Of a stretch of 64,000 nt of DNA, positions 1 through 64,000 are shown piece after piece. The notes under the pieces were generated by a model that was given only the letters and a program-made list of their open reading frames with translations, had not been told where the DNA came from and made no database searches. The stretch is from Frankia alni ACN14a. Its GTDB lineage: Bacteria > Actinomycetota > Actinomycetes > Frankiales > Frankiaceae. Made by a program: the position numbers and the translations under genes. The stretch is from positions 434,001-498,000 of the forward strand of contig NC_008278.1 in assembly GCF_000058485.1 (NCBI RefSeq), in the 5' to 3' direction. Positions within the stretch are counted from its first letter, which is position 1, and each line of letters starts with the position of its first letter.

Positions 1-332
1 GTCCCGGCGGCGGGCACGACCAGCGCCCGGCTGGACGCCTGCGCGATGCGGCCGCCGGCGATGACGGCGCGGCTGACGACCGTTCCGACGCCCTCCACCC
101 GCCGGCCGGTGCCCGACGGCAACCGGCAGTGGACTCCTTCGACGATGTCGGGCGAGACGGCTCGGGCCGACGGCCTGGTCGCCGAGCGGACCGCGGCGGC
201 CGGCACCAGGTCGAGGATCTCCTGGGCGACCGGCTCGCTCACCGCGCCGGAGTGCCGCAGGAGCGCGGTGCGCACCTCACCCACGAGCAGGGCGAGCTCC
301 CCGTCCCCGGTCCCGGTCCCGGCGTCGCTCAT
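1..332 (-). CDS. SCO2521-family-like protein, C-terminus cut by window edge
   Basis: Partial gene; about 110 N-terminal residues are visible and the rest lies beyond base 1. The ATG is at 332, and the protein begins MSDAGTGTGDGELALLVGEV, followed by a stretch containing RTALLRHSGAV and later RRVEGVGTVVSRAVIAGGRI. No signal peptide or membrane segment is seen. It sits 52 bp downstream of the SCO2522-type gene on the same strand. In Streptomyces the corresponding position holds SCO2521, so the family assignment rests on gene order and general sequence resemblance from memory. Function is unknown. The ribosome binding site is weak (AGGCCGGC), so the start is moderately sure. Confidence 0.6.
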   Translation of the reverse strand, partial: MSDAGTGTGDGELALLVGEVRTALLRHSGAVSEPVAQEILDLVPAAAVRSATRPSARAVSPDIVEGVHCRLPSGTGRRVEGVGTVVSRAVIAGGRIAQASSRALVVPAAG

Positions 333-384
333 GCCGGCCTGGCGGGCTGCCGACCGCCGGGACCGGTGGCGGATGGCCGATACG

Positions 385-1404
385 TCACGGGCCAAGCAGG
401 ACGTAGGACATCCGGTCGACGATCTCGAGCGGCAACGTGATCCGTTCCGCCGCCGCGCGCCGCACGGTCTGGTCCAGCGCCGCCGGGTCGACCGCCACCT
501 GGGACAGGATCGTGCGGACCGCGTTCTCCACCGGGAGAAACCGGCCGGCCAGCACCGAGAAGGTCCGGTAGGCGCAGAAGGGCGCCGGGTTGAGCCCGGC
601 CTGGAGCACGGCGGGCACCTGCGACCAGTCGTCGGGCAGAGCGGCGAGGTCGGCGACCTCGGCGACCTCGGGGCGCAGCACGTCGCGGCCATGCCGGCGC
701 AGCACGCCGAGCCGGGCCAGTTGCCACACGGCGGCGAGGTAGGCGCAGGACCAGGTCCGCTTGCCGTCCGGACCGCTCCACAGCTCGACGTCGAGGAAGA
801 TCGAGTGCAGGTGCCGGGCGTTCTCGATCGGCGGCGACCAGCCGGCCCGGCCGCCCATCGCCTGACGCGCCCCCACCACGGGGGATCGCTGGCCGTTGGT
901 CAGCCAGCCGGTCTCGGTGACCGGTGGTCGGGAGCCGTCGGCCCCGAACGGGGGATCCGCGACCAGCGCCACCTCCACCAGCTCGGCGAGGGACCCGCCG
1001 CGGTACTCGACGAGGCCCGACTCCCGGGCGAGGTAGTCGATCGGCACCCCGGCGCGCTGGGCGGCGTCGAGCAGGCGCGGAATCGCCTCGCCGGGCCGCA
1101 ACTCGGCTGTCGAATCCGCGGTCCCGGAATAGTCGTCGAGCAGCAGGCAGGTACTCACCCGCGGCCGCCCCGCGGTATTCCCCGCGATCGCGGCCATGCG
1201 AGCGCGATCGGTCCACGGGGCGATGCGGTCGAAGAAGCGGTCCAGGTCCGTCGAACGGAGGTCCTCCAGATAGAGATGACCGAGCTCGACCGACACGTGC
1301 GCCAGCGGCACCTCGCTGGTCCAGGCGACCGCGGTGGACTCTCGGTACACGGCGTCCATCGGCTCAGTCCGCGCTTCCTGGCGGCGGTGCACGGGAATGG
1401 TCAT
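385..1404 (-). CDS. SCO2522 family protein, uncharacterised
   Basis: Soluble-looking protein of 339 residues, with no signal peptide, membrane helix or catalytic motif that I recognise. I assign it to the SCO2522 family from overall resemblance and from its place in the SCO2521–2525 gene order. Its ATG at 1404 shares one base with the stop of the upstream membrane-protein gene (TGATG), a classic sign of translational coupling. A second Met follows at residue 16 and could be an alternative start. The role is unknown. Coupling suggests it is made in step with the membrane-anchored protein and may act with it. Confidence 0.7.
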   Translation of the reverse strand: MTIPVHRRQEARTEPMDAVYRESTAVAWTSEVPLAHVSVELGHLYLEDLRSTDLDRFFDRIAPWTDRARMAAIAGNTAGRPRVSTCLLLDDYSGTADSTAELRPGEAIPRLLDAAQRAGVPIDYLARESGLVEYRGGSLAELVEVALVADPPFGADGSRPPVTETGWLTNGQRSPVVGARQAMGGRAGWSPPIENARHLHSIFLDVELWSGPDGKRTWSCAYLAAVWQLARLGVLRRHGRDVLRPEVAEVADLAALPDDWSQVPAVLQAGLNPAPFCAYRTFSVLAGRFLPVENAVRTILSQVAVDPAALDQTVRRAAAERITLPLEIVDRMSYVLLGP

Positions 1405-2357
1405 CAGGCGTCCGGCGGCGGGGAGGGCTGAGGCAGTCGGAACGGCGTGCTCGCCTCCCAGATCTCCTCGAACCGCGTCCGGCGGTCGAGAATCGTCACC
1501 GGGTGGTAGCGAAGGTTCGTCCTCGCGATGCTCAGGGTGGGCGGGATGCCCTCCAGATCGACCTCGTAGCTCACCTCGTCGTCGAAGAGGATGAAGTCCT
1601 TGAAGGTCGCCGTCCAGTCGTTCCGGGTGGACGGAGAATTGCTCAGGACCTCGTTGGTCCGTACCTCTATGCCGGCTTTGAGCTGCTTTTCGCAGGTCCG
1701 GATGAAGTCATCGCTGGCGAGAATCTCCGGATCGGTGAGGATGAAGACCCGGCGAATCTCGACGCCGCGGTCCACCGCCGCCCGCTGCGCGTTGAGGTAG
1801 GCCCGCCCGAGCTCGGTCTTCCAGAAGCCGTCCTCGAACTTGCCCTGGCCGCCGTCGGCGGCGGTCGTGCTGGTCGCCAGGATCCGGCCGGTCGCGGCCC
1901 CCGTGAGAGCGAGCAGCCAGTTGCGATCCTCGCCCTCGCAGCTCGCCGCGTAGGCCGATCGTCGGCCGATCTCCGTCGTCAGGCCCTGGACCAGCTCGGT
2001 GAGGTCGCGGATCTCCGACACGACCAACCGGCCCAGGATAGGCGAGGGCGGCGTGAAACCCACCACGTTGTTGATCAGTCCCTGGACCGGGCGACTGCCG
2101 GTCGGCAGCACGTCCAACGCCGACCCCTCGATGGCCTCGCGCAGCCGCGTGGCATTGTTCACGTGCGAGATCATGTTCTCGGTCGAGGTCATGGAGCGTT
2201 CGACGTCGCGGAGGAACTCCACCACGAGCACGGAGCCGGCCACGAAGACCGCCAGCGTGAGCGTGGAGACCAACGACCCTCTGGCCAGCTTTGTCAGCCC
2301 GAAACTGACCGCTCCGGTCAGCAGGGCTATCGAGATTCGCTGTAGCAAGGGCCGCAT
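1404..2357 (-). CDS. Membrane-anchored protein of unknown function within the SCO2521–2525-type cluster
   Basis: This protein of 317 residues has two hydrophobic segments at the N-terminus (about residues 8–21 and 29–49), then a soluble domain of about 260 residues. The C-terminal half has the pattern RGVEIRRVFILTDPEIL, AGIEVR and a later FILFDDEVSYEV. That pattern resembles the phospholipase-D-like fold seen in bacterial sensory proteins, but no HKD catalytic motif is present, so I treat it as at most an inactive, ligand-sensing version. The start ATG at 2357 has a good upstream GGGGG. The gene is coupled by a one-base overlap to the SCO2522-type gene and sits 71 bp downstream of the variant P-loop gene. 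I do not recall it as a core member of this cluster in Streptomyces, so it may be a lineage-specific addition. Confidence 0.6.
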   Translation of the reverse strand: MRPLLQRISIALLTGAVSFGLTKLARGSLVSTLTLAVFVAGSVLVVEFLRDVERSMTSTENMISHVNNATRLREAIEGSALDVLPTGSRPVQGLINNVVGFTPPSPILGRLVVSEIRDLTELVQGLTTEIGRRSAYAASCEGEDRNWLLALTGAATGRILATSTTAADGGQGKFEDGFWKTELGRAYLNAQRAAVDRGVEIRRVFILTDPEILASDDFIRTCEKQLKAGIEVRTNEVLSNSPSTRNDWTATFKDFILFDDEVSYEVDLEGIPPTLSIARTNLRYHPVTILDRRTRFEEIWEASTPFRLPQPSPPPDA

Positions 2358-2428
2358 TGGAATCCCCCTTTGGTCGCACCTCCTCGAAGATACTAGAGAT
2401 CTCGGCTTCCGTTGCTATCGTATTTCCG

Positions 2429-3346
2429 TCAGGTGCCTTGCCAGGAACGTGGATCCGTGAGCTTTCTAGCAAGATCTTCGAACGCTTCACCGGTCTCCCG
2501 GTTGGCGATCTGGGTGCTACTGATGTCCAGATCCCGGATAATCTGCTCGCGCCACTGCAGCACCGGATCCAGTGGTATGGCACCGATGACCATGCTCCGG
2601 CCCAGTCGCCGACGGGCGGCGAGGTCGACCAGCTCGTTGTGGCAGCGTTGCAGCCAGGATGCCTGCTGCGCGCGCAGCGGACTAAGCAGCGGGGAATTCG
2701 GTTCCTGGACGGCGGTCCGGACGAACCTGACGCAGCTCTCCATCTCCTCCCGGGAGAGGCCGAGCCTGATCCCGTTGCTCACGATCCCGCGTTCCCCGAA
2801 GACGAGGCCGTGCGCCGCGAGGATGTGCTGCCTGGTCCACCGGTGGAAGACCAGCCAGCGGACGTCCTCGCGGCCGAGGTCCGGGGCCGCGGTCGCCTCC
2901 TGCACGAGGTCCGCCGCATACGACCGGCCGGCGCTCAGATCGATGAGGATGACGCTGAACTCCTCGGCGAGGCGGACCAGGAGCCGACGGCACCGTCCGA
3001 TCATCTCCACACTGATCGGGAATTCGCCGCCGCCTTCGTCGCCGGGCACCAGGACCAGCCGCCCGGAGCCGGTCGGCCGCCGGCGCCGCGACCAGCTCGC
3101 CTGCTTCCAGACGTCGATGCGCACCGGCTCCGCCGCGTCTCCCTGGAAGTACGAGTGCGCCCCGGTCCCGGTCTTGACCCCCCGGCTCGCCGCTTCGACG
3201 TCGAAGACGGCGCCTGCCGTCGGCGATCCGAAATCGAAGTCGAGGTAGCAGACATCGTCCCCCTGCAGCGCACGGCGGTAGGCGACGTTCGTCGTCGTGA
3301 CGGACCGTCCGGTTCCGCCCTTGTCCGAGGTGGCCAGGACGATCAT
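2429..3346 (-). CDS. SCO2523 family variant P-loop NTPase-like protein
   Basis: This 305-residue protein is related to the MinD/ParA/ArsA group. The N-terminus carries a deviant Walker A motif, SDKGGTGRS (residues 7–15). The signature lysine (K9) is present, but the second lysine, normally K in KGGxGK[ST], is arginine (R14). An Asp-containing strand follows (YLDFDFGSPT, residues 34–42), and a later segment VILIDLSAGRS corresponds to the switch II/Walker B region. Whether it hydrolyses nucleotide is uncertain because of the K-to-R change. The ATG overlaps the stop of the SCO2524-type gene (ATGA), so the two are translationally coupled. Family naming follows gene order and the variant P-loop. 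Confidence 0.8.
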   Translation of the reverse strand: MIVLATSDKGGTGRSVTTTNVAYRRALQGDDVCYLDFDFGSPTAGAVFDVEAASRGVKTGTGAHSYFQGDAAEPVRIDVWKQASWSRRRRPTGSGRLVLVPGDEGGGEFPISVEMIGRCRRLLVRLAEEFSVILIDLSAGRSYAADLVQEATAAPDLGREDVRWLVFHRWTRQHILAAHGLVFGERGIVSNGIRLGLSREEMESCVRFVRTAVQEPNSPLLSPLRAQQASWLQRCHNELVDLAARRRLGRSMVIGAIPLDPVLQWREQIIRDLDISSTQIANRETGEAFEDLARKLTDPRSWQGT

Positions 3347-5211
3347 GGCTGGATGGCCTCGTAGAACTGCGGGCGGGCCGCGTCGAGCTGGTCGAGCCGC
3401 AGGAGGATCTCCTGCAGGATCGCCTTCGCCGTGCCGGGCCGGCGCTGCGCCGCCGCGCGACCCCGTTCGATCTGCACCCCGATGCCGTCCAGCTCACGGC
3501 GCATCGCCGGGCCGGCGTCCAGCCCGCCGCCCAGGAGCTGCTTGTGGAACAGGTGCTCGGCCTCGGCGAGGAGTTCGAGTGCCTCGGTGATGGCGCGGCC
3601 ACTGGTGACCGGCTCCCGCTCGATGGCGCCCACGACGGCGATGAGGCACTCCATCACCCGCTCGGTGAAGTACCACGACGGCTCGGTGCTTACCGGGGAC
3701 AGATCCCGGAACGTGCGGCGGGGGTCGTCCCACAGTCCCTCGCCGGGACCTTCCTCGATCATCCTCTGTTCGATGTGATCCCAGATCCGGTCGGCCAGGT
3801 CGAGGAGCTCCTGACGCAGCTCGGCACCGCGCGCGAGCGTCGCCAGACGGACGGTCCGTTTGAGTAGCGCCGTCACGAAGTCGGCCACCGGCCAGACCAG
3901 CTCCGGCTCGCGCTCGTCGGTCTCGACCAGCCGCACGCGCAGGCCCGGGACGTGCATGTCGATCGCCGCCTCCTGGCGGGTGGCCCGGCGCGTCACCCGG
4001 CTGCGGATCGCCAGCTCGTCCAGGACCTTCGCAACCCGGCTGAGCTCGTTGTCGCTCGGCTTCTGGCGGTACAGGTCCTCGATCATCATGCCGGCGACCT
4101 GCAGGGAGTAGTAGTGGTCGTTGACCGGGATCTCGCCATCGGCCCGGACGGTCGGCCGCCAGGGGATGTCCTCCAACGCGGTGCGCTGGCTGCCGAATCC
4201 TGCGATCGTCGACCAGTACCGCTGCACCAGATCCCAGCGGAACTGGAGATTGTCGGAGAGCGCCTGCTGTGCCGCGGTCAGCAGGCCGAGACGGCGGGTG
4301 CGTTCCGAAAAGAGGTCGGCGATGCCGTCGAGGGCGGTGAGCGTGAAGTAGAGGTTCGGTCGGGATATTGCCCGTCCCGGCTTCTGGGCTGCCTCGGGGA
4401 ACTCGTCGGTCCGCACCGTCGGTGCAGCACGGACGACCCCCCAGGACCAGCCGCACTCGAACAGGTGGTTTTCGTTCTCCAGGACCTCCAGGCCGGCGGT
4501 TCCGGCGGTGGCCCGCTGCAGGTCGGCGCGGATGTCGTTCAGCGAGCGCTGGAGCTGGGCAGTCAGTTGCTCCCGCGGCAGCCGGTCCTGGTCGGTGGTG
4601 CGCAACAACGTGTCGCCGGCGGCGGAGGTCGGGGAGAAGGCGTGCACGGCGAAGCTGCGCAGCAGACCGACCATCGCCGCGGTCAGTCGCTCGCTGGCCG
4701 CCTTCTCCACCCACTCGATGTCCCGCAGCAGTTGGGGCCGGCGGATGCCCGTGTTCCGGTACTCCTTGAAGAAGCCCAGGATCGCCAGGCACAGCGTGAT
4801 CGACATCGACATGGAGTCGACGATTTCGACCTGCTGGCGGTCCGGGGGGAGTTCGTCGCCCTGATTGATCGCCTGTAGGTATGACCCGCCGTGGAAGACC
4901 GGGATGCCGTCGTCGTCGCGGTACCGGCGCAGGAAGGCACTGACCGCGCCGAGAAGCACCTGGGGCACGTCGACGGCCTCACCCAGGGGGCGCAGTGCCT
5001 CGGCGACGTCACGCGCGGTCAGGTCCGGCTGCTCCAGCCGGAAATAGGGTGACTCCGTCGTGGCCGGATACATCAGACAGAGGAGCTGCTCGGCGTCGGC
5101 GGTCGAGTTCGGTTCGGCCCGCCCGCCGAAGACCCACTCGCCCTTCACGTACGAGTACGCGGCCGCAGCCTGCCAGAGATCGAGGAGCAACTGTCGCGGT
5201 TGAATCTTCAC
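3343..5211 (-). CDS. SCO2524 family protein, uncharacterised
   Basis: Large, apparently soluble and mostly helical protein of 622 residues; no membrane segment or known catalytic motif is visible. It begins with GTG at 5211, preceded by GGAGG six bases upstream. It ends in an ATGA overlap with the variant P-loop gene and follows the methyltransferase gene by 43 bp, so it is the second visible gene of the operon. The match to the SCO2524 family is by resemblance and position. Function is unknown. The coupling makes the P-loop protein its likeliest partner. Confidence 0.75.
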   Translation of the reverse strand: MKIQPRQLLLDLWQAAAAYSYVKGEWVFGGRAEPNSTADAEQLLCLMYPATTESPYFRLEQPDLTARDVAEALRPLGEAVDVPQVLLGAVSAFLRRYRDDDGIPVFHGGSYLQAINQGDELPPDRQQVEIVDSMSMSITLCLAILGFFKEYRNTGIRRPQLLRDIEWVEKAASERLTAAMVGLLRSFAVHAFSPTSAAGDTLLRTTDQDRLPREQLTAQLQRSLNDIRADLQRATAGTAGLEVLENENHLFECGWSWGVVRAAPTVRTDEFPEAAQKPGRAISRPNLYFTLTALDGIADLFSERTRRLGLLTAAQQALSDNLQFRWDLVQRYWSTIAGFGSQRTALEDIPWRPTVRADGEIPVNDHYYSLQVAGMMIEDLYRQKPSDNELSRVAKVLDELAIRSRVTRRATRQEAAIDMHVPGLRVRLVETDEREPELVWPVADFVTALLKRTVRLATLARGAELRQELLDLADRIWDHIEQRMIEEGPGEGLWDDPRRTFRDLSPVSTEPSWYFTERVMECLIAVVGAIEREPVTSGRAITEALELLAEAEHLFHKQLLGGGLDAGPAMRRELDGIGVQIERGRAAAQRRPGTAKAILQEILLRLDQLDAARPQFYEAIQP

Positions 5212-5254
5212 CTGTTACCTCCGCCCCCGCCGGTCCGCCGTTTCCGGCGCCTGG

Positions 5255-6031
5255 TCAGCGTTCTGCCGCCCGGCCGAGGGCGACCATCATGCCGGTGTAT
5301 CCCGGACGTAGCGACTCGCTGGAGACCCGGCTGATCTGCAGATCGGTCGTGCGGGTTTCCAGGCAGCGCCGAACCTCGGGCATCCCAACCTCCACGGCCG
5401 GGAACTTCAGGCCGCTGACCTCGTAGCCCTTGGAGTTCTCCATGTAGGCCATCGCGAAGGGCGCGCCAGGTCGCAGCGCGCCCAGAAAGCGATTCACCGC
5501 CTCCTCGAACTCGCCGTGATGACCCGAGATCGAGCAGGCGACGAAGAACATCGTGCCCATCTCCCACTCGCCGGCCGGAAGACCGAACAGGTTACCCTTC
5601 TGCACACGCGCCGCCGACGCCAACCGCCCGCGGGGGTCGCCGATGCTCCGATACGGGGCACGCGAGGTCAGCACCGTCCAGAACGGATCCCAGGTCGGTG
5701 CGTATCCATGGGCCACCTCCTTTTCCAACCAGGCCACGTTCTGGGTGGAGTGCTCGACCAGGGTGATCTCCTGGCACCACGGCAGCATCGACAGCGCTGG
5801 ATAGAGATTGGGGCCCGTGCCCACGTCTATCCCGCGCACCGGTCGGGACGGTCCCACACTCACGAAGAAGTCCCGGACCAGCCCGAGAATGAGTCGGTCG
5901 TCATCGCGGAGCGTGTGGTAGTTGTGGCTGAAGTAGGCCGTCGGATCGAAGTCGTCCCACGGAGCATCCGAGTTGTGTGCCACGTTCACTCCTTGGTCCG
6001 CCTCCGGAAGCGGATCAGTCCGCGTGGTCAT
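5255..6031 (-). CDS. SCO2525 family SAM-dependent methyltransferase
   Basis: Predicted class I methyltransferase of 258 residues from the ATG at 6031 (GGAGG nine bases upstream). The N-terminus contains WDDFDPTAYFSHNYHTL, the SAM-binding loop is GIDVGTGPNLYPAL, the acidic strand is ITLVEHS, and a later motif reads FFVACSISG. The DFDPxxYFxxNYxxL start and the loop resemble the NNMT/PNMT/TEMT group of small-molecule N-methyltransferases; the substrate is unknown. It is the first visible gene of the cluster and lies 43 bp before the SCO2524-type gene. The reading frame stays open upstream of 6031, but that stretch is repetitive Arg/Pro-rich sequence and was left out. Confidence 0.8.
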   Translation of the reverse strand: MTTRTDPLPEADQGVNVAHNSDAPWDDFDPTAYFSHNYHTLRDDDRLILGLVRDFFVSVGPSRPVRGIDVGTGPNLYPALSMLPWCQEITLVEHSTQNVAWLEKEVAHGYAPTWDPFWTVLTSRAPYRSIGDPRGRLASAARVQKGNLFGLPAGEWEMGTMFFVACSISGHHGEFEEAVNRFLGALRPGAPFAMAYMENSKGYEVSGLKFPAVEVGMPEVRRCLETRTTDLQISRVSSESLRPGYTGMMVALGRAAER

Positions 6032-6293
6032 CGGACGCGCCTCCGCGGCCGGTGGTGGGCGTAGCCGGGCCCGGGCGGCGCCGTCGTGGGAGACAGGATC
6101 CCGGCGAGCGTGTCCGGCGGTCGAGGAGGCGCCGCGGGATGGTGCGCCGAGGCGCCGCGACCCGATCGGCGGCACACCGCGCCCGCCGGCCGCCGGTGTG
6201 GGCATCCGGCGTCCGCCGGCCGGTGCGGGCAGGCGCCGGTCGGCGCGGTAGGACGGGAGGCCGGCGCGGTAGGACGGGAGGTCGGCGGGCGGC

Positions 6294-6857
6294 TCAGCGC
6301 GGGGTGGACGGCGCGTCGGCGCGATCCGGCGCGACGGCGCCGACATCCACCGTCCGGACGGGCGTCGACGAGACCTCTGCGGACCACGAGCGAATGATCG
6401 CCTGGGTCAACCGACAGGTCATCAGGACCCGGTTCTCGCCGGAGCCGAAGTAGTCCACTTCCTTGGAGGTTCGATGGAAACCGAGGCTTTCGTAGAGATT
6501 GGTCGCCACGATGTTCTCCTCGCGGACGGCCAGTCGCACGTGCTGAATGCCGTGCTCGAACAGCAGCGTCAACGCGTCGCAGGCGAGTCGGCGCCCGATG
6601 CGGTGCCCGCGAAGCCCCGGGACGACCCCAAGGCCCTGGAACCAGCCGATATCCGACGTACGTGACGTCATGGTCAGGGAGTAGCCGCAGAGCCTGCCGT
6701 CGATGCGCGCGACGAGGATCTCCCCGGAATGCGCGTCGAAGAGCTGCCGGAGAGCGAAGTACGGGTACGCCAGCTCGCCGAAGACCTCCCGGTCGACCGC
6801 GTGCAGAGGAAGGAGATCCTCTCTCTCGACCAAGCGCACTTCGAGCCGCGACTCCAC
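6294..6857 (-). CDS. GNAT family N-acetyltransferase
   Basis: Predicted acetyl-CoA-dependent N-acetyltransferase of 187 residues. The acetyl-CoA-binding signature is QGLGVVPGLRGHRIGRRL, followed by LAVREENIVATNLYESLGF, which is typical of RimI-like GNAT enzymes; the acceptor is unknown. I chose the GTG at 6857 because GGAGG lies eight bases upstream and the fold begins immediately after. An in-frame ATG at 6941 would add 28 residues without a ribosome binding site. The C-terminal 40 residues beyond the GNAT fold are Ala/Pro/Arg-rich and probably unstructured. It may be co-transcribed with the neighbouring cluster, since it lies upstream on the same strand across a 262-bp gap (6032–6293). Confidence 0.78.
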   Translation of the reverse strand: MESRLEVRLVEREDLLPLHAVDREVFGELAYPYFALRQLFDAHSGEILVARIDGRLCGYSLTMTSRTSDIGWFQGLGVVPGLRGHRIGRRLACDALTLLFEHGIQHVRLAVREENIVATNLYESLGFHRTSKEVDYFGSGENRVLMTCRLTQAIIRSWSAEVSSTPVRTVDVGAVAPDRADAPSTPR

Positions 6858-7288
6858 TGTGAATCCCTCCAGCACCGCCGGGACGGCCTCGACAACACTG
6901 TCCGCTCCCGAATCGGCGCCGCGAGGTCGCACGAGCGGCATGGCCGGTCGGCAGTGTCGAGCCGGACACGCCGGGGACGAGACGGAGCCTCGGGCTCCAT
7001 CCCCCGGGCATTCGAAGACTACCGCGCCCGTGGTGCCTCGGCGTCGGAGCATGGGCGGAGACACCCGTCGCTGGTCCCGCAGGAAAGACCATGGTTCACA
7101 TGATGCGACAATGAGGGCGCTTACGTGGAGGACTGGTGGTTTTTTGCTTTGCACTTAGATGTGTGTGATGCTGCCGCGGTGCCCCGCTGTGTGGGGGGAG
7201 ACCTGTCTCCCGGTGCGATTGATGTGGTTACCAGGTCATGGTGGGCTGGCCATGCTGCCGTGCCGGGGTGCAGCGCCTGTCGGTCGGC
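6858..7288. other. Intergenic stretch without a recognised gene
   Basis: Between two GNAT genes on the same strand. The portion 7100–7260 is noticeably less GC-rich than the surroundings and probably contains the promoter of the downstream acetyltransferase gene, but I see no convincing −35/−10 pair. The open frame of that gene continues into this stretch without a good start signal. Nothing else is supported here. Confidence 0.4.
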
Positions 7289-7966
7289 TCAGCGCTCGCG
7301 CGGCGGCAGGAAGCGGTACATGACGTAGAGGTCGACGTTGCCAAGCCAGGGATGGCGGTAGGCGGCGGGTAGCGTGCCGACCTGGCGGAACGCCAGCGAC
7401 CGCCACAGCGAGACCAGCTTCGGGTTCGCCGCGACGACGTGAACCTGCATCGCCTGGTAACCCAGGTCCGTGGCGTAGTCGATCATCTCCTCGGCGGCCT
7501 GGCGGCTGACGCTCTCCCAGTGACCGCCGGCACGCCCACGGGTGGGGGACGCCGGGCCGCCGTAGGGCCCGTGATCCTCGTACGGACCGGCGCCGGCGCG
7601 CGGCCCCCCCTGGTCGATCCGCTTCGGATCGACCAGCAGCATCGCCTGCGCCACGTGGTTGCCGAGGCCCGGCAGGCTCGGCGTCAGCAGCGCGGTCGCG
7701 ACGACGGTCGTCGCGCCCGGGGCCCGGTCCGCCACCTGCGCCACCTGCGCCGCCCCGTCCGCCTCGACCTCCTCCTCCATGACCAGCACCTCGGCAGGCG
7801 GCGGGAGCATCCAGACGGCGCGGGCGGTCTCCTCACCGGTGTCGGGCTCCCAGGGGCAGGTTTCACCCTCGATCACGACGGCCCGCCACACCGGCCAGAT
7901 CCTGTCCCAGTCCTCCTCGGACGCCCGCCGTATGCGCACCTGTCCGATCCTGCCCGTTCGCCGCAT
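7289..7966 (-). CDS. GNAT family N-acetyltransferase with internal Gly/Pro-rich loop
   Basis: Predicted 225-residue acetyltransferase. The N-terminal VRIRRASEEDWDRIWPVW and the C-terminal AMQVHVVAANPKLVSLWRSL then FRQVGTLP correspond to the first strand and to the Asn-containing helix of GNAT proteins. The stretch between them, about residues 118–152, is Gly/Pro/Arg-rich and replaces the usual acetyl-CoA P-loop strand, so the active site may be altered. The ATG at 7966 lacks a clear ribosome binding site. A GTG ten codons downstream, with AGGA upstream, is a credible alternative. It is divergent from the GntR gene. The substrate is unknown. Confidence 0.7.
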   Translation of the reverse strand: MRRTGRIGQVRIRRASEEDWDRIWPVWRAVVIEGETCPWEPDTGEETARAVWMLPPPAEVLVMEEEVEADGAAQVAQVADRAPGATTVVATALLTPSLPGLGNHVAQAMLLVDPKRIDQGGPRAGAGPYEDHGPYGGPASPTRGRAGGHWESVSRQAAEEMIDYATDLGYQAMQVHVVAANPKLVSLWRSLAFRQVGTLPAAYRHPWLGNVDLYVMYRFLPPRER

Positions 7967-8117
7967 CGCGCGGGTAACGGCGATGCGACGCCGGCGCCCG
8001 CGGTCCGGCGTGAGCGCGGCGAGATCTGCCCGTGGACGGGACGAAACAGACCGGGACTACAGTCCCCGCATCGTGCCGGGACCGCGTCTGCCGGCCGTGG
8101 CCCTACTGGAGGGTGCG

Positions 8118-8825
8118 ATGCGAGTTCCCCGGCCGCCCACCGCCTGGGTCGCGACCCTGTCCACGAGCTGGAGCGGCTCCGCCCGCGAGGCGATTCTGCG
8201 CGAGCTGAAGCGGGTGATCCTCGACGGCGCGGCGGCGCCGGGCCTGCCCATCCCCGTCGACGAGGTGGCCGCGCGCTACCAGGTGAGCCGGATTCCGGTC
8301 CGGGAGGCGCTGATGAGCCTCGTCGGGGAGGGCCTGGTGGAGCACCGCTCCCGGGCGGGCTACACCGTCGCGACACTCACCCCGGGCGAGCTGCGCGAGT
8401 TCTACCTGGTGCGAGAGGCGCTGGAGGCGGCGGCCCTCGGCGCCGCGGTGCGCCGGGCGACCGCCGCGGACGACGCGCTGGTCTCCCAGGCGCATGCCGC
8501 CACGTCGGAGGCGATCCGGGCGGGTGACTCCCGCGGCCACCACCGGGAGAGCCGGCGGTTCCACCTCGCGCTCGTCAACGCGGGCGGCATGCCGCGCCTG
8601 GCGCGCATGTTCGAGTCCGCCTGGAACATGACCGAGCCCGCCCGGCCGATGGACTACGCCTCACGGGACGCCGTGGACCTGCTCAACGACGACCACGAAC
8701 GGATGCTGCACGCCTTCCGGGCCCGCGACGCGGCCGCGCTGCTGGAGGTCTCGCGCCTGCACCACGGCCGCCTGCAGAACTTCGTGCTGGCCCTGCCGGA
8801 GTCCGGCGAGCTCGGCCAGGGCTGA
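8118..8825 (+). CDS. GntR family transcriptional regulator, FadR/FCD type
   Basis: DNA-binding regulator of 235 residues. The winged helix-turn-helix spans roughly residues 18–85 and contains VDEVAARYQVSRIPVREAL. An all-helical FCD ligand-binding domain follows (LREFYLVREALEAAALGAAVRRA, later RRFHLALVNAGG), with metal-ligand-like His and Asp residues. The start ATG at 8118 has GGAGG five bases upstream. Its position just upstream of an NCS1 permease and a hydantoin/allantoin-type racemase on the same strand suggests it controls their expression in response to a nitrogen-rich heterocycle or its breakdown product. The inverted repeat at 8899–8917 is a candidate operator. Confidence 0.85.
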   Translation: MRVPRPPTAWVATLSTSWSGSAREAILRELKRVILDGAAAPGLPIPVDEVAARYQVSRIPVREALMSLVGEGLVEHRSRAGYTVATLTPGELREFYLVREALEAAALGAAVRRATAADDALVSQAHAATSEAIRAGDSRGHHRESRRFHLALVNAGGMPRLARMFESAWNMTEPARPMDYASRDAVDLLNDDHERMLHAFRARDAAALLEVSRLHHGRLQNFVLALPESGELGQG

Positions 8826-8898
8826 GCGGCCCCCGGGGAGACGCAGACGGGCCGGCGATGTGGCGGCCCGCCGATGGTCCGGGCTGGTCCGGATATAT

Positions 8899-8917
8899 CT
8901 GTCGCGTCATTCGACAG
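8899..8917. promoter_or_regulatory. Inverted repeat, candidate GntR operator
   Basis: CTGTCG and CGACAG form perfect 6-bp arms separated by 7 bp. The repeat lies between the GntR stop and the permease start, next to a locally AT-rich GGATATATCT that could serve as a −10 region. Assignment to the GntR protein is inference from position only. Confidence 0.4.
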
Positions 8918-9024
8918 AAACATCGCCGCCCTACGCTTTCTCGACAGCAGCCGGACACCGGAATCATCTCGCTCGACCAGGGCGGTCCGGTGCCGATGCC
9001 GGCCGTGATGCCGGCGACCCGTCG

Positions 9025-9109
9025 GTGCATTCGGCAGGTCGGTGCATTCGGCAGGTCGGTTCTCTCGGCATGTCGGCGATTTCGGCATGTCGGCGATTTC
9101 GGCAGGTCG
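9025..9109. repeat. Five tandem 17-bp repeats upstream of the permease gene
   Basis: Five head-to-tail units of exactly 17 bp start at 9025, 9042, 9059, 9076 and 9093. All share a core of TCGGCA, one variable base (t/g), then GTCG, and the last copies are nearly identical. The array ends 51 bp before the permease start codon, where it would lie in the promoter or 5' leader. It could be a phased protein-binding array, or simple slippage-derived sequence. Confidence 0.8.
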
Positions 9110-9160
9110 GCCGACGCCCGATCATACATCCGGACCGTGCAGTCGATCGAGGGAGAAACA

Positions 9161-10759
9161 ATGACCGAGTCCGTGACCTCCGCGGCGCGATCGCGGAGCC
9201 CGGAAACGGCTCCCGGTGGTCTCGTCGAGACCGCCGGGCCGGCCGGGGTGGCTGTCGTGGAAGAGGGGTACGACCCCCGCCTCCACAATGCGGACCTGGC
9301 GCCGCTGAAGGAACAGGGCTGGTCCGCCTACAACATCTTCGCCTTCTGGATGTCGGACGTGCACAGCGTCGGCGGCTACGTGACCGCCGGCAGCCTGTTC
9401 GCGCTCGGGCTGACGAGCTGGCAGGTTCTGGTCGCGCTGCTGGTGGGCATTACCATCGTCTATTTCTTCTGTAACCTCGTCGCTCGGCCGAGTCAGCAGG
9501 GCGCGGTGCCCTACCCGGTAATCTGCCGGGCGCCGTTCGGCGTCCTCGGGGCGAACGTCCCGGCCGTGATCCGTGGCCTGATCGCCGTCGCCTGGTACGG
9601 CATCCAGACCTATCTGGCCTCGGCCGCGCTCGACGTCGTGCTGCTGAAGCTCTTCTCCGGGCTCACCCCGTACGCCGACGTCCACCAGTACGGCTTCCTG
9701 GGTCTTCCGCTGCTCGGCTGGTGCAGCTTCGCGGTGCTGTGGGTCCTGCAGGCCGCCGTCTTCTGGACCGGGATGGAGACGATCCGCCGGTTCATCGACT
9801 TCTGCGGGCCAGCCGTGTACGTCGTCATGTTCGCGCTCACCGGCTACCTCATCTACCGGGCCGGCTGGGGCGCGATGAGCCTCAACATCGGCAGCGGGGA
9901 CCACCACGGATCGACGATCTCCCTGATGCTCGGGGCGATCGCGCTGGTCGTCTCCTACTTCTCCGGCCCGATGCTGAACTTCGGCGACTTCGCCCGGTAC
10001 GGGAAGTCGTTCGGCGCGGTCCGAAGGGGCAACCTGCTCGGTCTGCCGGTGAATTTCCTCGTCTTCTCCCTGCTGGTGGTGCTCACCTCGTCGCTGACGA
10101 TTCCGGTGTTCGGCGAACTCATCACCGACCCGGTGCAGACGGTTGCCCGTATCGACAGCACCTTCGCCATCGTCCTCGGCGCGCTGACGTTCACGACGGC
10201 CACCATCGGCATCAACATCGTCGCGAACTTCATCTCGCCGGCCTTCGACTTCTCGAACGTCAGCCCGCAGCGGATCAGCTGGCGCGCCGGCGGCATGATC
10301 GCCGCCGTCGGATCGGTGCTCATCACCCCGTGGAACCTGTACAACAACCCGGATGTCATTCGTTACACGCTGGAGACCCTGGGCGCCTTCATCGGCCCGC
10401 TGTTCGGGGTGCTGATCTGTGACTTCTATGTGATCCGCCGCCGGGTCGTGGTGGTCGATGACCTGTTCACGATGTCCGAGCAGGGCACCTACTGGTACCG
10501 CAAGGGCGTCAACCCGCCGGCGGTCATCGCCACCGCGGTCGGTGCCGTCGTCGCGATGGTCACCGTGGTGGTGCCGTCCTCGGCGATCTCCTGGATCGGC
10601 ACCGCGGGCCAGTACAGCTGGTTCATCGGCATGGGCCTCGGCCTGGCCGTCTACTACGTGCTCGCCCGACGTTCACCGATCACCGCGACCTCGCTGCGGC
10701 CCGCCCCCGTGCCGGCGCCGCGTGCGCCCCAGGCCAGCCAGGAACCGGCCGCCCGCTAG
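9161..10759 (+). CDS. NCS1 family nucleobase/hydantoin/allantoin permease
   Basis: Integral membrane symporter of 532 residues with about 12 transmembrane helices. The family-typical first helix region reads GWSAYNIFAFWMSDVHSVGGY and is followed by SWQVLVALLVGITIVYFF. The loop SQQGAVPYPVICRAPFG and a helix containing WYGIQTYL are also characteristic of NCS1 carriers (cytosine, uracil, allantoin, benzyl-hydantoin). The start ATG at 9161 follows GAGGGAGA. The exact substrate cannot be read from sequence, but the racemase 46 bp downstream points to a chiral 5-substituted hydantoin or allantoin. The C-terminal tail is Pro/Ala-rich and cytoplasmic. Confidence 0.88.
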   Translation: MTESVTSAARSRSPETAPGGLVETAGPAGVAVVEEGYDPRLHNADLAPLKEQGWSAYNIFAFWMSDVHSVGGYVTAGSLFALGLTSWQVLVALLVGITIVYFFCNLVARPSQQGAVPYPVICRAPFGVLGANVPAVIRGLIAVAWYGIQTYLASAALDVVLLKLFSGLTPYADVHQYGFLGLPLLGWCSFAVLWVLQAAVFWTGMETIRRFIDFCGPAVYVVMFALTGYLIYRAGWGAMSLNIGSGDHHGSTISLMLGAIALVVSYFSGPMLNFGDFARYGKSFGAVRRGNLLGLPVNFLVFSLLVVLTSSLTIPVFGELITDPVQTVARIDSTFAIVLGALTFTTATIGINIVANFISPAFDFSNVSPQRISWRAGGMIAAVGSVLITPWNLYNNPDVIRYTLETLGAFIGPLFGVLICDFYVIRRRVVVVDDLFTMSEQGTYWYRKGVNPPAVIATAVGAVVAMVTVVVPSSAISWIGTAGQYSWFIGMGLGLAVYYVLARRSPITATSLRPAPVPAPRAPQASQEPAAR

Positions 10760-10805
10760 CCGCGATCCCCTGCCGGCGAACGATCGACCTGGACGGCCCG
10801 CGCCC

Positions 10806-11534
10806 ATGCTCATCAGGGTCATCAACCCGAACACCACCGTCGCCATGACCACGCTGATCGACAAGTCCGCCCAGCTCGCGGCCCGTCCGGGCGTCCTCGT
10901 CGAGGCGGTCACGTCGGAGATGGGCCCGGCGTCGATCGAGAGCCACTACGACGAGGCCCTCAGCGTCCCGGGCATCCTCGCCGAGATCGCCGCCGGCGAG
11001 GAGGACGGCGCCGCCGGGTACGTCATCGCCTGCTTCGGTGACCCGGGGGTCGACGCCGCCCGGGAGCTCGCGGCCGGGCCGGTGCTCGGCATCGCCGAGG
11101 CGGCGATGCGGGCGGCGAGCTGCCTCGGCCGGGCCTTCAGCGTCGTCACGACCCTGGACCGCACCCGCGGCCGGGCCGCCGAACTCGTCGACCGGTACGG
11201 GTTGCGTCCGGTCTGCCGCAGCGTGCGGGCCTGCGACCTGCCGGTCCTGGCCCTCGACAGCGACCCGGGCGCCCCGGCCCGGGTGCTCGCCGAGTGCCGG
11301 GCGGCACGCGACGCCGACGGCGCCGACGTGATCGTGCTGGGCTGCGCCGGGATGGCGGACCTGTGCGCCGCGTTGTCCGCCGACCTCGGCATCCCGGTGA
11401 TCGACGGCGTGTCCGTCGCCACGGCGGCGGTCGCCGGCCTCGCCGGCCTCGGGCTGCGCAGCAGCGGCCGGGGCGAGTACGCCCCGCCGCCCCGCAAGCC
11501 GTACACCGGCCTGCTGCACGGCTTCGGCTCCTGA
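10806..11534 (+). CDS. Asp/Glu/hydantoin racemase family protein (hydantoin or allantoin racemase)
   Basis: Cofactor-independent racemase of 242 residues. The N-terminal INPNTT motif and the two catalytic cysteines in IACFGDPG and VLGCAGM define the hydantoin/allantoin racemase branch of the Asp/Glu racemase superfamily. It would interconvert the enantiomers of a 5-substituted hydantoin or allantoin. The gene lies 46 bp after the NCS1 permease and is probably co-transcribed with it. No hydantoinase, allantoinase or carbamoylase gene is present in the window, so the pathway must be completed elsewhere. The ATG at 10806 has only a weak ribosome binding site. Confidence 0.85.
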   Translation: MLIRVINPNTTVAMTTLIDKSAQLAARPGVLVEAVTSEMGPASIESHYDEALSVPGILAEIAAGEEDGAAGYVIACFGDPGVDAARELAAGPVLGIAEAAMRAASCLGRAFSVVTTLDRTRGRAAELVDRYGLRPVCRSVRACDLPVLALDSDPGAPARVLAECRAARDADGADVIVLGCAGMADLCAALSADLGIPVIDGVSVATAAVAGLAGLGLRSSGRGEYAPPPRKPYTGLLHGFGS

Positions 11535-11635
11535 CGCCCCGGTCCGGTTGCGGTCGTTCGGTCGGTTGCGGCGGTTCCAGCCGGCTGCGGCGGTTCGAGT
11601 CGTGGCGGCTCGGGGGGTTGGTTGCGGCGGCTCGG

Positions 11636-12838
11636 TCAGCCGCGGGGGACGTCCCGCCAGGGCTTTCCGGTGTCGACGCGGACGTCGCCGGGCAGCCGGA
11701 GCACCCGCTCGCCGAGCACGTTGCGCAGGATCTGCGACGTCCCGCCCTCGATGGTGTTGGCCCGGGCCCGCAGGAACCGGCGCTGCAGGCTGTCGGACGG
11801 ATCGTCGTAGGAGTCGTAGAGGGTGCCCTCGGGGCCGAGCATCTCCATGCAGAAGTCGTAGATCTTCTGGTTGAGCTCGGCGCCGACGAGCTTGCCGATG
11901 GACGCCTCCGGTCCGGGCGGCCCGGCGGTGCGGGCGACGCGGGCACGCTCCCCGGTGAGCCGGTAGGCCTCGGCCTGCGTCCACAGGTCGGCCAGCCGCA
12001 GCCGCAGCGCCGGGCTGTGGAGGTCGGGCCGGTCCCGCCACAGGTCGAGCGCGTCGGCGATCGTGCCGGAGCCGCGGCCGAGCGCGGAGTCGCCGATCGC
12101 GGAGCGCTCGTTCATCAGCGTGGTCATCGCGACGTTCCAACCCTGGCCGACGTCGCCCAGGCGATGGGCGTCGGGGACGCGCACGCCGGTCAGGTAGACC
12201 TCGTTGAACTCGGCCTGGCCGGTGGCCTGCCGCAACGGCCGGACCTCGACGCCGGGGGCGTGCATGTCGACGATGAAGTACGTCAGCCCGCGATGCTTGG
12301 GCAGGTCCGGGTCGGTCCGGGCCAGCAGCAGTGCCCAGCTCGCCAGGTGCGCGAGGCTCGTCCACACCTTCTGCCCGTCGACGACCCAGTCGTCGCCGTC
12401 GCGCACCGCGCGGGTCGACAACCCGGCGAGGTCGGAGCCCGCGCCCGGCTCGCTGAACAACTGGGCCCACATCTGCTCGCCGGTGTACAGCGGGCGCAGC
12501 AGCCTCGCCCGCAGCTCGGAGTCGGCGTGGCCGTGCAGGGTCGGGCCGGCCATGCCGACGCCGATCGGGTTGTTCAGGAACGGGTCGGGCCGACCGCCTG
12601 CCGCCAGGATCGCGTCGGCGACCGCCTGCAGCCCGGCGGGCAGGCCGAGGCCGCCGAAGCCGACGGGGAAGTGCACCCAGGCCAGACCCGCGTCGTAGCA
12701 GGCGCCGAGGAACTCCGCCGTCGTCGCGGTCGCCGGGTCGAGGCCGGCGACCACTGCGTGGGCGGCCTGTTCGACGCGTGCCCGATCGTCCTGCGAAGCC
12801 CCCGGCGCAGCCAGGGTGTTGGCCGTCTCGGCGCTCAT
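11636..12838 (-). CDS. Acyl-CoA dehydrogenase, catalytic-type subunit
   Basis: FAD-dependent acyl-CoA dehydrogenase of 400 residues. Seen are QLFSEPGAGSDLAG (substrate/FAD-binding region), VDGQKVWTSLAHLA, and near the C-terminus NTIEGGTSQILRN, which contains the Glu expected as catalytic base (the Y/I-E-G-T motif). The start ATG at 12838 has GGGAG upstream. It follows another acyl-CoA dehydrogenase gene on the same strand by 78 bp, and that neighbour lacks the Glu motif. In actinobacterial steroid and side-chain degradation such pairs form α2β2 enzymes; I infer the same here. The substrate is unknown. Confidence 0.85.
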   Translation of the reverse strand: MSAETANTLAAPGASQDDRARVEQAAHAVVAGLDPATATTAEFLGACYDAGLAWVHFPVGFGGLGLPAGLQAVADAILAAGGRPDPFLNNPIGVGMAGPTLHGHADSELRARLLRPLYTGEQMWAQLFSEPGAGSDLAGLSTRAVRDGDDWVVDGQKVWTSLAHLASWALLLARTDPDLPKHRGLTYFIVDMHAPGVEVRPLRQATGQAEFNEVYLTGVRVPDAHRLGDVGQGWNVAMTTLMNERSAIGDSALGRGSGTIADALDLWRDRPDLHSPALRLRLADLWTQAEAYRLTGERARVARTAGPPGPEASIGKLVGAELNQKIYDFCMEMLGPEGTLYDSYDDPSDSLQRRFLRARANTIEGGTSQILRNVLGERVLRLPGDVRVDTGKPWRDVPRG

Positions 12839-12916
12839 CGCCGTCTCCCGCCTGTCGTCGTCACGTCGTGCCAAAGGTTGCTGGTGCCTGCGCGGGGCGC
12901 GGGCTGCGGCGGCGGG

Positions 12917-14197
12917 CTAGCGGCCGTCGGTGTCGTCGAGGACGAGCTGGGCCAGTCGCTCCTGGTGCGCCTCGGCGCCGCCGAACAGGGCTGCGTCGGT
13001 GTAGGCGCGCTTGAGATACAGGTGGGCGGGATGCTCCCAGGTGAAGCCGATCCCGCCGTGCACCTGCACGGCCATCGCCGCGACCTGGGTGAACGCCGTC
13101 GAGCACACCGACTGCGCGAGGCTCGCCGCGATGCGCGGGTCGTCGGTGCCCTCGTCGAGCGCCCACGCCCCGTGGTAGGCCACCGAACGGGCCTGCTCGA
13201 CCAGCACCAGCATGTCGGCGCACAGGTGCTTGACCGCCTGGAACGACCCGATCGGCCGACCGAACTGCAGCCGGGTCCTGGCGTACTCGACGGAGAGATC
13301 GAGCAGGTACTGAGCGGCGCCGACCTGCTCGGCGGCCAGCAGCACGGCGGCGGTCTCCGCGGTGGTGGCGAGAACGGCCGCGGCCTCCGGCGCCGCGGCG
13401 AGCAGCCGGGCCGGGACGTCGTTGAAGCTGACGGTGGCCTGCCGCCGGGTGAGGTCCATCGTCGGCGTGGACTGCCGGACCAGCCCGGCGGCCTCGGCGC
13501 TCACGGCGAACAGCCCGACGGCGCCCCCGTAGCCGTCCTTGTCCCCGTCCACGTCCTTGCCCTCGGCCGCGCCGTCCCCGTCCGCGCCGTTCCCGTCCGT
13601 GCCGCCGATCGCCGCGGCGACGAGCAGCAGGTCCGCCGCGGCGCCGTCCAGCACGTGCGCGACGGACCCGCGCAGCGTGTACCCCGCGGTCGCGGCTCCG
13701 CCCGGGGAGGGAGTGCCGTCGGAGGAAGGGGTGCCGCCCGGTGCGGCGGTGCCGGGGCGGGCGGTGGCGGTCACGGTGACGGCGGCCGGGTCGAACCCGC
13801 CCCGGTGCAGCGGCGCCGCCAGCGCGGCGGTGGTGCGGCCCGCGACGAGCCCCGGCAGCAGCTCCGCCCGCGCCGCCTTGTCACTCAGGCCCCCCAGCGC
13901 CGTGGCACCGAGGATGATCGAACCGAGCAGCGGCCCGCACACGAGCGCCCGGCCCAGCTCCTCGATCACCACCGCCTGGGAGACCAGCCCGTCGCCGACG
14001 CCGTCGTACTCCTCGTCCGTGGCGAGTCCGAGCACGCCGAGTTCCTCGCCGAGCCGGGACCAGACGGCGGGATCGTGGCCGAGCGGCGAGGCCATCAGCC
14101 GCCGGACCTCCTCCTGCGGACTGACCTCTGCGGCGAACGCACGTACCGTCCGACGCAGCTCGACCTGCTCGGCTGACCAGGCGAACTCCGAGCTCAT
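12917..14197 (-). CDS. Acyl-CoA dehydrogenase, probable non-catalytic partner subunit
   Basis: Acyl-CoA dehydrogenase-fold protein of 426 residues. The N-terminal FAWSAEQVELRRTVRAF helix and the C-terminal GGIGFTWEHPAHLYLKRAY are family hallmarks. The position equivalent to the catalytic Glu reads ALFGGAEAHQERL and lacks the E-G-T motif. The middle contains Gly/Ser/Thr/Pro- and Gly/Asp/Lys-rich inserts, about residues 150–215, that are unusual for the family and probably form surface loops. GAGGAGGG precedes the ATG at 14197. It is the upstream gene of the pair and would form a heterotetramer with the protein encoded at 11636–12838 (inference). Confidence 0.82.
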   Translation of the reverse strand: MSSEFAWSAEQVELRRTVRAFAAEVSPQEEVRRLMASPLGHDPAVWSRLGEELGVLGLATDEEYDGVGDGLVSQAVVIEELGRALVCGPLLGSIILGATALGGLSDKAARAELLPGLVAGRTTAALAAPLHRGGFDPAAVTVTATARPGTAAPGGTPSSDGTPSPGGAATAGYTLRGSVAHVLDGAAADLLLVAAAIGGTDGNGADGDGAAEGKDVDGDKDGYGGAVGLFAVSAEAAGLVRQSTPTMDLTRRQATVSFNDVPARLLAAAPEAAAVLATTAETAAVLLAAEQVGAAQYLLDLSVEYARTRLQFGRPIGSFQAVKHLCADMLVLVEQARSVAYHGAWALDEGTDDPRIAASLAQSVCSTAFTQVAAMAVQVHGGIGFTWEHPAHLYLKRAYTDAALFGGAEAHQERLAQLVLDDTDGR

Positions 14198-14412
14198 GGG
14201 CCCTCCTCGCGCGGGGCGGAAGCAGTGGGTGAGGTCACGTGGTGTGGCATCCGTCACCGACTCAAACAGGTGGTGTGGCGCGCGGTCAAACAATTGCAGT
14301 GGATGGTCGGATTTCGGCCCGGCAGGCGGCTGTCCTGCCGGGACGTCTCACCGCCGGCAGGAGGCGGCCCGCCGCGACCTGCGGTCACCGGGATGTCGCT
14401 GACCGTTGCCGG

Positions 14413-14442
14413 ACTCGGGCGTTGCAGACTGGGGCGTTGCAG
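14413..14442. repeat. 15-bp direct repeat in the gadB upstream region
   Basis: Two near-identical 15-bp units (ACTCGGGCGTTGCAG / ACTGGGGCGTTGCAG) and the start of a third lie in the 317-bp stretch between a dehydrogenase gene and gadB. That stretch (14198–14514) holds no recognised gene. Just before gadB a second short repeat of about 15 bp (GATGACCCTGCTGGA / GATGACCCGACTGGA) leads into the ribosome binding site. Confidence 0.55.
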
Positions 14443-14514
14443 ACTCGGGTGCGCCGATGAGGGCCGGCCGGGGGATGACCCTGCTGGAGATGACCCGACT
14501 GGAGGGGACACCGG

Positions 14515-15921
14515 ATGGCTCTGCACGGGAAGGCGAGTGGGTCGCAGGCGGAGCAGACGGTCGACGTGCGGCCGCAGCTGGTCCGGCCGGGGGAGGACGT
14601 GGTCGTCCCCCGGTTCCGGATCCCGCGGGAGTCGATCTCGCCCGAGACCGCCTACCAGATCGTTCATGACGAGCTGATGCTCGACGGCAACGCGCGGCTG
14701 AACCTGGCGACGTTCGTGACCACCTGGATGGACCCCCAGGCCGATCGGCTGATGGCCGAGTGCGCATCCAAGAACATGATCGACAAGGATGAGTACCCGC
14801 AGACGGCGGAGCTGGAGAAGCGCTGCGTCAACATCCTCGCGGACCTGTGGCACGCCCCCGACTCGGAGCATGCGGTCGGCTGCTCGACCACCGGCTCCTC
14901 CGAGGCGTGCATGCTCGCCGGCCTGGCGCTGCTGCGCCGCTGGCGGGCCCGGCGGCGGGCGGCGGGCGCCCCGGCCGACCGGCCGAACCTCGTCATGGGC
15001 GTCAACGTCCAGGTGTGCTGGGACAAGTTCGCCCGCTACTGGGACGTGGAGCCACGGCTGGTTCCGATGGCGCCGGGCCGCACGCACCTGACCGCAGACG
15101 AGGCCGCCGCACGCTGTGACGAGAACACGATCGGCGTCGTGGCGATCCTCGGCTCGACGTTCGACGGCAGTTACGAGCCGGTCGCCGAGATCGCCGCCGC
15201 ACTCGACCGCCTGGCCGCCGCGGGTGGCCCGGACGTGCCGGTGCACGTCGACGGCGCGTCCGGCGGGTTCGTCGCCCCGTTCTGCGACCCCGAACTGGTC
15301 TGGGACTTCCAGCTCGACCGGGTCGTGTCGATCAATGCCTCGGGGCACAAGTACGGGCTGGTCTACCCGGGGGTCGGCTGGGTGCTGTGGCGCGACCGCG
15401 CCCACCTGCCGGACGAGCTCGTGTTCGAGGTGGACTACCTCGGCGGGAAGATGCCGACGTTCTCGCTGAACTTCTCCCGGCCGGGGGCTCAGGTCGTCAC
15501 GCAGTACTACACGCTGCTCCAACTGGGCTTCGCCGGCTACCGCCGGGTGGCTCAGGCGTGCCGGGACAACGCCCGGTGGCTCGCCGACGAGGTGGCCCGG
15601 ATGGGTCCCTTCGAGCTCGTCTCGGACGGCAGCGGGATTCCCGCGTTCGCGTTCCGGCTGCGCGACGAGATCACCGACTACACCGTCTTCGACATCTCCG
15701 AGCTGCTGCGTACCCGCGGCTGGCTGGTGCCCGCCTACCGGTTCCCGCCGGACCTGACCGACCTCGCCGTGCTGCGGATCGTGGTACGCCACGAGTTCAG
15801 CCGCGATCTCGCCGGGCTGCTCGTCGCCGACCTGCGCCGGGTCGTGGACAGGCTGAGCGGCGCCGGGCGGCCCCTCCCGCCGCCCCCGCCGGACGGCGAG
15901 GCGGCCTCCTTCCACCACTGA
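14515..15921 (+). CDS. gadB: Glutamate decarboxylase, PLP-dependent
   Basis: Group II pyridoxal-phosphate decarboxylase of 468 residues, close to the usual 460–470 of GadB. It converts L-glutamate to GABA and CO2 in the cytoplasm, consuming a proton. Motifs seen are the substrate/cofactor segment CSTTGSSEACMLAGLAL, the PLP-ring contact PVHVDGASGGF, and SINASGHKYGLVYPG, whose Lys forms the Schiff base. The N-terminus LNLATFVTTWMDP is characteristic of Gad. The start is ATG at 14515 after GGAGGGG. No antiporter (GadC) gene is adjacent. It converges with prpE across a repeat-rich spacer. Confidence 0.93.
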   Translation: MALHGKASGSQAEQTVDVRPQLVRPGEDVVVPRFRIPRESISPETAYQIVHDELMLDGNARLNLATFVTTWMDPQADRLMAECASKNMIDKDEYPQTAELEKRCVNILADLWHAPDSEHAVGCSTTGSSEACMLAGLALLRRWRARRRAAGAPADRPNLVMGVNVQVCWDKFARYWDVEPRLVPMAPGRTHLTADEAAARCDENTIGVVAILGSTFDGSYEPVAEIAAALDRLAAAGGPDVPVHVDGASGGFVAPFCDPELVWDFQLDRVVSINASGHKYGLVYPGVGWVLWRDRAHLPDELVFEVDYLGGKMPTFSLNFSRPGAQVVTQYYTLLQLGFAGYRRVAQACRDNARWLADEVARMGPFELVSDGSGIPAFAFRLRDEITDYTVFDISELLRTRGWLVPAYRFPPDLTDLAVLRIVVRHEFSRDLAGLLVADLRRVVDRLSGAGRPLPPPPPDGEAASFHH

Positions 15922-15962
15922 CGACCTCGCGCGGCTCGCCGAGCCGTCGGCCGCCGCACCTG

Positions 15963-16088
15963 TCCGGAGGCCTCGGGCGTCCGATTTATCCCTCCGGATA
16001 GCCGGGAAATGTGCCGCGGATCGGTGCTGCGGCCCCGCCCGCTTATCCGGAGGCCTCGGGCGTCCGATTTATCCCTCCGGATAGCCGG
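15963..16088. repeat. Duplicated 43-bp element with internal inverted repeat (likely bidirectional terminator)
   Basis: Two identical 43-bp copies lie at 15963–16005 and 16046–16088. In the second copy TATCCGGAGG and CCTCCGGATA are perfect 10-bp arms around a 20-bp loop; the first copy has the same structure with a slightly shorter stem. The element lies between the convergent gadB and prpE genes, where a bidirectional terminator would be expected. The long loop is atypical, so it could instead be a REP-like sequence. Confidence 0.65.
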
Positions 16089-16123
16089 CCGGGGCGGGGG
16101 CGGGGGTTGCGGCGGGTGGGTGG

Positions 16124-18007
16124 TCAGGGGGCGGCGGTGAGGACGGGGCGCAGGGCGTCGAGGACGGTGGCGTCCTCGATGGTCGGCGGGACGGCGGGGG
16201 AGCGGCCGTCGGCGATCTCGCGCATGGTCCGGCGAAGGATCTTGCCGGAGCGGGTCTTGGGCAGGGCCGCCACCACGTCGACCCGCTGGAACGCGGCCAC
16301 CGGCCCGATCTCCGCGCGGACGCGGGCGACCAGTTCCGCGGCGAGGGCGTCCGGCCCGATCTCGACTCCGGTCTTCACCACCACCAGCCCGCGCGGCACC
16401 TGCCCCTTCAACGCGTCCGCGACGCCGACGACGGCGCACTCGGCCACGGCGGGGTGCGCGGCGAGGACGGCCTCCATCGATCCGGTGGACAGCCGGTGCC
16501 CGGCCACATTGATCACGTCGTCGGTGCGGCCCAGCACGAACAGGTACCCGTCGGCGTCGACGTAGCCGCCGTCGCCGGTCAGGTAGTACCCGTCGAAGGC
16601 GGACAGGTAGGACGCGACGTACCGGTCGTCGTCCTCCCACAGGGTCGGCAGGGTGCCGGGCGGCAGCGGCAGGCGCAGGCAGATCGCGCCCTCCGTGCCG
16701 GCGGGGACGGGCTGGCCCGCCGGGTCCAGCACCCGCACGTCGTAGCCCGGCATCGGCACGGTGGGGGAGCCCGCGCGGGTGGGCAGCGGCTCCAGGCCGA
16801 TCGGGTTGGCGCAGATGGGCCAGCCCGTCTCCGTCTGCCAGTAGTTGTCGATCACCGGGATGCCCAGGGTGGCGACGGCCCAGTCGTAGGTGGCCGGGTC
16901 GAGGCGTTCGCCGGCCAGGAACAGTGCGCGCAGCGACGAGCGGTCGTACCCGCGCACCAGGGCGCCCGCCGGGTCCTCCTTCTTGATCGCCCGGATCGCC
17001 GTCGGCGCGGTGAACAGCACGTTCACCCCGTGCTCGGCGACGACCCGCCAGAAGGCGCCGGCATCCGGCGTGCCCACCGGCTTGCCCTCGTAGAGCACGG
17101 TCGCCGCGCCGGCGAGCAGCGGGGCGTAGACCGCGTACGAGTGCCCGACCGCCCAGCCCACGTCGGAGGCCGCCCACATGACGTCCCCCGCCCGGACCCC
17201 GTAGATGGTGCCCATCGACCAGGTCAGGGCGACGCCGTGGCCGCCGTTGTCGCGCACGATCCCCTTCGGCCGGCCGGTCGTGCCCGACGTGTAGAGGATG
17301 TAGAGCGGGTCGGTGGCGGCGACCGGCACGGGCGGGTGCGGCGCCGCGGCGGCCAGAGCCGCGTCCCAGTCGTGGTCCCGGCCGGCGACCATCGAGCAGC
17401 GCTGGCGGTCCCGCTGGACGATGAGGGTCGCGGCGGGAGCGTGGGCGGCCAGCGCGATCGCCTCGTCGAGGATCGGCTTGTACGCCACCAGCCTCGTCGG
17501 TTCGATGCCGCAGGAGGCGCTGACGACGACCTTCGCCTGCGCGTCGTCCATCCGGGCGGCGAGCTCGGCCGCGGCGAACCCGCCGAAGACCACGGAGTGC
17601 ACCGCGCCGAGCCGGGCGCAGGCGAGCATGCTCACCACGGCCGCGGGGATCATCGGCAGGTAGATGATGACCCGGTCGCCGCGGCCGACCCCGAGCGCGG
17701 CCAACGCCCCGGCGGCGCGCGCCACCTCGTCGGTCAGCTCGGCGAAGGTGAAGCGGCGGACCGTGTCGGTGACCGGCGAGTCGTAGATCAGCGCGAGCGC
17801 GTCGCCCCGGCCCGCGGCGACGTGCCGGTCGAGGGCGTTGGCGCAGGTGTTGAGCTCGGCGTCGGGGAACCAGCGGGTGAACGGCGCCCTGGTGGCGTCG
17901 AGGATCCGCCGCGGCGGCCGGGTCCAGTCGAGTGCCTGTGCGGCGTCCGCCCAGAACCCCTCGGGATCGTTCGCGGCTCGGTCGTACTCCCGTTGGTATG
18001 CGCCCAT
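16124..18007 (-). CDS. prpE: Propionyl-CoA synthetase-type acyl-CoA synthetase
   Basis: AMP-forming acyl-CoA synthetase of 627 residues (typical length for PrpE/Acs). It activates propionate, or a similar short-chain acid, to the CoA thioester through an adenylate. Motifs are YILYTSGTTGRPKGIVRD (P-loop), DNYWQTETGWP, YYLTGDGGYVDADGYLFVLGRTDDVINVAGHRL and PKTRSGKILRR, with the acylatable Lys. The stretches AYQREYDRAANDPEGFW and VLYEGKPVGTPDAGAFWRV favour PrpE over acetyl-CoA synthetase. The start ATG at 18007 has GGGAGG nine bases upstream; an ATG three codons earlier lies too close to that site. It is divergent from the CoA-transferase. Confidence 0.88.
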   Translation of the reverse strand: MGAYQREYDRAANDPEGFWADAAQALDWTRPPRRILDATRAPFTRWFPDAELNTCANALDRHVAAGRGDALALIYDSPVTDTVRRFTFAELTDEVARAAGALAALGVGRGDRVIIYLPMIPAAVVSMLACARLGAVHSVVFGGFAAAELAARMDDAQAKVVVSASCGIEPTRLVAYKPILDEAIALAAHAPAATLIVQRDRQRCSMVAGRDHDWDAALAAAAPHPPVPVAATDPLYILYTSGTTGRPKGIVRDNGGHGVALTWSMGTIYGVRAGDVMWAASDVGWAVGHSYAVYAPLLAGAATVLYEGKPVGTPDAGAFWRVVAEHGVNVLFTAPTAIRAIKKEDPAGALVRGYDRSSLRALFLAGERLDPATYDWAVATLGIPVIDNYWQTETGWPICANPIGLEPLPTRAGSPTVPMPGYDVRVLDPAGQPVPAGTEGAICLRLPLPPGTLPTLWEDDDRYVASYLSAFDGYYLTGDGGYVDADGYLFVLGRTDDVINVAGHRLSTGSMEAVLAAHPAVAECAVVGVADALKGQVPRGLVVVKTGVEIGPDALAAELVARVRAEIGPVAAFQRVDVVAALPKTRSGKILRRTMREIADGRSPAVPPTIEDATVLDALRPVLTAAP

Positions 18008-18190
18008 GACCGGCATCCTCCCGCGCCCGGCGACCGCCGGAGCGCATTCCCGCCACCCGGTCGCCCACCGCCTCGAGCGGCACACCGGGCGTGCGGGGTG
18101 CGGCCCGGGCCTGCCGCGCTGATCATGACTTCGGCCCAGGTGGTGGTGTTACGTTCCGCGCAAAAGCGAATCGAGACAGGGAGAGCAGCC

Positions 18191-19393
18191 ATGACCAGAC
18201 CGTTGGAGGGCGTCCGGGTCCTCGACTTCTCCGAGCACGGCTTCGTGCCGTCGGCCGCCGCGGCGCTCGGCGACTTCGGTGCGGACGTGGTCAAGATCGA
18301 GCGGCTCGCCGGCGACGCCATGCGCCGGATCATCGCCAGCGGCATGGTCGCCACGAAGGACGGCTACGACTTCCAGTTCGAGCTGTTCAACCGCAACAAG
18401 CGCGGCATCGCGTTAGACGTCGAGCAGCCCGCGGGGCGCGAGATCTTCGAAAAACTCGTGCGCTGGGCCGAGGTGTACATCACCAACCAGCTTCCCCGCG
18501 TCCGCCGCAAGCTGCGCACGGAACCGGCCGACATCTTCGCGCTGAACCCGACCATCGTCTATGCGCGTGGGCACGGCCAGGGGCAGCGCGGACCCGACGC
18601 CGAGGCCGGTGGTTTCGACGGGGTCTCGTACTGGGCGCGCGGCGGCGTGGCCCACGTCCTGACCGACGCGGACGCGACGCGCCCGACCAAGCAGCGCCCG
18701 GCCCTCGGCGACGGCCCCAGCGGAATGTTCCTCGCCGGCGGGATCTGCGCCGGGCTCGTCCACGTGGGGCGGACCGGCAAGGGCATCGTGGTCGACACCT
18801 CCCTGCTCGGCTCGGCGGCGTGGACGCTCGGGCCCGATCTGGCCTACACCACCCTGGCCGGCGGGCAGATGCCGATGGCGGCCGACGAGCAGATCTCGCC
18901 GCTCGTGCGCCAGTACCGGACCGTCGACGGCCGGTGGGTGTCCCTGATGATGATCGACGAGGCGCGTTACTGGGAGCAGGCCTGCCGGGCGCTCGGCCTG
19001 GACGATCTCGTCCCCCGTTTCCCCGACCCGGCCTCGCGCCGAGCGGGCTGGCCGGTGATCCACGAGCGGATCAATGCGGTGATCACCGCACTCGACCACG
19101 TCGAGCTGGAGGCGAAGCTGCGCGCCCAGGGGTGCATCTTCTCGTTCTTCGCGACCCCGATGGAGGTCGTCGCCGACCCGGCGGTGGTCGCCAACGGCTA
19201 TCTCATGCAGCACCCCGAGCATCCCGACGTCCGGCTCGCGGCCGCTCCGGTGCAGTTCGACGACGAGCTGCCGGCGGCCCGGCGCGCTGGACCGACCCTG
19301 GGCCAGCATTCCCGCGAGGTCCTCACCGAGCTCGGCTACGGCGAGACGGAGATCCTCCGCCTGCTCGACGACAAGGTCATCGCCGAGCCCTGA
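18191..19393 (+). CDS. CaiB/BaiF (class III) CoA-transferase
   Basis: Family III CoA-transferase of 400 residues, moving CoA between carboxylic acids. The N-terminus PLEGVRVLDFSEHGFVPSAA, then FGADVVKIERL, and later RNKRGIALDVEQPAG, are standard family motifs. The position of the usual catalytic Asp falls in the RGPDAEAGGFDGVSYWARGG stretch. The ATG at 18191 follows GGGAGAGC. It is divergently arranged with prpE, so both may serve activation of short-chain or branched acids. The donor and acceptor are unknown. Confidence 0.87.
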   Translation: MTRPLEGVRVLDFSEHGFVPSAAAALGDFGADVVKIERLAGDAMRRIIASGMVATKDGYDFQFELFNRNKRGIALDVEQPAGREIFEKLVRWAEVYITNQLPRVRRKLRTEPADIFALNPTIVYARGHGQGQRGPDAEAGGFDGVSYWARGGVAHVLTDADATRPTKQRPALGDGPSGMFLAGGICAGLVHVGRTGKGIVVDTSLLGSAAWTLGPDLAYTTLAGGQMPMAADEQISPLVRQYRTVDGRWVSLMMIDEARYWEQACRALGLDDLVPRFPDPASRRAGWPVIHERINAVITALDHVELEAKLRAQGCIFSFFATPMEVVADPAVVANGYLMQHPEHPDVRLAAAPVQFDDELPAARRAGPTLGQHSREVLTELGYGETEILRLLDDKVIAEP

Positions 19394-19611
19394 GCACCGA
19401 GCCCCTGCCGGGATGCGCCGACCAGAGCGTGGGTAGGCCCTGGTCACAGGCGTTCCGCGGCACCGATGCCACCCGGTCCACAGTCCCGCCGCGGGTCCGA
19501 ACCGTGGGCTCACCGTGGCCTCCGGGTGGCGTCCCGCCGGGCGACGAGAAAAAACTGTCGGTGGTGGGGTCCAGGGTGGTGGCACGGTTCGCAGCACTCG
19601 AAGGAGTCACC

Positions 19612-20403
19612 ATGCCCACGCGAGACAACATCCCCGCCGGCGCCCCCTGTTGGGTCGACCTGATGACCTCCGACGCCGCCGGTGCCAAGGCGTTCTACGG
19701 TGAGCTGTTCGGCTGGGCGGCCGAGGAGCCCGCCCCCGAGTTCGGCGGCTACACCAACCTCACCAAGGACGGCGTCCGCATCGGCGGTCTGATGCCCAAG
19801 CAGCCGGGGATGGACGCCCCCGACGGCTGGTCGGTCTACCTGTCCACGCCCGATGCGGAGAAGACCGTCGCCGCCGCGACCGAGCACGGCGGTGGAGTGA
19901 TCGTCGGGCCGATGGCCGTGGCCGACCTCGGTGTCATGGCCGTGGTGACCGACCCGGGCGGCGCGGCCATCGGCCTGTGGCAGCCCGGCACGCACAGCGG
20001 CTTCGGGGTCGCCGCCGAGCCGGGCGCGCCGGGCTGGTTCGAGCTGCTCACCCGGGATTACAACGCCGCGGTCCCCTTCTACCGTGATGTCTTCGGCTGG
20101 GATGTCCACGTCGCCGCCGACACCCCGGAGTTCCGCTACTCGACCTACGGGCCCGGCGACGCCGCGCACGCCGGGATCATGGATGCGAGCGGTTTCCTGC
20201 CGGACGGCGTGCCGGCGCACTGGTCGGTGTACTTCGCCACGGCGGACACGGACGCGACGCTGGAGCGGGCCGCCGCGCTCGGCGGCTCGGTCGTCCTGCC
20301 GGCCGAGGACACTCCGTATGGTCGCCTCGCCGCGGCCGCCGACCCCACCGGCGCCGTGTTCAAGCTGCTCGGGCCGAACGTCTCGACGCCTGCCGCGAGC
20401 TGA
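19612..20403 (+). CDS. VOC family protein with two glyoxalase-like modules
   Basis: Protein of 263 residues made of two βαβββ vicinal-oxygen-chelate modules: about residues 8–125 (CWVDLMTSDAAGAKAFYGELFGW) and 133–258 (GWFELLTRDYNAAVPFYRDVFGW). Each module has the paired sequence FYxxxFGW and ends in VTDPGGAAIGLW / AADPTGAVFKLL. This two-module type is common in actinobacteria, including antibiotic-inactivating and hydroxylase-like proteins, and the ligand is unknown. AAGGAG precedes the ATG at 19612. The 218-bp spacer upstream contains nothing recognised. Confidence 0.82.
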   Translation: MPTRDNIPAGAPCWVDLMTSDAAGAKAFYGELFGWAAEEPAPEFGGYTNLTKDGVRIGGLMPKQPGMDAPDGWSVYLSTPDAEKTVAAATEHGGGVIVGPMAVADLGVMAVVTDPGGAAIGLWQPGTHSGFGVAAEPGAPGWFELLTRDYNAAVPFYRDVFGWDVHVAADTPEFRYSTYGPGDAAHAGIMDASGFLPDGVPAHWSVYFATADTDATLERAAALGGSVVLPAEDTPYGRLAAAADPTGAVFKLLGPNVSTPAAS

Positions 20404-20420
20404 GCCCGCCGCGACCGGTT

Positions 20421-21581
20421 CTAGGCGGCCGCCGGCTCGGCGCGCAGCAGGCCGGCGAGGACCGATCCGGCGTGGCGGATGCCCACGTCGTCGACGTCGA
20501 GGTGGGTGACGATCCGCAGGGTGCTCGGGCCGGTCGCGCCGACCAGCACGCCCTGCTCCGCGGCGCTGCGGGCGAACCGGGCGGCGTCGGCGACCTCGAC
20601 GAGGACCATGTTGGTCTCGACCTGCTTGGGGTCCACGCGGCCGGGCGCGGCGTCGGCGAGCAGCGCGGCGAGCTCGCCTGCCCGCCGGTGGTCCTCGGCG
20701 AGGCGTTCGAGGTGGTGGTGCAGCGCGTGCAGGCCCGCCGCGGCCAGCACGCCGGACTGGCGCATCGCGCCGCCGAGGCGCCGGCGCCAGGTCCGGACCT
20801 CGTCGACCCGGCCGGCGTCGCAGATCACCAGCGATCCGACCGGGGCGCCGAGCCCCTTGGACAGGCAGACCGACAGGGTCGTGAACGGCTCCGCGAGCCG
20901 GCGCGGCTCGACGGCGCCGGCCACGGCCGCGTTCCACAGCCGGGCGCCGTCGCAGTGCAGCGCGATGCCGGCGGCGGTGGCGAGGTCGCGGAACTGGTCC
21001 AGCCGGGCCGGCGCCCAGACCCGCCCGCCGGCCCGGGCGGCGGTGTTCTCCACGGCCAGCACGCTTGTGCGGATCATGTTGTAGTTGCCGTCGACGCTGT
21101 GCGAGCGGATTGTCGCGGCGACGTCCGCCAGGTCCGCGGTGTCGACGAGGCCGGGCAACGTGCGGGTCTGGAGGCCGCCGAGCGCGGCCAGGCCGCCCAT
21201 CTCGTAGGTCACGATGTGGGCCTCGGTGTCGGCGATGATCTCGGTGCCGACCTGGGCGCTGGCGCGCAGGGCGACGAAGTTGGCCATGGTCCCGCTTGGC
21301 ATGAACACGGCCGCTGCGTGGCCGAGCAGGTCCGCGGCGTACTCCTCCAGGGCCCGCACCGACGGGTCCTCGCCATAGTGGTCGTCGCCGACCTCCGCCT
21401 CCGCCATCGCCCGGCGCATCGCCGCGGTCGGCCGGGTCACCGTGTCGCTGCGCAGATCGACCGGCCCGGCCGGCCTGGCCGCCGGTCGAGCCGCCGACCG
21501 CGAGGCCGACGCGGCAATCTGGTCGCCACCGCCCGTCGCGTCGGGCCTGGGACTACCGTCACGGGAAGCGTCGATGGTCAC
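20421..21581 (-). CDS. ltaE: Low-specificity threonine aldolase, PLP-dependent
   Basis: Fold-type I PLP enzyme of 386 residues that cleaves L-threonine or L-allo-threonine to glycine and acetaldehyde. It has VDLRSDTVTRPTAAMRRAM at the start of the domain, VGDDHYGEDPSVRALE, FMPSGTMANFVAL, LHCDGARLWNAAVA and the Schiff-base lysine in VCLSKGLGAPVGS. The N-terminal 40 residues are an Ala/Arg-rich extension, so the GTG at 21581 may be upstream of the real start, although no better internal start is visible. It is convergent with the VOC gene, and its end lies 17 bp away. Confidence 0.88.
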   Translation of the reverse strand: MTIDASRDGSPRPDATGGGDQIAASASRSAARPAARPAGPVDLRSDTVTRPTAAMRRAMAEAEVGDDHYGEDPSVRALEEYAADLLGHAAAVFMPSGTMANFVALRASAQVGTEIIADTEAHIVTYEMGGLAALGGLQTRTLPGLVDTADLADVAATIRSHSVDGNYNMIRTSVLAVENTAARAGGRVWAPARLDQFRDLATAAGIALHCDGARLWNAAVAGAVEPRRLAEPFTTLSVCLSKGLGAPVGSLVICDAGRVDEVRTWRRRLGGAMRQSGVLAAAGLHALHHHLERLAEDHRRAGELAALLADAAPGRVDPKQVETNMVLVEVADAARFARSAAEQGVLVGATGPSTLRIVTHLDVDDVGIRHAGSVLAGLLRAEPAAA

Positions 21582-21611
21582 GATGGGCGATGCTAGTGGC
21601 CACGCCCCGAC

Positions 21612-22751
21612 TTATCCCGGTGGAGCAGACAGACGACGCCGCTCCCCGGGGTCCTGAGGTCCCGGCGGCTCGGGGGTCCAGACGGCGGAGGGCACTTCGG
21701 CGCGCAGGGTGGGGGCGACCTCGGCGAAGAAGCGTTCCAGGTGGGCGCGGGTGGTGGCGGGGTCGGTGAGGAAGAAGCCCTCCACCCCGATGCCGAGGAC
21801 CTGGTTGCCGAAGCGCCGGTGCAGGTCGAGCAGCTTTTCGATGATCTGGTCGGCGGTGCCGACGAGGGCCGAGCCGTTGTCGATGAAGTCCTCCAGCGAG
21901 CCGAACGGGAAGTGGTTCTGCCGGGCCACCGGGAGGTCGCGGAACGCGGCGAAGGCGGGGCGGGCGAGTGCGAGGGCGTCCTGCGAGCGGTCGGTGATGA
22001 CAGGGGAGTGCACGCCGAGGGCGAGCGGCGTGGCGGCCGGGTCGTGATCGTGATGGACGAGCCGGTCGCGGTAGCGCTGGACGAGCGCGAGGTAGTGATT
22101 GGTGCGGCGGAAGCCGTTCGCCGAGTACAGCGGGTCGCCCCAGCGGGCGGCGAGGTCGCTCGACCGCTCGCTGGACGCCGAGCCGTGCCAGACGCGCGGC
22201 GCCGGCTGCTGCAACGGCCGCGGGCGGGTCGTCGCCCCGTGCAGCGGTGGGCGGAAGCGGCCCGTCCAGGTCACGTTCTCCTCCCGCCACAGCCGGCGGA
22301 ACAGCTCGTAGTTCTCCGCCAGCCGATCCCAGAGCTCGGCGGCGTCGACGCCGAACATGCCCGGTGAGACCGGATCGTTGCCCTTGCCGATGACCAGGTC
22401 GAGGCGCCCGTCGCTGAGCTGGTCGAGGGTGGCGTACTCCTCGGCGGCGCGGACCGGGTCGGCCAGCGAAAGCACGGCGACGGTGGTGACCAACCGGATC
22501 CGGCTGGTCCGAGCGGCGATGTGGCCGAGCAGTACGGCAGGGGCGGACGACAGGAACGCGGGATTGTGCCGCTCGCCGACGCCGAACGCGTCGTAGCCCA
22601 CGCCCTCGGCCCAGGTCGCGAGGTCGACCAGAGCCCGCAGCCGCTCCCGCTCGTGCTCCGCCGCCGGAGACGACCGCGTCGCCGTCGCCGTCGTGGTCAC
22701 GGCAGCGCCGCCGACATCGCGCGCCGCCAGCGTGCTGGCCAGGAACTTCAC
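21612..22751 (-). CDS. LLM class flavin-dependent oxidoreductase
   Basis: Luciferase-like monooxygenase-fold protein of 379 residues, using FMN or F420. Motifs include GYDAFGVGERHNPAF, RIRLVTTVAVLSLADPVRAAEEYATLDQLSDGR and LVIGKGNDPVSPGMFG, followed by LVGTADQIIEKL near the C-terminus. These match the alkanal monooxygenase/F420 group; the substrate is unknown. GTG at 22751 is preceded by GGGGAAG. It diverges from the HxlR regulator across a 220-bp spacer, so the regulator is likely to act on this gene. The proline-rich last 20 residues are probably disordered. Confidence 0.83.
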   Translation of the reverse strand: MKFLASTLAARDVGGAAVTTTATATRSSPAAEHERERLRALVDLATWAEGVGYDAFGVGERHNPAFLSSAPAVLLGHIAARTSRIRLVTTVAVLSLADPVRAAEEYATLDQLSDGRLDLVIGKGNDPVSPGMFGVDAAELWDRLAENYELFRRLWREENVTWTGRFRPPLHGATTRPRPLQQPAPRVWHGSASSERSSDLAARWGDPLYSANGFRRTNHYLALVQRYRDRLVHHDHDPAATPLALGVHSPVITDRSQDALALARPAFAAFRDLPVARQNHFPFGSLEDFIDNGSALVGTADQIIEKLLDLHRRFGNQVLGIGVEGFFLTDPATTRAHLERFFAEVAPTLRAEVPSAVWTPEPPGPQDPGERRRLSAPPG

Positions 22752-22971
22752 ACTGCTTCCCCACTGTTGCGCACGTCGGGCGATGCTGGTCAGAAGCCCA
22801 GCGCCGCGCGGATCAGGACGATGGTGGCGCGGTCCGGGAAGGCCTCCCGCTCCACGATGGTCACTCCGATGCGGGTCGATGGCTCCTTCTGGTAACTGGA
22901 TCGATTCTGCGGAACCATCGAGTGCCTCGGAAGACGGCACTATTTTCTGCCTCGGTGACGTGGAGGTAACC

Positions 22972-23508
22972 ATGCGCGCGAAGTCCGCCGTCGGCGACGG
23001 GGGTGGCCCGAGTGGCGATGGGGATGGCCCGAACGGCGGCGTGGCCGGCCGGAAAGGCAGTGTGGTCGGCCGGAAGGGCGGCGCGGTCGGCCAGAACGGT
23101 GGCGGGCCGGTCGACACGCGGGCGGCGACGGTTCTGGCGATCCGCGACGACGCGACGTGCCGGGTCCGCGAGATCCTCGACCGGGTCGGCGACAAGTGGA
23201 CGCTGGCGGTGGTCAGCGAGCTCGGCCGGGGCAGCCACCGTTTCACCGAGCTGCGGCGGGCCGTGCCGGGCATCAGCCAACGCATGCTGACCTCAACCCT
23301 GCGCGGGCTTGAACGCGACGGCCTGGTCCGCCGGACCGTGCATCCGGTCGTCCCGCCGCGGGTCGACTACGAGCTGACCGAGCTCGGCCGGACACTGCTC
23401 GACACGGCCTGGGCGCTGATGAGCTGGGCTCTGGAGCACATGGACCAGATCGACGATGCCCGGCAGGAGTACGACGGGCGCCGGGAGTACGACGCAGGCC
23501 GGGAGTAG
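22972..23508 (+). CDS. HxlR family winged-helix transcriptional regulator
   Basis: Regulator of 178 residues. The HxlR domain spans about residues 55–150: CRVREILDRVGDKWTLAVV, then HRFTELRRAVPGISQRML and LRGLERDGLVRRTVHP with VDYELTELG. The N-terminal 45 residues form a Gly-rich extension with short repeats (GRKGSVV, GRKGGAV), not typical of the family. GGAGG precedes the ATG at 22972. The conserved Cys ahead of the helix-turn-helix may be redox-active, as in some relatives. It is divergent from the flavin oxidoreductase at 21612–22751, its probable target. Confidence 0.85.
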   Translation: MRAKSAVGDGGGPSGDGDGPNGGVAGRKGSVVGRKGGAVGQNGGGPVDTRAATVLAIRDDATCRVREILDRVGDKWTLAVVSELGRGSHRFTELRRAVPGISQRMLTSTLRGLERDGLVRRTVHPVVPPRVDYELTELGRTLLDTAWALMSWALEHMDQIDDARQEYDGRREYDAGRE

Positions 23509-23522
23509 GCCGGGCGTTGACC

Positions 23523-24494
23523 TCAGTTGCCGGTCAGTAGCGGGGCCAGCCGTTCGAGCTGGTCGACGGCCGCCGGGAGGTCGGCGGCGAACGGGTGGAC
23601 GAGCACGTGGTCGGCACCGGCGGTCAGGTGGGCGCCCAGCCGCGCCGCCACGGCGGCCTCGTCCCCCCAGGCGAGGATGTCGTCGACCAGCCGGTCGCTG
23701 CGTGCGCCGGACAGGTCCGCGTCGCCGTAGCCGAGGCGCCGGTAGTTGCTGGTGTACGGGGACTCCGCGGCTCCCGCCCCGGCGTTGAAGACGGCGCGCA
23801 ACCGTCCCCGAGCGGTCGCCGGGTCGGCCTCGAGCGTCACGGCCTGATGCGGGATGACCAGCCGGTCCGGGCCGACGGCGGCGCGGGCCGCGGCGGTGTG
23901 CGCCACCGGCTGCAGGAAGGGGTGCACCCCGTCGGCGTGGTCGCGGGCGAGCCGGTGGGCGCGCGGTCCCAGGGCGGCGAGCACCCGCGGGTAGCGCGGC
24001 GCGGGCAGGAGCCAGGCCGCGACGTCGTCCACCGCCCGCAGGTAGTCGCCGAGCGCGGTCAGCGGGCGTGACCCCTGCTGCCCGCCAAGCCCGAGCACGA
24101 ACCGGTCCGGATACGCCTCGGCGAGGGTGGCGGCCCCGGTGTGCATGGTGGCCGGCTCGCGGACGGTCACGTTGGCGATGCCGGTGCCGACGACGATCCG
24201 CTCGGTCGCGGCCAGCATCAGCGCGTGCTGGGTGAACGCCTCCCGGCCACCGGTCGGCGCGCCGGCCGGTGGTTCGGCGCCCCACAGCGAGCCGTAACCC
24301 AGGCGCTCGATGCGGTCGAACTGGCGGCGCTGGACCGCCACCGGCGTGGCGAGCAGGGTGGCCGCGGCCAGCCACACGCCGTACCGGCCGAGCCGTCGGC
24401 GCGTCTCGGTGACCACCCGCGCCGTGCTCACCGCCCCGACCGTCGCCGCCTGCGTGCCCGCCGTCGGCCCCGTCGCCGTGTTCACCGTCGTCAT
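23523..24494 (-). CDS. LLM class F420-dependent oxidoreductase
   Basis: Luciferase-like F420/FMN oxidoreductase of 323 residues, similar to the short (about 300-residue) probable F420-dependent group. It contains FDRIERLGYGSLWGAEPPA, ALMLAATERIVVGTGIANVTVREPATM and LAEAYPDRFVLGLGG. Residues 1–30 look like a disordered leader. The ATG at 24494 has GGAG five bases upstream; the adjacent GTG at 24497 is too close to that site. It is divergent from a TetR gene, with a long operator-like inverted repeat between them, so it is very probably repressed by that TetR protein. Confidence 0.83.
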   Translation of the reverse strand: MTTVNTATGPTAGTQAATVGAVSTARVVTETRRRLGRYGVWLAAATLLATPVAVQRRQFDRIERLGYGSLWGAEPPAGAPTGGREAFTQHALMLAATERIVVGTGIANVTVREPATMHTGAATLAEAYPDRFVLGLGGQQGSRPLTALGDYLRAVDDVAAWLLPAPRYPRVLAALGPRAHRLARDHADGVHPFLQPVAHTAAARAAVGPDRLVIPHQAVTLEADPATARGRLRAVFNAGAGAAESPYTSNYRRLGYGDADLSGARSDRLVDDILAWGDEAAVAARLGAHLTAGADHVLVHPFAADLPAAVDQLERLAPLLTGN

Positions 24495-24519
24495 CACCGC
24501 TCCCTCGTCTGCTGGCGAG

Positions 24520-24580
24520 CTAACCGGAGGCTGCCTCCGATCTGTGGTTCACCACCATAGTGGAGGTAGGCTCCGGTTAG
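24520..24580. promoter_or_regulatory. Paired operator between the F420 oxidoreductase and TetR genes
   Basis: Two 19-bp boxes at 24520–24538 (CTAACCGGAGGCTGCCTCC) and 24562–24580 are in inverted orientation and match at 17 of 19 positions. Each contains its own palindromic core (GGAG…CTCC). The spacer is 23 bp. The boxes lie 26 bp from the start of the minus-strand gene and about 60 bp from the TetR start, ideal for autoregulation and control of the divergent enzyme gene. Confidence 0.7.
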
Positions 24581-24642
24581 CCACGTCGAGGCGGCACCGG
24601 ACCGGGGGTGGGAGCGTGGGTGGCGCGAGCGGGACACGCACC

Positions 24643-25254
24643 ATGCGCGCCGATGCCCGCCGCAACTACGAGCGGCTGCTGGCGGAGGCCCGGGTGGCCT
24701 TCGCCGAGCACGGCACCGGCGCCTCGCTGGAGGACATCGCCCGCCGGGCCGGCGTGGGTACGGGCACCCTCTACCGGCACTTTCCCGCCCGGGAGGCGCT
24801 GCTGGAGGCGGTGTTGCGCGAGGAGTTCCAGCGGTTGACCGCCTCCGCCGGCGTGGCAGCGGCCGCCCGGCCCGCCGGCCCGGCGCTGCTCGCCTGGCTG
24901 CGCGAACTCGTCGCCTTCAACGGCACCTACCGCGGGCTCACCGCGGTTCTCATGCAGCCCCTGCTCGACCCCGCCAGCGAGCTGCACGCCGCCTGCGAGG
25001 CGATGCGCACCGCCGGCGGCGATCTGCTCCGCGCCGCCCAGCAGGCCGGGCGGATCCGCCCCGACGTCACCGTCCTAGAGCTGTTCACCCTGGTCAGCGG
25101 GCTGTCCTGGGCGCACGAGCAGACCTCGGCGGCCCTGCCCGGCAGCCTCGCCCCTGACCGCCTGCTGCATCTGACCGTCGAGGGGTTGGCTCCCCGCCCC
25201 GCGCAGTCCGGGGTCATGCAGTCCGGGGTCATGCAGGCCGACGCCGGGCGGTAG
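24643..25254 (+). CDS. TetR family transcriptional regulator
   Basis: Repressor of 203 residues. The helix-turn-helix is ASLEDIARRAGVGTGTLYRHFPAREALLEAV, about residues 26–56, followed by a helical ligand domain. The last residues repeat QSGVM twice because of a 15-bp direct repeat. The ATG at 24643 is used here. A GTG at 24616 is in frame and would add nine residues. The operator pair at 24520–24580 and the divergent flavin oxidoreductase are its likely targets, and the downstream MFS exporter may be another. Confidence 0.85.
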   Translation: MRADARRNYERLLAEARVAFAEHGTGASLEDIARRAGVGTGTLYRHFPAREALLEAVLREEFQRLTASAGVAAAARPAGPALLAWLRELVAFNGTYRGLTAVLMQPLLDPASELHAACEAMRTAGGDLLRAAQQAGRIRPDVTVLELFTLVSGLSWAHEQTSAALPGSLAPDRLLHLTVEGLAPRPAQSGVMQSGVMQADAGR

Positions 25255-25484
25255 GCACCCGAGGCCCCGTGGCCTCGTCCTTCCGTCGCCCGGACCCGAG
25301 TGGTGACGTCCGGCGGGGCGGCATTACCTCGCGCGTAATCGACGGGATCCGCGGGCGTCCGGAGGATCGGGCGCGGCGGGGAGGTTCCCTCGCCGCCACC
25401 GATCCGATCCGTTCTCGGCATCAGACGGCCGGCCGCTCGCGCGGGCGGCAACGCCGTGGGGATGCCGGCTGCTCTGGGAGATCC

Positions 25485-27056
25485 GTGACATCGTCTACGC
25501 CTGCTCCGCCGCGGACCGACGGTGCGCGGACGGCCGGCTGGCTGCCACTGGTCGTGGTGCTCGCCGGCACGTTCGTCACCTTCCTCGACTTCTTCATCGT
25601 CAACGTCGCGCTGCCGTCGATCGAGACGGACCTGGCCGCCGGGTCGGCGACGCTGTCGCTCGTCGTCGCCGGCTACGGGCTCACCTTCGCGGTCGGAATG
25701 GTCACCGGGGGGCGACTGGGTGACCTCCACGGCCGGCGCCGGATGTTCCTGGTGGGGCTCGCGCTGTTCACCCTCACATCGGCGGCCTGCGGCCTCGCCC
25801 CGAACGCCGAGGTGCTCGTGGTCGCCCGGTTCCTGCAGGGCGCGTCCGGCGCGCTGCTCACCCCGCAGGTGCTGGCCATCCTCGGCATCCTCTACGTCGG
25901 GCGGCGCCGGGGGCCGGCGTTCGCGGCCTACGGGTTCGCGATGGGGATCGCCGGGGTCCTCGGCCAGCTCATCGGCGGCGCGCTCATCGAGGCGGACCTC
26001 GCCGGCTCGGGCTGGCGGGCCGTGTTCCTCATCAACGTGCCGGTCGGTCTGCTCGCCATGCCCGCGGCCCGGCGCGTCCTGCCGGAGTCGCGCGGACCGC
26101 GGGCGCGGCTGGACCTGGCCGGCGCCGCGCTCGTGACCGCGGCCGCGACCCTGCTCATCCTGCCGCTGGTGGAGGGGCGGGAACGCGGCTGGCCGGGGTG
26201 GGTGTGGTGCTGCCTGGCCGCCGCGCCGGCCGTGGCCGCCGGGTTCGTCGTCCGCCAGCGCCGGCTCGCCGCCCGCGGCGGGGCGCCGCTGATCGACCTC
26301 GGCCTGTTCCGGCATCGCGCCTTCGCGGTCGGCACGTGCGTCGCGCTGGGGTTCGCCCTGATCCCGAGCTCGTTCTTCTTCGTCCTCGCGCTCGACCTCC
26401 AGCAGGGACGCGGCTACGGCGCACTGTTCTCCGGGATCGTCTTCGCCGCAGTCGGCGCCGGCTACATGCTGGCGATGTTCCTGGCCGGCCCGCTCGGCGA
26501 CCGGCTTGGTCACCGGGTCCTCGCGGTGGGCGCCCTCGGTGTCGCCGCGGGCGGCGCGCTGCTCGTGGCCACCGCGTCGGCGGCGAGCGCCCTCGCCCTG
26601 GTCCCCGGGCTCGCGGTGACCGGGCTCGGCATCGGCCTGGTGCTCGTCCCGCTGTCCTCGACGGTGCTGGCGGGGGTCGACCCGCGCCACGCGGGCGCCG
26701 CGGCGGGGGTGCTGGCCATGGCGCAGCAGATCGGCGGCGCGCTGGGGGTCGCCGTGATCGGCGTGGTGTTCTTCGGTGCCGGGACGGCCGAGGGTGCGTT
26801 CACGGCGAGCCTGTGGGTGCTGGTCGTCGTGGCCGTCGCCGTGGCCGGTCTGACCCGGCTGCTGCGTCCACGCGCAACAGCCGGGTGGAGTGGCCGAGTG
26901 AGGGCGGCGGGGGCCGAGCCAGGCCCTGGCTCGGCCCCGACGCCGACCGGACGGGTGACAGGTGCGGGATCAGCCGCCGAACAGGCTGGCCGAGTCCACG
27001 GTCCGGTAGTCGGTCGCCCTGGTGCCCTTGACCGTGGCGACGACCGAGCCCGTTGA
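25485..27056 (+). CDS. MFS transporter, DHA2 (EmrB/QacA) type
   Basis: Proton-driven drug exporter family protein of 523 residues with 14 predicted transmembrane helices. The first helix contains TFVTFLDFFIVNVALPSI (motif D1 of the family), and MFS motif A is GGRLGDLHGRRRMFLVG. Motif C-like GFAMGIAGVLGQLIGGALI is also seen. I chose GTG at 25485 because GGGAG lies four bases upstream; the reading frame is open further upstream but Arg-rich. The last ~65 residues are a hydrophilic tail whose coding sequence overlaps the convergent lipoprotein gene by 87 bp. It follows the TetR gene by 230 bp on the same strand. Confidence 0.85.
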   Translation: MTSSTPAPPRTDGARTAGWLPLVVVLAGTFVTFLDFFIVNVALPSIETDLAAGSATLSLVVAGYGLTFAVGMVTGGRLGDLHGRRRMFLVGLALFTLTSAACGLAPNAEVLVVARFLQGASGALLTPQVLAILGILYVGRRRGPAFAAYGFAMGIAGVLGQLIGGALIEADLAGSGWRAVFLINVPVGLLAMPAARRVLPESRGPRARLDLAGAALVTAAATLLILPLVEGRERGWPGWVWCCLAAAPAVAAGFVVRQRRLAARGGAPLIDLGLFRHRAFAVGTCVALGFALIPSSFFFVLALDLQQGRGYGALFSGIVFAAVGAGYMLAMFLAGPLGDRLGHRVLAVGALGVAAGGALLVATASAASALALVPGLAVTGLGIGLVLVPLSSTVLAGVDPRHAGAAAGVLAMAQQIGGALGVAVIGVVFFGAGTAEGAFTASLWVLVVVAVAVAGLTRLLRPRATAGWSGRVRAAGAEPGPGSAPTPTGRVTGAGSAAEQAGRVHGPVVGRPGALDRGDDRAR

Positions 27057-28259
27057 GCACAGCGCCTTCAGGTTCGGGATGGCGGTGCCGTCGCAGGTGA
27101 ACGTCAGCCCGTCGCCGGCCGGCAGCACGACGTCCTTGGCGGCCTTCAGCGTGCTGGCCACGGAGGCGGGGGTGACGTCTCCGGTGAGGCCCTTGAGCGC
27201 GCGGACGAGACCCAGCAGGTTCTGGTAGCCGGTCACTGCGTAGCCGTCGAGGGCCGTCTTCGGCGCGTACTTGCCCATCACCGTCCGGTAGAGCCGAGAC
27301 TCGGCGTTGTCGCCTTCGGTGTCGCCCGGGGTGAACAGCGTCGCGCCGTCCAGCGCGCCGGGGGCGGCGTCCTCGACGGTCTTCGACAGGCACGGCTGGA
27401 TGACGAACTTCGGCTGGGTGGCGTTGACCGCGACCAGGCTCTTGAGCACCGTGCTGCAGAAGGTCCCCTCACCGACGAGGATCACCGCGCCGGGCTTCTT
27501 GCCGATCGCCGCGGTGACCTGGGAGGTGGCATCCGGCGTGCCGACCGGGATCGGGACGATGTCGAGGCCGACGCCGGCCTTGGCGAAGACCGGCTTGCCC
27601 AGGGCGTTCGCGCCGGCGGTCACCGCGGGAGCGTCCGTGACGAACAGGGAGACGCTCTTGTAGCCCTTGTCCTTGGCGGTCTGCGCCATGACGCCGAGGG
27701 TCGCCGGGAAGCCGCCGGTCCAGGAGAAGGCGCCGTCGGTGACGAACTCGGCGCCGCTGGCGGCCACGCCCGTCGTGTAGGGGATCCTGGCGCCGGTGAT
27801 GACCGGGACCATCGAGTCGGCGAAGGCCGTGGTGCCGATGTTCACGGCGGTGACCTTCTGCTCGACCATCTCGTTGGCGCAGGTGCGGGCGGAGGCCGCG
27901 TCCTCCTGCGACTTGCAGACGACGAGCTGGACGGGTCGCCCGCCGATGCCGCCGAGGTAGTCGTTGGCGTAGGCGGCGGCGGCCTGGGCGCCCTCGCGGA
28001 CCTCGGGCAGGGAGATCGCGCTGCCGCCCTCCGCGGTGATGAAGCCGACCTTCACCGGCGCGCCGGCCGCCTTCGTGCCCGGCGGCAGCGTCGCGGTCGA
28101 GCCGGCCGGCGAGGCTGTGCCCGCGCTGCCCCCGCCCGCGCCTGCACTGCCTCCGTCACTGCCGCACGCGGCCGGTAACAGGCCCAGGCCGACGGCCAGG
28201 AGCGCCGCTCCCACCCGCGCTCGGCGCGGACTCCTCCCCCACACACCCGTGCTGCCCAC
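26970..28259 (-). CDS. ABC transporter substrate-binding lipoprotein, branched-chain amino acid type
   Basis: Periplasmic-binding-fold lipoprotein of 429 residues. The N-terminus has an Arg-rich start, the hydrophobic stretch VGAALLAVGLGLLPAAC and the lipobox LLPAAC, so it is anchored outside the membrane. A Gly/Ala/Ser/Thr linker (to about residue 65) leads to the Leu/Ile/Val-binding-type domain (VKVGFITAEGGSAISLPEVREGAQAAA). GTG at 28259 is chosen for its GGAGG; another in-frame GTG lies at 28280. No permease or ATPase gene is adjacent, so it may be an orphan that works with a distant transporter. The C-terminal end overlaps the MFS gene, convergently. Confidence 0.85.
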   Translation of the reverse strand: MGSTGVWGRSPRRARVGAALLAVGLGLLPAACGSDGGSAGAGGGSAGTASPAGSTATLPPGTKAAGAPVKVGFITAEGGSAISLPEVREGAQAAAAYANDYLGGIGGRPVQLVVCKSQEDAASARTCANEMVEQKVTAVNIGTTAFADSMVPVITGARIPYTTGVAASGAEFVTDGAFSWTGGFPATLGVMAQTAKDKGYKSVSLFVTDAPAVTAGANALGKPVFAKAGVGLDIVPIPVGTPDATSQVTAAIGKKPGAVILVGEGTFCSTVLKSLVAVNATQPKFVIQPCLSKTVEDAAPGALDGATLFTPGDTEGDNAESRLYRTVMGKYAPKTALDGYAVTGYQNLLGLVRALKGLTGDVTPASVASTLKAAKDVVLPAGDGLTFTCDGTAIPNLKALCSTGSVVATVKGTRATDYRTVDSASLFGG

Positions 28260-28326
28260 AGCCCCTCCATCTCGTCCCACGCGGCCCGTCGGAAGGGCTC
28301 GGCGGCGAGAACCGGGTATGTTACCC

Positions 28327-28343
28327 AGCTCACATGGTGAGCT
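28327..28343. promoter_or_regulatory. Inverted repeat in the promoter region of the binding-protein gene
   Basis: AGCTCAC and GTGAGCT are perfect 7-bp arms separated by ATG. They lie inside a locally AT-rich stretch (about 28318–28363) upstream of the lipoprotein gene and flanked by GTTACC and GGTAAT. It is probably an operator or promoter-proximal site for the lipoprotein gene; the binding protein is unknown. Confidence 0.45.
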
Positions 28344-28398
28344 ATGTTATCCAGGTAATAAATCCGGTCAAGGGGAAGCGGGGGCAGGCACCGAAGGC

Positions 28399-28869
28399 TC
28401 ACCCGGCGGGGTCGCCGTCCTCCAGGTAGACGGGCAGGTGCGGGGCGGCCAGGCAGGCGGCGATCCGGCGGGCCAGCCGAGCCGCGGCCCGCTCGGCGAC
28501 CTCGGCGGCTGTGCAGTACCGGGCCGAGCGGATCTCCTCGGCCTGTAGCGCGAGCGCGTCCACCGGGATCGGCGGACCGTCCACAGCGAACAGGAACCGC
28601 AGCGCGTCCGCCCGGCGCGGGGTGGCGGCGAGATGATCGACGCAGATCAGCCGCCCGACCGGCAGGTCGAGCCCGAGCTCCTCGCCCAGCTCGCGCTGCG
28701 CGGTCTGGCGCGGGGACTCGCCGGGCTCGGCGATCCCGCCGGGGACCTCCCAGTTCGGCTTGTACGTCGGCTCCACCAGCAGCACGCGCCCGGCGGCGTC
28801 GCGCAGCAGGCAGCCGGCCGCCACCGCCTTCCTCGACCGGGCCACGACGTCGTCGAGCAGCGCTGTCAT
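28399..28869 (-). CDS. NUDIX hydrolase
   Basis: Small NUDIX pyrophosphatase of 156 residues. The NUDIX box (GX5EX7REUXEEXGU) is GGIAEPGESPRQTAQRELGE followed by ELGL, with all metal-binding Glu residues present. The N-terminus KAVAAGCLLRDAAGRVLLVE is the usual first strand. Its ATG overlaps the stop codon of the ABC exporter gene (ATGA), so it is translationally coupled to it and is the last gene of the peptide/hairpin/exporter operon. Substrates in this family range from nucleotides to ADP-ribose. The link to the exporter is unexplained, but coupling argues it is functional. Confidence 0.88.
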   Translation of the reverse strand: MTALLDDVVARSRKAVAAGCLLRDAAGRVLLVEPTYKPNWEVPGGIAEPGESPRQTAQRELGEELGLDLPVGRLICVDHLAATPRRADALRFLFAVDGPPIPVDALALQAEEIRSARYCTAAEVAERAAARLARRIAACLAAPHLPVYLEDGDPAG

Positions 28870-30662
28870 GGCCGCACGTTACCGGTGATGGTCAGGCCAT
28901 CCGGCCCGAACAGGGACTCGCTGGCCGGCCGGGCCAGCCGGCCGCGGTCGAGGACGACGAGGTGGTCGGCGCGGGCCGCCAGCCGCAGGTCGTGGGTGAT
29001 CACCAGGACGGTCCGGTCGGCGGCGAGCCGGCGCAGGGTGCGCAGCAGCGGCTCGGCCGCGGTGTCGTCGAGCCCCGCCGTCGGCTCGTCGAGGACCAGG
29101 ACGGGGGAGTCGCGCAGCAGCCCCCGCGCGAGCGTGACCCGCCGTCGCTGGCCGCCGGACAGCCGCCGGCCGCTCTGCCCGAGCGGCGTGTCGTAACCGT
29201 CGGGCAGCCGGGCGGCGAACCCGTCCACCCCGGCGGCCCGCGCGGCGGCGGCCACACGCGCGGGGTCGGCGTCCGGCTCGCCCCAGGCGATGTTCTCCCA
29301 CAGCGTCCCGTCGACGAGCGGGCTGTCCTGGGCCACCACGGTCACGGCGCGGCGCAGCGAGGCCAGGGTCACGCGGCGCAGGTCGTGCCCGTCAAGCAGG
29401 ATCCGTCCGGCCGACGGGTCGTGCAGGCGAGTCAGCAGCCTGGTCACCGTCGACTTCCCGGCGCCGCTGCCGCCGGTAAGCACCGTCAGCTCGCTGGGGC
29501 GCAGGGCGAACGAGACGCCGTCCAGCGCCGGCCCGAGCGCGTCCGGATAGGTCAGGTGCACGTGCTCGAACCGGAGATGGCCACGGACGCGCCCCAGCGG
29601 TCGGGCGTCCGGAGCGTCGGCCACCTCGGCGGGGTGGTCGAGCACCTCGGCGATCCGCTCCCCGGCGGCCACCGCCGAGCCGACCGCCACGACGAGCTCA
29701 CCGAGCTCCTGCAGCGGGCCGTACAGGTAGCCGAGAAAGCCGGCGAAGGACAGCAGGCCGCCGACGGTCAGCCGCCCAGTGGCGATCTCCCAGCTGCCCA
29801 CGCCGAGGACGGCCAGCACGAAGACGGTCTCCAGCAGGCTGGCCAGCACGGCGTTCGCCGCAGCGAGCCGGTGGGCGGCGAACCGGGCGTCGCGCCAGGC
29901 GGCACCGTGGTGGCGCAGCCGGCGCAGCTCGTGGGCCGCCATCCCGTGGGTCTGAACCAGGGCGCTGGCCGCGATGTTCTCCTCGGCGACGGCGGCGATG
30001 CGGCCCTCGGCGGCCCGCTCGGCGTGCGACACCGCCCGCACCCGGCCCGCTAGCCGGCGGGTGAGCAGCCAGTGCAGCGGCGCCGCCGCGCAGGCCAGCA
30101 GCGCGAGCTCCCAGCACAGGACGAAGGCGGCCGTGGTGAAGCACACCACGCCGCAGCCGGTGGTGACGGCCTGGACCAGACCGGTGCCGACGAGCTCGTC
30201 GACGGCGTCCACGTCCGAGCCGAACCGGGTCAGCAGGTCGCCGGCCGGCCGCTGGGCGAAGAAGGTCGGCGAGAGCACGTGCAGGCGGGCGAGCATCGCC
30301 TCGCGCAGCCGTCCCAGCAACCGTCCTGACGCCCTCGCCTCCAGGAGATGGCCCGCGTAGCCGCACATGCCGCCGGCGATGGCGACGGCCAGCCACACCG
30401 CCGCCGGGGCACAGAACTCCCGGGGGGAACCCTGGACGAGCGCCCGGTCGGTGAGCCGGCCGAAGAGCCACACCGTGACCGTCTCCGCGGCCGTGCCGGC
30501 GAGCAGCAGCGCCGCCGCGCCGAGCAGCACACCGCGCTCGGGACGGACCAGGGGACGCAGCCGGCGCACCACCCGGCGGGTCGCGGCGGACCCGCCGCCT
30601 GCCACGGTCGACCCGCCGCCTGCCACGGTCGACCCGTCGCGTGCGGCGTGTCGCGCCGGCAT
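28866..30662 (-). CDS. ABC exporter, fused membrane and ATPase domains
   Basis: Half-transporter of 598 residues that should work as a dimer. A six-helix membrane domain covers about residues 40–330, followed by an ATPase domain with Walker A TGGSGAGKST, signature LSGGQRRRVTLARGL, Walker B VLVLDEPT and switch His in VITHD. There is no N-terminal C39 peptidase domain. Residues 12–28 contain the repeat GSTVAGG twice, from a 21–24-bp DNA repeat. The ATG at 30662 has AAAGG eight bases upstream; GTG at 30668 is an alternative. It lies directly downstream of a strong hairpin and a tiny proline-rich peptide gene, so a peptide substrate or peptide-controlled expression is likely. It ends in ATGA overlap with the NUDIX gene. 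Confidence 0.88.
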   Translation of the reverse strand: MPARHAARDGSTVAGGGSTVAGGGSAATRRVVRRLRPLVRPERGVLLGAAALLLAGTAAETVTVWLFGRLTDRALVQGSPREFCAPAAVWLAVAIAGGMCGYAGHLLEARASGRLLGRLREAMLARLHVLSPTFFAQRPAGDLLTRFGSDVDAVDELVGTGLVQAVTTGCGVVCFTTAAFVLCWELALLACAAAPLHWLLTRRLAGRVRAVSHAERAAEGRIAAVAEENIAASALVQTHGMAAHELRRLRHHGAAWRDARFAAHRLAAANAVLASLLETVFVLAVLGVGSWEIATGRLTVGGLLSFAGFLGYLYGPLQELGELVVAVGSAVAAGERIAEVLDHPAEVADAPDARPLGRVRGHLRFEHVHLTYPDALGPALDGVSFALRPSELTVLTGGSGAGKSTVTRLLTRLHDPSAGRILLDGHDLRRVTLASLRRAVTVVAQDSPLVDGTLWENIAWGEPDADPARVAAAARAAGVDGFAARLPDGYDTPLGQSGRRLSGGQRRRVTLARGLLRDSPVLVLDEPTAGLDDTAAEPLLRTLRRLAADRTVLVITHDLRLAARADHLVVLDRGRLARPASESLFGPDGLTITGNVRP

Positions 30663-30685
30663 TCCCACCGCCTTTCCCGGGTCGG

Positions 30686-30717
30686 CCCGGGGTGCGGTGT
30701 CATCACCGCACCCCGGG
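30686..30717 (-). terminator. Perfect 14-bp stem hairpin between peptide gene and ABC exporter gene
   Basis: CCCGGGGTGCGGTG (30686–30699) and CACCGCACCCCGGG (30704–30717) are perfect complements around a four-base loop, TCAT. It starts 18 bases after the peptide stop codon and ends 23 bases before the exporter ATG. No T-run follows, which is usual for GC-rich actinobacteria. It should reduce read-through and stabilise the upstream message, giving much peptide mRNA and little exporter mRNA, or act as an attenuator. Confidence 0.75.
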
Positions 30718-30735
30718 CAGGAATTCGAATCGCTG

Positions 30736-30831
30736 TTACCTGTGTGATGGCTTCCTGGGGAGCGGATGGGGCTGCTGCCGGCGCGGCCTCTTCGGCTTGG
30801 GAGGCAGCGGAAGAATCTTCTTGATCGGCAT
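30736..30831 (-). CDS. 31-residue proline-rich, highly basic peptide (candidate antimicrobial peptide or leader peptide)
   Basis: Starts at ATG 30831 with AAAGGA eight bases upstream and GGAGG a little further; stop TAA at 30736. The product begins MPIKKILPLPPKPKRPRRQQ and ends in PRKPSHR. It has 10 Pro and 10 Lys/Arg plus two His, with no acidic residue and no Cys. This composition is that of proline-rich antimicrobial peptides which target the ribosome, but the LPLPP run could equally stall ribosomes as a regulatory leader. It is followed by a perfect hairpin, then an ABC exporter without a peptidase domain and a NUDIX hydrolase. No modification enzyme is adjacent. The peptide is too short for homology to be decisive; the good ribosome binding site and the layout are the main support. 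Confidence 0.6.
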   Translation of the reverse strand: MPIKKILPLPPKPKRPRRQQPHPLPRKPSHR

Positions 30832-30982
30832 TGTTGAAATCCTTTCCTCCGGGCCGGCGGTATCGCCGACGAATGGACACGCTAGTGGGCTCGCGGGAGA
30901 TCTGGCTGTGGATTTCCTGGGCATTCCTGTGTGTTGCTGTGATGCGGGCATCACATTGGGTGCCCCCGGCTGTCGCCGCCCG

Positions 30983-31050
30983 GACCGCCCGACGACCCCG
31001 ACCGCCCGACGACCCCGACCGCCCGACGATCCTGACCGCCCGACGACCCG
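30983..31050. repeat. Four tandem 17-bp repeats in the 30832–31246 intergenic stretch
   Basis: Four head-to-tail units of GACCGCCCGACGACCCC or close variants start at 30983, 31000, 31017 and 31034. They are followed by the opposite-strand version (GGGCGGTCGGCGG), so the region could fold. The 415-bp stretch separates the divergent peptide operon and the enoyl-CoA hydratase gene and must hold both promoters. No other gene is recognised in it. Confidence 0.75.
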
Positions 31051-31246
31051 GGCGGTCGGCGGCCCGGGCGGTCGGCGACCGGCGTTCCGGCGGGTGCTTC
31101 AGCGTCGCGGGCGGCGGCGGTCGAATGCTGGTAGGCCTGTCTGAGTGCATCCCGCACCGGCGGGACCACGTGGATCCGAGGCGTCTGACCGCGGTACGGA
31201 TGACCGTCGGACGTCTGGCCGCGACGCTCTGTGAACGGAGACGCTG

Positions 31247-32032
31247 ATGAGCCCGGAGTTCCGGACCCTGAAGTTCGAGCGTGACGGCGGGGTGGCCCGG
31301 ATCACCCTGAACCGCCCCGACGCCGCGAACGGCCTCAACCAGGAGATGTCCGCGGAACTGGCCCGGGCGGCAGCCGCCTGCGACGGCGACCCGTCGGTCC
31401 GGGCCGTGCTGCTGACGGCGACCGGGCGTTTCTTCACCGCCGGCGGTGACGTGAAGGAGATGGCGGACCACGGCGACCGCATCGGTGTGGAAATCAAAAA
31501 GCTCGCCGACGACCTGCACCGGGCCGTGTCGATCTTCGCGCGGATGAACGCACCGCTGATCATCGCCGTCAACGGGGTCGCCGCGGGTGCGGGGGTCAGC
31601 ATCGTCGCCGCCGGCGACCTGGTTCTCGCGGCGGATTCCGCCACCTTCACCATGGCCTACACCAATGTGGGGCTCAGCCCGGACGGCAGTTCCTCCTACA
31701 CGCTGCCCCGTTTGATGGGGCTGCGCCGCACGCAGGAGTTCATGTTCCTCAACCGTCGGCTCTCCGCTGCCGAGGCGCTCGAATGGGGGCTGGTCACCAG
31801 GGTGGTGCCGGCCGAGGAGCTCGCCGGTGAGGCGACGGCGCTGGCGCAGCGGATCGCGGCGGGGCCGGCCGACTCGCACGGGGCCATCAAGCGCCTGCTG
31901 GTGCAGACGTTCGCCAACGGCCTGGAGACGCAGATGGAGCTGGAGGCGCGCGAGATCGCGCGTAGCGCGGTCGGCGACGGCCGGGAGGGCATCACGGCCT
32001 TCGTCGAGAAGCGCGCCCCGAAGTTCACCTGA
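31247..32032 (+). CDS. Enoyl-CoA hydratase/isomerase family protein
   Basis: Crotonase-fold protein of 261 residues. The first strand is VARITLNRPDAANGLNQEM. The oxyanion-hole segments are GRFFTAGGDVKEM and NGVAAGAGVSIVAAGDLVLAA. The second catalytic position falls in GLSPDGSSSYTLPRLMG, where an Asp replaces the hydratase Glu, as in PaaG-type Δ3,Δ2-enoyl-CoA isomerases. I therefore favour an isomerase or a specialised hydratase in fatty-acid or aromatic degradation. GGAG lies upstream of the ATG at 31247. The 200-bp spacer downstream is a low-complexity (ACCGCCGCGCC)n-like tract and holds no gene. Confidence 0.87.
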   Translation: MSPEFRTLKFERDGGVARITLNRPDAANGLNQEMSAELARAAAACDGDPSVRAVLLTATGRFFTAGGDVKEMADHGDRIGVEIKKLADDLHRAVSIFARMNAPLIIAVNGVAAGAGVSIVAAGDLVLAADSATFTMAYTNVGLSPDGSSSYTLPRLMGLRRTQEFMFLNRRLSAAEALEWGLVTRVVPAEELAGEATALAQRIAAGPADSHGAIKRLLVQTFANGLETQMELEAREIARSAVGDGREGITAFVEKRAPKFT

Positions 32033-32235
32033 CCGCCGCACCGCCGCGCCGCACCGCCGCACCGCCCACCGCCGCGCCGCGCCCCACCGCCGCACCGCCC
32101 ACCGCCGCGCCGCGCCGCACCGCCCACCGCCGCGCCGCCGCGGCCGTCCGGTTCGTCCATGTCTCCGTCTGTCCTGATATGACTTCTCCCATCCGAAATC
32201 ACCGCCGGTGGGCGGGCGGACGCGAGGAGCGCACG

Positions 32236-33948
32236 TTGACGAACCTGCCGCGGTCCGCCGATGAGCAGGTCGAAGCGCGTGGTCGCACCCGTGGGCAGCG
32301 ACGGTGCCGGTGGCGGCGGGTCGCGGCCGCTGCCGGGATGGCCGGGCTCGCCCTCGGCGCCTGCTCCGACGGAGCCGGCGCCGGCGCCGGCGAGGCTCCC
32401 GACGCGACCGGAGCCGCTGCCGGTACCGGTACCGGCAGCGGGGCGGCGGACGGGTCGTGGCGCGGTGCCGCGCACGTCGCCGGGCGGTGGCAGAGCGGCA
32501 TGCGCGCGGTGGAGTCGCCCCTCGCCGCCGACGACTCCGTCGTCTTCCACGCGCTGACGGCGGCGGGTGTGTTCGAGATGGTGAGCCTCGATCCGGTCTC
32601 GGGTCGGCCGCGGTGGACGGCCCCGGCAAGCCCGTCGCGGGCGGCGCCGGGGGCGGGGCTGCAGACCATGACGCTGTCCGGCGGCAGGGTCGTCGTCTGG
32701 ATGGAGCCCGGCCAGCCGGTCTCGCCCGGCGGGGTGACGGCGGGCGGGGTGTCCGTGGTCGCCGCGGACGCGAGGTCCGGCCGGCGGCTGTGGTCCTACG
32801 GCGACGGGCGCCTCGAGCTGCCGTCCGTCCCGGACATCTGCGGGGACGGCGACGTCTGCGTGCCAGCCGGCAACGGCTCGGGCCCGATCATCCTGGACGG
32901 CCGCACCGGTACGCCACGCAACTCCGCGGCGCAACCCGCGAGCCTCGCCGGCCCCGGCCAGATCCAGCGACCGCTGCACCATCCCGTTCCGGCGACGCCG
33001 ACCACGCCCTCGATCGTCACGCCCCCAATCGTCACGCCCCCGATCGTCATGCCCTCGATCGTCACGGTGTCGACCGTCGAGGTGGACACCGCGCCGAGCC
33101 CGGGTTACTCCCGCTCCATCGGCGCCGGACTGTACGACGACGGGCGGGACCTGATCGCCTACACCGACGCCGGGGCCGAGCGCTGGCGGCGGCCCTACGC
33201 GACGCTGTTCCGAGGCCTGGACGTGAGCCCCGACTACGGCTGGAAGGTCGGCCTGAGCAACGACCTCTACGTCGTGTCGCTGGGCTACGTCCCGACGCCC
33301 GAGCAGCTCGCCGCGTCGCGCGCCGGCATCCCGCTGACCCGTGACGCCGCCAGGCTGTGGGCAACCGCCGCCTTCGACGCGCAGACCGGCGAGACGCTGT
33401 GGGTCTCGCCGGCGGCCACGACGTACTGCGGTGGCCTGGACACCGACATCCGCAATCCGGTCCGGTGCACGTACGCGGGCACCGTCCGGTACGGCGCACA
33501 GGACACCTCGGCGCAGGACGTGCAGGTCACGGTGGAGGGCTTCGGCGCCGAGAGCGGGCGGACGACCTGGCGGTGGGTGGCCGGGGCGGTTCCGGGCCTC
33601 GTCCTGTCCGCCGCGGCGGGCTCGCCGGACATCCTGCGCATCGACGACACCCGCTATGCCGTCCGCACGCCGCAGCGGACGATCCTGCTCGACGTCGCGA
33701 ACGGCCCGCTGAACGAGCCGCCCCCAGCGTCCGGATGGTGTTTCACGGGCGCCGTCGCGAAGCCCGCCTTCACCGTCGACGGCAACGGCGGCGACGCCCG
33801 GTACAAGGACGATCGCTGGTACCCCTGCGCCGAGGGCAGACCTGTCGATGTTCCCAGCACAACCCCGCGGTTCGCCGGCGCACTCGTCGGCAACATGTAC
33901 GCCTGGCGTGACGCCTACGGCCAGGTCCGTGGCGGCCACGTGGGCTGA
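32236..33948 (+). CDS. Secreted lipoprotein with PQQ-like β-propeller repeats
   Basis: Lipoprotein of 570 residues. An Arg-rich N-terminus (RRCRWRRVAAAAGMAGLALG) ends in the lipobox LALGAC. An outer-surface domain follows with repeated strands such as SVVAADARSGRRLWSYGDG, TAAFDAQTGETLWVSP and AESGRTTWRWV, typical of eight-bladed PQQ-like propellers. Function unknown; such proteins often bind ligands or scaffold complexes. I choose TTG at 32236 because GAGGAG lies six bases upstream; an ATG at 32179 has no ribosome binding site. About residues 257–275 form a Pro/Ile/Val repeat (TPPIVTPPIVMPSIV) encoded by 15-bp tandem repeats. Four Cys in the second half may form disulphides. Confidence 0.8.
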   Translation: MTNLPRSADEQVEARGRTRGQRRCRWRRVAAAAGMAGLALGACSDGAGAGAGEAPDATGAAAGTGTGSGAADGSWRGAAHVAGRWQSGMRAVESPLAADDSVVFHALTAAGVFEMVSLDPVSGRPRWTAPASPSRAAPGAGLQTMTLSGGRVVVWMEPGQPVSPGGVTAGGVSVVAADARSGRRLWSYGDGRLELPSVPDICGDGDVCVPAGNGSGPIILDGRTGTPRNSAAQPASLAGPGQIQRPLHHPVPATPTTPSIVTPPIVTPPIVMPSIVTVSTVEVDTAPSPGYSRSIGAGLYDDGRDLIAYTDAGAERWRRPYATLFRGLDVSPDYGWKVGLSNDLYVVSLGYVPTPEQLAASRAGIPLTRDAARLWATAAFDAQTGETLWVSPAATTYCGGLDTDIRNPVRCTYAGTVRYGAQDTSAQDVQVTVEGFGAESGRTTWRWVAGAVPGLVLSAAAGSPDILRIDDTRYAVRTPQRTILLDVANGPLNEPPPASGWCFTGAVAKPAFTVDGNGGDARYKDDRWYPCAEGRPVDVPSTTPRFAGALVGNMYAWRDAYGQVRGGHVG

Positions 33949-34097
33949 CTGCCTCCGGCGTCCCGCGGATCAGTTCGCCGGCACGGTTCCTCCCGGCGGT
34001 CGACCCGCCGGCCGAGCCGGCCGAGCCGGGCGAGGGCACGGCACCGGGGCGCGGCATACCGTGAACGTGCGTGCGGCTTGTACTGGAGGATGCTGCT

Positions 34098-35108
34098 GTG
34101 ACTGACTTCGGGCTGGTTCGGCCGCCTGTGCTGGCGGGGGCCGCCCTACTGCGGGACGAGCCGCTGCGGCAGGACACCGGGCGGCAGAAGGAGGGCTGGG
34201 CGTCGGCTCGGGTCGTCCTCGTCGACGAGGAGGGCCGCAGCCCCGTGCGGTGGGGGCCGCGGGTCGAAGGACTCGGCATCGGTGCGGTCTCCGGCGTTGA
34301 CGACGCGGACGCCGGCCCTCGGCTGTGGACGCGGGCGGCGACGGAGATCGCCGGTTCGCCGCCGCCGGACGCGCTGCTGCTCGGCGAGGCCGACGGGGTC
34401 GCGTACTGGGCGGTGCGCGGTGGCGCGGACCAGGTGGCGGCCGGCGACGACGGGGTCCGGTGGCTCACCCTGTTCTCGGTCGGCGCGGAGCTCGGCGCGC
34501 GCGACGCGGCGCTGCTGGCGGCGGCGGTCGCCCTGCTGAACTGGCACGGCCGAGCCCTGTTCTGCGCCCGCGACGGCTCGCCGACCCGGCTGGCCAACGC
34601 CGGCTGGGCACGCGTCTGCGAGGCGCAGCACCACGAGGAGTACCCGCGGACGGACCCGGCGGTGATCTGCCTGGTGCACGACGGCGCGGATCGGATGCTG
34701 CTCGGCCGGCACCGGGCCTGGCCGGCGGGGCGGTTCTCGGTGCTGGCCGGCTTCGTCGAGGCGGGCGAGTCGCTGGAGGCGTGCGTGGCGCGCGAGATCG
34801 GCGAGGAGGTCGGGCTCGACGTCACCGACATCCGCTACCTCGGCAGCCAGGCCTGGCCGTTCCCGCGGTCGCTGATGCTCGGCTTCCACGCGGTGGCCGA
34901 TCCCGCCCAGCCGCTGCGCCTGGACGAGGCGGAGATCAGCGAGGCGGTGTGGGTGACCCGCGACGAGGTACGGCAGGCTCTGGCCCGCGGCGACGACTGG
35001 GCCGTCGCGGACGACGCGCCTGCGACCGACTCCCCGCCCCCGATCCGCCTGCCTGGCCGGATGTCCATCGCCCGCACCATGATCGACTCCTGGTCCGCCG
35101 CCGGCTGA
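34098..35108 (+). CDS. nudC: NAD(H) diphosphatase, NudC type
   Basis: NUDIX hydrolase of 336 residues, expected to split NAD(H) to NMN(H) and AMP or to remove NAD caps from RNA. The NUDIX box is GFVEAGESLEACVAREIGEE followed by VGL. The NudC-specific downstream motif is SQAWPFPRSLM (usually SQPWPFPxS). The zinc ribbon is incomplete: FCARDGS and RVCEAQHH retain only two of the four expected Cys, so metal binding may be lost or use His. GTG at 34098 has GGAGGA seven bases upstream. It stands alone, with nothing operon-like around it. Confidence 0.87.
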   Translation: MTDFGLVRPPVLAGAALLRDEPLRQDTGRQKEGWASARVVLVDEEGRSPVRWGPRVEGLGIGAVSGVDDADAGPRLWTRAATEIAGSPPPDALLLGEADGVAYWAVRGGADQVAAGDDGVRWLTLFSVGAELGARDAALLAAAVALLNWHGRALFCARDGSPTRLANAGWARVCEAQHHEEYPRTDPAVICLVHDGADRMLLGRHRAWPAGRFSVLAGFVEAGESLEACVAREIGEEVGLDVTDIRYLGSQAWPFPRSLMLGFHAVADPAQPLRLDEAEISEAVWVTRDEVRQALARGDDWAVADDAPATDSPPPIRLPGRMSIARTMIDSWSAAG

Positions 35109-35181
35109 CCGAGCCGGCAGCCGCCGCCACCGCGGGGTGGGCCAGCGGACTGCCGCGGGCCCTCGCGGGACGGTCAGCGCA

Positions 35182-36036
35182 TCAGGGCTTGCGGGCGATG
35201 GCGCCGTAGACGCTGACCTGCGCGTCGGTGAGGTCCTCGGTGGTGGTGTCGGGGCGCCAGCGGTGGACGACCTGTACGCCCGGGTCGCTGAGCTCCAGGC
35301 CGTCGAAGAAGCGCTCGACCTCGGCGCGGTTGCGCAGGCGCATCGTGACGCCGCGGCGCCGATAGGTCTCCGCGGCCGGCTCGAACGTCGGGTCGTGGTC
35401 GCCGGTCGCGTTCGTCAGCGCGAGGTAGCTGCCGGACGGCAGTGCGTCGACGAGCCGGCGGACGATGCCGTAGGGGTCGTCCACGTCGTCGATGAAGTGG
35501 AAGATCGCGATGAGGGAGAGCGCGACGGGCTTCGTCAGGTCGAGGGTGTCGCGCAGCTCGGCGGAGGCCAGGATGCGCTCGGGATCGCGGATGTCGGCGT
35601 CGAGGTAGGCGGTGCGGCCCTGTGCCGTGCTGGCCAGCAGCGCCCGGGCGTGGGCGAGGACGATCGGGTCGTTGTCCGCATACACGACGCGGGTGTCCGG
35701 CGCGATGCCCTGGGCGACCTCGTGCAGGTTCGGCGAGGTGGGGATGCCGGTGCCGATGTCGAGAAACTGGCGGATGCCGACCTCGCCGACGAGGTGGCGC
35801 ACGACCCGGACGAGGAACGCGCGGTTCTGCCGAGCGGCGTTGCGGGTGTTCGGGAACGCGGCGATGGCCTGCTCGGCGGTCTCCCGGTCGGCGGGGAAGT
35901 TCTCCTTCCCGCCGAGGTAGTAGTCGTACATCCGGGCCGGGTGCGGCACGCCGGTGTTCAGATCCGCCGGCCGGACCTCCGCCGCCACCGGCGTGAACCA
36001 GCGCGTCCCGGTCGTACCCGCCTCGGCCTCGCTCAT
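35182..36036 (-). CDS. SAM-dependent methyltransferase, DUF574 family
   Basis: Actinobacteria-specific DUF574 protein of 284 residues. The hallmark N-terminal sequence is LNTGVPHPARMYDYYLGGKENFPAD. The SAM-binding loop is FLDIGTGIPTSPNLHEVAQ, followed by VVYADNDPIVLAHARALLA. These proteins occur in many copies in mycelial actinobacteria; substrates are unknown. The ATG at 36036 has AAGGGG nine bases upstream, and an in-frame GTG at 36042 is too close to that site. Confidence 0.92.
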   Translation of the reverse strand: MSEAEAGTTGTRWFTPVAAEVRPADLNTGVPHPARMYDYYLGGKENFPADRETAEQAIAAFPNTRNAARQNRAFLVRVVRHLVGEVGIRQFLDIGTGIPTSPNLHEVAQGIAPDTRVVYADNDPIVLAHARALLASTAQGRTAYLDADIRDPERILASAELRDTLDLTKPVALSLIAIFHFIDDVDDPYGIVRRLVDALPSGSYLALTNATGDHDPTFEPAAETYRRRGVTMRLRNRAEVERFFDGLELSDPGVQVVHRWRPDTTTEDLTDAQVSVYGAIARKP

Positions 36037-36072
36037 CGCCACGGACCCCTTACGCCTCGGACCATTGCGCAC

Positions 36073-36086
36073 CACCCTAAAGGGTG
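36073..36086. promoter_or_regulatory. Short inverted repeat upstream of the DUF574 gene
   Basis: CACCCT and AGGGTG are perfect 6-bp arms separated by AA, 36 bp upstream of the methyltransferase start. It could be an operator. The spacer between the two divergent genes (36037–36335) contains nothing else that I recognise. Confidence 0.35.
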
Positions 36087-36335
36087 AGCAATCCTGCCGC
36101 CGCCGCAGTGCATCCTTGGCCGGCCGGAGGGCGAAGCCGGAGTTGTGCGGCCCGGGATCACCGGTCTCCCTCCCCCGCCGTGGCGGTGTCCAGCACGTCC
36201 TGCTCGATGACTGTTACGAGTTGCGGACAGTGACCACGAATTCCGGATGACGATCGATGGAGCACGTCCGGTCGCGATCGGCCAGTGTGGTGCTCCGTCC
36301 CCGCAGACACCAGTCTTCGACACTACGGAGGAACC

Positions 36336-37010
36336 GTGCCGACCGAGCCCGCCGTCATCACCGGAGCCGACCTGGGCGCCGCCGAGCAGGCCGTCCGCTA
36401 CGAGCTGGCCACGTTGCACTTCGGTCTGGCCGAGGGCGGGCAGGCTGCCGCGGGGGTGTTGCCCTGGGTGGAGGGCGAGGGCGCGCGGGGTCGCCTGCTC
36501 GGCTGCTGGCAGACGGAGCACGGTCCGCTCGGCCGGCTGTTCGTCCTGCGGTCGTTCGACGACGACGGCGAGCTCGCGGCCGAGCGGACCCGGGCCCGAC
36601 TGTCCGCCGCCCCGTTCGGCGCCGGGCCCGGGAGCGTCGTCACCGACCTCTCCCTGGCGAGCTTCGCGCCGTTCCCGTACGTTCCCCCGGTCCGCCCCGG
36701 CGAGTTCGGCCGGGTCTACGAGATCCGCGACTACCACCTGCGCCCCAGCGGCCTGGCGCCGACCATCGAGGCCTGGCGCGGGGCGCTGCCCGCCCGCCAC
36801 GTCATCGACCCGCTGACCGTCGTCATGTACGCGCTCGACGGCCCGGCGCGCATCATCCACATCTGGCCGTTCGCCGGCCTGGACGAGCGGGTCGAGATCC
36901 GCCGCGATCTCGCCGCCCGCGGCATCTGGCCCCCGGCCGGGGCGCCGGAGCAGATCCTCGACGCCCAGTCGATCATGGCCTGGCCGACCGACTTCTCCCC
37001 CTTGCACTGA
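36336..37010 (+). CDS. NIPSNAP family protein
   Basis: Protein of 224 residues. The C-terminal half (about 125–224) is a ferredoxin-like α/β barrel domain of the NIPSNAP type: VYEIRDYHLRPSGLAPTIEAW, then RIIHIWPFAGLDERVEIR. The N-terminal half (LPWVEGEGARGRLLGCW, RLFVLRSFDDDGELAAER) looks like a degenerate second copy of the same fold. The GTG at 36336 has GGAGG four bases upstream. Bacterial NIPSNAP proteins are mostly uncharacterised and often accompany degradative enzymes. It is convergent with the nitroreductase gene, 21 bp away. Confidence 0.8.
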   Translation: MPTEPAVITGADLGAAEQAVRYELATLHFGLAEGGQAAAGVLPWVEGEGARGRLLGCWQTEHGPLGRLFVLRSFDDDGELAAERTRARLSAAPFGAGPGSVVTDLSLASFAPFPYVPPVRPGEFGRVYEIRDYHLRPSGLAPTIEAWRGALPARHVIDPLTVVMYALDGPARIIHIWPFAGLDERVEIRRDLAARGIWPPAGAPEQILDAQSIMAWPTDFSPLH

Positions 37011-37031
37011 CGCTCGGGTGCGGGCTCCTGG

Positions 37032-37646
37032 CTAGGCCGGGCGGCCCCAGCCGTCGTGGTAGGTGATGTCCTCGACCGGGGGCCAGGCGGCGGGCTGGAA
37101 GGTGTTGGTCGTCGTGTAGGCGACGGCCAACATCGAGACCTGGGTGACGTCGGCGGGGATGCCAAGAATGTCGGCGACTTCCCGCTCGCGGCCGATCAGG
37201 TGGTAGCCGACCATGGTGCTGCCGAGGCCGCGGGCGCGCAGGGCGAGCTGGAAACTCCAGATCGCCGGGTAGACCGAGCCGTAGAAGGCGGACAGCTCCC
37301 CGTTCTCGCCGCCGGGGCGGCCCTGCATGCACGGCACGACCAGCACCGGGATGCGATGCAGCGTGTCGAGCAGGTACTTCCCCGAGGCGAGCGTCCGGGC
37401 GTCGACCAGGTGCCCGTACTTCGCCTGGGACTCCCGGCCCACCTCGCGGACCGGCGCCGCGATCTTCTCCCGCAGGGCCTGGTCGCGGACCACGATCCAG
37501 CGCAGGTTCGAGCGCAGCATGCCGGCGGCCGGGGCCTGCTGGGCGATGCGCAGGCAGTCCGTCAGGACCTCGGGTTCCACCGGCCGGTCCAGATCGAGTT
37601 TGCGGCGGACCGAACGGGTGGTGGTGAGCAGGGTCTCGGCGTCCAC
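37032..37646 (-). CDS. Nitroreductase family protein (FMN-dependent)
   Basis: Flavin oxidoreductase of 204 residues. The N-terminal TTTRSVRRKLDLDRPVEPEVL, then AQQAPAAGMLRSNLRWIVV, match the FMN-binding Arg and Ser/Asn sites, and the C-terminal half has GSVYPAIWSFQLALRARGLGSTM. GTG at 37646 is chosen because GGAGG lies five bases upstream; a GTG at 37658 in frame has no such site. It diverges from a TetR gene with a symmetrical operator between them and is therefore probably the TetR protein's target. Substrate: quinones, nitro compounds or similar; unknown. Confidence 0.85.
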   Translation of the reverse strand: MDAETLLTTTRSVRRKLDLDRPVEPEVLTDCLRIAQQAPAAGMLRSNLRWIVVRDQALREKIAAPVREVGRESQAKYGHLVDARTLASGKYLLDTLHRIPVLVVPCMQGRPGGENGELSAFYGSVYPAIWSFQLALRARGLGSTMVGYHLIGREREVADILGIPADVTQVSMLAVAYTTTNTFQPAAWPPVEDITYHDGWGRPA

Positions 37647-37667
37647 GAAGTCCTCCACTGCAGCCGG

Positions 37668-37697
37668 TACTTATCTCGTAAGCTTATAATGTAAGTA
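37668..37697. promoter_or_regulatory. Symmetrical TetR-type operator overlapping a −10 element
   Basis: A 30-bp dyad centred between 37682 and 37683. The outer arms are TACTTA and TAAGTA, and the central octamer TAAGCTTA is itself palindromic. It lies in an AT-rich island between the divergent nitroreductase and TetR genes. A consensus TATAAT at 37685–37690 on the plus strand sits inside it, so binding would block transcription of the TetR gene. Confidence 0.7.
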
Positions 37698-37754
37698 ATA
37701 TAATATCACGCCCGCCGACCCCTTGTTCTGCCACCCGCTTTCCGGAGGCCATCC

Positions 37755-38417
37755 GTGCCGCGTCAGACCCTGAGCCGGCAGACGGTTCTCGACGCCGCGC
37801 TGCGGCTTGCCGACGAAGGCGGCCTGCCCGGTCTGACGATGCGCCGGCTCGCGGCCGAGCTCGGGGTGGAGGCGATGTCGCTGTACAACCACGTCGCGAA
37901 CAAGCGCGACCTCCTGGACGGCATCGCGGCGCGCGTCTACGAGTCCATTGCGTTGCCCGATCCCGCGCTCGCCTGGGACGAGCGGCTGCGACTGCTGGGC
38001 AACGGCACGTTCGCGGCGTTCGCGGCCCATCCGGTCGTCGCCCGGGCGGTGGTCGCGGGCCAGGCCGACCCGCGATCGGTCCGCGCGCTGCGCGTCTTCG
38101 ACGCGTTCTTCGGCGCGCTTCTCGACGCCGGGCTCGACGAGCCGACCGCCGTGCGCCGCTACCGGTCGCTGGCCGGGCAGCTGTTCGGCGCGGTCCTGGT
38201 TCAGACGGCAAGCCCGGCCGGAGCGCAGGCCGACCAGGCCGACCTGCTCGACGACTGGTCGCGCACGGCGGCGCGCAGCGAGCAGCTACCGCACCTGCGG
38301 GTCATCCTGCCCGTCATGGCTGCCGACGAATGCCGTCCTGACTTCGGCCCCGAGCTCGATCTCTTCATCGACGGCCTCCGCCCGGCCCGCCGAGCACCCC
38401 CCACCCCCGCGCGCTGA
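37755..38417 (+). CDS. TetR/AcrR family regulator with TetR_C-type ligand domain
   Basis: Repressor of 220 residues. The helix-turn-helix is LTMRRLAAELGVEAMSLYNHVANKRDLLDGI, the typical form of the tetracycline-repressor-like subgroup (SLYxHVxNK). The helical C-terminal domain follows. GTG at 37755 has GGAGG six bases upstream. It is divergent from the nitroreductase, with an obvious operator between them. The inducer is unknown. Confidence 0.88.
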   Translation: MPRQTLSRQTVLDAALRLADEGGLPGLTMRRLAAELGVEAMSLYNHVANKRDLLDGIAARVYESIALPDPALAWDERLRLLGNGTFAAFAAHPVVARAVVAGQADPRSVRALRVFDAFFGALLDAGLDEPTAVRRYRSLAGQLFGAVLVQTASPAGAQADQADLLDDWSRTAARSEQLPHLRVILPVMAADECRPDFGPELDLFIDGLRPARRAPPTPAR

Positions 38418-38548
38418 CCTCCCCGCGCTCTGCGCCCACGCGCTCGGCCGCGCCTGCGCTCCGCCGCCGCTCCGCCGCCGCCGTTCCGCTCCGCCGCTTC
38501 GCCGCCGCGCTGACGGCGCCTGCCGTCGATCGATTTCCCTGGACGACC

Positions 38549-38571
38549 CTTAGCGTAAGGCTTACGCTAAG
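38549..38571. promoter_or_regulatory. 23-bp perfect palindrome, operator-like, upstream of the UGSC gene pair
   Basis: Arms of 11 bp (CTTAGCGTAAG / CTTACGCTAAG) are separated by a single G. It lies 98 bp before the UGSC gene and 131 bp after the TetR stop codon. Its length and central symmetry are typical of a TetR-family operator. Candidate regulators are the TetR proteins encoded at 37755 and 40740. Confidence 0.65.
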
Positions 38572-38606
38572 CGCCTCCACTTCCCGGACGACGATGGGAC
38601 GACGCC

Positions 38607-38672
38607 ATGGACGGATCGATGACCACGGGGGCCCCGGGCCGCCGGCTGCCCCGCGATCAGGCCGCGGAATGA
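38607..38672 (+). CDS. Possible 21-residue leader ORF coupled to the UGSC gene
   Basis: An ATG at 38607 opens a 21-codon frame (MDGSMTTGAPGRRLPRDQ…) whose TGA overlaps the ATG of the following gene (ATGA at 38669–38672). No strong ribosome binding site precedes it, but the downstream ATG has none either, so translational coupling would explain how that gene is started. The product has no recognisable features. Confidence 0.3.
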   Translation: MDGSMTTGAPGRRLPRDQAAE

Positions 38673-39547
38673 CGGGCCTGGTGCAGGGCGTGCGGCGCGC
38701 CACGGTTGCGCGAACCGTCGCCGAGCTCGCCGCGCTGCTGGGCAGCGAGGGCGGCACGCTCGCGCTCAGCGCGGTCGACGAGAGCGCCGGCACGGTGGCC
38801 CTGTCGTTCAGCCTCAACGACGCGGACTGTGGGGACAACTGCGCCCTGCCGCCCGACCAGTTACGGCGGGTGGTCGAGACTCGGCTGCGCCGCGCCCTGC
38901 CCGGCCTCACGGCGGTGCGCATCGACGACTCCCGCCAGCCGGTCTCCGCCGGCGCCGGCGGCCTTGCCGGTGCTGGCGGTGTCGCGCCCGCCGGCCCGGC
39001 GCCGTCATCGATCACCGTGCTGGATCCCACCGGCGGCGTCGTGCCCGGTGACGCCGACCCGGGGCCGGATCTCGGCTCGCTGCGGGGCCGGCGCATCGGG
39101 GTGCGGGTCGACGTCCTGTGGCAGGCCTGGGATCAGACCGTCGACGAGTGGATCGCCGAGCTGGAGCGGGCCGGCGCGGTCGTCACGACGTGGCGGCGTG
39201 CCCAGGGGCTCAAGGGCGCCGAGGGTGAGCGCAGGCAGGCGGAGTACGACGCCTTCGTCGGCGGCGTCGACGCCGTCATCTCCGGCCTGGCGAACTGCGG
39301 CTCGTGCACCTCGTGGAGCGTCAAGGACGGCCTGAACGCCCTCAACCGCGGGCTGCCCACGGTCGTCGCGGTCACCGAGCACTTCGTCGGCCTCGCGCGC
39401 ACCCTCGCCGCCGACAACGGCCGGCCGGGCCTGCGCCTGGTCGAGCTGCCCTCGTCGCTGAACACCCTGCCCGAGGAGCAGGTGCGCGCGCACGCCCGCT
39501 CCTCGTTCCCGGCGCTGCTCGACGCCATCGGGGCGGTCGTCCGATGA
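38669..39547 (+). CDS. UGSC-family protein with NifU-like N-terminal segment
   Basis: Protein of 292 residues. The C-terminal domain (about 120–290) carries the motif GLANCGSCTSWSVKDG. In this family the first residue of the tetrad is Cys or selenocysteine (U/C-G-S-C), here Cys, so no selenocysteine machinery is needed. The N-terminal 85 residues resemble a small NifU-C-like domain, with the pair CGDNC. A Gly/Ala-rich linker joins the two. The role is likely redox chemistry, but no enzyme activity is established to my knowledge. The start ATG at 38669 lacks a ribosome binding site and may be coupled to a tiny upstream frame; ATG at 38594 is an alternative start. It is coupled by ATGA overlap to the next gene. 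Confidence 0.7.
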   Translation: MTGLVQGVRRATVARTVAELAALLGSEGGTLALSAVDESAGTVALSFSLNDADCGDNCALPPDQLRRVVETRLRRALPGLTAVRIDDSRQPVSAGAGGLAGAGGVAPAGPAPSSITVLDPTGGVVPGDADPGPDLGSLRGRRIGVRVDVLWQAWDQTVDEWIAELERAGAVVTTWRRAQGLKGAEGERRQAEYDAFVGGVDAVISGLANCGSCTSWSVKDGLNALNRGLPTVVAVTEHFVGLARTLAADNGRPGLRLVELPSSLNTLPEEQVRAHARSSFPALLDAIGAVVR

Positions 39548-40623
39548 CCGCGACGACGACGGCCGCGACGACGACCGCGCCCCCGGCGTTGGCGAGCGTG
39601 GTCCACGAGGTGCCCGCCGACCAGGAGGCCTTCGACGCCCTCGCACGCGAGCGGGGCTGGAGCGACGGGCTGCCGCTGGTGCCGCCCACGCCCGAGCGGG
39701 TGGCGCGCTACCTCGCCGAGTGGGGGACCGCGCCGGACGAGGTGATCGGCGCGCTGCCGCCGTCGCTGGCCCCCGTCACCGCGGAGAAGCTCGCCGTCAA
39801 CGCGGTGATGGCCGGCGCGCCGGCCGCCGCCCTGCCGCTGCTGCGCGCCGCGGTCGAGGCGGTCGCCGACCCCGGTTACGAGCTGCACGCCCTGAACGCC
39901 ACGACCGGCTCGGTGACGACCGCCCTGATCGTCAACGGCGCGCAGCGGCATGCGCTGGGCATCCCGTTCGGCGCCGGTTGCCTCGGCGGAGCGGACGGGC
40001 GGGCGGCGTCGATCGGGCGTGCGTTGCAGTTGGTCATGCGCAACGTCGCCGGTCAGCGGGTCGGCGTCACCTCGCAGAGCACGTTCGGTCAGCCCGGCCG
40101 GGTCAACGGCATCGTCTTCGGGGAGTGGGAGGAACGCTCGCCGTGGGCGCCGCTCGCCGAGCGCCGCGGCGTGCCCGGCGACGCGGTGACGGCGTTCGGC
40201 ACGATGGGGACGGCCAACATCTGCGAGGTGGTAGCCACCGACGCCGACGTGCTGCTGAAGTTCGTCGGGCGCGCGCTGGCCCATCCCGGGGCCAACGGCT
40301 ACCTCGTCCAGCTCTCGTTCGCCGAGGTCGTCATCGCGCTCAACCCGGTCTGGGCCGCGCTCGTCGGCAGGGCCTACCCGGACGTCGACGACGTGCGCCG
40401 CATCCTGTGGGAGAACGCCTCCATCCCGCTGTCGGAGTTCCCCCGCCAGCATCAGCGCCAGTATGAGGACATCGGGTGGGTGGACGCGCGCGGCCGGGTC
40501 CCACTCACCCGCCGGCCCGAGGACGTCCTCGTGATGGTCGCGGGCGGTCTCGGCGGCCTGCACGGAGCCGCGCTGCACAGTTGGGGCACGACGATCACCC
40601 AGACCCGGCCCGTCCGCCCGTGA
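39544..40623 (+). CDS. Conserved hypothetical partner of the UGSC-family protein
   Basis: Protein of 359 residues whose ATG overlaps the stop codon of the UGSC gene (ATGA), so the two are made together. After a 13-residue Thr/Ala run it contains RGWSDGLPLVPPTPERV, LGIPFGAGCLGGADGRAASIGRAL, GQRVGVTSQSTFGQPGRV and VMVAGGLGGLHGAALHSWG. Two glycine-rich segments and a conserved-looking Cys may form a cofactor or active site. I do not recognise a biochemical family. No signal peptide or membrane helix is seen. Coupling suggests the pair forms one enzyme. Confidence 0.7.
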   Translation: MTATTTAATTTAPPALASVVHEVPADQEAFDALARERGWSDGLPLVPPTPERVARYLAEWGTAPDEVIGALPPSLAPVTAEKLAVNAVMAGAPAAALPLLRAAVEAVADPGYELHALNATTGSVTTALIVNGAQRHALGIPFGAGCLGGADGRAASIGRALQLVMRNVAGQRVGVTSQSTFGQPGRVNGIVFGEWEERSPWAPLAERRGVPGDAVTAFGTMGTANICEVVATDADVLLKFVGRALAHPGANGYLVQLSFAEVVIALNPVWAALVGRAYPDVDDVRRILWENASIPLSEFPRQHQRQYEDIGWVDARGRVPLTRRPEDVLVMVAGGLGGLHGAALHSWGTTITQTRPVRP

Positions 40624-40739
40624 CACCCGGCCCCGCCCGAGCTGGCCGCCGGACGCGGCGCGGCCGTCGGGCGGGGCCGTGACAGCAGGCCCATCGGGCG
40701 AGGCCGTGGCCGGTCGGGCTTCGGGTGGAGCCCTGGACA

Positions 40740-41576
40740 ATGTCGTGCGTGCGTGAATCTGCCGAGGGCACCCAGCCGCCGACCGTCGGGCGACGCCGGC
40801 GGGCGCGCGGCTCGCTGAGCAGCGGCGAGATCGTCGCGGCCGCGCGGGACCTCGCCGCGCAGGACGGCCTCGCCCGGCTGAGCATGCCGGCGCTGGCCCG
40901 GCGGCTCGGTTGCGGCGTGATGAGCGTCTACCGGTACTTCGACACCAAGGACGACCTGCTCGCGGCCCTGGCCGACCAGGTGATGTCCGACCTGCACCGC
41001 CAGCTGCCCCCCGCCGGGGACGGTCCCTGGCGCGACGAGCTCATCACCTACTTCACCGCCTACCGGGACCTGATGGAGAGCTTCCCGGCGTACCGCGAGG
41101 TCGTGCTCTACGCCCCCACGTTCGTGATCCGCGCGGCCCTCACCCCCGCCCAGCTCCGCCGGCTCGACACCGGCATCGGGCTACTGCTGCGCGCCGGCCT
41201 GCCGCTGGCCGACGCCGCCGCGGTCTACAACGTCTGCTTCAACTACACCCGCTCCTTCGTCGCCTTCGAACACGCGGCGCGGGCCGCCGCCACCACCGCC
41301 ACCGCCGCCACTGCCACCACCACCACTGCCACCACCACCACTGCCACCACCACCACTGCCACTACCGTGGCCGGCGGGGCCATCGAGGCCGGCGGGGTCG
41401 GTGCGGTGGCCGCGGCGCCGGCCTCCGGCAGGCGGCTTCCGGCCGACGAGTACCCCCAGCTCAGCCGGCTGGCCGACATCGACGGCGTGCTGGGAGTCGA
41501 CGAGCGGGGTTTCCGGCTGGGCCTGGAGCTGCTCGCCACCGGGATCGCCGGCCGCTATGGCGTGGCCGAGAGGTGA
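40740..41576 (+). CDS. TetR family regulator with a Thr/Ala tandem-repeat insert
   Basis: Regulator of 278 residues, long for the family. The helix-turn-helix is LSMPALARRLGCGVMSVYRYFDTKDDLLAAL. The C-terminal domain is interrupted at about residues 182–215 by a run made only of Ala and Thr, encoded by tandem 15-bp repeats (ACTGCCACCACCACC) between 41289 and 41366. All repeat units are multiples of three, so copy number can vary without breaking the frame. The start is uncertain: ATG at 40740 has GGAG nine bases upstream; GTG at 40725 is in frame. Its target is unknown. Confidence 0.8.
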   Translation: MSCVRESAEGTQPPTVGRRRRARGSLSSGEIVAAARDLAAQDGLARLSMPALARRLGCGVMSVYRYFDTKDDLLAALADQVMSDLHRQLPPAGDGPWRDELITYFTAYRDLMESFPAYREVVLYAPTFVIRAALTPAQLRRLDTGIGLLLRAGLPLADAAAVYNVCFNYTRSFVAFEHAARAAATTATAATATTTTATTTTATTTTATTVAGGAIEAGGVGAVAAAPASGRRLPADEYPQLSRLADIDGVLGVDERGFRLGLELLATGIAGRYGVAER

Positions 41577-41770
41577 TCCAGACTCGCGGGCCCGTCACGG
41601 CTCGCGGTGGCGGGGCCGATGGCGGTGCGTTGTGCGCGATCTGGACCCGCGGACCGTGCACATCGCACCGCAGTCCTTCTCGCGTACCGCGTACCGCGTA
41701 CCGCGTCCTGCGCGCTCGCCGAGGCGTCGGCGGAGTGCGCCACGGTGGCTAGGATGCTAGCCTTCCTCCT

Positions 41771-41986
41771 GTGGGGGACGAGGACGTCAAGCAGTTCAAC
41801 GTGTACCTGCCGATCGGGCTGATCAAGCGGGTGAAGCATCGCGCCATCGAGTCGGAGCTGTCCCTGTCGGCCCTGGTCGCCGACGCGCTGCGGACCTACC
41901 TCGACGTCCGCGACGGCCTCGATGCCCGCGACGACCACGACCACCTCCGCGACGAGCGCGGGCAGGCGTCCGGGAAGGGGATCTGA
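41771..41986 (+). CDS. Small ribbon-helix-helix (CopG-like) DNA-binding protein
   Basis: Protein of 71 residues. [20 protein letters not shown], then [16 protein letters not shown], is the β-strand/helix/helix pattern of CopG/Arc antitoxin-type regulators. The tail is rich in Asp, Arg and His. GTG at 41771 is the only convincing start; it has no ribosome binding site, but a TAGGAT lies 15 bases upstream, so the message may be nearly leaderless. The VOC gene begins one base after its stop, so the pair is co-transcribed. No toxin gene is adjacent. Confidence 0.75.
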
Positions 41987-41987
41987 G

Positions 41988-42431
41988 ATGGCGACCGAGG
42001 GTGTCGAGGGCATGGTCGTGGAGACCCACAACTGGGGCCGGGCGGCCAGGTTCTTCCAGGCCCTCGGGTTCACCCTGGAGTTCGAGACCGACCACGGCTC
42101 GGGGCTGCTGCGCGCCGGCGACGGTCCCTACGTCTTCCTGCGCGAGGTTCCCGCCGGCGAGGTGCCCCGGATCCAGCCCGTGCTGACGGTGGCCGACGCG
42201 GATGCCCTCCGCCTCGACCCCGCCGTCGAGGTGGTCACGCCGTTCGAGGAGACCCACTACGGCACCCGGGAGATGACCGTCCGCGATCCCGACGGACGCA
42301 CCTGGAGCCTCCAGGCCCCGACCGAGCCCACGCTGATGAGACTCGTCGACGAAGGCGACGGCGTGGTCGCCGCAGCCGCAGCCGACCTTCCGGTCCTGAC
42401 CGCCGACCAGGTCCGGGAGACGCAGGAGTGA
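41988..42431 (+). CDS. VOC family (glyoxalase-like) protein
   Basis: Single-module VOC protein of 147 residues: GMVVETHNWGRAARFFQALGFTLEFETDHGSGLL, then EMTVRDPDGRTWSLQ. The His in ETHNW and the Glu before MTV are candidate metal ligands. The start ATG at 41988 is one base after the ribbon-helix-helix gene's stop, with AAGGGG upstream. Ligand unknown; proteins of this type often sequester or modify small toxic molecules. The upstream DNA-binding protein probably controls the pair. Confidence 0.8.
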   Translation: MATEGVEGMVVETHNWGRAARFFQALGFTLEFETDHGSGLLRAGDGPYVFLREVPAGEVPRIQPVLTVADADALRLDPAVEVVTPFEETHYGTREMTVRDPDGRTWSLQAPTEPTLMRLVDEGDGVVAAAAADLPVLTADQVRETQE

Positions 42432-42806
42432 ACCCGGCGGTGAACGTGGTCGACCTCATCGTGGTGGTGGCCGCCCGACCCCGACGAGCCTGGATCAGCG
42501 GGTCGCGGTGACCTACGAGGTCGTCGGGGTCAGCGTGGAGCAGCTCGAGGGCTGACGCCGGTCCGCCGGCGGGTTCGCGCCGCGTCGGGTCCTGCTCGGG
42601 AGCGATGCTCCTTGCTCCCGGACGAGGCGCCGAACTACGGTGCTGGTGGGAGCAAGTTGCCGGACAACGCCGTTGTCGATCACGATCGGGGTGGGCGGTC
42701 TTCGGCGCGCGGACGGGGCGGTTGCTGCCGTGGTCTCCTGGTCCCAGGCCGAGCCGCCCCCGGCGCCCGAGCAAGGGCTGTCCCAGCCCGAGAGGACGAG
42801 GCCGGC
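42432..42806. other. 375-bp interval without a recognised gene
   Basis: A GTG at 42428 overlaps the VOC stop (GTGA) and opens 27 codons only. A different frame then reads TSLDQRVAVTYEVVGVSVEQLEG before a stop near 42555, which could be the end of a decayed small gene. From 42556 to 42806 I see only the upstream region of the DUF35 gene. Confidence 0.3.
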
Positions 42807-43250
42807 ATGACGCAGCAGGCGGACTTAGCGAGGCCCGCGCCCCCCGAGATGGTGATCGACGCGTTGAGCGCGCCGTTCTGGGCCGCGGCGCGGGAGCGCA
42901 GGCTGGAGCTCCAGCGCTGCCAGGACTGCGGCCTGTTCATCCACCTCCCACGACCGGTCTGCCGGCGCTGCGGCTCCTTCCGCTTCGCGTACGAGCCGGT
43001 GTCCGGGCGGGGTTCGGTCTACAGCTTCACCGAGACGCGCCGGGTGTTCCATCCGTTCTTCGCCGACCGGGTGCCGTACCTGCTCGCGTCGATCGAGCTC
43101 GCCGAGCAGGCGGGTCTGCGGATGCTGTCCAACCTGGTGGGGATCGCCGAGCCCGACGTCCGGTTCGGGATGCCGGTCGAGGTCACCTTCGAGGACCTCT
43201 CCCCGGACCTGACGATCCCGGTGTTCGCGCCCGCGGGGAGCCTCGCGTGA
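42807..43250 (+). CDS. Zn-ribbon/OB-fold acyl-CoA-associated protein (DUF35)
   Basis: Protein of 147 residues. The zinc ribbon is CQDCGLFIHLPRPVCRRCGS (four Cys), followed by an OB-fold: GSVYSFTETRRVFHPFF and NLVGI. DUF35 proteins bind CoA thioesters and form complexes with thiolase-like proteins, for example in retro-aldol cleavage of steroid side chains or related chain shortening. The stop overlaps the start of the thiolase gene (TGATG), so the pair is stoichiometrically coupled. The ATG at 42807 has GAGGACGAGG upstream. Confidence 0.88.
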   Translation: MTQQADLARPAPPEMVIDALSAPFWAAARERRLELQRCQDCGLFIHLPRPVCRRCGSFRFAYEPVSGRGSVYSFTETRRVFHPFFADRVPYLLASIELAEQAGLRMLSNLVGIAEPDVRFGMPVEVTFEDLSPDLTIPVFAPAGSLA

Positions 43251-44377
43251 TGGCCGGGCGCCGGGTCGCGATCGTCGGCGTCGGCTACTCCGACGCCGGG
43301 CGTCGCACGGGGTTGAGCGAACGCCACCACGCCGCCCAGGCGGCCCGTGCGGCCCTCGCGGACGCCGGGCTCGAGTCGGCCGACATCGACGGCCTGACCA
43401 CCTGGGGCGGCAACCCGATCGACTTCGCGCACATGCTCGGCTTCTCGCCGCTGCGCTGGCACCTCGACGTCGGCATCTCGCCGGCCTTCATCAGCCCGGC
43501 CATCCACGCCGCGCACGCGGTCGCCAGCGGCCAGGCCGACACGGTCGTGGCGATGCGGGTGATCCTGCAGCAGCCGAGCCGGGCCAATCTGTGGGCCGGC
43601 GGGACCGGGATGGCCTTCGACGCGCAGTTCCAGCACCCGTTCGGCGACCTGATGCCGGCGCAGTGGGCCGGGCTGCTGACCAACCGTTACCTGCACGAGT
43701 CCGACGCGACCGAGGAGGACTTCGCGAACTTCGCCGTCACCCAGCGCGCCTACGCCGCGAAGAATCCCGAGGCGCTGATCCGGGAGCCGTTGACGGTCGA
43801 GGACTACCTCGCCGCGCCCTACATCAGCAAGCCGCTGCGGCTGCTCGACTGCGACTACCCCTGCGACTCGGGCGCGGCCGTCATCTTCACCACCGAGGAG
43901 CGCGCCCGCGACCTGCGGCAGAAGCCGGTGTTCGTCGAGGCGACCGCGCTCTCGGCCACCCACGACATGACCTTCGAGCTGCTGCCCGACATGGTCCGGA
44001 CGTCCCCGGTGCACTGCCTGCGGGAGCTGTGGTCCCACACCGACCTGACCGCCGCCGACCTCGACTGCGCCCAGCTCTACGACGGCTTCAGCGTCATCAC
44101 CCTGCAGTGGTTGGAGGCGCTCGGGGTCTGCGAGCCGGGGCAGGCCGGTCCGTTCGTCAGTAGCGGCGGGACCAGCCTCACCGGCGCGCTGCCCACGAAC
44201 ACCGACGGCGGCGCGTGCAACGTGGGCCGCCGCCACGGCGCGAACTTCTGCATCGAGGCGACCCGGCAACTGCGCGGCGGCCAGTCGGGTGAACGCCAGG
44301 TCGCCGACGCCGAGGTCGCGCTCTGGGCCAACGCGGTCGGCCCCTTCACCGGCGCGATGCTGCTCACCGGCGCGTAA
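43250..44377 (+). CDS. Thiolase-like lipid-transfer-type protein (Ltp2-like aldolase partner of DUF35)
   Basis: Thiolase-fold protein of 375 residues. It begins RRVAIVGVGYSDAGRRTG, contains AIHAAHAVASGQADTVVAMR where thiolases place the nucleophile loop, and ends with NTDGGACNVGRRHGANFCIE followed by VALWANAVGPFTGAMLLT. I do not see the standard catalytic Cys of degradative thiolases, as in the SCP-x/Ltp2 group. With DUF35 it probably forms a CoA-thioester aldolase or thiolase complex. The ATG at 43250 overlaps the DUF35 stop by one base; GTG at 43247 would add one residue. The stop codon lies within the first unit of a tandem repeat. Confidence 0.85.
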   Translation: MAGRRVAIVGVGYSDAGRRTGLSERHHAAQAARAALADAGLESADIDGLTTWGGNPIDFAHMLGFSPLRWHLDVGISPAFISPAIHAAHAVASGQADTVVAMRVILQQPSRANLWAGGTGMAFDAQFQHPFGDLMPAQWAGLLTNRYLHESDATEEDFANFAVTQRAYAAKNPEALIREPLTVEDYLAAPYISKPLRLLDCDYPCDSGAAVIFTTEERARDLRQKPVFVEATALSATHDMTFELLPDMVRTSPVHCLRELWSHTDLTAADLDCAQLYDGFSVITLQWLEALGVCEPGQAGPFVSSGGTSLTGALPTNTDGGACNVGRRHGANFCIEATRQLRGGQSGERQVADAEVALWANAVGPFTGAMLLTGA

Positions 44378-44475
44378 CCGGCTTCCCGGGGCGTAACCGG
44401 CTCCGGGGCGTAACCGGCTCCGGGGCGTAACCGGCTCCGTGGCATGAGCGGCTCCGTGGCGAACCGGCTCACCGG
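44372..44475. repeat. Tandem 17-bp repeats directly after the thiolase gene
   Basis: Units of GCGTAACCGGCTCCGGG start at 44391, 44408 and 44425, preceded by a 19-bp variant at 44372 and followed by diverged 17-bp copies at 44442 and 44459. The TAA of the first unit is the thiolase stop codon. A second short repeat (CGGGCACCCGT-like) continues to the helicase stop at 44568. Confidence 0.8.
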
Positions 44476-44567
44476 CGGGCAGGCGCGGCAGGGTCCGCCG
44501 GCCCGTGCGCACCCGGCCCGCGGGCACCCGTCACGGGCACCCGGCCCGCGGGCACCCGTCGCGGGCG

Positions 44568-46394
44568 CTAGCGACTGTCCTGGCGCTCGCGACGGATGGC
44601 GACCCGGCGACCCTTGATGGTGCTTCCGCGCAACGACGCGATCACCTCGTCGGCCGCGCCGTCGGGCACCTCGACGAGCGAGAACCGCTGCGCGATCTCG
44701 ATGGCGCCGATGTCGCGGCCCGACAACCGGGTCTCCCCGGTGATCGCGCCGACGAGGTCCTGCGGCCGGACGCCGGCGCCGCGGCCCGCACCGACGAACA
44801 ACCGGGCCATGCCCCCGCTCGCCGGTCGGGGTCGCCGCTCCCGGCGGCCGGCGCCGTCGCGTCCCGTCCGTTCGCCGCGCGCGTCGGTCGCCGGCGGCAG
44901 GTCGGGGATGTCGTCGGCGTCGTTCGGCACGAAGCTGGCGTCGTGGGCGAGCTTCACGGCCGCGAGCGCGATCTCCATGGGGTCGAACTCGTCGGTGAGC
45001 GTCTCAACGACGACGCGGAACCGCTCCAGATCGTCCTCGAGCAGGCTCTCCTGCAACGCGGCACGGGTCAGTTCCAGCCGCCGGGCGTGCAGATCGGCGA
45101 CGGTGGGCACCTTCTCGACGGCGATCCGCTGCCGGGTGACCCGCTCGATCGTCTTGAGCATCCGGTGCTCGCGCGGCTCCGCCAGGGTGATGGCCACCCC
45201 CTCGCGGCCGGCCCGCCCGACCCGGCCGATCCGGTGGACGTAGGAGTCCGGCGCCGACGGGACGCTGTAGTTCACCACGTGGGTGAGCTGCTCGAAGTCC
45301 AGGCCGCGGGCGGCGACGTCGGTCGCGACGAGCAGGTCGGCCGTCGCTGTGCGCAGCCGCTCCATCACCCGTTCCCGCTGCTCCTGGCTCATCCCGCCGT
45401 GCAGGGACTCCGCCCGGTAGCCACGCCCGTTGAGCGAGTCGGCGAGCTGGTCGACCTCCTCTCGGGTGCGACAGAACACGATCGCCGACCGGGGCGACTC
45501 GACGTCGAGGATGCGGCCGAGCGCCGCCGTCTTGTAGGCCCGCGGGACCACGTAGGAGACCTGCCGGACCAGCGGCGCCGCGCCCGGCTCCGGCGCCGCG
45601 CGGCCGATCTGGATGCGGACCGGATCGCGCAGGTGGCGCCGGGCGATCTGGTCCATCCGCGGCGGTAACGTCGCCGAGAACAGCACGGTCTGGCGCTTCT
45701 GCGGTGCCTGCTCGAGGATCGCGTCGATGTCCTCGGCGAAGCCCATGTCGAGCATCTCGTCGGCCTCGTCGAGGACGACGGTGTGCAGGCCGTCGAGCCG
45801 CAGCGTCCCGCGACCCATGTGATCGAGCGCGCGGCCGGGCGTGGCGACCACGACGTCGACGCCCTGCACCAGCGCGCGCACCTGCCGGCCGATCGGAGCC
45901 CCGCCGTACACCGGCAGGACCCGGGCGCCGAGGTCGCGACCGTACCGGTGGATCGCCTCGGACACCTGGACGGCGAGTTCCCGGGTCGGGACGAGCACCA
46001 GGGCCTGCGGGCCATGGTCGCCGGTGCGGTCATCGGTCAGGCGGTGCAGCAGGGGGAGGGCGAACGCCGCGGTCTTTCCGGTGCCGGTCGCCGCCTGTCC
46101 GAGCAGGTCGCGGCCCGCGACCAGGGGCGGAACGGCCTCCCGCTGGATCGGCGTCGGCTCCTCGTACCCGAGGGCGGCGAGGCTGCGCAGCAGTTCGGGC
46201 CGCAGCGCCAGCTCGGCGAAGCCGGCCACGTCCTCGGCCGGGTCGATGTCTCCGGCCGGGGCCATGTCTCCGGCCGGCTCGACGTCTCCGGCCGGCTCGA
46301 CGTCTCCTGCCGGGTTGCCCCGTGCCGGGCCGACCTCCCTGGCCTGGGCCTCGTCCCCCGCCGGGTCCGGTTCCGGATCGGTGGTCGAGCTCAT
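44568..46394 (-). CDS. deaD: DEAD-box ATP-dependent RNA helicase with DbpA-type RNA-binding domain
   Basis: RNA helicase of 608 residues that remodels structured RNA, often in the cold or during ribosome assembly. All core motifs are present: YEEPTPIQREAV (Q), ATGTGKT (I), PTRELA, TPGR, DEAD (II), SAT (III), ATDVAARGLD (V), HRIGRVGRAG (VI). The C-terminus has the DbpA-like RNA-binding fold (DIGAIEIAQRFSLVEVPDGA, then KGRRVAIRRER). Residues about 22–50 are hexapeptide repeats (AGDVEP, AGDVEP, AGDMAP, AGDIDP). The ATG at 46394 has GGGGG six bases upstream; ATG at 46400 lies too near it. Confidence 0.93.
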   Translation of the reverse strand: MSSTTDPEPDPAGDEAQAREVGPARGNPAGDVEPAGDVEPAGDMAPAGDIDPAEDVAGFAELALRPELLRSLAALGYEEPTPIQREAVPPLVAGRDLLGQAATGTGKTAAFALPLLHRLTDDRTGDHGPQALVLVPTRELAVQVSEAIHRYGRDLGARVLPVYGGAPIGRQVRALVQGVDVVVATPGRALDHMGRGTLRLDGLHTVVLDEADEMLDMGFAEDIDAILEQAPQKRQTVLFSATLPPRMDQIARRHLRDPVRIQIGRAAPEPGAAPLVRQVSYVVPRAYKTAALGRILDVESPRSAIVFCRTREEVDQLADSLNGRGYRAESLHGGMSQEQRERVMERLRTATADLLVATDVAARGLDFEQLTHVVNYSVPSAPDSYVHRIGRVGRAGREGVAITLAEPREHRMLKTIERVTRQRIAVEKVPTVADLHARRLELTRAALQESLLEDDLERFRVVVETLTDEFDPMEIALAAVKLAHDASFVPNDADDIPDLPPATDARGERTGRDGAGRRERRPRPASGGMARLFVGAGRGAGVRPQDLVGAITGETRLSGRDIGAIEIAQRFSLVEVPDGAADEVIASLRGSTIKGRRVAIRRERQDSR

Positions 46395-46940
46395 ACGCAT
46401 CCCCCAGTCGCGACTTCTGTGATCCGGGCATCCGCGCTGGTGCCGGCAGGTCTGCTCCGAAGGTAGTCGCTTGCCCCGCGCGGATGCGGCGGGCCGTGCG
46501 GGGGGACTCCCGGCAGCGACCTCGCCGCCCGGCGTCCGCCGCCTCCGGCCCGCCGCCGGAGCGGGCCACACTACGGCAAGAATCCGGACGGAAACGGTCT
46601 GCTGTGGACCTGACGGTCAGGTCGGAGTGGGTGAACGGTGGACGATCGTGGCCTGGGAACTGCTCGACCCGGGGTCGTGCTCGCCCATCACCGGCACCCC
46701 GACCCGGCGCAGCCCGCTCCCGACGACACGCACGTCCACACCTACGGCGGACTCGCCCGCAAGCGTCAGCCCGGGGCCGGGACGCGCGGCGGGGTTCCGC
46801 GGTGCTCTTCTGCGGCAGACACCGCGCTGGTGTATGACTCAGTTAGCTATCACCGTCGCGGATGAAGATTGTCTTTGGTTCCCCGTGGCGTCGGCGCGGG
46901 CCCGCGGCGGGCGGCACCCGGAACGGCTGGGAGGTCGGAC
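46395..46940. other. 546-bp divergent spacer without a recognised gene
   Basis: Lies between the helicase and an acyl-CoA dehydrogenase gene. Helicase genes of this type often have long 5' leaders, so part of it may be untranslated RNA, but I cannot identify a structure. Short open frames here have neither good starts nor recognisable products. A less GC-rich patch at about 46830–46885 may carry the promoter of the dehydrogenase gene. Confidence 0.4.
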
Positions 46941-48089
46941 GTGGAACGAACCCTCTACGAGGATGATCACGAGCTGTTCCGGGAGTCGGTGCGGACGTTC
47001 GTCGAGCGGTTCGTCAGTCCCGGCTACAGTCAGTTCATCGCGGATCGGGTCATCGCCCGGGAGGTGTGGCACGAGGCGGGCCGTGCGGGCTTCCTCGGCC
47101 TCGGTGTCGACGAGGAGCACGGCGGCAGCGGCATCCACGACTACCGCTTCAACGCCGTCTGGGTCGAGGAGCTGTCGAAGGTCAGCGCCGGGGTCGCGTC
47201 GTCCTTCAGCGTCCACACCGACATCGTCGCGCCGTATGTGGCGGGCCTGACCACGCAGGATCAGCAGAAGCGCTGGCTGCCCGCCTTCTGCTCCGGCGAG
47301 ATGGTCGCCGCGATCGGGATGACGGAGCCGGCGGCCGGTTCCGATCTGGCCGCGTTGCGGACGACCGCGGTCCCGGACGGCTCGGACTGGATCATCAACG
47401 GGTCCAAGACCTTCATCACCAACGGCTACTCGGCCGATTTCGTGGTGCTGGCGGCGCGGACCGATCCCGGGGCGAAGGCCGCCCGCGGCATCACCCTGTT
47501 CGGGGTCACGGCGGACACCCCGGGATTCTCCCGGGGTCGTAAGCTGCACAAGGTCGGCCAGCCGGAATCCGACACGGCGGAGCTCTTCTTCACCGATATG
47601 CGGGTGCCGGCGGACGCGGTGATCGGTGAGGTCGACCGGGGATTCCCGCGCATGATGGAGCGGCTGCCGCAGGAACGCATCAGCGTCGCCGTCTCCAGCA
47701 TCGCCCACGCCACTCAGATCCTCGGCGAAACACTTGCCTACGTCGCCGAGCGCAAGGCGTTCGGCGCCGCCATCGGCAGCTTTCAGCACAACAAGTTCCT
47801 GCTGGCGGAGCTCGTCACGAAGATCGATGTCACCCAGGCGTTCGTAGATTCGTGCGTAGCGGCCCACAGTCGCGGAAATCTTTCCGCCGTCGACGCGGCG
47901 AAGGCGAAATGGTGGTCCTCCGAAGTCCAGAATGCCGTCCTGGATGCCTGCGTGCAGCTCCACGGCGGCTACGGTTACATGACCGAGTACCGAGCCGCGC
48001 AGGCCTGGATGGACGGTCGGGTCACGAAGATCTGGGCGGGCACCAACGAGATCATGAAAGAGATCATCGGACGCAGCCTCGGCTTCTGA
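46941..48089 (+). CDS. Acyl-CoA dehydrogenase, long-chain/isovaleryl-like
   Basis: FAD enzyme of 382 residues. Motifs are AIGMTEPAAGSDLAALRTTA, INGSKTFITNGYSADFVV, AERKAFGAAIGSFQHNKF, LHGGYGYMTEYRAAQAWMD and, at the end, KIWAGTNEIMKEIIGRSLGF. The usual C-terminal Glu of medium-chain enzymes is Ala (WAGT). The catalytic base is then expected in RLPQERISVAVSSIAHA, as in long-chain and isovaleryl-CoA dehydrogenases. GTG at 46941 has GGGAGG six bases upstream. No electron-transfer flavoprotein gene is adjacent. Confidence 0.9.
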   Translation: MERTLYEDDHELFRESVRTFVERFVSPGYSQFIADRVIAREVWHEAGRAGFLGLGVDEEHGGSGIHDYRFNAVWVEELSKVSAGVASSFSVHTDIVAPYVAGLTTQDQQKRWLPAFCSGEMVAAIGMTEPAAGSDLAALRTTAVPDGSDWIINGSKTFITNGYSADFVVLAARTDPGAKAARGITLFGVTADTPGFSRGRKLHKVGQPESDTAELFFTDMRVPADAVIGEVDRGFPRMMERLPQERISVAVSSIAHATQILGETLAYVAERKAFGAAIGSFQHNKFLLAELVTKIDVTQAFVDSCVAAHSRGNLSAVDAAKAKWWSSEVQNAVLDACVQLHGGYGYMTEYRAAQAWMDGRVTKIWAGTNEIMKEIIGRSLGF

Positions 48090-48173
48090 GCCCCGCGGCG
48101 ACCCCTCCCGCTCGTCTCCCCCGAGCTGGGAGGAGCGTCGCAGGCACGTACGCGGCCAACCGTGCCCGGATCG

Positions 48174-48587
48174 TCAGGCGTTCCGGTACACCAGGTAGAC
48201 GTACTTGCCGCCGGCGCCCTTGTTCAGGTCGACGTCGATGCGTCGCCAGGGCGCCTGCGGCTGGATCCCGCTGTTGTCGCCGAGAATGACGTCCAGATCG
48301 TCGATCGGGCTACCCAGGTGGGCTTCGCGCGTGAAGGCGGCGTAGATGTAGGCGCCGCCCGCGCCCTTGTTCAGGTCGACATCGATCCGGTGGTAGCTCG
48401 GCGGCGCCGACTCGTCCTTGCTCAGCAAAAAGATGATGTTTGTGATGGGCGCGCCGGAACCTTTTTCGTAGGCGAAATACAGATAGGCGCCCCCCGCGCC
48501 GGCGTTGAGATCCTTACCGATCTTGATCCAGCCGTCCGGTGTCGGCTCGTCGTCGACGAGTACGGTCAGGTTCGTGACTCCACTCAT
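48174..48587 (-). CDS. Small MABP-type β-prism protein with three internal repeats
   Basis: Protein of 137 residues built from three copies of one motif: IKIGKDLNAGAGGAYLYFAY, HRIDVDLNKGAGGAYIYAAF and RRIDVDLNKGAGGKYVYLVY. This DLNxGAGGxYxY pattern is that of the MABP (MVB12-associated β-prism) domain, which in eukaryotes binds membranes and in some bacteria accompanies pore-forming proteins. The three repeats would complete one β-prism, so this is a stand-alone domain. No signal peptide is seen. The ATG at 48587 has GGGGG eight bases upstream; ATG at 48602 is an alternative. It is separated from DUF72 by 185 bp and is probably a single-gene unit. Function unknown. Confidence 0.75.
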   Translation of the reverse strand: MSGVTNLTVLVDDEPTPDGWIKIGKDLNAGAGGAYLYFAYEKGSGAPITNIIFLLSKDESAPPSYHRIDVDLNKGAGGAYIYAAFTREAHLGSPIDDLDVILGDNSGIQPQAPWRRIDVDLNKGAGGKYVYLVYRNA

Positions 48588-48772
48588 GTGAACATCCCCC
48601 ATGCTGGTCGGCACACCCGATATCGGCATCCTGGCACGGAGAATCCGGCCTCGTCCACGGAAAAGGGAGATTATCGGGGCTTGTTGGCAGCAGTCCGGCC
48701 TCGGTATTTCGCGGCCGGGCAACAAAGCCGTCACACGGGGCCGTGGAGGTGGCCCGGCTTGGGCCCGCTCGG

Positions 48773-49624
48773 CTAGAAGAGGGTCGCGGGCTCGGTCGGT
48801 CTCGGCCGCGGCAGGGCCGCCAGCGCGGGCACGCGTGCCCGTACCTCGTCGTGGAAGCGGCGGGCGAGTTCCGGGGCGTCGGCGTTGTCGGGGGTGTGGA
48901 GGAAGACGGTGGGGGAGCGGCCCTCGCGCAGCCAGTCGACGACGACGTCGATCCAGCCTTGCCACCCCTCGATCGTCCGCGCGGAATCGTCGCGGCCGAG
49001 GTAGCGGACGATCGGCCGGTCGGTCAGCGCGACCGACCGCAGCGGCACGCGTGGCTTCTTCGCCCAGGCGTCCCGTTCGGCGTCGCTGGTCGGCGCGCTG
49101 CGGAAGAGGGCCGTGGTGTCGAAGGGAATCCATTCGGCGGCCGCGACGGCCAGGGCCGCCTCCAGCGTGCGCGCCGCCCGGTGGTCGTCGAAGAACGCCC
49201 GGTGGCGCACCTCGACGGCGTACCGGTGGGACCGGGGAAGCCGGCCGAGGAAGCGGGCGAGCGCGGGGACGTCGGTGGGCGCGAACGAACCCGGCAGCTG
49301 GATCCAGACCGCGTGGGCCCGCGGGCCGAGCGGCTCGATCGCCGCCAGGAAGGCGCCCAGGGCCTCGTCGACGTCGGTGAGCCGGCGTTCGTGGGTGATG
49401 ACCTTCGGCAGCTTGAGCACGAAGCGGAAGTCCGCATCGGTCTGCTGCGCCCACGAGGCCACGGTGTCCCGGGTCGGCGTCGCGTAGAAGGTGGTGTTCC
49501 CCTCGACCGCGTTGCACCAGCCGGCATAGTGCCGCAGGCGTTCGTGCGGCGGCAGCGGATGCGCGAGGAAACGCCCCTGCCAGGACTTGTGCGTCCACAT
49601 CGCGCATCCCACGTGCAACCGCAC
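48773..49624 (-). CDS. DUF72 family protein (YecE-like)
   Basis: TIM-barrel DUF72 protein of 283 residues. Family features are VGCAMWTHKSWQGRF at the N-terminus, then WCNAVEGNTTFYATP, FRFVLKLPKVITHERRL, VWIQLPGSF, YAVEVRHRAFF and VFLHTPDNADAPELARRF. GTG at 49624 is chosen (GGGAG seven bases upstream; it leads directly into the first strand). The reaction is unknown, though the fold suggests a phosphosugar- or nucleic-acid-related hydrolase. No operon partner is evident. Confidence 0.9.
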   Translation of the reverse strand: MRLHVGCAMWTHKSWQGRFLAHPLPPHERLRHYAGWCNAVEGNTTFYATPTRDTVASWAQQTDADFRFVLKLPKVITHERRLTDVDEALGAFLAAIEPLGPRAHAVWIQLPGSFAPTDVPALARFLGRLPRSHRYAVEVRHRAFFDDHRAARTLEAALAVAAAEWIPFDTTALFRSAPTSDAERDAWAKKPRVPLRSVALTDRPIVRYLGRDDSARTIEGWQGWIDVVVDWLREGRSPTVFLHTPDNADAPELARRFHDEVRARVPALAALPRPRPTEPATLF

Positions 49625-49819
49625 GACTCCGCTCCCTCTGTGCATCGACCTGTCAATCAACCTGTGCGTCAACACCCGACGTCGACGTTAGCCGGGCGGG
49701 TGGTCGAACCCGAAACTCGTCGCCGACCGGTCGACACGCGGATGTTCGACGAGCGCCACCGACCCGTAACAGCGGTGGCGGACAGTCGGAGGGCCCCACG
49801 GACGGAAGGAGAGTGCCGG

Positions 49820-49903
49820 ATGGTGCAGGACCGCCAGGTCGACGTGCGCCGCGACGTCCACCGGCACGCCTGGACCCGTGGGCGGGTCGCGCACGACGCC
49901 TGA
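49820..49903 (+). CDS. Possible 27-residue basic peptide
   Basis: ATG at 49820 has AAGGAG eight bases upstream, a better ribosome binding site than the following Rieske gene has, and ends in TGA at 49901–49903. The product is Arg/His/Asp-rich (DVRRDVHRHAWTRGRVAH). It could be a leader peptide for the oxygenase gene 155 bp downstream or chance. The rest of the interval 49625–50057 shows no gene. Confidence 0.3.
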   Translation: MVQDRQVDVRRDVHRHAWTRGRVAHDA

Positions 49904-50057
49904 CGACGACGACGTCCACACCCGGGCCTCCGGCGCCCCGCCCCACCCCGGCCGGCGCCGGCACGTGCGACGCCCGACTCCCGACGCCCGACGTCAGCCC
50001 ACCGATTCCTCGCCCGCGCGCCCGCAGACGCGCGGTCCCATCCTGCCGAGGCTTCCC

Positions 50058-51170
50058 ATGGTCGACACCCGTGCCGCGCGCGCGACGGTTCCGCCCGACT
50101 GCTCCTTCGACCCGGACGACTGGGCGATCCTGGCCCGCCACTGGTATCCGGTCGCGCTGTCGCGTGAGGTCCGCGACCAACCGGTCGCTGCCCGGCTGCT
50201 CGACGAGCGGCTCGTCGTCTACCGCGCCGGCGGCGAGGTGGTCGTCGCCCGCGACCTCTGCCCCCACCGCGGGGTCCCGCTGACCATGGGCACGGGGGAC
50301 GGCGAGACCGTCGCCTGCGCCTACCACGGACTGCGGTTCGGCGCGGCGGGAGCCTGCGTGGCGATACCCGCGCATCCGACGGTGAAGATCCCCGCCCGGA
50401 TGGCCCTGACCGCCTATCCTGTCACGGAACGCTACGGGCTGGTCTGGACCTGTCTACGCCCCGACCTCGACGCCGGCTTCGCCGCCGGTTCCAGCTCCGG
50501 CTCCGGCTCCCCTGGCCCCAGCTCCGGCTCCGACCGGCCGCCCGTGCCGCCGATCCCACGGATGCCGCACTGGGACGACCCCGGCTTCCAACGAGTGACC
50601 TGCCCCGGGTTCGACGTCGCCGCGTTCGCCGGCCGCCAGGTGGAGGGCTTCCTCGACGTCGCGCACTTCGCCTTCGTCCACACCGCCACCTTCGCCGACC
50701 CGGACAACGCCGAGGTCCCCGACTACACGCCCGCCCCGACCCCCCACGGCTTCTCGGCCGACTACTGGAGCACCGTCGGCAACTACCCCCACGGCGCCCG
50801 ACGCGGCGAGCCCGACTTCCGCTGGCTGCGGCGCTTCGACGCCCACCTGCCGTTCACCGCCACCCTCGTCGTGCACTTCCCCGACGGCGGCCGTCTGGCG
50901 ATCATGAATGCGGCGTCGCCGGTCTCGGCCCGCCAGACCCGGATGTTCGCGCCCATCGCGAAGAACTTCGACACCGCCCAGCCGGACCAGGAAATCTACG
51001 AGTTCAACCTGCGGATCTTCGAGGAGGACCGGGTCATCGTCGAGGCCCAGCGCCCCGAGAACCTCCCGCTCGACCCCCGCCTCGAGGTCAACATCCCCGC
51101 CGATCGCAGCTCGGTCGCCTACCGGCGCGGCCTGCGGGCGATGGGCCTGAGCCACTTCTTCACCGCCTGA
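50058..51170 (+). CDS. Rieske non-haem iron oxygenase, α-subunit type
   Basis: Ring-hydroxylating or demethylating oxygenase of 370 residues. The Rieske [2Fe-2S] ligands are Cys68/His70 (LCPHRG) and Cys87/His90 (CAYHG). The mononuclear-iron segment is EGFLDVAHFAFVHTATF, with the expected two His. A Ser/Gly/Pro linker (GSSSGSGSPGPSSGSD, about residues 142–157) interrupts the region between the domains and is unusual. The start ATG at 50058 has only a weak ribosome binding site. The next gene, 40 bp away on the same strand, is a deaminase, suggesting degradation of an aminated heterocycle. A reductase gene is not adjacent. Confidence 0.9.
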   Translation: MVDTRAARATVPPDCSFDPDDWAILARHWYPVALSREVRDQPVAARLLDERLVVYRAGGEVVVARDLCPHRGVPLTMGTGDGETVACAYHGLRFGAAGACVAIPAHPTVKIPARMALTAYPVTERYGLVWTCLRPDLDAGFAAGSSSGSGSPGPSSGSDRPPVPPIPRMPHWDDPGFQRVTCPGFDVAAFAGRQVEGFLDVAHFAFVHTATFADPDNAEVPDYTPAPTPHGFSADYWSTVGNYPHGARRGEPDFRWLRRFDAHLPFTATLVVHFPDGGRLAIMNAASPVSARQTRMFAPIAKNFDTAQPDQEIYEFNLRIFEEDRVIVEAQRPENLPLDPRLEVNIPADRSSVAYRRGLRAMGLSHFFTA

Positions 51171-51210
51171 CTCCGATGCACCGCCTGACTCCGAGAAGGG
51201 CCCACCCGCC

Positions 51211-51852
51211 ATGGACCTCAGCCCCACCGACCCGTCGCCGGCCGTCGCCGTCCGCCCCGTCGCCGCCCTCGGCGTCAGCCTGCCCGCCTGGGTGGACGAC
51301 GAGGTCCACACCGCCGGCACCGTGCTCCCCGACGTCGAGCAGCGGATGGACCTCGTGCATCGGCTCGCGGCACGCAACCATCGGGAGGGCTGCGGCGGCC
51401 CGTTCGCCGCCGTCGTCGCCAACCCCGACACCGGTCAGATCCACGCCGCCGGCGTCAACCTCGTCCTGGCCACCGGGCTGAGCGCGATGCACGCCGAGGT
51501 CGTCGCCCTCTCCTTCGCCCAGGCCCGGCTCGGCCGCTGGGACCTCAGCGCCGTCGGCTCCCCGGTCGAGCTCGTCGTCAACTGGCGTCCCTGCGTCATG
51601 TGCTATGGCGCCGTCATGTGGTCCGGCGTCCAGTTTCTGACCATCGCCGGCGAGGGCGACGAGGTCGAACAGCTCACCGGCTTCGACGAGGGACCGATGC
51701 GCGACGACTGGCAGGAGCAGTTCGCCCGGCGCGGCATCACGGTGCGCACCGACGTCCTGCGCGAACAGGCCCTGACGGTGTTCGCCGACTACGGCAGCCG
51801 GGACGACGTCGTCGTCTACAACGCCCGCCGCGGCGCCCCCACGACGACCTGA
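51211..51852 (+). CDS. Cytidine/guanine deaminase-family zinc hydrolase
   Basis: Deaminase-fold protein of 213 residues. The zinc site is present: MHAEVVAL (His and catalytic Glu) and NWRPCVMCYGAVMWSGV (two Cys). The N-terminus includes the conserved GGPFAAVVANPDTG. It is longer than single-domain cytidine deaminases and nearest in pattern to guanine/tRNA-adenosine deaminases. The substrate is unknown, but co-transcription with the Rieske oxygenase suggests a purine-, pterin- or pyrimidine-like ring. The ATG at 51211 has GAGAAGG upstream. Confidence 0.85.
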   Translation: MDLSPTDPSPAVAVRPVAALGVSLPAWVDDEVHTAGTVLPDVEQRMDLVHRLAARNHREGCGGPFAAVVANPDTGQIHAAGVNLVLATGLSAMHAEVVALSFAQARLGRWDLSAVGSPVELVVNWRPCVMCYGAVMWSGVQFLTIAGEGDEVEQLTGFDEGPMRDDWQEQFARRGITVRTDVLREQALTVFADYGSRDDVVVYNARRGAPTTT

Positions 51853-51904
51853 CTCCTCAGGCCCCCGACCACACCGTCTCCCACCGGCGGGCCTGCTCCC
51901 CGGC

Positions 51905-52165
51905 TCAGCCCGACGCGTCGACCTGGTCGAGCCACGCGTGGAACACCAGGCGGGCACGCGAGGCCAGCCGCGCACCGTGGCGGGCGGCGTCGGCCCGGAT
52001 CGCACCCGGGTCACCCGGGTCGCCCGGGTCACCCAGGTCTCCCGCGTCTCCGGGGTCACCGACGTCGAGGTACCGCACGCGGTAGCCGCGTTCGGACAGC
52101 AGGGGTCCGAGGAGGCCGAGATCCTCGAACGGGACGTGCCGAACGGCGACCGCGGTGCGAGGCAT
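51905..52165 (-). pseudogene. Glutamine amidotransferase remnant, catalytic core deleted
   Basis: The frame is open for 86 codons from ATG 52165. The first 35 residues (AVAVRHVPFEDLGLLGPLLSE…) are the N-terminus, and the last 32 (IRADAARHGARLASRARLVF…) the C-terminal helix, of class I glutamine amidotransferases normally about 230 residues long. The whole middle, including the nucleophilic Cys and the His/Glu, is missing. In its place is a run of GDPGDxGD coded by 9-bp tandem repeats. It cannot be an amidotransferase; it may be a non-functional scar or a small acidic protein. Confidence 0.65.
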
Positions 52166-52344
52166 GACCACAGCTACCGCATACCACCCTGGCCGGCACC
52201 AGACCAGCGCAGCCTCGGCCGGCGGCCCCAGCACCGAGCAGCCCACCGGCCAGGGCGTCGGGCACCGGAGGGGGAGAAACCGCTGCGGCTGTTCGGACCG
52301 CCGGGTCGGTCATGACGCCGGGCTTGCAGGTAGATCTGCGCTCT

Positions 52345-52815
52345 CTAGGCGCGGTCGTCGTCGGCGTCGGGGAAGTACAGGTAGAGGTCCATGGCCCGCA
52401 TCATCGTGCGCAGGACGCTGCGAAGCTGGCGCTGCTGCTCGGGGTCGAGGAAGGCCAGGGTGCGGTCCTCGGCCCTGCCGACCGCGGCCTGGGCACGAGC
52501 GAGCAGGTCGGTGCCCTCCGGCGTGATCCGGACCTGGAGGATCCGCCCGTGGGTGGGGTGCGGCTCGCGGTCGACGAGGCCTCGCACGAGCAGCCCGGCG
52601 ATCGCCGTCGACATCGACTGCGCGGTGACCCCGTTGCGCTGACCCAGGGTGGCTCCGGACAGTGCCCCGGGGTCCACGAGGCCGAGCTGAGCGAGTGCGC
52701 CGAGCTGGGTGTGGGTCAGCGAGAACTCCCGCAGCGCACGGTCGACCTGCTGGGCGAGCGCTGTGCTGACGCGCCGCATCAGGTACGGCAACCGCTCCTC
52801 GAAGTTCTCCGCCAC
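52345..52815 (-). CDS. MarR family transcriptional regulator
   Basis: Regulator of 156 residues. The winged helix contains LTHTQLGALAQLGLVDPGAL, then GQRNGVTAQSMSTAIAGLLVRGLVDREPHP with RITPEG as the wing. GTG at 52815 has GGAG four bases upstream. It is divergent from an SDR gene, with an AT-rich palindrome between the two that it probably binds, controlling itself and the SDR. Confidence 0.88.
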   Translation of the reverse strand: MAENFEERLPYLMRRVSTALAQQVDRALREFSLTHTQLGALAQLGLVDPGALSGATLGQRNGVTAQSMSTAIAGLLVRGLVDREPHPTHGRILQVRITPEGTDLLARAQAAVGRAEDRTLAFLDPEQQRQLRSVLRTMMRAMDLYLYFPDADDDRA

Positions 52816-52892
52816 CGTGCTCCTGCTCCGCTGCCTCCGCCGTGCCCACGCCCGCCCGCGTGCGTTCCCCGGCCACGCTAGCGGCGTGAACT

Positions 52893-52924
52893 AATATCAG
52901 TAACATGATAAGTTGACTGATATT
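52893..52924. promoter_or_regulatory. MarR-type operator between the regulator and SDR genes
   Basis: AATATCAGT (52893–52901) and ACTGATATT (52916–52924) are perfect 9-bp arms around a 14-bp spacer that itself is roughly symmetrical (AAC…GTT). The sequence is strikingly AT-rich for this genome and lies 28 bp upstream of the SDR start, where it would overlap the promoter. Confidence 0.75.
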
Positions 52925-52952
52925 GGCACGATCCGGCTCGAGAGGAGTGGTC

Positions 52953-53711
52953 ATGAGCGCAGCACGCACCGTCGTGGTCACCGGCGCCTCCGGCGGCATC
53001 GGTTCCGAGATAGTCAACCGTTTTCTGGCCCACGGCGACACTGTCGTCGCCGCCGACGTCTCGCAGGAGGCACTCGACACCTGGCGCGCCCGGTGGGACT
53101 CCGGCGCGCCCGGCGGGCGGCACCCGTCGCTGCACGCCGTCGCCACGGACATCGCCAGCGAGGAGAGCGTCGCCGCGCTGGTCCAGGTCGTGCAGCAGAG
53201 CCTCGGCACGGTCGACGTTCTGATCAACAATGCCGGCCGGTTTCCGCAGACCGCCTTCGAGGAGATGAGCACAGACGAGTGGCGTCAGGTCATCGACGTC
53301 AACCTCACCGGCACCTTTCTCATGATCCGGGCCTTCGTCCCGCTCCTGAAAGCGAGCGGCCGCGGTCGCGTCGTGAACATCGGGTCCGGCTCGGTCTTCA
53401 GCGGCACCCCCATGCAGTCCCACTACGTGGCCTCCAAGGGTGGCGTCCTGGGTCTGACCCGTGTCCTGGCCCGCGAACTCGGCGGATACGGCATCACGGT
53501 CAATGTGATCACCCCGGGGCTTACCGTCACCCCAGCGGCTGCCGCGGTGCTTCCCGAGGCCCTGCTGGCGGAGCAACGCGATGCGCGTGCGCTCCACCGC
53601 GACGAAACTCCCGAGGACCTGGTCGGACCGATCTTCTTCCTTGCCTCGGACGACGCCGCCTTCGTCACCGGCCAGACGCTCAACGTCGACGGCGGCCGCC
53701 ACCTGCTGTGA
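52953..53711 (+). CDS. Short-chain dehydrogenase/reductase (classical SDR)
   Basis: NAD(P)-dependent oxidoreductase of 252 residues. It has the cofactor loop VTGASGGIGSEIV, NNAG (LINNAGRFP), catalytic Ser in NIGSGSVFSGT and YxxxK in YVASKGG, and the C-terminal ITPGLTVTP and TGQTLNVDGG. It resembles FabG-like reductases. The substrate is unknown. GAGGAG precedes the ATG at 52953. It is likely repressed by the divergent MarR protein. Confidence 0.93.
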   Translation: MSAARTVVVTGASGGIGSEIVNRFLAHGDTVVAADVSQEALDTWRARWDSGAPGGRHPSLHAVATDIASEESVAALVQVVQQSLGTVDVLINNAGRFPQTAFEEMSTDEWRQVIDVNLTGTFLMIRAFVPLLKASGRGRVVNIGSGSVFSGTPMQSHYVASKGGVLGLTRVLARELGGYGITVNVITPGLTVTPAAAAVLPEALLAEQRDARALHRDETPEDLVGPIFFLASDDAAFVTGQTLNVDGGRHLL

Positions 53712-54019
53712 CCGCCGCCGGAATCAGTCCCCCACGTTGAGGCTCGACATGTGCGCGGACGGATACCGATCGCCGCGCCCCGCCCGCAGGCAAGGAGCAC
53801 CGGGCTCGTCAGCTTGTCGCCGACCTGCGCGCGGTCGTGGGCCGACGGTCCGGCCCACGGTCGCGGGACTCGTCGAGCGGACCAGGGGCAGCGGCTGCTG
53901 GTGCTCACCCCGGCGAACACCGAGGCCCGCGAGCGGTTGGAGCTGCTGCGAGTGCTCGGCCTCGAGGCTTTTCCAAGGACCTACCGACACGCCCCAGACG
54001 TGAAGCGGTCCGACGTGGC
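53712..54019. other. 308-bp interval without an intact gene
   Basis: In one plus-strand frame the stretch at about 53885–54000 reads QRLLVLTPANTEARERLELL…LGLEAFPRTY, which looks protein-like and could be the end of a decayed STAS or regulator gene. It has no start and no supported family. Otherwise nothing is seen here. Confidence 0.25.
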
Positions 54020-54667
54020 TCACCGGGGCCGTGCGACCGTCGGCTGCGGGCCGTGTTCGACGGTGGCAGGGCGTTCGACGGTGGCAGGGCGTTCGACGGT
54101 GGCAGGGCGTTCGAGGGTGGCGAGGAAGCAATCGGCCGCGTCCTGAACCCGGTTCCGATCACCGGTGGCGAGCAGGTCGAGTAGCAGCCCGCGGATGGTG
54201 GCGATCACGAGGGTGGCCGTGCGCGTGGCGGTCGCCGGGTCGGTGTCCGGGCCCTGCGCTGCGACCAGGGCGCGCATCCAGTAGGCGACGACGTGCTCGA
54301 GGAACGCCGCGAACTGCTGCGGAGCCTGCAGCGCGCGCCCGTAGACCGCGAAGAACAGCCGGAACTCCGCCTCGTGCTGCGGGTCGAAGGCCCGCGTCCA
54401 GGACGCCCGGGCCTCCGCGGCCAGGTCGGGCTGCTCGCCGGCCAGGTCGCGGGTGGCCGCGAAGATGCGCTCCCGCAGGCGTCCGAGGATCGCCTCGAGC
54501 ATCTGCTCCTTGGTGCCGAAGTGATGCACCAACGTCGTGGGCGACACCCCGAGGGCGGCGGCGACGGGCCGCCACGTCAGCTCGGAGAACCCGTACTCGG
54601 CGGCGTACTCGACCGCCGCGTCGAGCAGCTCGGCCCGCCGCTGGTGGTTGACCGGTCGTCCCGCCAT
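54020..54667 (-). CDS. TetR family regulator with C-terminal hexapeptide repeats
   Basis: Repressor of 215 residues. The helix-turn-helix is ELTWRPVAAALGVSPTTLVHHFGTKEQMLEAIL. The C-terminus carries ERPATV three times, from 18-bp direct repeats at 54055–54108, outside the ligand domain. The ATG at 54667 has GGAGG five bases upstream. It is divergent from an epimerase gene, with a palindromic site at 54732–54743 between them. Confidence 0.87.
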   Translation of the reverse strand: MAGRPVNHQRRAELLDAAVEYAAEYGFSELTWRPVAAALGVSPTTLVHHFGTKEQMLEAILGRLRERIFAATRDLAGEQPDLAAEARASWTRAFDPQHEAEFRLFFAVYGRALQAPQQFAAFLEHVVAYWMRALVAAQGPDTDPATATRTATLVIATIRGLLLDLLATGDRNRVQDAADCFLATLERPATVERPATVERPATVEHGPQPTVARPR

Positions 54668-54731
54668 GACCGCCGCCTCCTCGGTCAACGTCGTTTGACG
54701 TTTCTAGCACGGCCGTCTACCGTCTTTTCTA

Positions 54732-54743
54732 GTACGATCGTAC
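54732..54743. promoter_or_regulatory. 12-bp palindrome, candidate TetR operator
   Basis: GTACGATCGTAC is a perfect palindrome in a locally AT-richer spacer, 65 bp from the TetR start and 76 bp from the epimerase start. Assignment to the adjacent TetR protein is by position. The nearby GTCAACGTCGTTTGACG (54684–54700) is a second, imperfect dyad. Confidence 0.5.
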
Positions 54744-54818
54744 CAATAATGACGTCTGGCGCCACGGGCCGCCCGCAGCGGATCCGTCCGGCGCACGCCC
54801 CTGTCGTGGAGGTCTCCC

Positions 54819-55754
54819 ATGCGTGTGTTCGTCACCGGAGCGTCGGGCTGGGTCGGTCGTGGGCTCGTCCCCGACCTGATCACCGCCGGTCACACGGTCA
54901 CCGGCCTCGCCCGCTCCGATGCCGCGACGGTCGCCCTGCGGGCGGCGGGCGCCGAGGTCCGCGAGGGATCACTCGACGATCTCGACATCCTGCGGGAGGC
55001 CGCCGTGGCCGCCGACGGCGTCATCCACCTCGCCTTCAAGCACGACATCGCCTTCGCCGGCGACTTCGCCGGTGCCACCGACGCCGACCGCGCGGCGATC
55101 GAGGCCTTCGGCGAGGCCCTCGCCGGCACCGACAAGCCGTTCGTGATCGCCTCCGGGATCCTCGGTGTGCTCGGCCTCCCGCCGGGTGTCGTCGCCACCG
55201 AGCACGACGGGCGGGCCGCGCAGGACGCCGATCGCGAGGTTCCGATCAGCGGGGCGAACGGGCGGATCGACAACGCCAACTACACGCTCGCGCTCGCCGC
55301 CCGCGGGGTCCGCTCCTCGGTCGTGCGGCTGCCACCGGCCACCCACGGCAACGGCGACAACGGGTTCATCCCGGCCGCGATCGGCTTCGCGCGCGAGAAG
55401 GGCGCCGCGGCCTACGTCGGCGACGGAACCAACCGCTGGCCGGCCGTCCATCGCGACGACGCCGCGCGCCTGTTCCGCCTCGCCCTCGAAGCGGCGCCGC
55501 CCGGTTCGGCGCTGCACGCGGTCGGCGACGAGGGCGTCCCCATCCGCGAGGTCGCCGAGGTCCTCGCCGCCCACCTCGATGTCCCCGCGGTCTCCGTCAC
55601 CCCCGACCAGATCGGGGACTACGTCGGCTTCCTCGGCGGCTTCTGGGGATTCGACGGCCCCGCCTCCGCGCAGATCACCCGCGACCTGCTCGGCTGGCAG
55701 CCGACCCGCCCGGGACTGACAGCCGACCTCAAGGAAGGCCACTACTTCGCCTGA
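54819..55754 (+). CDS. NAD-dependent epimerase/dehydratase-family (extended/atypical SDR) protein
   Basis: Rossmann-fold protein of 311 residues. The cofactor loop is VFVTGASGWVGRGLVPDLITAG, and ARGVRSSVVRLPPATHGNGDNG, then WPAVHRDDAARLFRLALE, match the NAD-dependent epimerase-like group. The usual catalytic Tyr-x3-Lys is not evident, as in other atypical members. The substrate is unknown. The ATG at 54819 follows GGAGG (GTGGAGGTCTCCC). It is probably under the divergent TetR protein. Confidence 0.87.
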   Translation: MRVFVTGASGWVGRGLVPDLITAGHTVTGLARSDAATVALRAAGAEVREGSLDDLDILREAAVAADGVIHLAFKHDIAFAGDFAGATDADRAAIEAFGEALAGTDKPFVIASGILGVLGLPPGVVATEHDGRAAQDADREVPISGANGRIDNANYTLALAARGVRSSVVRLPPATHGNGDNGFIPAAIGFAREKGAAAYVGDGTNRWPAVHRDDAARLFRLALEAAPPGSALHAVGDEGVPIREVAEVLAAHLDVPAVSVTPDQIGDYVGFLGGFWGFDGPASAQITRDLLGWQPTRPGLTADLKEGHYFA

Positions 55755-55795
55755 GCGAGCGGTGAGCCGGGGTCGTCGAGGTGGGCGGACCCGGC

Positions 55796-58066
55796 TCAGG
55801 AACGGTGGGCCAGTTCCCGTTCGTCTTCCGGCCGGTCGTCGTCGAAGGAACCGATGCCCGTGCCGGTGGCGTGGGTGACGGCCTCGTCGGCCGGTTCGAC
55901 CGAGACGTGGGGGGTGATGCGGTCCAGCCACCTCGGGAGATACCAGTTGGACCTGCCGACGATGTGCATCACCGACGGTACGAGCATCGTTCTGAGGACG
56001 AACGCGTCGAGGAACACGGCGGCGGCGAGACCGGTGCCGAAGATCTTGATCGGCCGGCCTGGGCTGACCACGAAGCCGAGGAAGACGGCAATCATGATGA
56101 TGGCGGCGGCGGTGATGATGCCGCCGGTCTCGCCCTGCCCGATGGTCACCGACCGCGTGTTGTCGCGGGTGTGCACCCATTCCTCATGCATGCGGCTGAC
56201 CAGGAACACCTGGTAGTCCATCGACAGGCCGAACAGGATGGCGAACAGCATGACCGGGATCCAGGCGTCGATCGGTCCGCCGGGACCGGCGCCCATGGCG
56301 TCGGAGAGCCAGCCGTACTGGAAGATTGCCACGACCAGACCGAACGAACCGCCCGCTGCCAGCAGGTTCATGACCGCGGCGGTCAACGGGATGACCAGGC
56401 TCCGGAACGCGATGAGCAGCAGGATGAACGACAGGCCGACCACGACCGCGATGAACAGCGGCATCTTCCGGGCGAGCACCGAGGCGAAGTCGACGTTGAT
56501 CGCCGTGTCACCGAAGGTGTAGATGTGGTTGGGCGTGCCGTCGTACAGCGGTGGCAGGGTGGTCGAGCGCAGGTGCCGGACCAGCGTGTAGGTCTTCTCC
56601 GACTGCGGTGACGTGGTCGTCTTGAACGTCACGAAGGCGATGTCTTTGGCCAGCGGCGCCGTGCCCAGGCTGGCCGGGTCGACGCCCGGGACGGCGGCCA
56701 GCGACTTCGTCACGCGCTGCAGGTAGGCCTGGTCCGAGGCGCCCGGGCCGCTCACGACGGCTTCCAGGGTGGAGTTGTAGCCGACGCCGAAGTCGGCGGC
56801 GATCAGGTCGTAGCCGGCGCGGGTCGTGAAGCTCTTCGCGTCGCTGCCCTGGTCGCTGGCGCCCAGTTCCAGCGAGAAGAACGGCAGGGCGATCACGACC
56901 ATCACCGCGCCCGAGGCGATCGCGACGACGACGCGGCGCCGGGCGACGAACTGCGACCAGCGGGCCCAGTACCCCACCGGGCGGTCGTCGATGAACTCGC
57001 CTGCTCGCACCGCGGCCCGCTGCCGGCGGGGCAGCACCTTCAGACCGAACAGGCTGAGCAGCGCGGGCAGCAGGGTAAGCGAGGCGATCATGGTGAAGCC
57101 GACCGCGAGCGCGGTCGCCACCGCCATGCCGTTGAAGAAGCTCACCCCGAGCGCGATGAGGCCGAGGATGGCGATGCACACGGTCGTACCGGCGAACAAC
57201 ACCGCCCGGCCCGAGGTGTTGATCGCGTTGACGATCGACTCCGCGACGGGCATGCCGCGCCGCAGATTGCGGCGATGCCGCGTGACGATGAACAGCGCGT
57301 AGTCGACGCCGACCCCGATCACCATCAGCTCGGCCAGGTACGGGGTGATGTTGGAAACGTTGATGGCGTGGCTGAGGATGTAGATCACGCCGAGGCCGCT
57401 GACGAGCGCGACCACCGCGCTGGCCAACGGCAGCACCGTGGCGGCCACGGTGCGGAACACCAGGGCCAGGATGATGAGCGCGGCCGCGAATCCGATGAAC
57501 ACCGACGAGCCCGAACCGCTGCTCTGCCCGATGCCGGCGAAGGCGTTACCGGTGAACTCGACCTGCAGCGCGTCGCTGCGCAGGGTCTTCAGCTGGTCGT
57601 AGACGTTCTTGAACAACTCGGCGTCGTAGTGGTCGTTCTCCCAGGTGAGGGTGACCAACGCCGTGGTGGAGCCATGCGCCCTGTTGAGCAGCCCCGGGTT
57701 CCCCGGCGCGGCAGCATCGCTCTTCGAGCAGTCGATCGATTCCCACGGCGACACGATCAGCGCCACATGGTTACCCGAGGTGCACACCTTGCTGAGGGCC
57801 GGCTTCAACTGCGCAGGTGGCGTGGTGAACGCCCCCGCCCTGTTCTTGAGCACGACCGTGCCCAGGGCGCCGTTCTGATTGTTCAGGCCGGCGTCCTCGA
57901 GCAGGTTCGCCACGGAGGCCGTCTCGGTGTGCGGGAGGCTGAACGTGTCCTTGTACGAGGCCCCGCCCATCGCCCCGGCGATCCCCTGCGCCGCGATGAC
58001 GAAGACGACCCAGCCGACGACGACAAGCCATCGGCGACGGACAGCGAGTTCAGCGATCCGCTTCAT
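55796..58066 (-). CDS. MMPL/RND family membrane transporter
   Basis: Large exporter of 756 residues with two repeats, each with about six membrane helices and an extracellular loop. Signature segments are VIGVGVDYALFIVTRHRRNL in the first repeat and FGLSMDYQVFLVSRMHEEW in the second, with the proton-relay Asp/Tyr residues of MmpL proteins. Such proteins export lipids or drugs. The ATG at 58066 has GGAG five bases upstream. The C-terminus is a short hydrophilic tail. No regulator gene is directly adjacent on the upstream side, where the sequence is decayed. Confidence 0.92.
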   Translation of the reverse strand: MKRIAELAVRRRWLVVVGWVVFVIAAQGIAGAMGGASYKDTFSLPHTETASVANLLEDAGLNNQNGALGTVVLKNRAGAFTTPPAQLKPALSKVCTSGNHVALIVSPWESIDCSKSDAAAPGNPGLLNRAHGSTTALVTLTWENDHYDAELFKNVYDQLKTLRSDALQVEFTGNAFAGIGQSSGSGSSVFIGFAAALIILALVFRTVAATVLPLASAVVALVSGLGVIYILSHAINVSNITPYLAELMVIGVGVDYALFIVTRHRRNLRRGMPVAESIVNAINTSGRAVLFAGTTVCIAILGLIALGVSFFNGMAVATALAVGFTMIASLTLLPALLSLFGLKVLPRRQRAAVRAGEFIDDRPVGYWARWSQFVARRRVVVAIASGAVMVVIALPFFSLELGASDQGSDAKSFTTRAGYDLIAADFGVGYNSTLEAVVSGPGASDQAYLQRVTKSLAAVPGVDPASLGTAPLAKDIAFVTFKTTTSPQSEKTYTLVRHLRSTTLPPLYDGTPNHIYTFGDTAINVDFASVLARKMPLFIAVVVGLSFILLLIAFRSLVIPLTAAVMNLLAAGGSFGLVVAIFQYGWLSDAMGAGPGGPIDAWIPVMLFAILFGLSMDYQVFLVSRMHEEWVHTRDNTRSVTIGQGETGGIITAAAIIMIAVFLGFVVSPGRPIKIFGTGLAAAVFLDAFVLRTMLVPSVMHIVGRSNWYLPRWLDRITPHVSVEPADEAVTHATGTGIGSFDDDRPEDERELAHRS

Positions 58067-58829
58067 CAGTTCTCCTGCTCGACGTCTGGCAACTGGCGAA
58101 CGCCCCGGCATCGGCCACCGCATCCGCGTCGACCTCGGTCTCGGCATGCTTCCGAGCCGACAGGGGCGAGCCCGGTGACGACAGGGCGGCAACATCCTCT
58201 ACCGGATCGAACGAGTGTTCCACCGGCGCGGCGTCACCTGAGACAACCGTCACACTCGTGACCGCCGCCGGGACGGCTCCGCCGCGCAGGTTGCGGCGGT
58301 CGGGACCTGGCGGATTCGGAACCTGTAGGGGTGAGCGGGCGTCTCACGCTGGTCAGGCGAGTGACACCGTCCAGGCGCCGTACTCGCGGGCCACGTCGGT
58401 GACCGTCAGGGTGCCCGACCGTGTCGGAACGCCAGCCAGCCGGCGCCGTCCTCGCTGCTCACGACGTCGAGGCCGAGGATCTCCCGGTGCCCGTCACGAC
58501 GGTGTACTGCTGCTCCCTGGGCCGAAAAGAACCGCTGCGAACGGCGTTCCGCTGGGGTTCCCCCACACCGTCGCCGGCGCCGTTTCCGCGGCGGTGTGCT
58601 GGATTCCCCTCATGGCCCCCGGCGACGATAACCGACAGCTTGACGCCCTTCGCGCGAGAGGGACGGCACATTGATTTTCTCGCGGATCTACGACTGCGGA
58701 CCGATGCCTCCGAAGCACTCCGACACCGGAGCCGAAGGGAGGACACGACGTCGACGCATCACCCGATTATGACCGATCGACGGCAGCCGCGATGGCAGAC
58801 TTCGCCGATGTAACAAGTGCCCTGGCGGA
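58067..58829. other. 763-bp decayed interval between MMPL and kinase genes
   Basis: No intact gene. It contains the transposase remnant listed separately, and a stretch ending at the TGA of 58353–58355 that reads GTLTVTDVAREYGAWTVSLA on the minus strand and looks like the end of a broken gene. The part 58640–58700 is locally AT-rich. Open frames on either strand have unusual composition and no recognisable product. Confidence 0.5.
58427..58495 (-). pseudogene. Fragment of an IS256 (Mutator)-type transposase
   Basis: The minus strand encodes DGHREILGLDVVSSEDGAGW then LAF, closely matching the segment just after the first catalytic Asp in IS256-family transposases of actinobacteria. The frame is lost on both sides, and no terminal repeats are visible. 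It marks an old insertion now reduced to about 70 bp. Confidence 0.6.
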
Positions 58830-61169
58830 CTACGGGCGATTGGCGAGAAGGTGGCTGGTGCCCTGCGGGTCGACCTTCAGTACTCGGGGAGAATCACCGA
58901 TGTAGACGTTGCCGGCGCCGTCCACCGCCACCTGCTCGGGATTCCAGAGAACGACGGACGTAGCCGGCCCGTTGGTCTCATCGCTTTTCGGTGATCCCCA
59001 GACGAACGCCGCGCCGGACCCGGCGAACGCCGTGATGATGCCGTCCGGTGTGACGCGGCGGATCCGGTGGTTCGCACTGTCCGCGATGTAGAGGTTTCCG
59101 GCCCGGTCCACCGCCACGCCGGTCGGGTTGTTCAGCATCGCGCGGGTGGCCGGGCCACCGTCACCGGAGAATCCCTTGGCCCCGGTACCAGCGACCGTCG
59201 TGACGATGCCCCGGGAGTCGATGCGGCGGATCCGGTTGGCTTCCGAGTCGGCGATGTAGAGATCGCCGGAACGGTCCGCGACGGCTGCGGTGGTGGCCTG
59301 CAGCCGGCCGGCGCTCGCCGGACCGCCGTCGCCGGGCGGGCTCGGGGAGAGCCCGGTGCCACGTTTGATCAGCGTGGTGATGATCCCGGCCCGATCGACC
59401 CGGCGGAGTCCGTCCAGCACACAGATGTACAGGTTGCCGGCGACGTCGACGCTGATCTTCTCGGTGGTCGCGAAGTCCAGCGCGGCCTGGATGGCCGGAC
59501 CACCGTCGCCGGTGTCGGCGTCATCGCCGGTGCCGACGATCGTGGTGACGGTCCCGTGGGTGTCCACCCGGCGGACGCGGTTGCTCTCGTCCGAGATGTA
59601 GATGTTTCCGGCGGCATCGACCGCCACGCTGCCGAGCCGTTGGAAGGCGGCCTGCAGCGCCGGACCGCCGTCGCCGGAGGTACCGGTCTCGCCGCTGCCC
59701 GCGACAGTGCTCACGTAACCCCGCCGGTCGATCCGGCGGATCCGCGGATCGGCCTGATCGGCCAGGTACACGTTGCCGGCCGCGTCCACCGTCAGGTCCT
59801 TGAACTCGTTGATGGCCGCCACGCCGTCCGGGCCCGGGGGTGTGACACCGGCGTCGCCGACCGCCGCGGTTGTCGTCGCCCCCGAGCGCGGTGACGACGC
59901 GGAGCCACCCGGGATGACGAGACATGCAATCAGGCCCAGGACCATGGTGGCGGCCGTGGCCGCAACGGTGACCGCCAGCCGGCGCCGCCGCTGCCGCCTG
60001 ACGGGCCGCACTGCGGGCGGCGGCGTTACCGGGGCGGCGGCATCGGCCCCACCGGGCCGGAACCCACCCGGCCGGAAGGCCCCGGGCCTGACCACGCCGA
60101 GCGGCACGGAGCCGGGCGACGGCCCGGCCAGGGTGGACCGATCCGAGGCCGACGTCGGAACCGCGGCCGGGATCGAGGCCGTGGTCGAGTCCGACCGCGG
60201 GGTCGAAGCCGGGGTCGGCAGCGGGAGCGGGGTCGGAAGAGATGTCGGGCCGGCCAGGTCCCGGCCGGCCCGATCCCGGCCGGCCGGGGGCGACGGCTGC
60301 TCCACGAGATCGTCGACGACCCGCACGGTGACGCCGCAGCCGTGCAGCCACCGCGGGCCGAATGCGGCGCCGGCCGCCACAGCCAGCTCGCGGGCGAGGT
60401 CCAGGCCGGTCGGGTGGCGCGCGGCGGGATCCTTGGCCAGCGCCCGCGCCACCACCTCACCGAGGGCCGGCGGGACGGCGGGCAGCGGTGGCGGCTCGAC
60501 CTCCAGATGCCAGCGGAACAGCTCGGACACCGGCAGGCCGCGGGGGAACATCGACTCGCCGCGCAGTAGCTCGTGGAGCACCACGCCGAGCCCGTAGACG
60601 TCGGTGGCGGGGCTGAGCCTGCCGCGGCGGATCTGTTCGGGGGCCATGTAGCGGGGGGTGCCGGCGAGCCGGCTGGCCTCGCCGGCCGTCCCCTCGAGGA
60701 TCTTCGCGATGCCGAAGTCGGTGAGCTTCGGCAGGCCGGAGCCGGTGAACAGGATGTTGGCCGGTTTCACGTCACGGTGCGCAATGCCGAACCGGTGGGC
60801 CTGTGACAGCGCGTGGGCCACCGCGAGCCCCACCGCGCACGCCGCCGGCGGGCTGAGCCGGCGGCGGTCCACCGGTCCACCGGGCAGCAGCTCCATCACC
60901 AGCAGGCACAGGTCGTCTCGGACGACGAAGTCGTGGATGCGGACGATGTGTGGATGGTCCAGCCGGCCCAACATCTGGGCTTCGGCGCGGGAGGCGTCCA
61001 CCGCCGCCGGGTCGGTGGCGGCCGTGGACAGCACCTTGATCGCGACCGGCCGGTCGAGGTCCCGGTGGTGCCCGGCCAGCACCAGCCCGGAACTGCCGGT
61101 GCCGAGCTGGCCGCTGATGGTGTAACCGGGCAGCGCGGCCCGCACCCGGTCGCGGTCGACGGCTACCAC
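58830..61169 (-). CDS. Membrane Ser/Thr protein kinase with extracellular NHL repeats
   Basis: Receptor-like kinase of 779 residues. The kinase domain covers residues 16–270: glycine loop LGTGSSGLV, Lys45, HRDVKPAN (131–138), DFG (151–153), APE (176–178). A Pro/Ser/Thr-rich segment follows (about 290–395), then one transmembrane helix (398–420). The outer part (about 440–775) is a β-propeller of NHL-type repeats with the motif VDAAGNxYIxD…RIRRID, alternating with SGDGGPA loops. The propeller would sense a ligand or cell-wall component. GTG at 61169 has AAGGGG upstream. It lies 34 bp downstream of a second kinase gene of the same design. Confidence 0.92.
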   Translation of the reverse strand: MVAVDRDRVRAALPGYTISGQLGTGSSGLVLAGHHRDLDRPVAIKVLSTAATDPAAVDASRAEAQMLGRLDHPHIVRIHDFVVRDDLCLLVMELLPGGPVDRRRLSPPAACAVGLAVAHALSQAHRFGIAHRDVKPANILFTGSGLPKLTDFGIAKILEGTAGEASRLAGTPRYMAPEQIRRGRLSPATDVYGLGVVLHELLRGESMFPRGLPVSELFRWHLEVEPPPLPAVPPALGEVVARALAKDPAARHPTGLDLARELAVAAGAAFGPRWLHGCGVTVRVVDDLVEQPSPPAGRDRAGRDLAGPTSLPTPLPLPTPASTPRSDSTTASIPAAVPTSASDRSTLAGPSPGSVPLGVVRPGAFRPGGFRPGGADAAAPVTPPPAVRPVRRQRRRRLAVTVAATAATMVLGLIACLVIPGGSASSPRSGATTTAAVGDAGVTPPGPDGVAAINEFKDLTVDAAGNVYLADQADPRIRRIDRRGYVSTVAGSGETGTSGDGGPALQAAFQRLGSVAVDAAGNIYISDESNRVRRVDTHGTVTTIVGTGDDADTGDGGPAIQAALDFATTEKISVDVAGNLYICVLDGLRRVDRAGIITTLIKRGTGLSPSPPGDGGPASAGRLQATTAAVADRSGDLYIADSEANRIRRIDSRGIVTTVAGTGAKGFSGDGGPATRAMLNNPTGVAVDRAGNLYIADSANHRIRRVTPDGIITAFAGSGAAFVWGSPKSDETNGPATSVVLWNPEQVAVDGAGNVYIGDSPRVLKVDPQGTSHLLANRP

Positions 61170-61203
61170 CGGCGCCCCTTCCCCGCCGCCCGGCGCCCGG
61201 CGC

Positions 61204-63381
61204 TCATCGGCGGTGGGCCCCCTGGGATGCCGGCCCCAGCGCGATGGCCAGGATCCGCGAGCCGTTCACCTCGGACACCAACAGATATCCCCGGTAGAAC
61301 AGGAGGCTCGACGGATAACTGATTGCGGCGTCGAGGGCCCGCTGGCCGTTCCCCGCGTTGCCAGCCACCCCGGTACCGGCGATGGTCGTGATGATGCCGT
61401 GGGTGTCGATCCGCCGGATCCGGTTGACCTGGGGGTCCGCCAGGTAGATGTTGCCGGCGTCGTCGACCGTCACCCCCGCGCCGACCGTGTGGATCGCCGC
61501 CCTGGTGGCCGGTCCGCCGTCGCCGGAGAACCCCATGGTGCCGGTGCCGGCAGCGGTGGTGATGATCCCGTGGGTGTCGATCCGACGCACCCGGTTGTTA
61601 CCCTGGTCGGTCACGTACATGGTGCCCGCGACATCCACCGCGAGGCTCTCGGGCCACTGCAGCCGGGCGGCGGTCGCAGGCCCGCCGTCGCCGCCGAACC
61701 CGTCTCCGCCGGAACCGACGACCGTCGAGATGACCCCGGCGGTGTCGACCTTCCGGATCCGGTCGTTCGAGCCGTCGCAGATGTACACGTTGCCGGCCCG
61801 GTCGACCCACAACGCGCTCGGCTCGTCGAGCATGGCCTGCCGGGCGAGCACACCGTCGCCGGAGAATCCGCCGATCTTCGGGCCGTTCTCCCCGGAGAAC
61901 CCGAACACCCCGGTGCCGGCGAAGGTGGTGATCACTCCGGCCGGGTTCACCCGCCGGACCCGCTGGTTGCCCTGGTCGGAGATGTAGATGTCGCCGGCGG
62001 CGTCGACGGCGATGCCCGCGGGATCGGCGAGCTCCGCCCGGATGGCCGGACCGCCGTCGCCGGTGAACCCCCTGATGCCGTTGCCGGCCACGGTCGTGAC
62101 GACGCCGTCGCGGTCGACCCGGCGGACCCGCTGGTTGCTCTTGTCGACGATGTAGAGGTTGCCGGCGGTGTCGACGGCCATCGCGTCCGGCTTGTTCAAC
62201 CCGGCGCCGGCGGCCCGGCCGCCGTCGCCGGAGAACCCGTCGTTTCCCGTGCCGACGGCCCCCCCGATCTGCCCGACCGCCAGCGTCCTCGGTACCCAGG
62301 CCGGCAGCGGTTCGGGTCCGGAGCCGCGGGTGGCCGCGAACGTGATCCCGCCGGCGGCAGCCAGCACGACGACGATGGCGGCCGGGAGCCAGACCCGCCG
62401 GCGCGGCCGGCGACGGTGTTCCCCCGTCCCGTCCGAACCCCACCCGTCGACCCCGGTCCCGTCGGCGGCGGCGGGGATCCGGGACCGGCGTGGGCGATGC
62501 CGGGTCGGCTCGCGCAGCTCGTCGGGCAGGTGCAGGACGATCCCGGTGCCGGCGGTCCAGTCCCGGCCATACGCCTGGCGCGCGGCCAGCGCGAGCGCGT
62601 GGCCGAAGACCCGGGCGTTCGGCTGGCGCTGTTGCGGCTGTTTGGCCAGCGCCCGCATCACCACCCGGGCAACCGGTTCGGGCACTCCCGGCGGCGGTGC
62701 CGGCATGACCTCCTGGTGGTGGCGGAACAGGTCGGTGATGGACAGCCCCGGGCCGTACATCGGCCCCCCGGTGAGCTGCTCGTAGAGCAGCACCCCGAGC
62801 GAGTACAGGTCGGTCGCGGGGCTCAGCCGCCCGCCGAGGATCTGCTCGGGGGCCATGTACCGGCCGGTGCCCACCACCCGGCTGGCGGTGGACGCGGTGC
62901 CGTCGAAGATCTTCGCGATGCCGAAGTCGGTGAGCTTCGGCTGACCGGCCACGGTGAACAGGACGTTGTCCGGTTTCACGTCCCGGTGCAGCACCCCGGC
63001 CTCGTGGGCGGCGGCGAGCCCGTCGGCGACGGCCAGGGCGACGGCGCAGGCGGACTGCTGGCCGAGCTGCTGCCGGGTGAGGGTACCGCCGGAGAGCACC
63101 TCCATCACCAGCAGGCAGAGGTCGCCGTGATCGACGTAGTCGTAGATCTGCACGATGTGCGGATGTTCGAGCCGGCCCAGCAGCCGGGCCTCGGTGCGAA
63201 ACCCGGCGGCCACGTCGGGCCGGCCGGCGGCGGCGGTCGACAGCACCTTGATGGCGACGTCGCGGCCGAGGTCCAGATGCCGGCCGGCGAGGACCAGCCC
63301 GTAGCCGCCGGAACCCAGCTCCTCTCCCACCGTGTAGCCGGGCAGGGCGGCGACCACCCGGTCACGGTCGATCACTGGCAC
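61204..63381 (-). CDS. Membrane Ser/Thr protein kinase with extracellular NHL repeats (paralogue)
   Basis: Paralogue of the neighbouring kinase, 725 residues. Kinase domain: LGSGGYGLV, Lys45, HRDVKPDN (132–139), DFG (152–154), APE. It has an Arg-rich juxtamembrane segment, one transmembrane helix (about 330–350), and NHL repeats from about 380 to the end. The propeller repeats carry the same GFSGDGGPA loops. One unit is lengthened (FGFSGENGPKIGGFSGDG). GTG at 63381 starts seven bases after the preceding gene's stop, so it is in an operon with it. It shares a long stretch of the kinase N-terminus with the other kinase (IDRDRVxAALPGYT / VDRDRVRAALPGYT), showing a recent duplication. Confidence 0.92.
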   Translation of the reverse strand: MPVIDRDRVVAALPGYTVGEELGSGGYGLVLAGRHLDLGRDVAIKVLSTAAAGRPDVAAGFRTEARLLGRLEHPHIVQIYDYVDHGDLCLLVMEVLSGGTLTRQQLGQQSACAVALAVADGLAAAHEAGVLHRDVKPDNVLFTVAGQPKLTDFGIAKIFDGTASTASRVVGTGRYMAPEQILGGRLSPATDLYSLGVLLYEQLTGGPMYGPGLSITDLFRHHQEVMPAPPPGVPEPVARVVMRALAKQPQQRQPNARVFGHALALAARQAYGRDWTAGTGIVLHLPDELREPTRHRPRRSRIPAAADGTGVDGWGSDGTGEHRRRPRRRVWLPAAIVVVLAAAGGITFAATRGSGPEPLPAWVPRTLAVGQIGGAVGTGNDGFSGDGGRAAGAGLNKPDAMAVDTAGNLYIVDKSNQRVRRVDRDGVVTTVAGNGIRGFTGDGGPAIRAELADPAGIAVDAAGDIYISDQGNQRVRRVNPAGVITTFAGTGVFGFSGENGPKIGGFSGDGVLARQAMLDEPSALWVDRAGNVYICDGSNDRIRKVDTAGVISTVVGSGGDGFGGDGGPATAARLQWPESLAVDVAGTMYVTDQGNNRVRRIDTHGIITTAAGTGTMGFSGDGGPATRAAIHTVGAGVTVDDAGNIYLADPQVNRIRRIDTHGIITTIAGTGVAGNAGNGQRALDAAISYPSSLLFYRGYLLVSEVNGSRILAIALGPASQGAHRR

Positions 63382-63388
63382 GGGCTGC

Positions 63389-64000
63389 TCACCCTCTCGT
63401 GGACGCGGGCGTCGAGGGGAGGGGATGCGACGGCACCACCACCCGGATCCGCCCGCTGGCCCGGTCGGAGAAGAACACGTTGCCCTCGTGGTCGACGCCG
63501 ACAGCGCCGTCCGGCCGGCCCAGCTCGGCGTTGCCCGCCAGGCCGCCGTCCCCGGCGGAGCCGGGGCGGCCGGAGCCGGCGAGGGTGGTGATGATGCCGT
63601 GGGTGTCGACTTTGCGGATGCGGCTGTTCCCCCGGTCGGTGATGTAGAGGTTGCCGACGGCGTCCACCGCGATGCCGCGGGGATCCTGCAGGGACGCCTT
63701 CACCGCCGGGCCGCCGTCGCCGGCGAAACCGCGCAACCTGTTGCCGGCGACGGTGGTGATGACGCCGTGGGTGTCGACCTTGCGGATGCGGGAGTTGTCG
63801 GTGTCGGCGATGTAGACATCGCCCGCGGCGTCCGCGGCGACGCCGAACGGGACGTCGAGGAGGGCATCCGTCGCCGGGCCGCCGTCGCCGAACGAACCCC
63901 GGCCGCTGGATCCGGCGAAGGTGCTGATGATGCCGCGGGCGTCGACCTTGCGGATCCGGTTCTCGCCCTGGTCGGCGATGAACAGGTCACCGGCGTCGTC
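63389..64000 (-). CDS. NHL-repeat protein, C-terminus only (probable third kinase of the array)
   Basis: Open through the right edge; about 203 codons are visible. The translation consists of NHL repeats (DLFIADQGENRIRKVDARG, DVYIADTDNSRIRKVDTHG, NLYITDRGNSRIRKVDTHG) with SGDGGPA-like loops, then a short tail ending at the stop at 63389. By layout it is likely another kinase–TM–NHL protein, but the kinase part is outside the window. It is the upstream gene of the kinase operon. Confidence 0.8.
   Translation of the reverse strand, partial: DDAGDLFIADQGENRIRKVDARGIISTFAGSSGRGSFGDGGPATDALLDVPFGVAADAAGDVYIADTDNSRIRKVDTHGVITTVAGNRLRGFAGDGGPAVKASLQDPRGIAVDAVGNLYITDRGNSRIRKVDTHGIITTLAGSGRPGSAGDGGLAGNAELGRPDGAVGVDHEGNVFFSDRASGRIRVVVPSHPLPSTPASTRG

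Follow-up and report, generated by a model that had tools for sequence, protein, structure and literature searches.

Short peptide genes in front of a clade of MsbA-like ABC exporters suggest that a class of exported peptides has been missed in Frankia and other actinobacteria

What is the role of an unannotated 31-codon gene located in front of an ABC exporter gene in Frankia alni ACN14a? The gene lies on the reverse strand of the analyzed window, a stretch of 64,000 nucleotides (contig NC_008278.1, positions 434,001 to 498,000), at 30736..30831, with its stop codon at 30738-30736; all features described below are on the same strand. A first-pass annotation of this DNA proposed a bacteriocin-like operon and considered the peptide to be either similar to the animal proline-rich antimicrobial peptides or part of a polyproline-responsive attenuator. 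The open reading frame encodes MPIKKILPLPPKPKRPRRQQPHPLPRKPSHR, a peptide of 31 amino acids with 10 Pro and 10 Lys/Arg residues and no Asp, Glu, or Cys, in agreement with the composition reported there.

The good ribosome binding site claimed for this gene corresponds to a Shine-Dalgarno sequence, GGAGGAAAGG, at 30841..30850. It is preceded by a 6-bp hairpin of the 5' UTR (GTCGGC/GCCGGC, 30853..30870) with compensatory changes in Frankia: 95.2% of 42 cells are paired and two of the six pairs are altered on both sides, compared with at most 54.8% pairing at slid positions, and the covariation score was reached by 8 of 500 shuffles. Further upstream, TAGCGT (30879..30884) is a probable -10 element, as suggested by the leader alignment, where TANCGT occurs in all seven Frankia leaders about 50 nt 5' of the ATG. 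The gap between the peptide and exporter genes contains a terminator-like hairpin (30685..30718). Its perfect 14-bp stem (30717-30704 with 30699-30686; loop ATGA) starts 18 bases after the peptide stop, as previously noticed, is extended to 15 bp by the pair G30718-C30685, lacks a T-run, and is stronger than its shuffles (z -3.9). The Rfam scan of the locus returned only mir-143 (19.1 bits against the gathering threshold of 60), taken as chance, and the search with the operon DNA in its own genome gave matches almost solely in the ATPase stretch of the query.

The exporter gene (28866..30662) follows its own Shine-Dalgarno region, GGGAAAGG (30671..30680). The listed frame begins at GTG 30668; however, related proteins begin with MPARHA or MSARHA, which makes ATG 30662 the more probable start. 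The product consists of the Pfam domains ABC_membrane and ABC_tran, and the peptidase C39 domain looked for in Pfam is absent, which upholds the peptidase-less assignment and distinguishes the exporter from those of class II bacteriocins and RiPPs with double-glycine leaders. Pfam, NCBIfam, and PDB matches (the latter to ABCB and MsbA) classify it as a TMD-NBD half-transporter of the MsbA/ABCB type, the NCBIfam model TIGR02203 scoring 362 bits, under its cut-off of 602 bits. Exporters of this type have the same domain order and resemble it in sequence, but the F. alni protein belongs to a clade of its own, whose loci mostly carry a peptide gene ahead of the exporter; in the tree of frames chosen by blastp, from which L131 and the broken AiPa1 exporter were left out, this clade has 110 tips and support of 1.00.

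The peptide gene is present in 7 of 13 Frankia genomes (six besides F. alni), with the consensus MPLKKILPPPPKPK, and in all seven it precedes the orthologous ABC exporter, which is broken in G005. The pooled dN/dS ratio is 0.09 in codons 2-11 and 0.40 in later codons (11 of 21 pairs usable). Conserved small peptides upstream of orthologous exporters, whose search had been suggested as a check, are found at seven Frankia loci; the arrangement taken to speak against the peptide, an exporter and a NUDIX gene without it, is seen in no Frankia genome (the G012 contig begins inside the exporter). The search of genome contigs with the N-terminal pattern yielded seven stretches, six from Frankia and one from a Muribaculum MAG that was taken as a chance match, and the reversed pattern had no matches across the 13 Frankia genomes. 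The frame at 30736-30831 is a real gene.

The rare Ile codon ATT is kept in all seven Frankia peptide genes and is used for none of the 75 Ile codons in seven genes of the window; the rare codon CTT is likewise kept.

The NUDIX hydrolase gene (PF00293, 28399..28869), assigned to the same operon by the first-pass annotation, does overlap the exporter stop by 4 bp. It is the next gene at only four of the seven Frankia loci, and in G008 it stands without an adjoining peptide or exporter gene. We therefore consider it a neighbor and not a component of the system.

In Streptomyces-like bacteria and further actinobacteria, most related exporters stand behind a short ORF that has a ribosome-binding site and encodes a peptide with a brief N-terminal motif, in many cases MSFxK[ILV]xP, and a low-complexity tail. 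ORFs with a Shine-Dalgarno sequence, Phe at positions 3-5, and low entropy were found at 81 of 105 family loci, at none of 23 other ABC exporters, and at 2 of the 105 family loci on the opposite strand. Under the loose rule, L117, L121, L132, and L146 have no ORF; L121 falls outside the exporter clade, and pattern matches do precede the exporter in the L132 and L146 genomes. The ORFs assigned at L114 and L119 and the long reading of G016 are doubtful. The MSFxK pattern, a motif defined post hoc from sequences already inspected, has 71 matches in 295 genomes from the genus to which G308 belongs; 69 of them are no more than 1.2 kb upstream of an exporter on the family list, and the remaining two sit before exporter remnants. 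Pooled dN/dS ratios range from 0.09 to 0.38 in codons 2-11 and from 0.40 to 0.55 beyond. Low N-terminal dS was observed in the type B peptides.

Tails differ in composition from one clade of exporters to another (Pro/Lys, Lys/Ala/Pro, Arg, Gly/Arg, or His/Gly/Asp), and the peptide types track the exporter subclades within the 110-tip clade. The recognition of a bacteriocin-like layout, with a short peptide gene, a terminator-like hairpin, and a peptidase-less exporter, was right, and this layout recurs across a large exporter clade. The proposed link to animal antimicrobial peptides was not supported beyond composition: the Frankia peptide resembles apidaecin and oncocin in its Pro, Arg, and Lys content, but it is bacterial and followed by an exporter gene, its Pro/Arg tail motif is not retained in sister Frankia, and Gly/Arg, Arg, and His/Gly/Asp peptides stand before related exporters. 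The segment RRPHPRPLP of F. gtarii looks similar to the apidaecin end. Six peptides searched against Pfam and six against NCBIfam, at E-values up to 1, matched no family, including those of leaderless bacteriocins, and no description of the family was found in the open-licence PMC literature by peptide strings and related themes. The Streptomyces-derived peptides L3 (PMC12797237) appear unrelated to it. The family is apparently undescribed and widespread in soil actinobacteria, each gene standing right before its own membrane pump.

These data, as judged from sequence, are best read as unprocessed peptides that leave the cell through a dedicated pump, the peptide being made in large and the exporter in small amounts. 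The locus would then be a two-gene peptide-export cassette, a model we regard as reasonably probable, with the following features: (i) the upstream gene would encode a short peptide without a classical leader, made abundant by the promoter and the strong ribosome-binding site, (ii) the conserved N-terminal residues, about nine, could act as an export signal docking to the dedicated exporter, (iii) the low-complexity, mostly charged tail would be the effector, (iv) the hairpin past the peptide stop would let only part of the transcripts reach the exporter gene, keeping the peptide in excess of the pump, and (v) the pump would expel the peptide, thereby also shielding the producer.

A strong hairpin between the peptide and the exporter is usual in the family (z < -2 at 82 of 107 loci versus 4 of 23 controls). 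Termination at most loci is inferred, because a T-run (at least four T in 8 nt) right after the folded stem was scored at just 6 of the 107 loci and at none of the 23 controls; in G016, the hairpin occupies the same place as in F. alni and is followed by TTTTTT. The order of small ORF, hairpin, and exporter, together with this true U-tract terminator and the kept rare codons of Frankia, also suits a cis-acting leader peptide, where ribosome stalling on the tail (PPPP, poly-basic, or Gly-rich) would block termination at the hairpin and induce a multidrug-type exporter. Such a mechanism has a precedent in the bmrB-bmrCD attenuator of Bacillus subtilis, which, according to PMC4191407, has the same order of small ORF, terminator, and ABC exporter, the terminator being inside the BmrB ORF and overlapping the antiterminator, and serves the BmrC/BmrD pair; here, by contrast, the hairpin is past the stop and a single exporter gene follows. 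Pairing of the peptide-coding RNA with the 5' hairpin arm, as expected of an antiterminator, is not in excess: in a crude duplex test of 95 loci, the mean z was 0.08, with four loci below -2 and one above 2. Among the eight Frankia-type loci, only F. gtarii is below -2 (z -3.5), its peptide RNA pairing unusually well with the arm.

The leader-peptide model also has to account for 12 loci with two to four complete tandem peptide genes, each with its own Shine-Dalgarno sequence (in the G308 genus set, 13 of 52 exporters are preceded by at least two pattern matches), for long tails that show dN/dS below 1 and conserved C-termini (PKRRPVAHKG, for instance), and for a kinase that goes with Ser/Thr-bearing peptides. 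His/Gly tails are not known as ribosome stallers. Because of the tandem copies, the lack of excess antiterminator pairing, and the kinase, stalling attenuation, including the polyproline form initially proposed, is less likely than export, and we consider it improbable. The kept rare codons and the low N-terminal dS of type B hint at an RNA-level constraint, which an attenuator explains better than export does.

A small regulatory subunit that stays inside the cell and gates the exporter or helps its folding, without being cargo, would also be expected to be closely linked to and congruent with the exporter and to have a conserved N-terminus beside variable tails. Tandem copies are unusual for a subunit, as are a hairpin that would yield more peptide than exporter and a tail chemistry that shifts wholesale between clades; this possibility seems to us the most remote of those considered.

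Under the export reading, a further feature concerns one branch. A kinase-type gene cluster lies behind 19 loci, and the kinase is a single Pkinase domain in the three members checked in Pfam. The TS dipeptide is present in 14 of 18 kinase-linked peptides and 1 of 88 others; these counts are not independent, because the association is essentially restricted to one branch, with His/Gly tails (L114, L119, the long reading of G016, L117, and L121 were left out, and L132 and L146 have no ORF). In this branch, the co-encoded kinase probably phosphorylates tail Ser/Thr residues before export. In kinase-tailored lasso peptide clusters, the peptide, kinase, and ABC exporter may occur together; here, the kinase is a single domain, and none was found among the neighbor genes of the Frankia loci. 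The ORFs listed for the kinase comparison showed no obvious cyclase or leader protease. Extended to the whole family, the export reading becomes a more tentative proposal, somewhat short of an even chance: an unrecognized class of secreted peptides in which a constant export tag, some nine residues long and N-terminal, is joined to an interchangeable disordered tail, whose chemistry (poly-Pro/Lys, Lys/Ala, Arg, Gly/Arg, or His/Gly) would be re-invented in each clade together with one dedicated exporter, one branch being phosphorylated by its own kinase.

Some tails are strongly cationic, others near-neutral or even acidic (the acidic end being L116), and because of this variation no single, simple mechanism of membrane killing can account for the whole family. 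The exported peptides might instead be non-antagonistic, serving as matrix, metal-binding, polyanion-binding, or signaling peptides. This variant of the preferred model, overlapping with it in probability, is possible though doubtful; it is consistent with the tail compositions (His/Gly/Asp for metals, Lys/Arg/Pro for polyanions), with the kinase in the His/Gly branch, and with the flanks compared, which contain no gene cluster common to all exporter clades, such as a recognizable immunity gene.

PH-domain genes are common in leaderless bacteriocin clusters. Among known systems, leaderless bacteriocins are also short, are sometimes encoded several per cluster, and are accompanied by ABC transport genes (PMC8657885, PMC11580447); they have no processed leader, a trait that the peptides described here may share. 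Aureocin A70 with AurT, enterocin DD14, and the aureocin A53-like peptides of Actinomycetota resemble the Frankia-type cassette in combining short peptides with an ABC exporter. Unlike them, the family described here has low-complexity tails, a conserved N-terminal motif, and one single-polypeptide exporter behind a hairpin, and is known from sequence alone. It was found via the exporter and not via a modifying enzyme. If exported, these peptides would add up to a large set of natural peptides missed by annotation, both in bacteria that produce antibiotics and in a symbiont of alder, and would be a test case for one pump clade handling tails of opposite chemistry; the N-terminal motif would serve ABC pumps as a short export tag that needs no cleavage, and the kinase branch might provide a new kind of phosphorylated peptide.

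The family also extends to two plasmid records, H1 and H2, with an incomplete gene table. The DNA from Nonomuraea gerenzanensis contains a peptide gene and hairpin, and that of the Streptomyces nigrescens plasmid SNP1 contains a peptide gene with a kinase-motif ORF downstream, though no features are annotated at either place.

In the window, which comes from a single-contig genome of 7,497,934 bases, every element placed by the first-pass annotation was confirmed: the 31-codon peptide ORF (30736-30831, minus strand) with its ribosome-binding site, the perfect 14-15 bp hairpin (30685-30718, minus strand), the ABC exporter (28866-30662, minus strand), and the NUDIX gene (28399-28869, minus strand). 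A DNA search matched 9 of 97 related genomes, with the matches in G019 and G095 limited to short stretches. With the peptide pattern, the peptide was found in 7 of 13 Frankia genomes (reversed pattern, same genomes: 0 matches); besides the window genome, the carriers are AiPa1 (G005), nodulisporulans (G006), torreyi CpI1 (G011), QA3 (G003), gtarii (G002), and R82 (G001). Their alignment has 13 invariant columns, most within MPLKKILPPPPKPK, and tails that differ in length by in-frame changes. An orthologous exporter lies behind every Frankia peptide gene found; in AiPa1 it reads as two short ORFs and thus looks broken. The contig of G012 begins within the exporter, the peptide region being outside the sequence. 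G004, G007, G008, G009, and G010 yielded no match to the peptide pattern and no exporter at ortholog level, a provisional absence because most of these genomes are drafts. G008 keeps the NUDIX gene with no exporter or peptide beside it, and in three Frankia peptide loci the next gene is not NUDIX; from its motif, we take it to be threonine aldolase-like. Thus, the NUDIX gene, previously placed in one operon with the peptide and exporter, is only a neighbour. A second NUDIX-type protein, presumably NADH-pyrophosphatase-like by its motif, is encoded nearby at 34071-35108 (plus strand) and is present in sister Frankia loci too.

The Frankia peptide belongs to a real family that is under selection, is bound to the exporter, and has a strong hairpin between the two genes. 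The exporter query against 393 genomes of the class gave 24 genomes at E <=1e-95, and a clade exporter query against 295 genomes of the genus of G308, which we take to be Streptomyces, gave 79 genomes at E <=1e-110, with up to four places per genome. Leaving aside Frankia and G016 (a different genus of the same taxonomic family), we studied 105 distinct loci: 89 from 118 places in the genus of G308 (30 plus 59 of 60, L215 ending at a contig end) and 16 from 21 class-search loci, the remaining five duplicating places already included. By a loose rule, an upstream ORF was assigned at 101 of the 105 loci, a few of them doubtful. A more stringent rule, requiring an SD, phenylalanine at position 3-5, and low entropy, selected 81/105 loci, versus 0/23 other ABC exporters and 2/105 opposite-strand windows; since it was made after the sequences were seen, these figures describe the family and are not a blind test.

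For the linkage test, a DNA pattern for MSFxK[ILV]xP[VL] was searched in the 295 genomes with exporters ignored. There were 71 matches in 50 genomes, versus 6 for a reversed control pattern, and for 69 of them a listed family exporter lies within 1.2 kb downstream on the same strand; three of the 69 stand before an exporter in G525 that is interrupted. Of the two left, one is followed by an internally deleted exporter (G632, by reading) and one by a 35-residue exporter remnant (G553, by tblastn). With at least two matches at 13 of 52 such exporters, peptide genes in tandem are a common feature of this type. The peptide gene is still intact in G632 and G553 (L220 and L258), as it is in AiPa1 with its broken exporter (L050, about 6440-7710, minus strand), so loss of the pump may precede that of the peptide.

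In a tree of 111 family exporters and 8 outgroups, 110 tips form the family clade (support 1.00), with L121 outside, and the peptide types track the tree: (i) MSFHKIAPVKK...PKRRPVAHKG peptides, whose tails are of the Lys/Ala/Pro kind, together with their relatives (41 tips, support 1.00), (ii) MSFKKLAPLPPKPKSKQLPPPP, similar in style to the Frankia peptides (19 tips, 1.00), (iii) peptides whose tails are Arg or Gly/Arg (12 tips, 1.00), (iv) MAIF peptides, the tails being mostly His/Gly/Asp (14 tips, 0.98), and (v) Frankia with G016 (7 tips, 1.00). A clear cationic character is missing from several of the His/Gly/Asp tails; therefore, the common features are the short N-terminus and low complexity rather than charge. 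We infer that the peptides are exported and dock by the N-terminus. The scanned peptides fit no Pfam or NCBIfam model, and no description of the family was found in the open-licence PMC papers searched, which is not proof of novelty. Ahead of a related exporter, L116:1259-1399 holds in the equivalent position an acidic, Trp/Cys/Asp-rich ORF of 46 residues (MRFFHHLHRWHGW...), opposite in charge to the Frankia peptide. At L118, from another family, a pair of Arg/Trp-rich peptide ORFs that end alike stands in tandem ahead of a related exporter (reverse complement, 926-1066 and 1228-1359).

In the alignment of the Frankia loci, a TANCGT box and the SD are conserved, as are a stem in the 5' UTR and a hairpin after the stop codon. 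The 5' UTR stem (30853-30870), directly before the Shine-Dalgarno sequence, has 95.2% of cells paired and two pairs with compensatory change in Frankia, slid controls reaching at most 54.8%. Short G+C-rich tandem repeats (cgggcggtcggggtcgt) were observed upstream of the peptide promoter at about 30985-31070. The post-stop hairpin differs in sequence among Frankia-type loci, yet z is below -2 in 7 of 8 (R82, -1.1). G016, whose exporter has 47% identity, has a GTG-started 36-residue ORF (VTIARKLLPIPPANRRRHCKPPPPKPPRKGALPPKR), a perfect 14-bp stem, and TTTTTT before the exporter; stem and T-run are, as judged from sequence, a textbook terminator. Overall, z is below -2 at 82/107 loci versus 4/23 controls, and a T-run directly follows the folded stem at 6/107 versus 0/23; thus, sequence supports termination in few loci, and in most it is inferred. 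Read-through of the hairpin would then set dosage.

Pooled pairwise dN/dS for codons 2-11 and codons 12 onward was 0.09 and 0.40 in Frankia (11 pairs), 0.28 and 0.55 in type A (363), 0.38 and 0.55 in type B (120), and 0.26 and 0.49 in the His/Gly type (13), from non-independent pairs of middling identity with tails that are hard to align. The dS at the peptide start is low in type B (0.11 vs 0.30). Frankia codons 6-7 (window 30831-30790 and orthologs) are ATT (7/7) and CTT (6/7), both rare in seven window genes (0/75 and 3/258); CTT at codon 6 is also kept in type B pattern matches. The low N-terminal dS and the rare codons kept in Frankia indicate some RNA-level constraint. Such constraint would be better explained by the alternative in which the ORF is a stalling leader that controls the exporter, an arrangement shown for bmrB-bmrCD (PMC4191407). 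The evidence speaks against a leader-peptide attenuator here: across 95 loci, the hairpin 5' arm pairs with peptide-coding RNA no more than expected (mean z 0.08), F. gtarii being the Frankia exception (z -3.5), and peptide genes occur in tandem.

In one exporter branch, 19 loci have, downstream of the exporter, ORFs that fall into one kinase-like cluster; the three members tested all match Pkinase, the other sixteen being assigned by clustering. Single-domain protein kinase genes lie behind the exporter at L250:574-1563 (plus strand), L251:899-1873 (plus strand), and L253:5359-6429 (minus strand). With L114, L117, L119, L121, and G016 left out, and L116, L199, and L210 (kinase branch, outside the kinase cluster) counted as others, the median Ser/Thr fraction of the tail was 0.101 in kinase-linked peptides versus 0.000 in others; at least one tail Ser/Thr was found in 18/18 versus 40/88, and TS in 14/18 versus 1/88. 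The kinase association and the Ser/Thr-bearing tails fit a peptide that may act as a modified product; being confined to one branch, the association may reflect a single event. A kinase-motif ORF was also observed on Streptomyces nigrescens plasmid SNP1 (L217).
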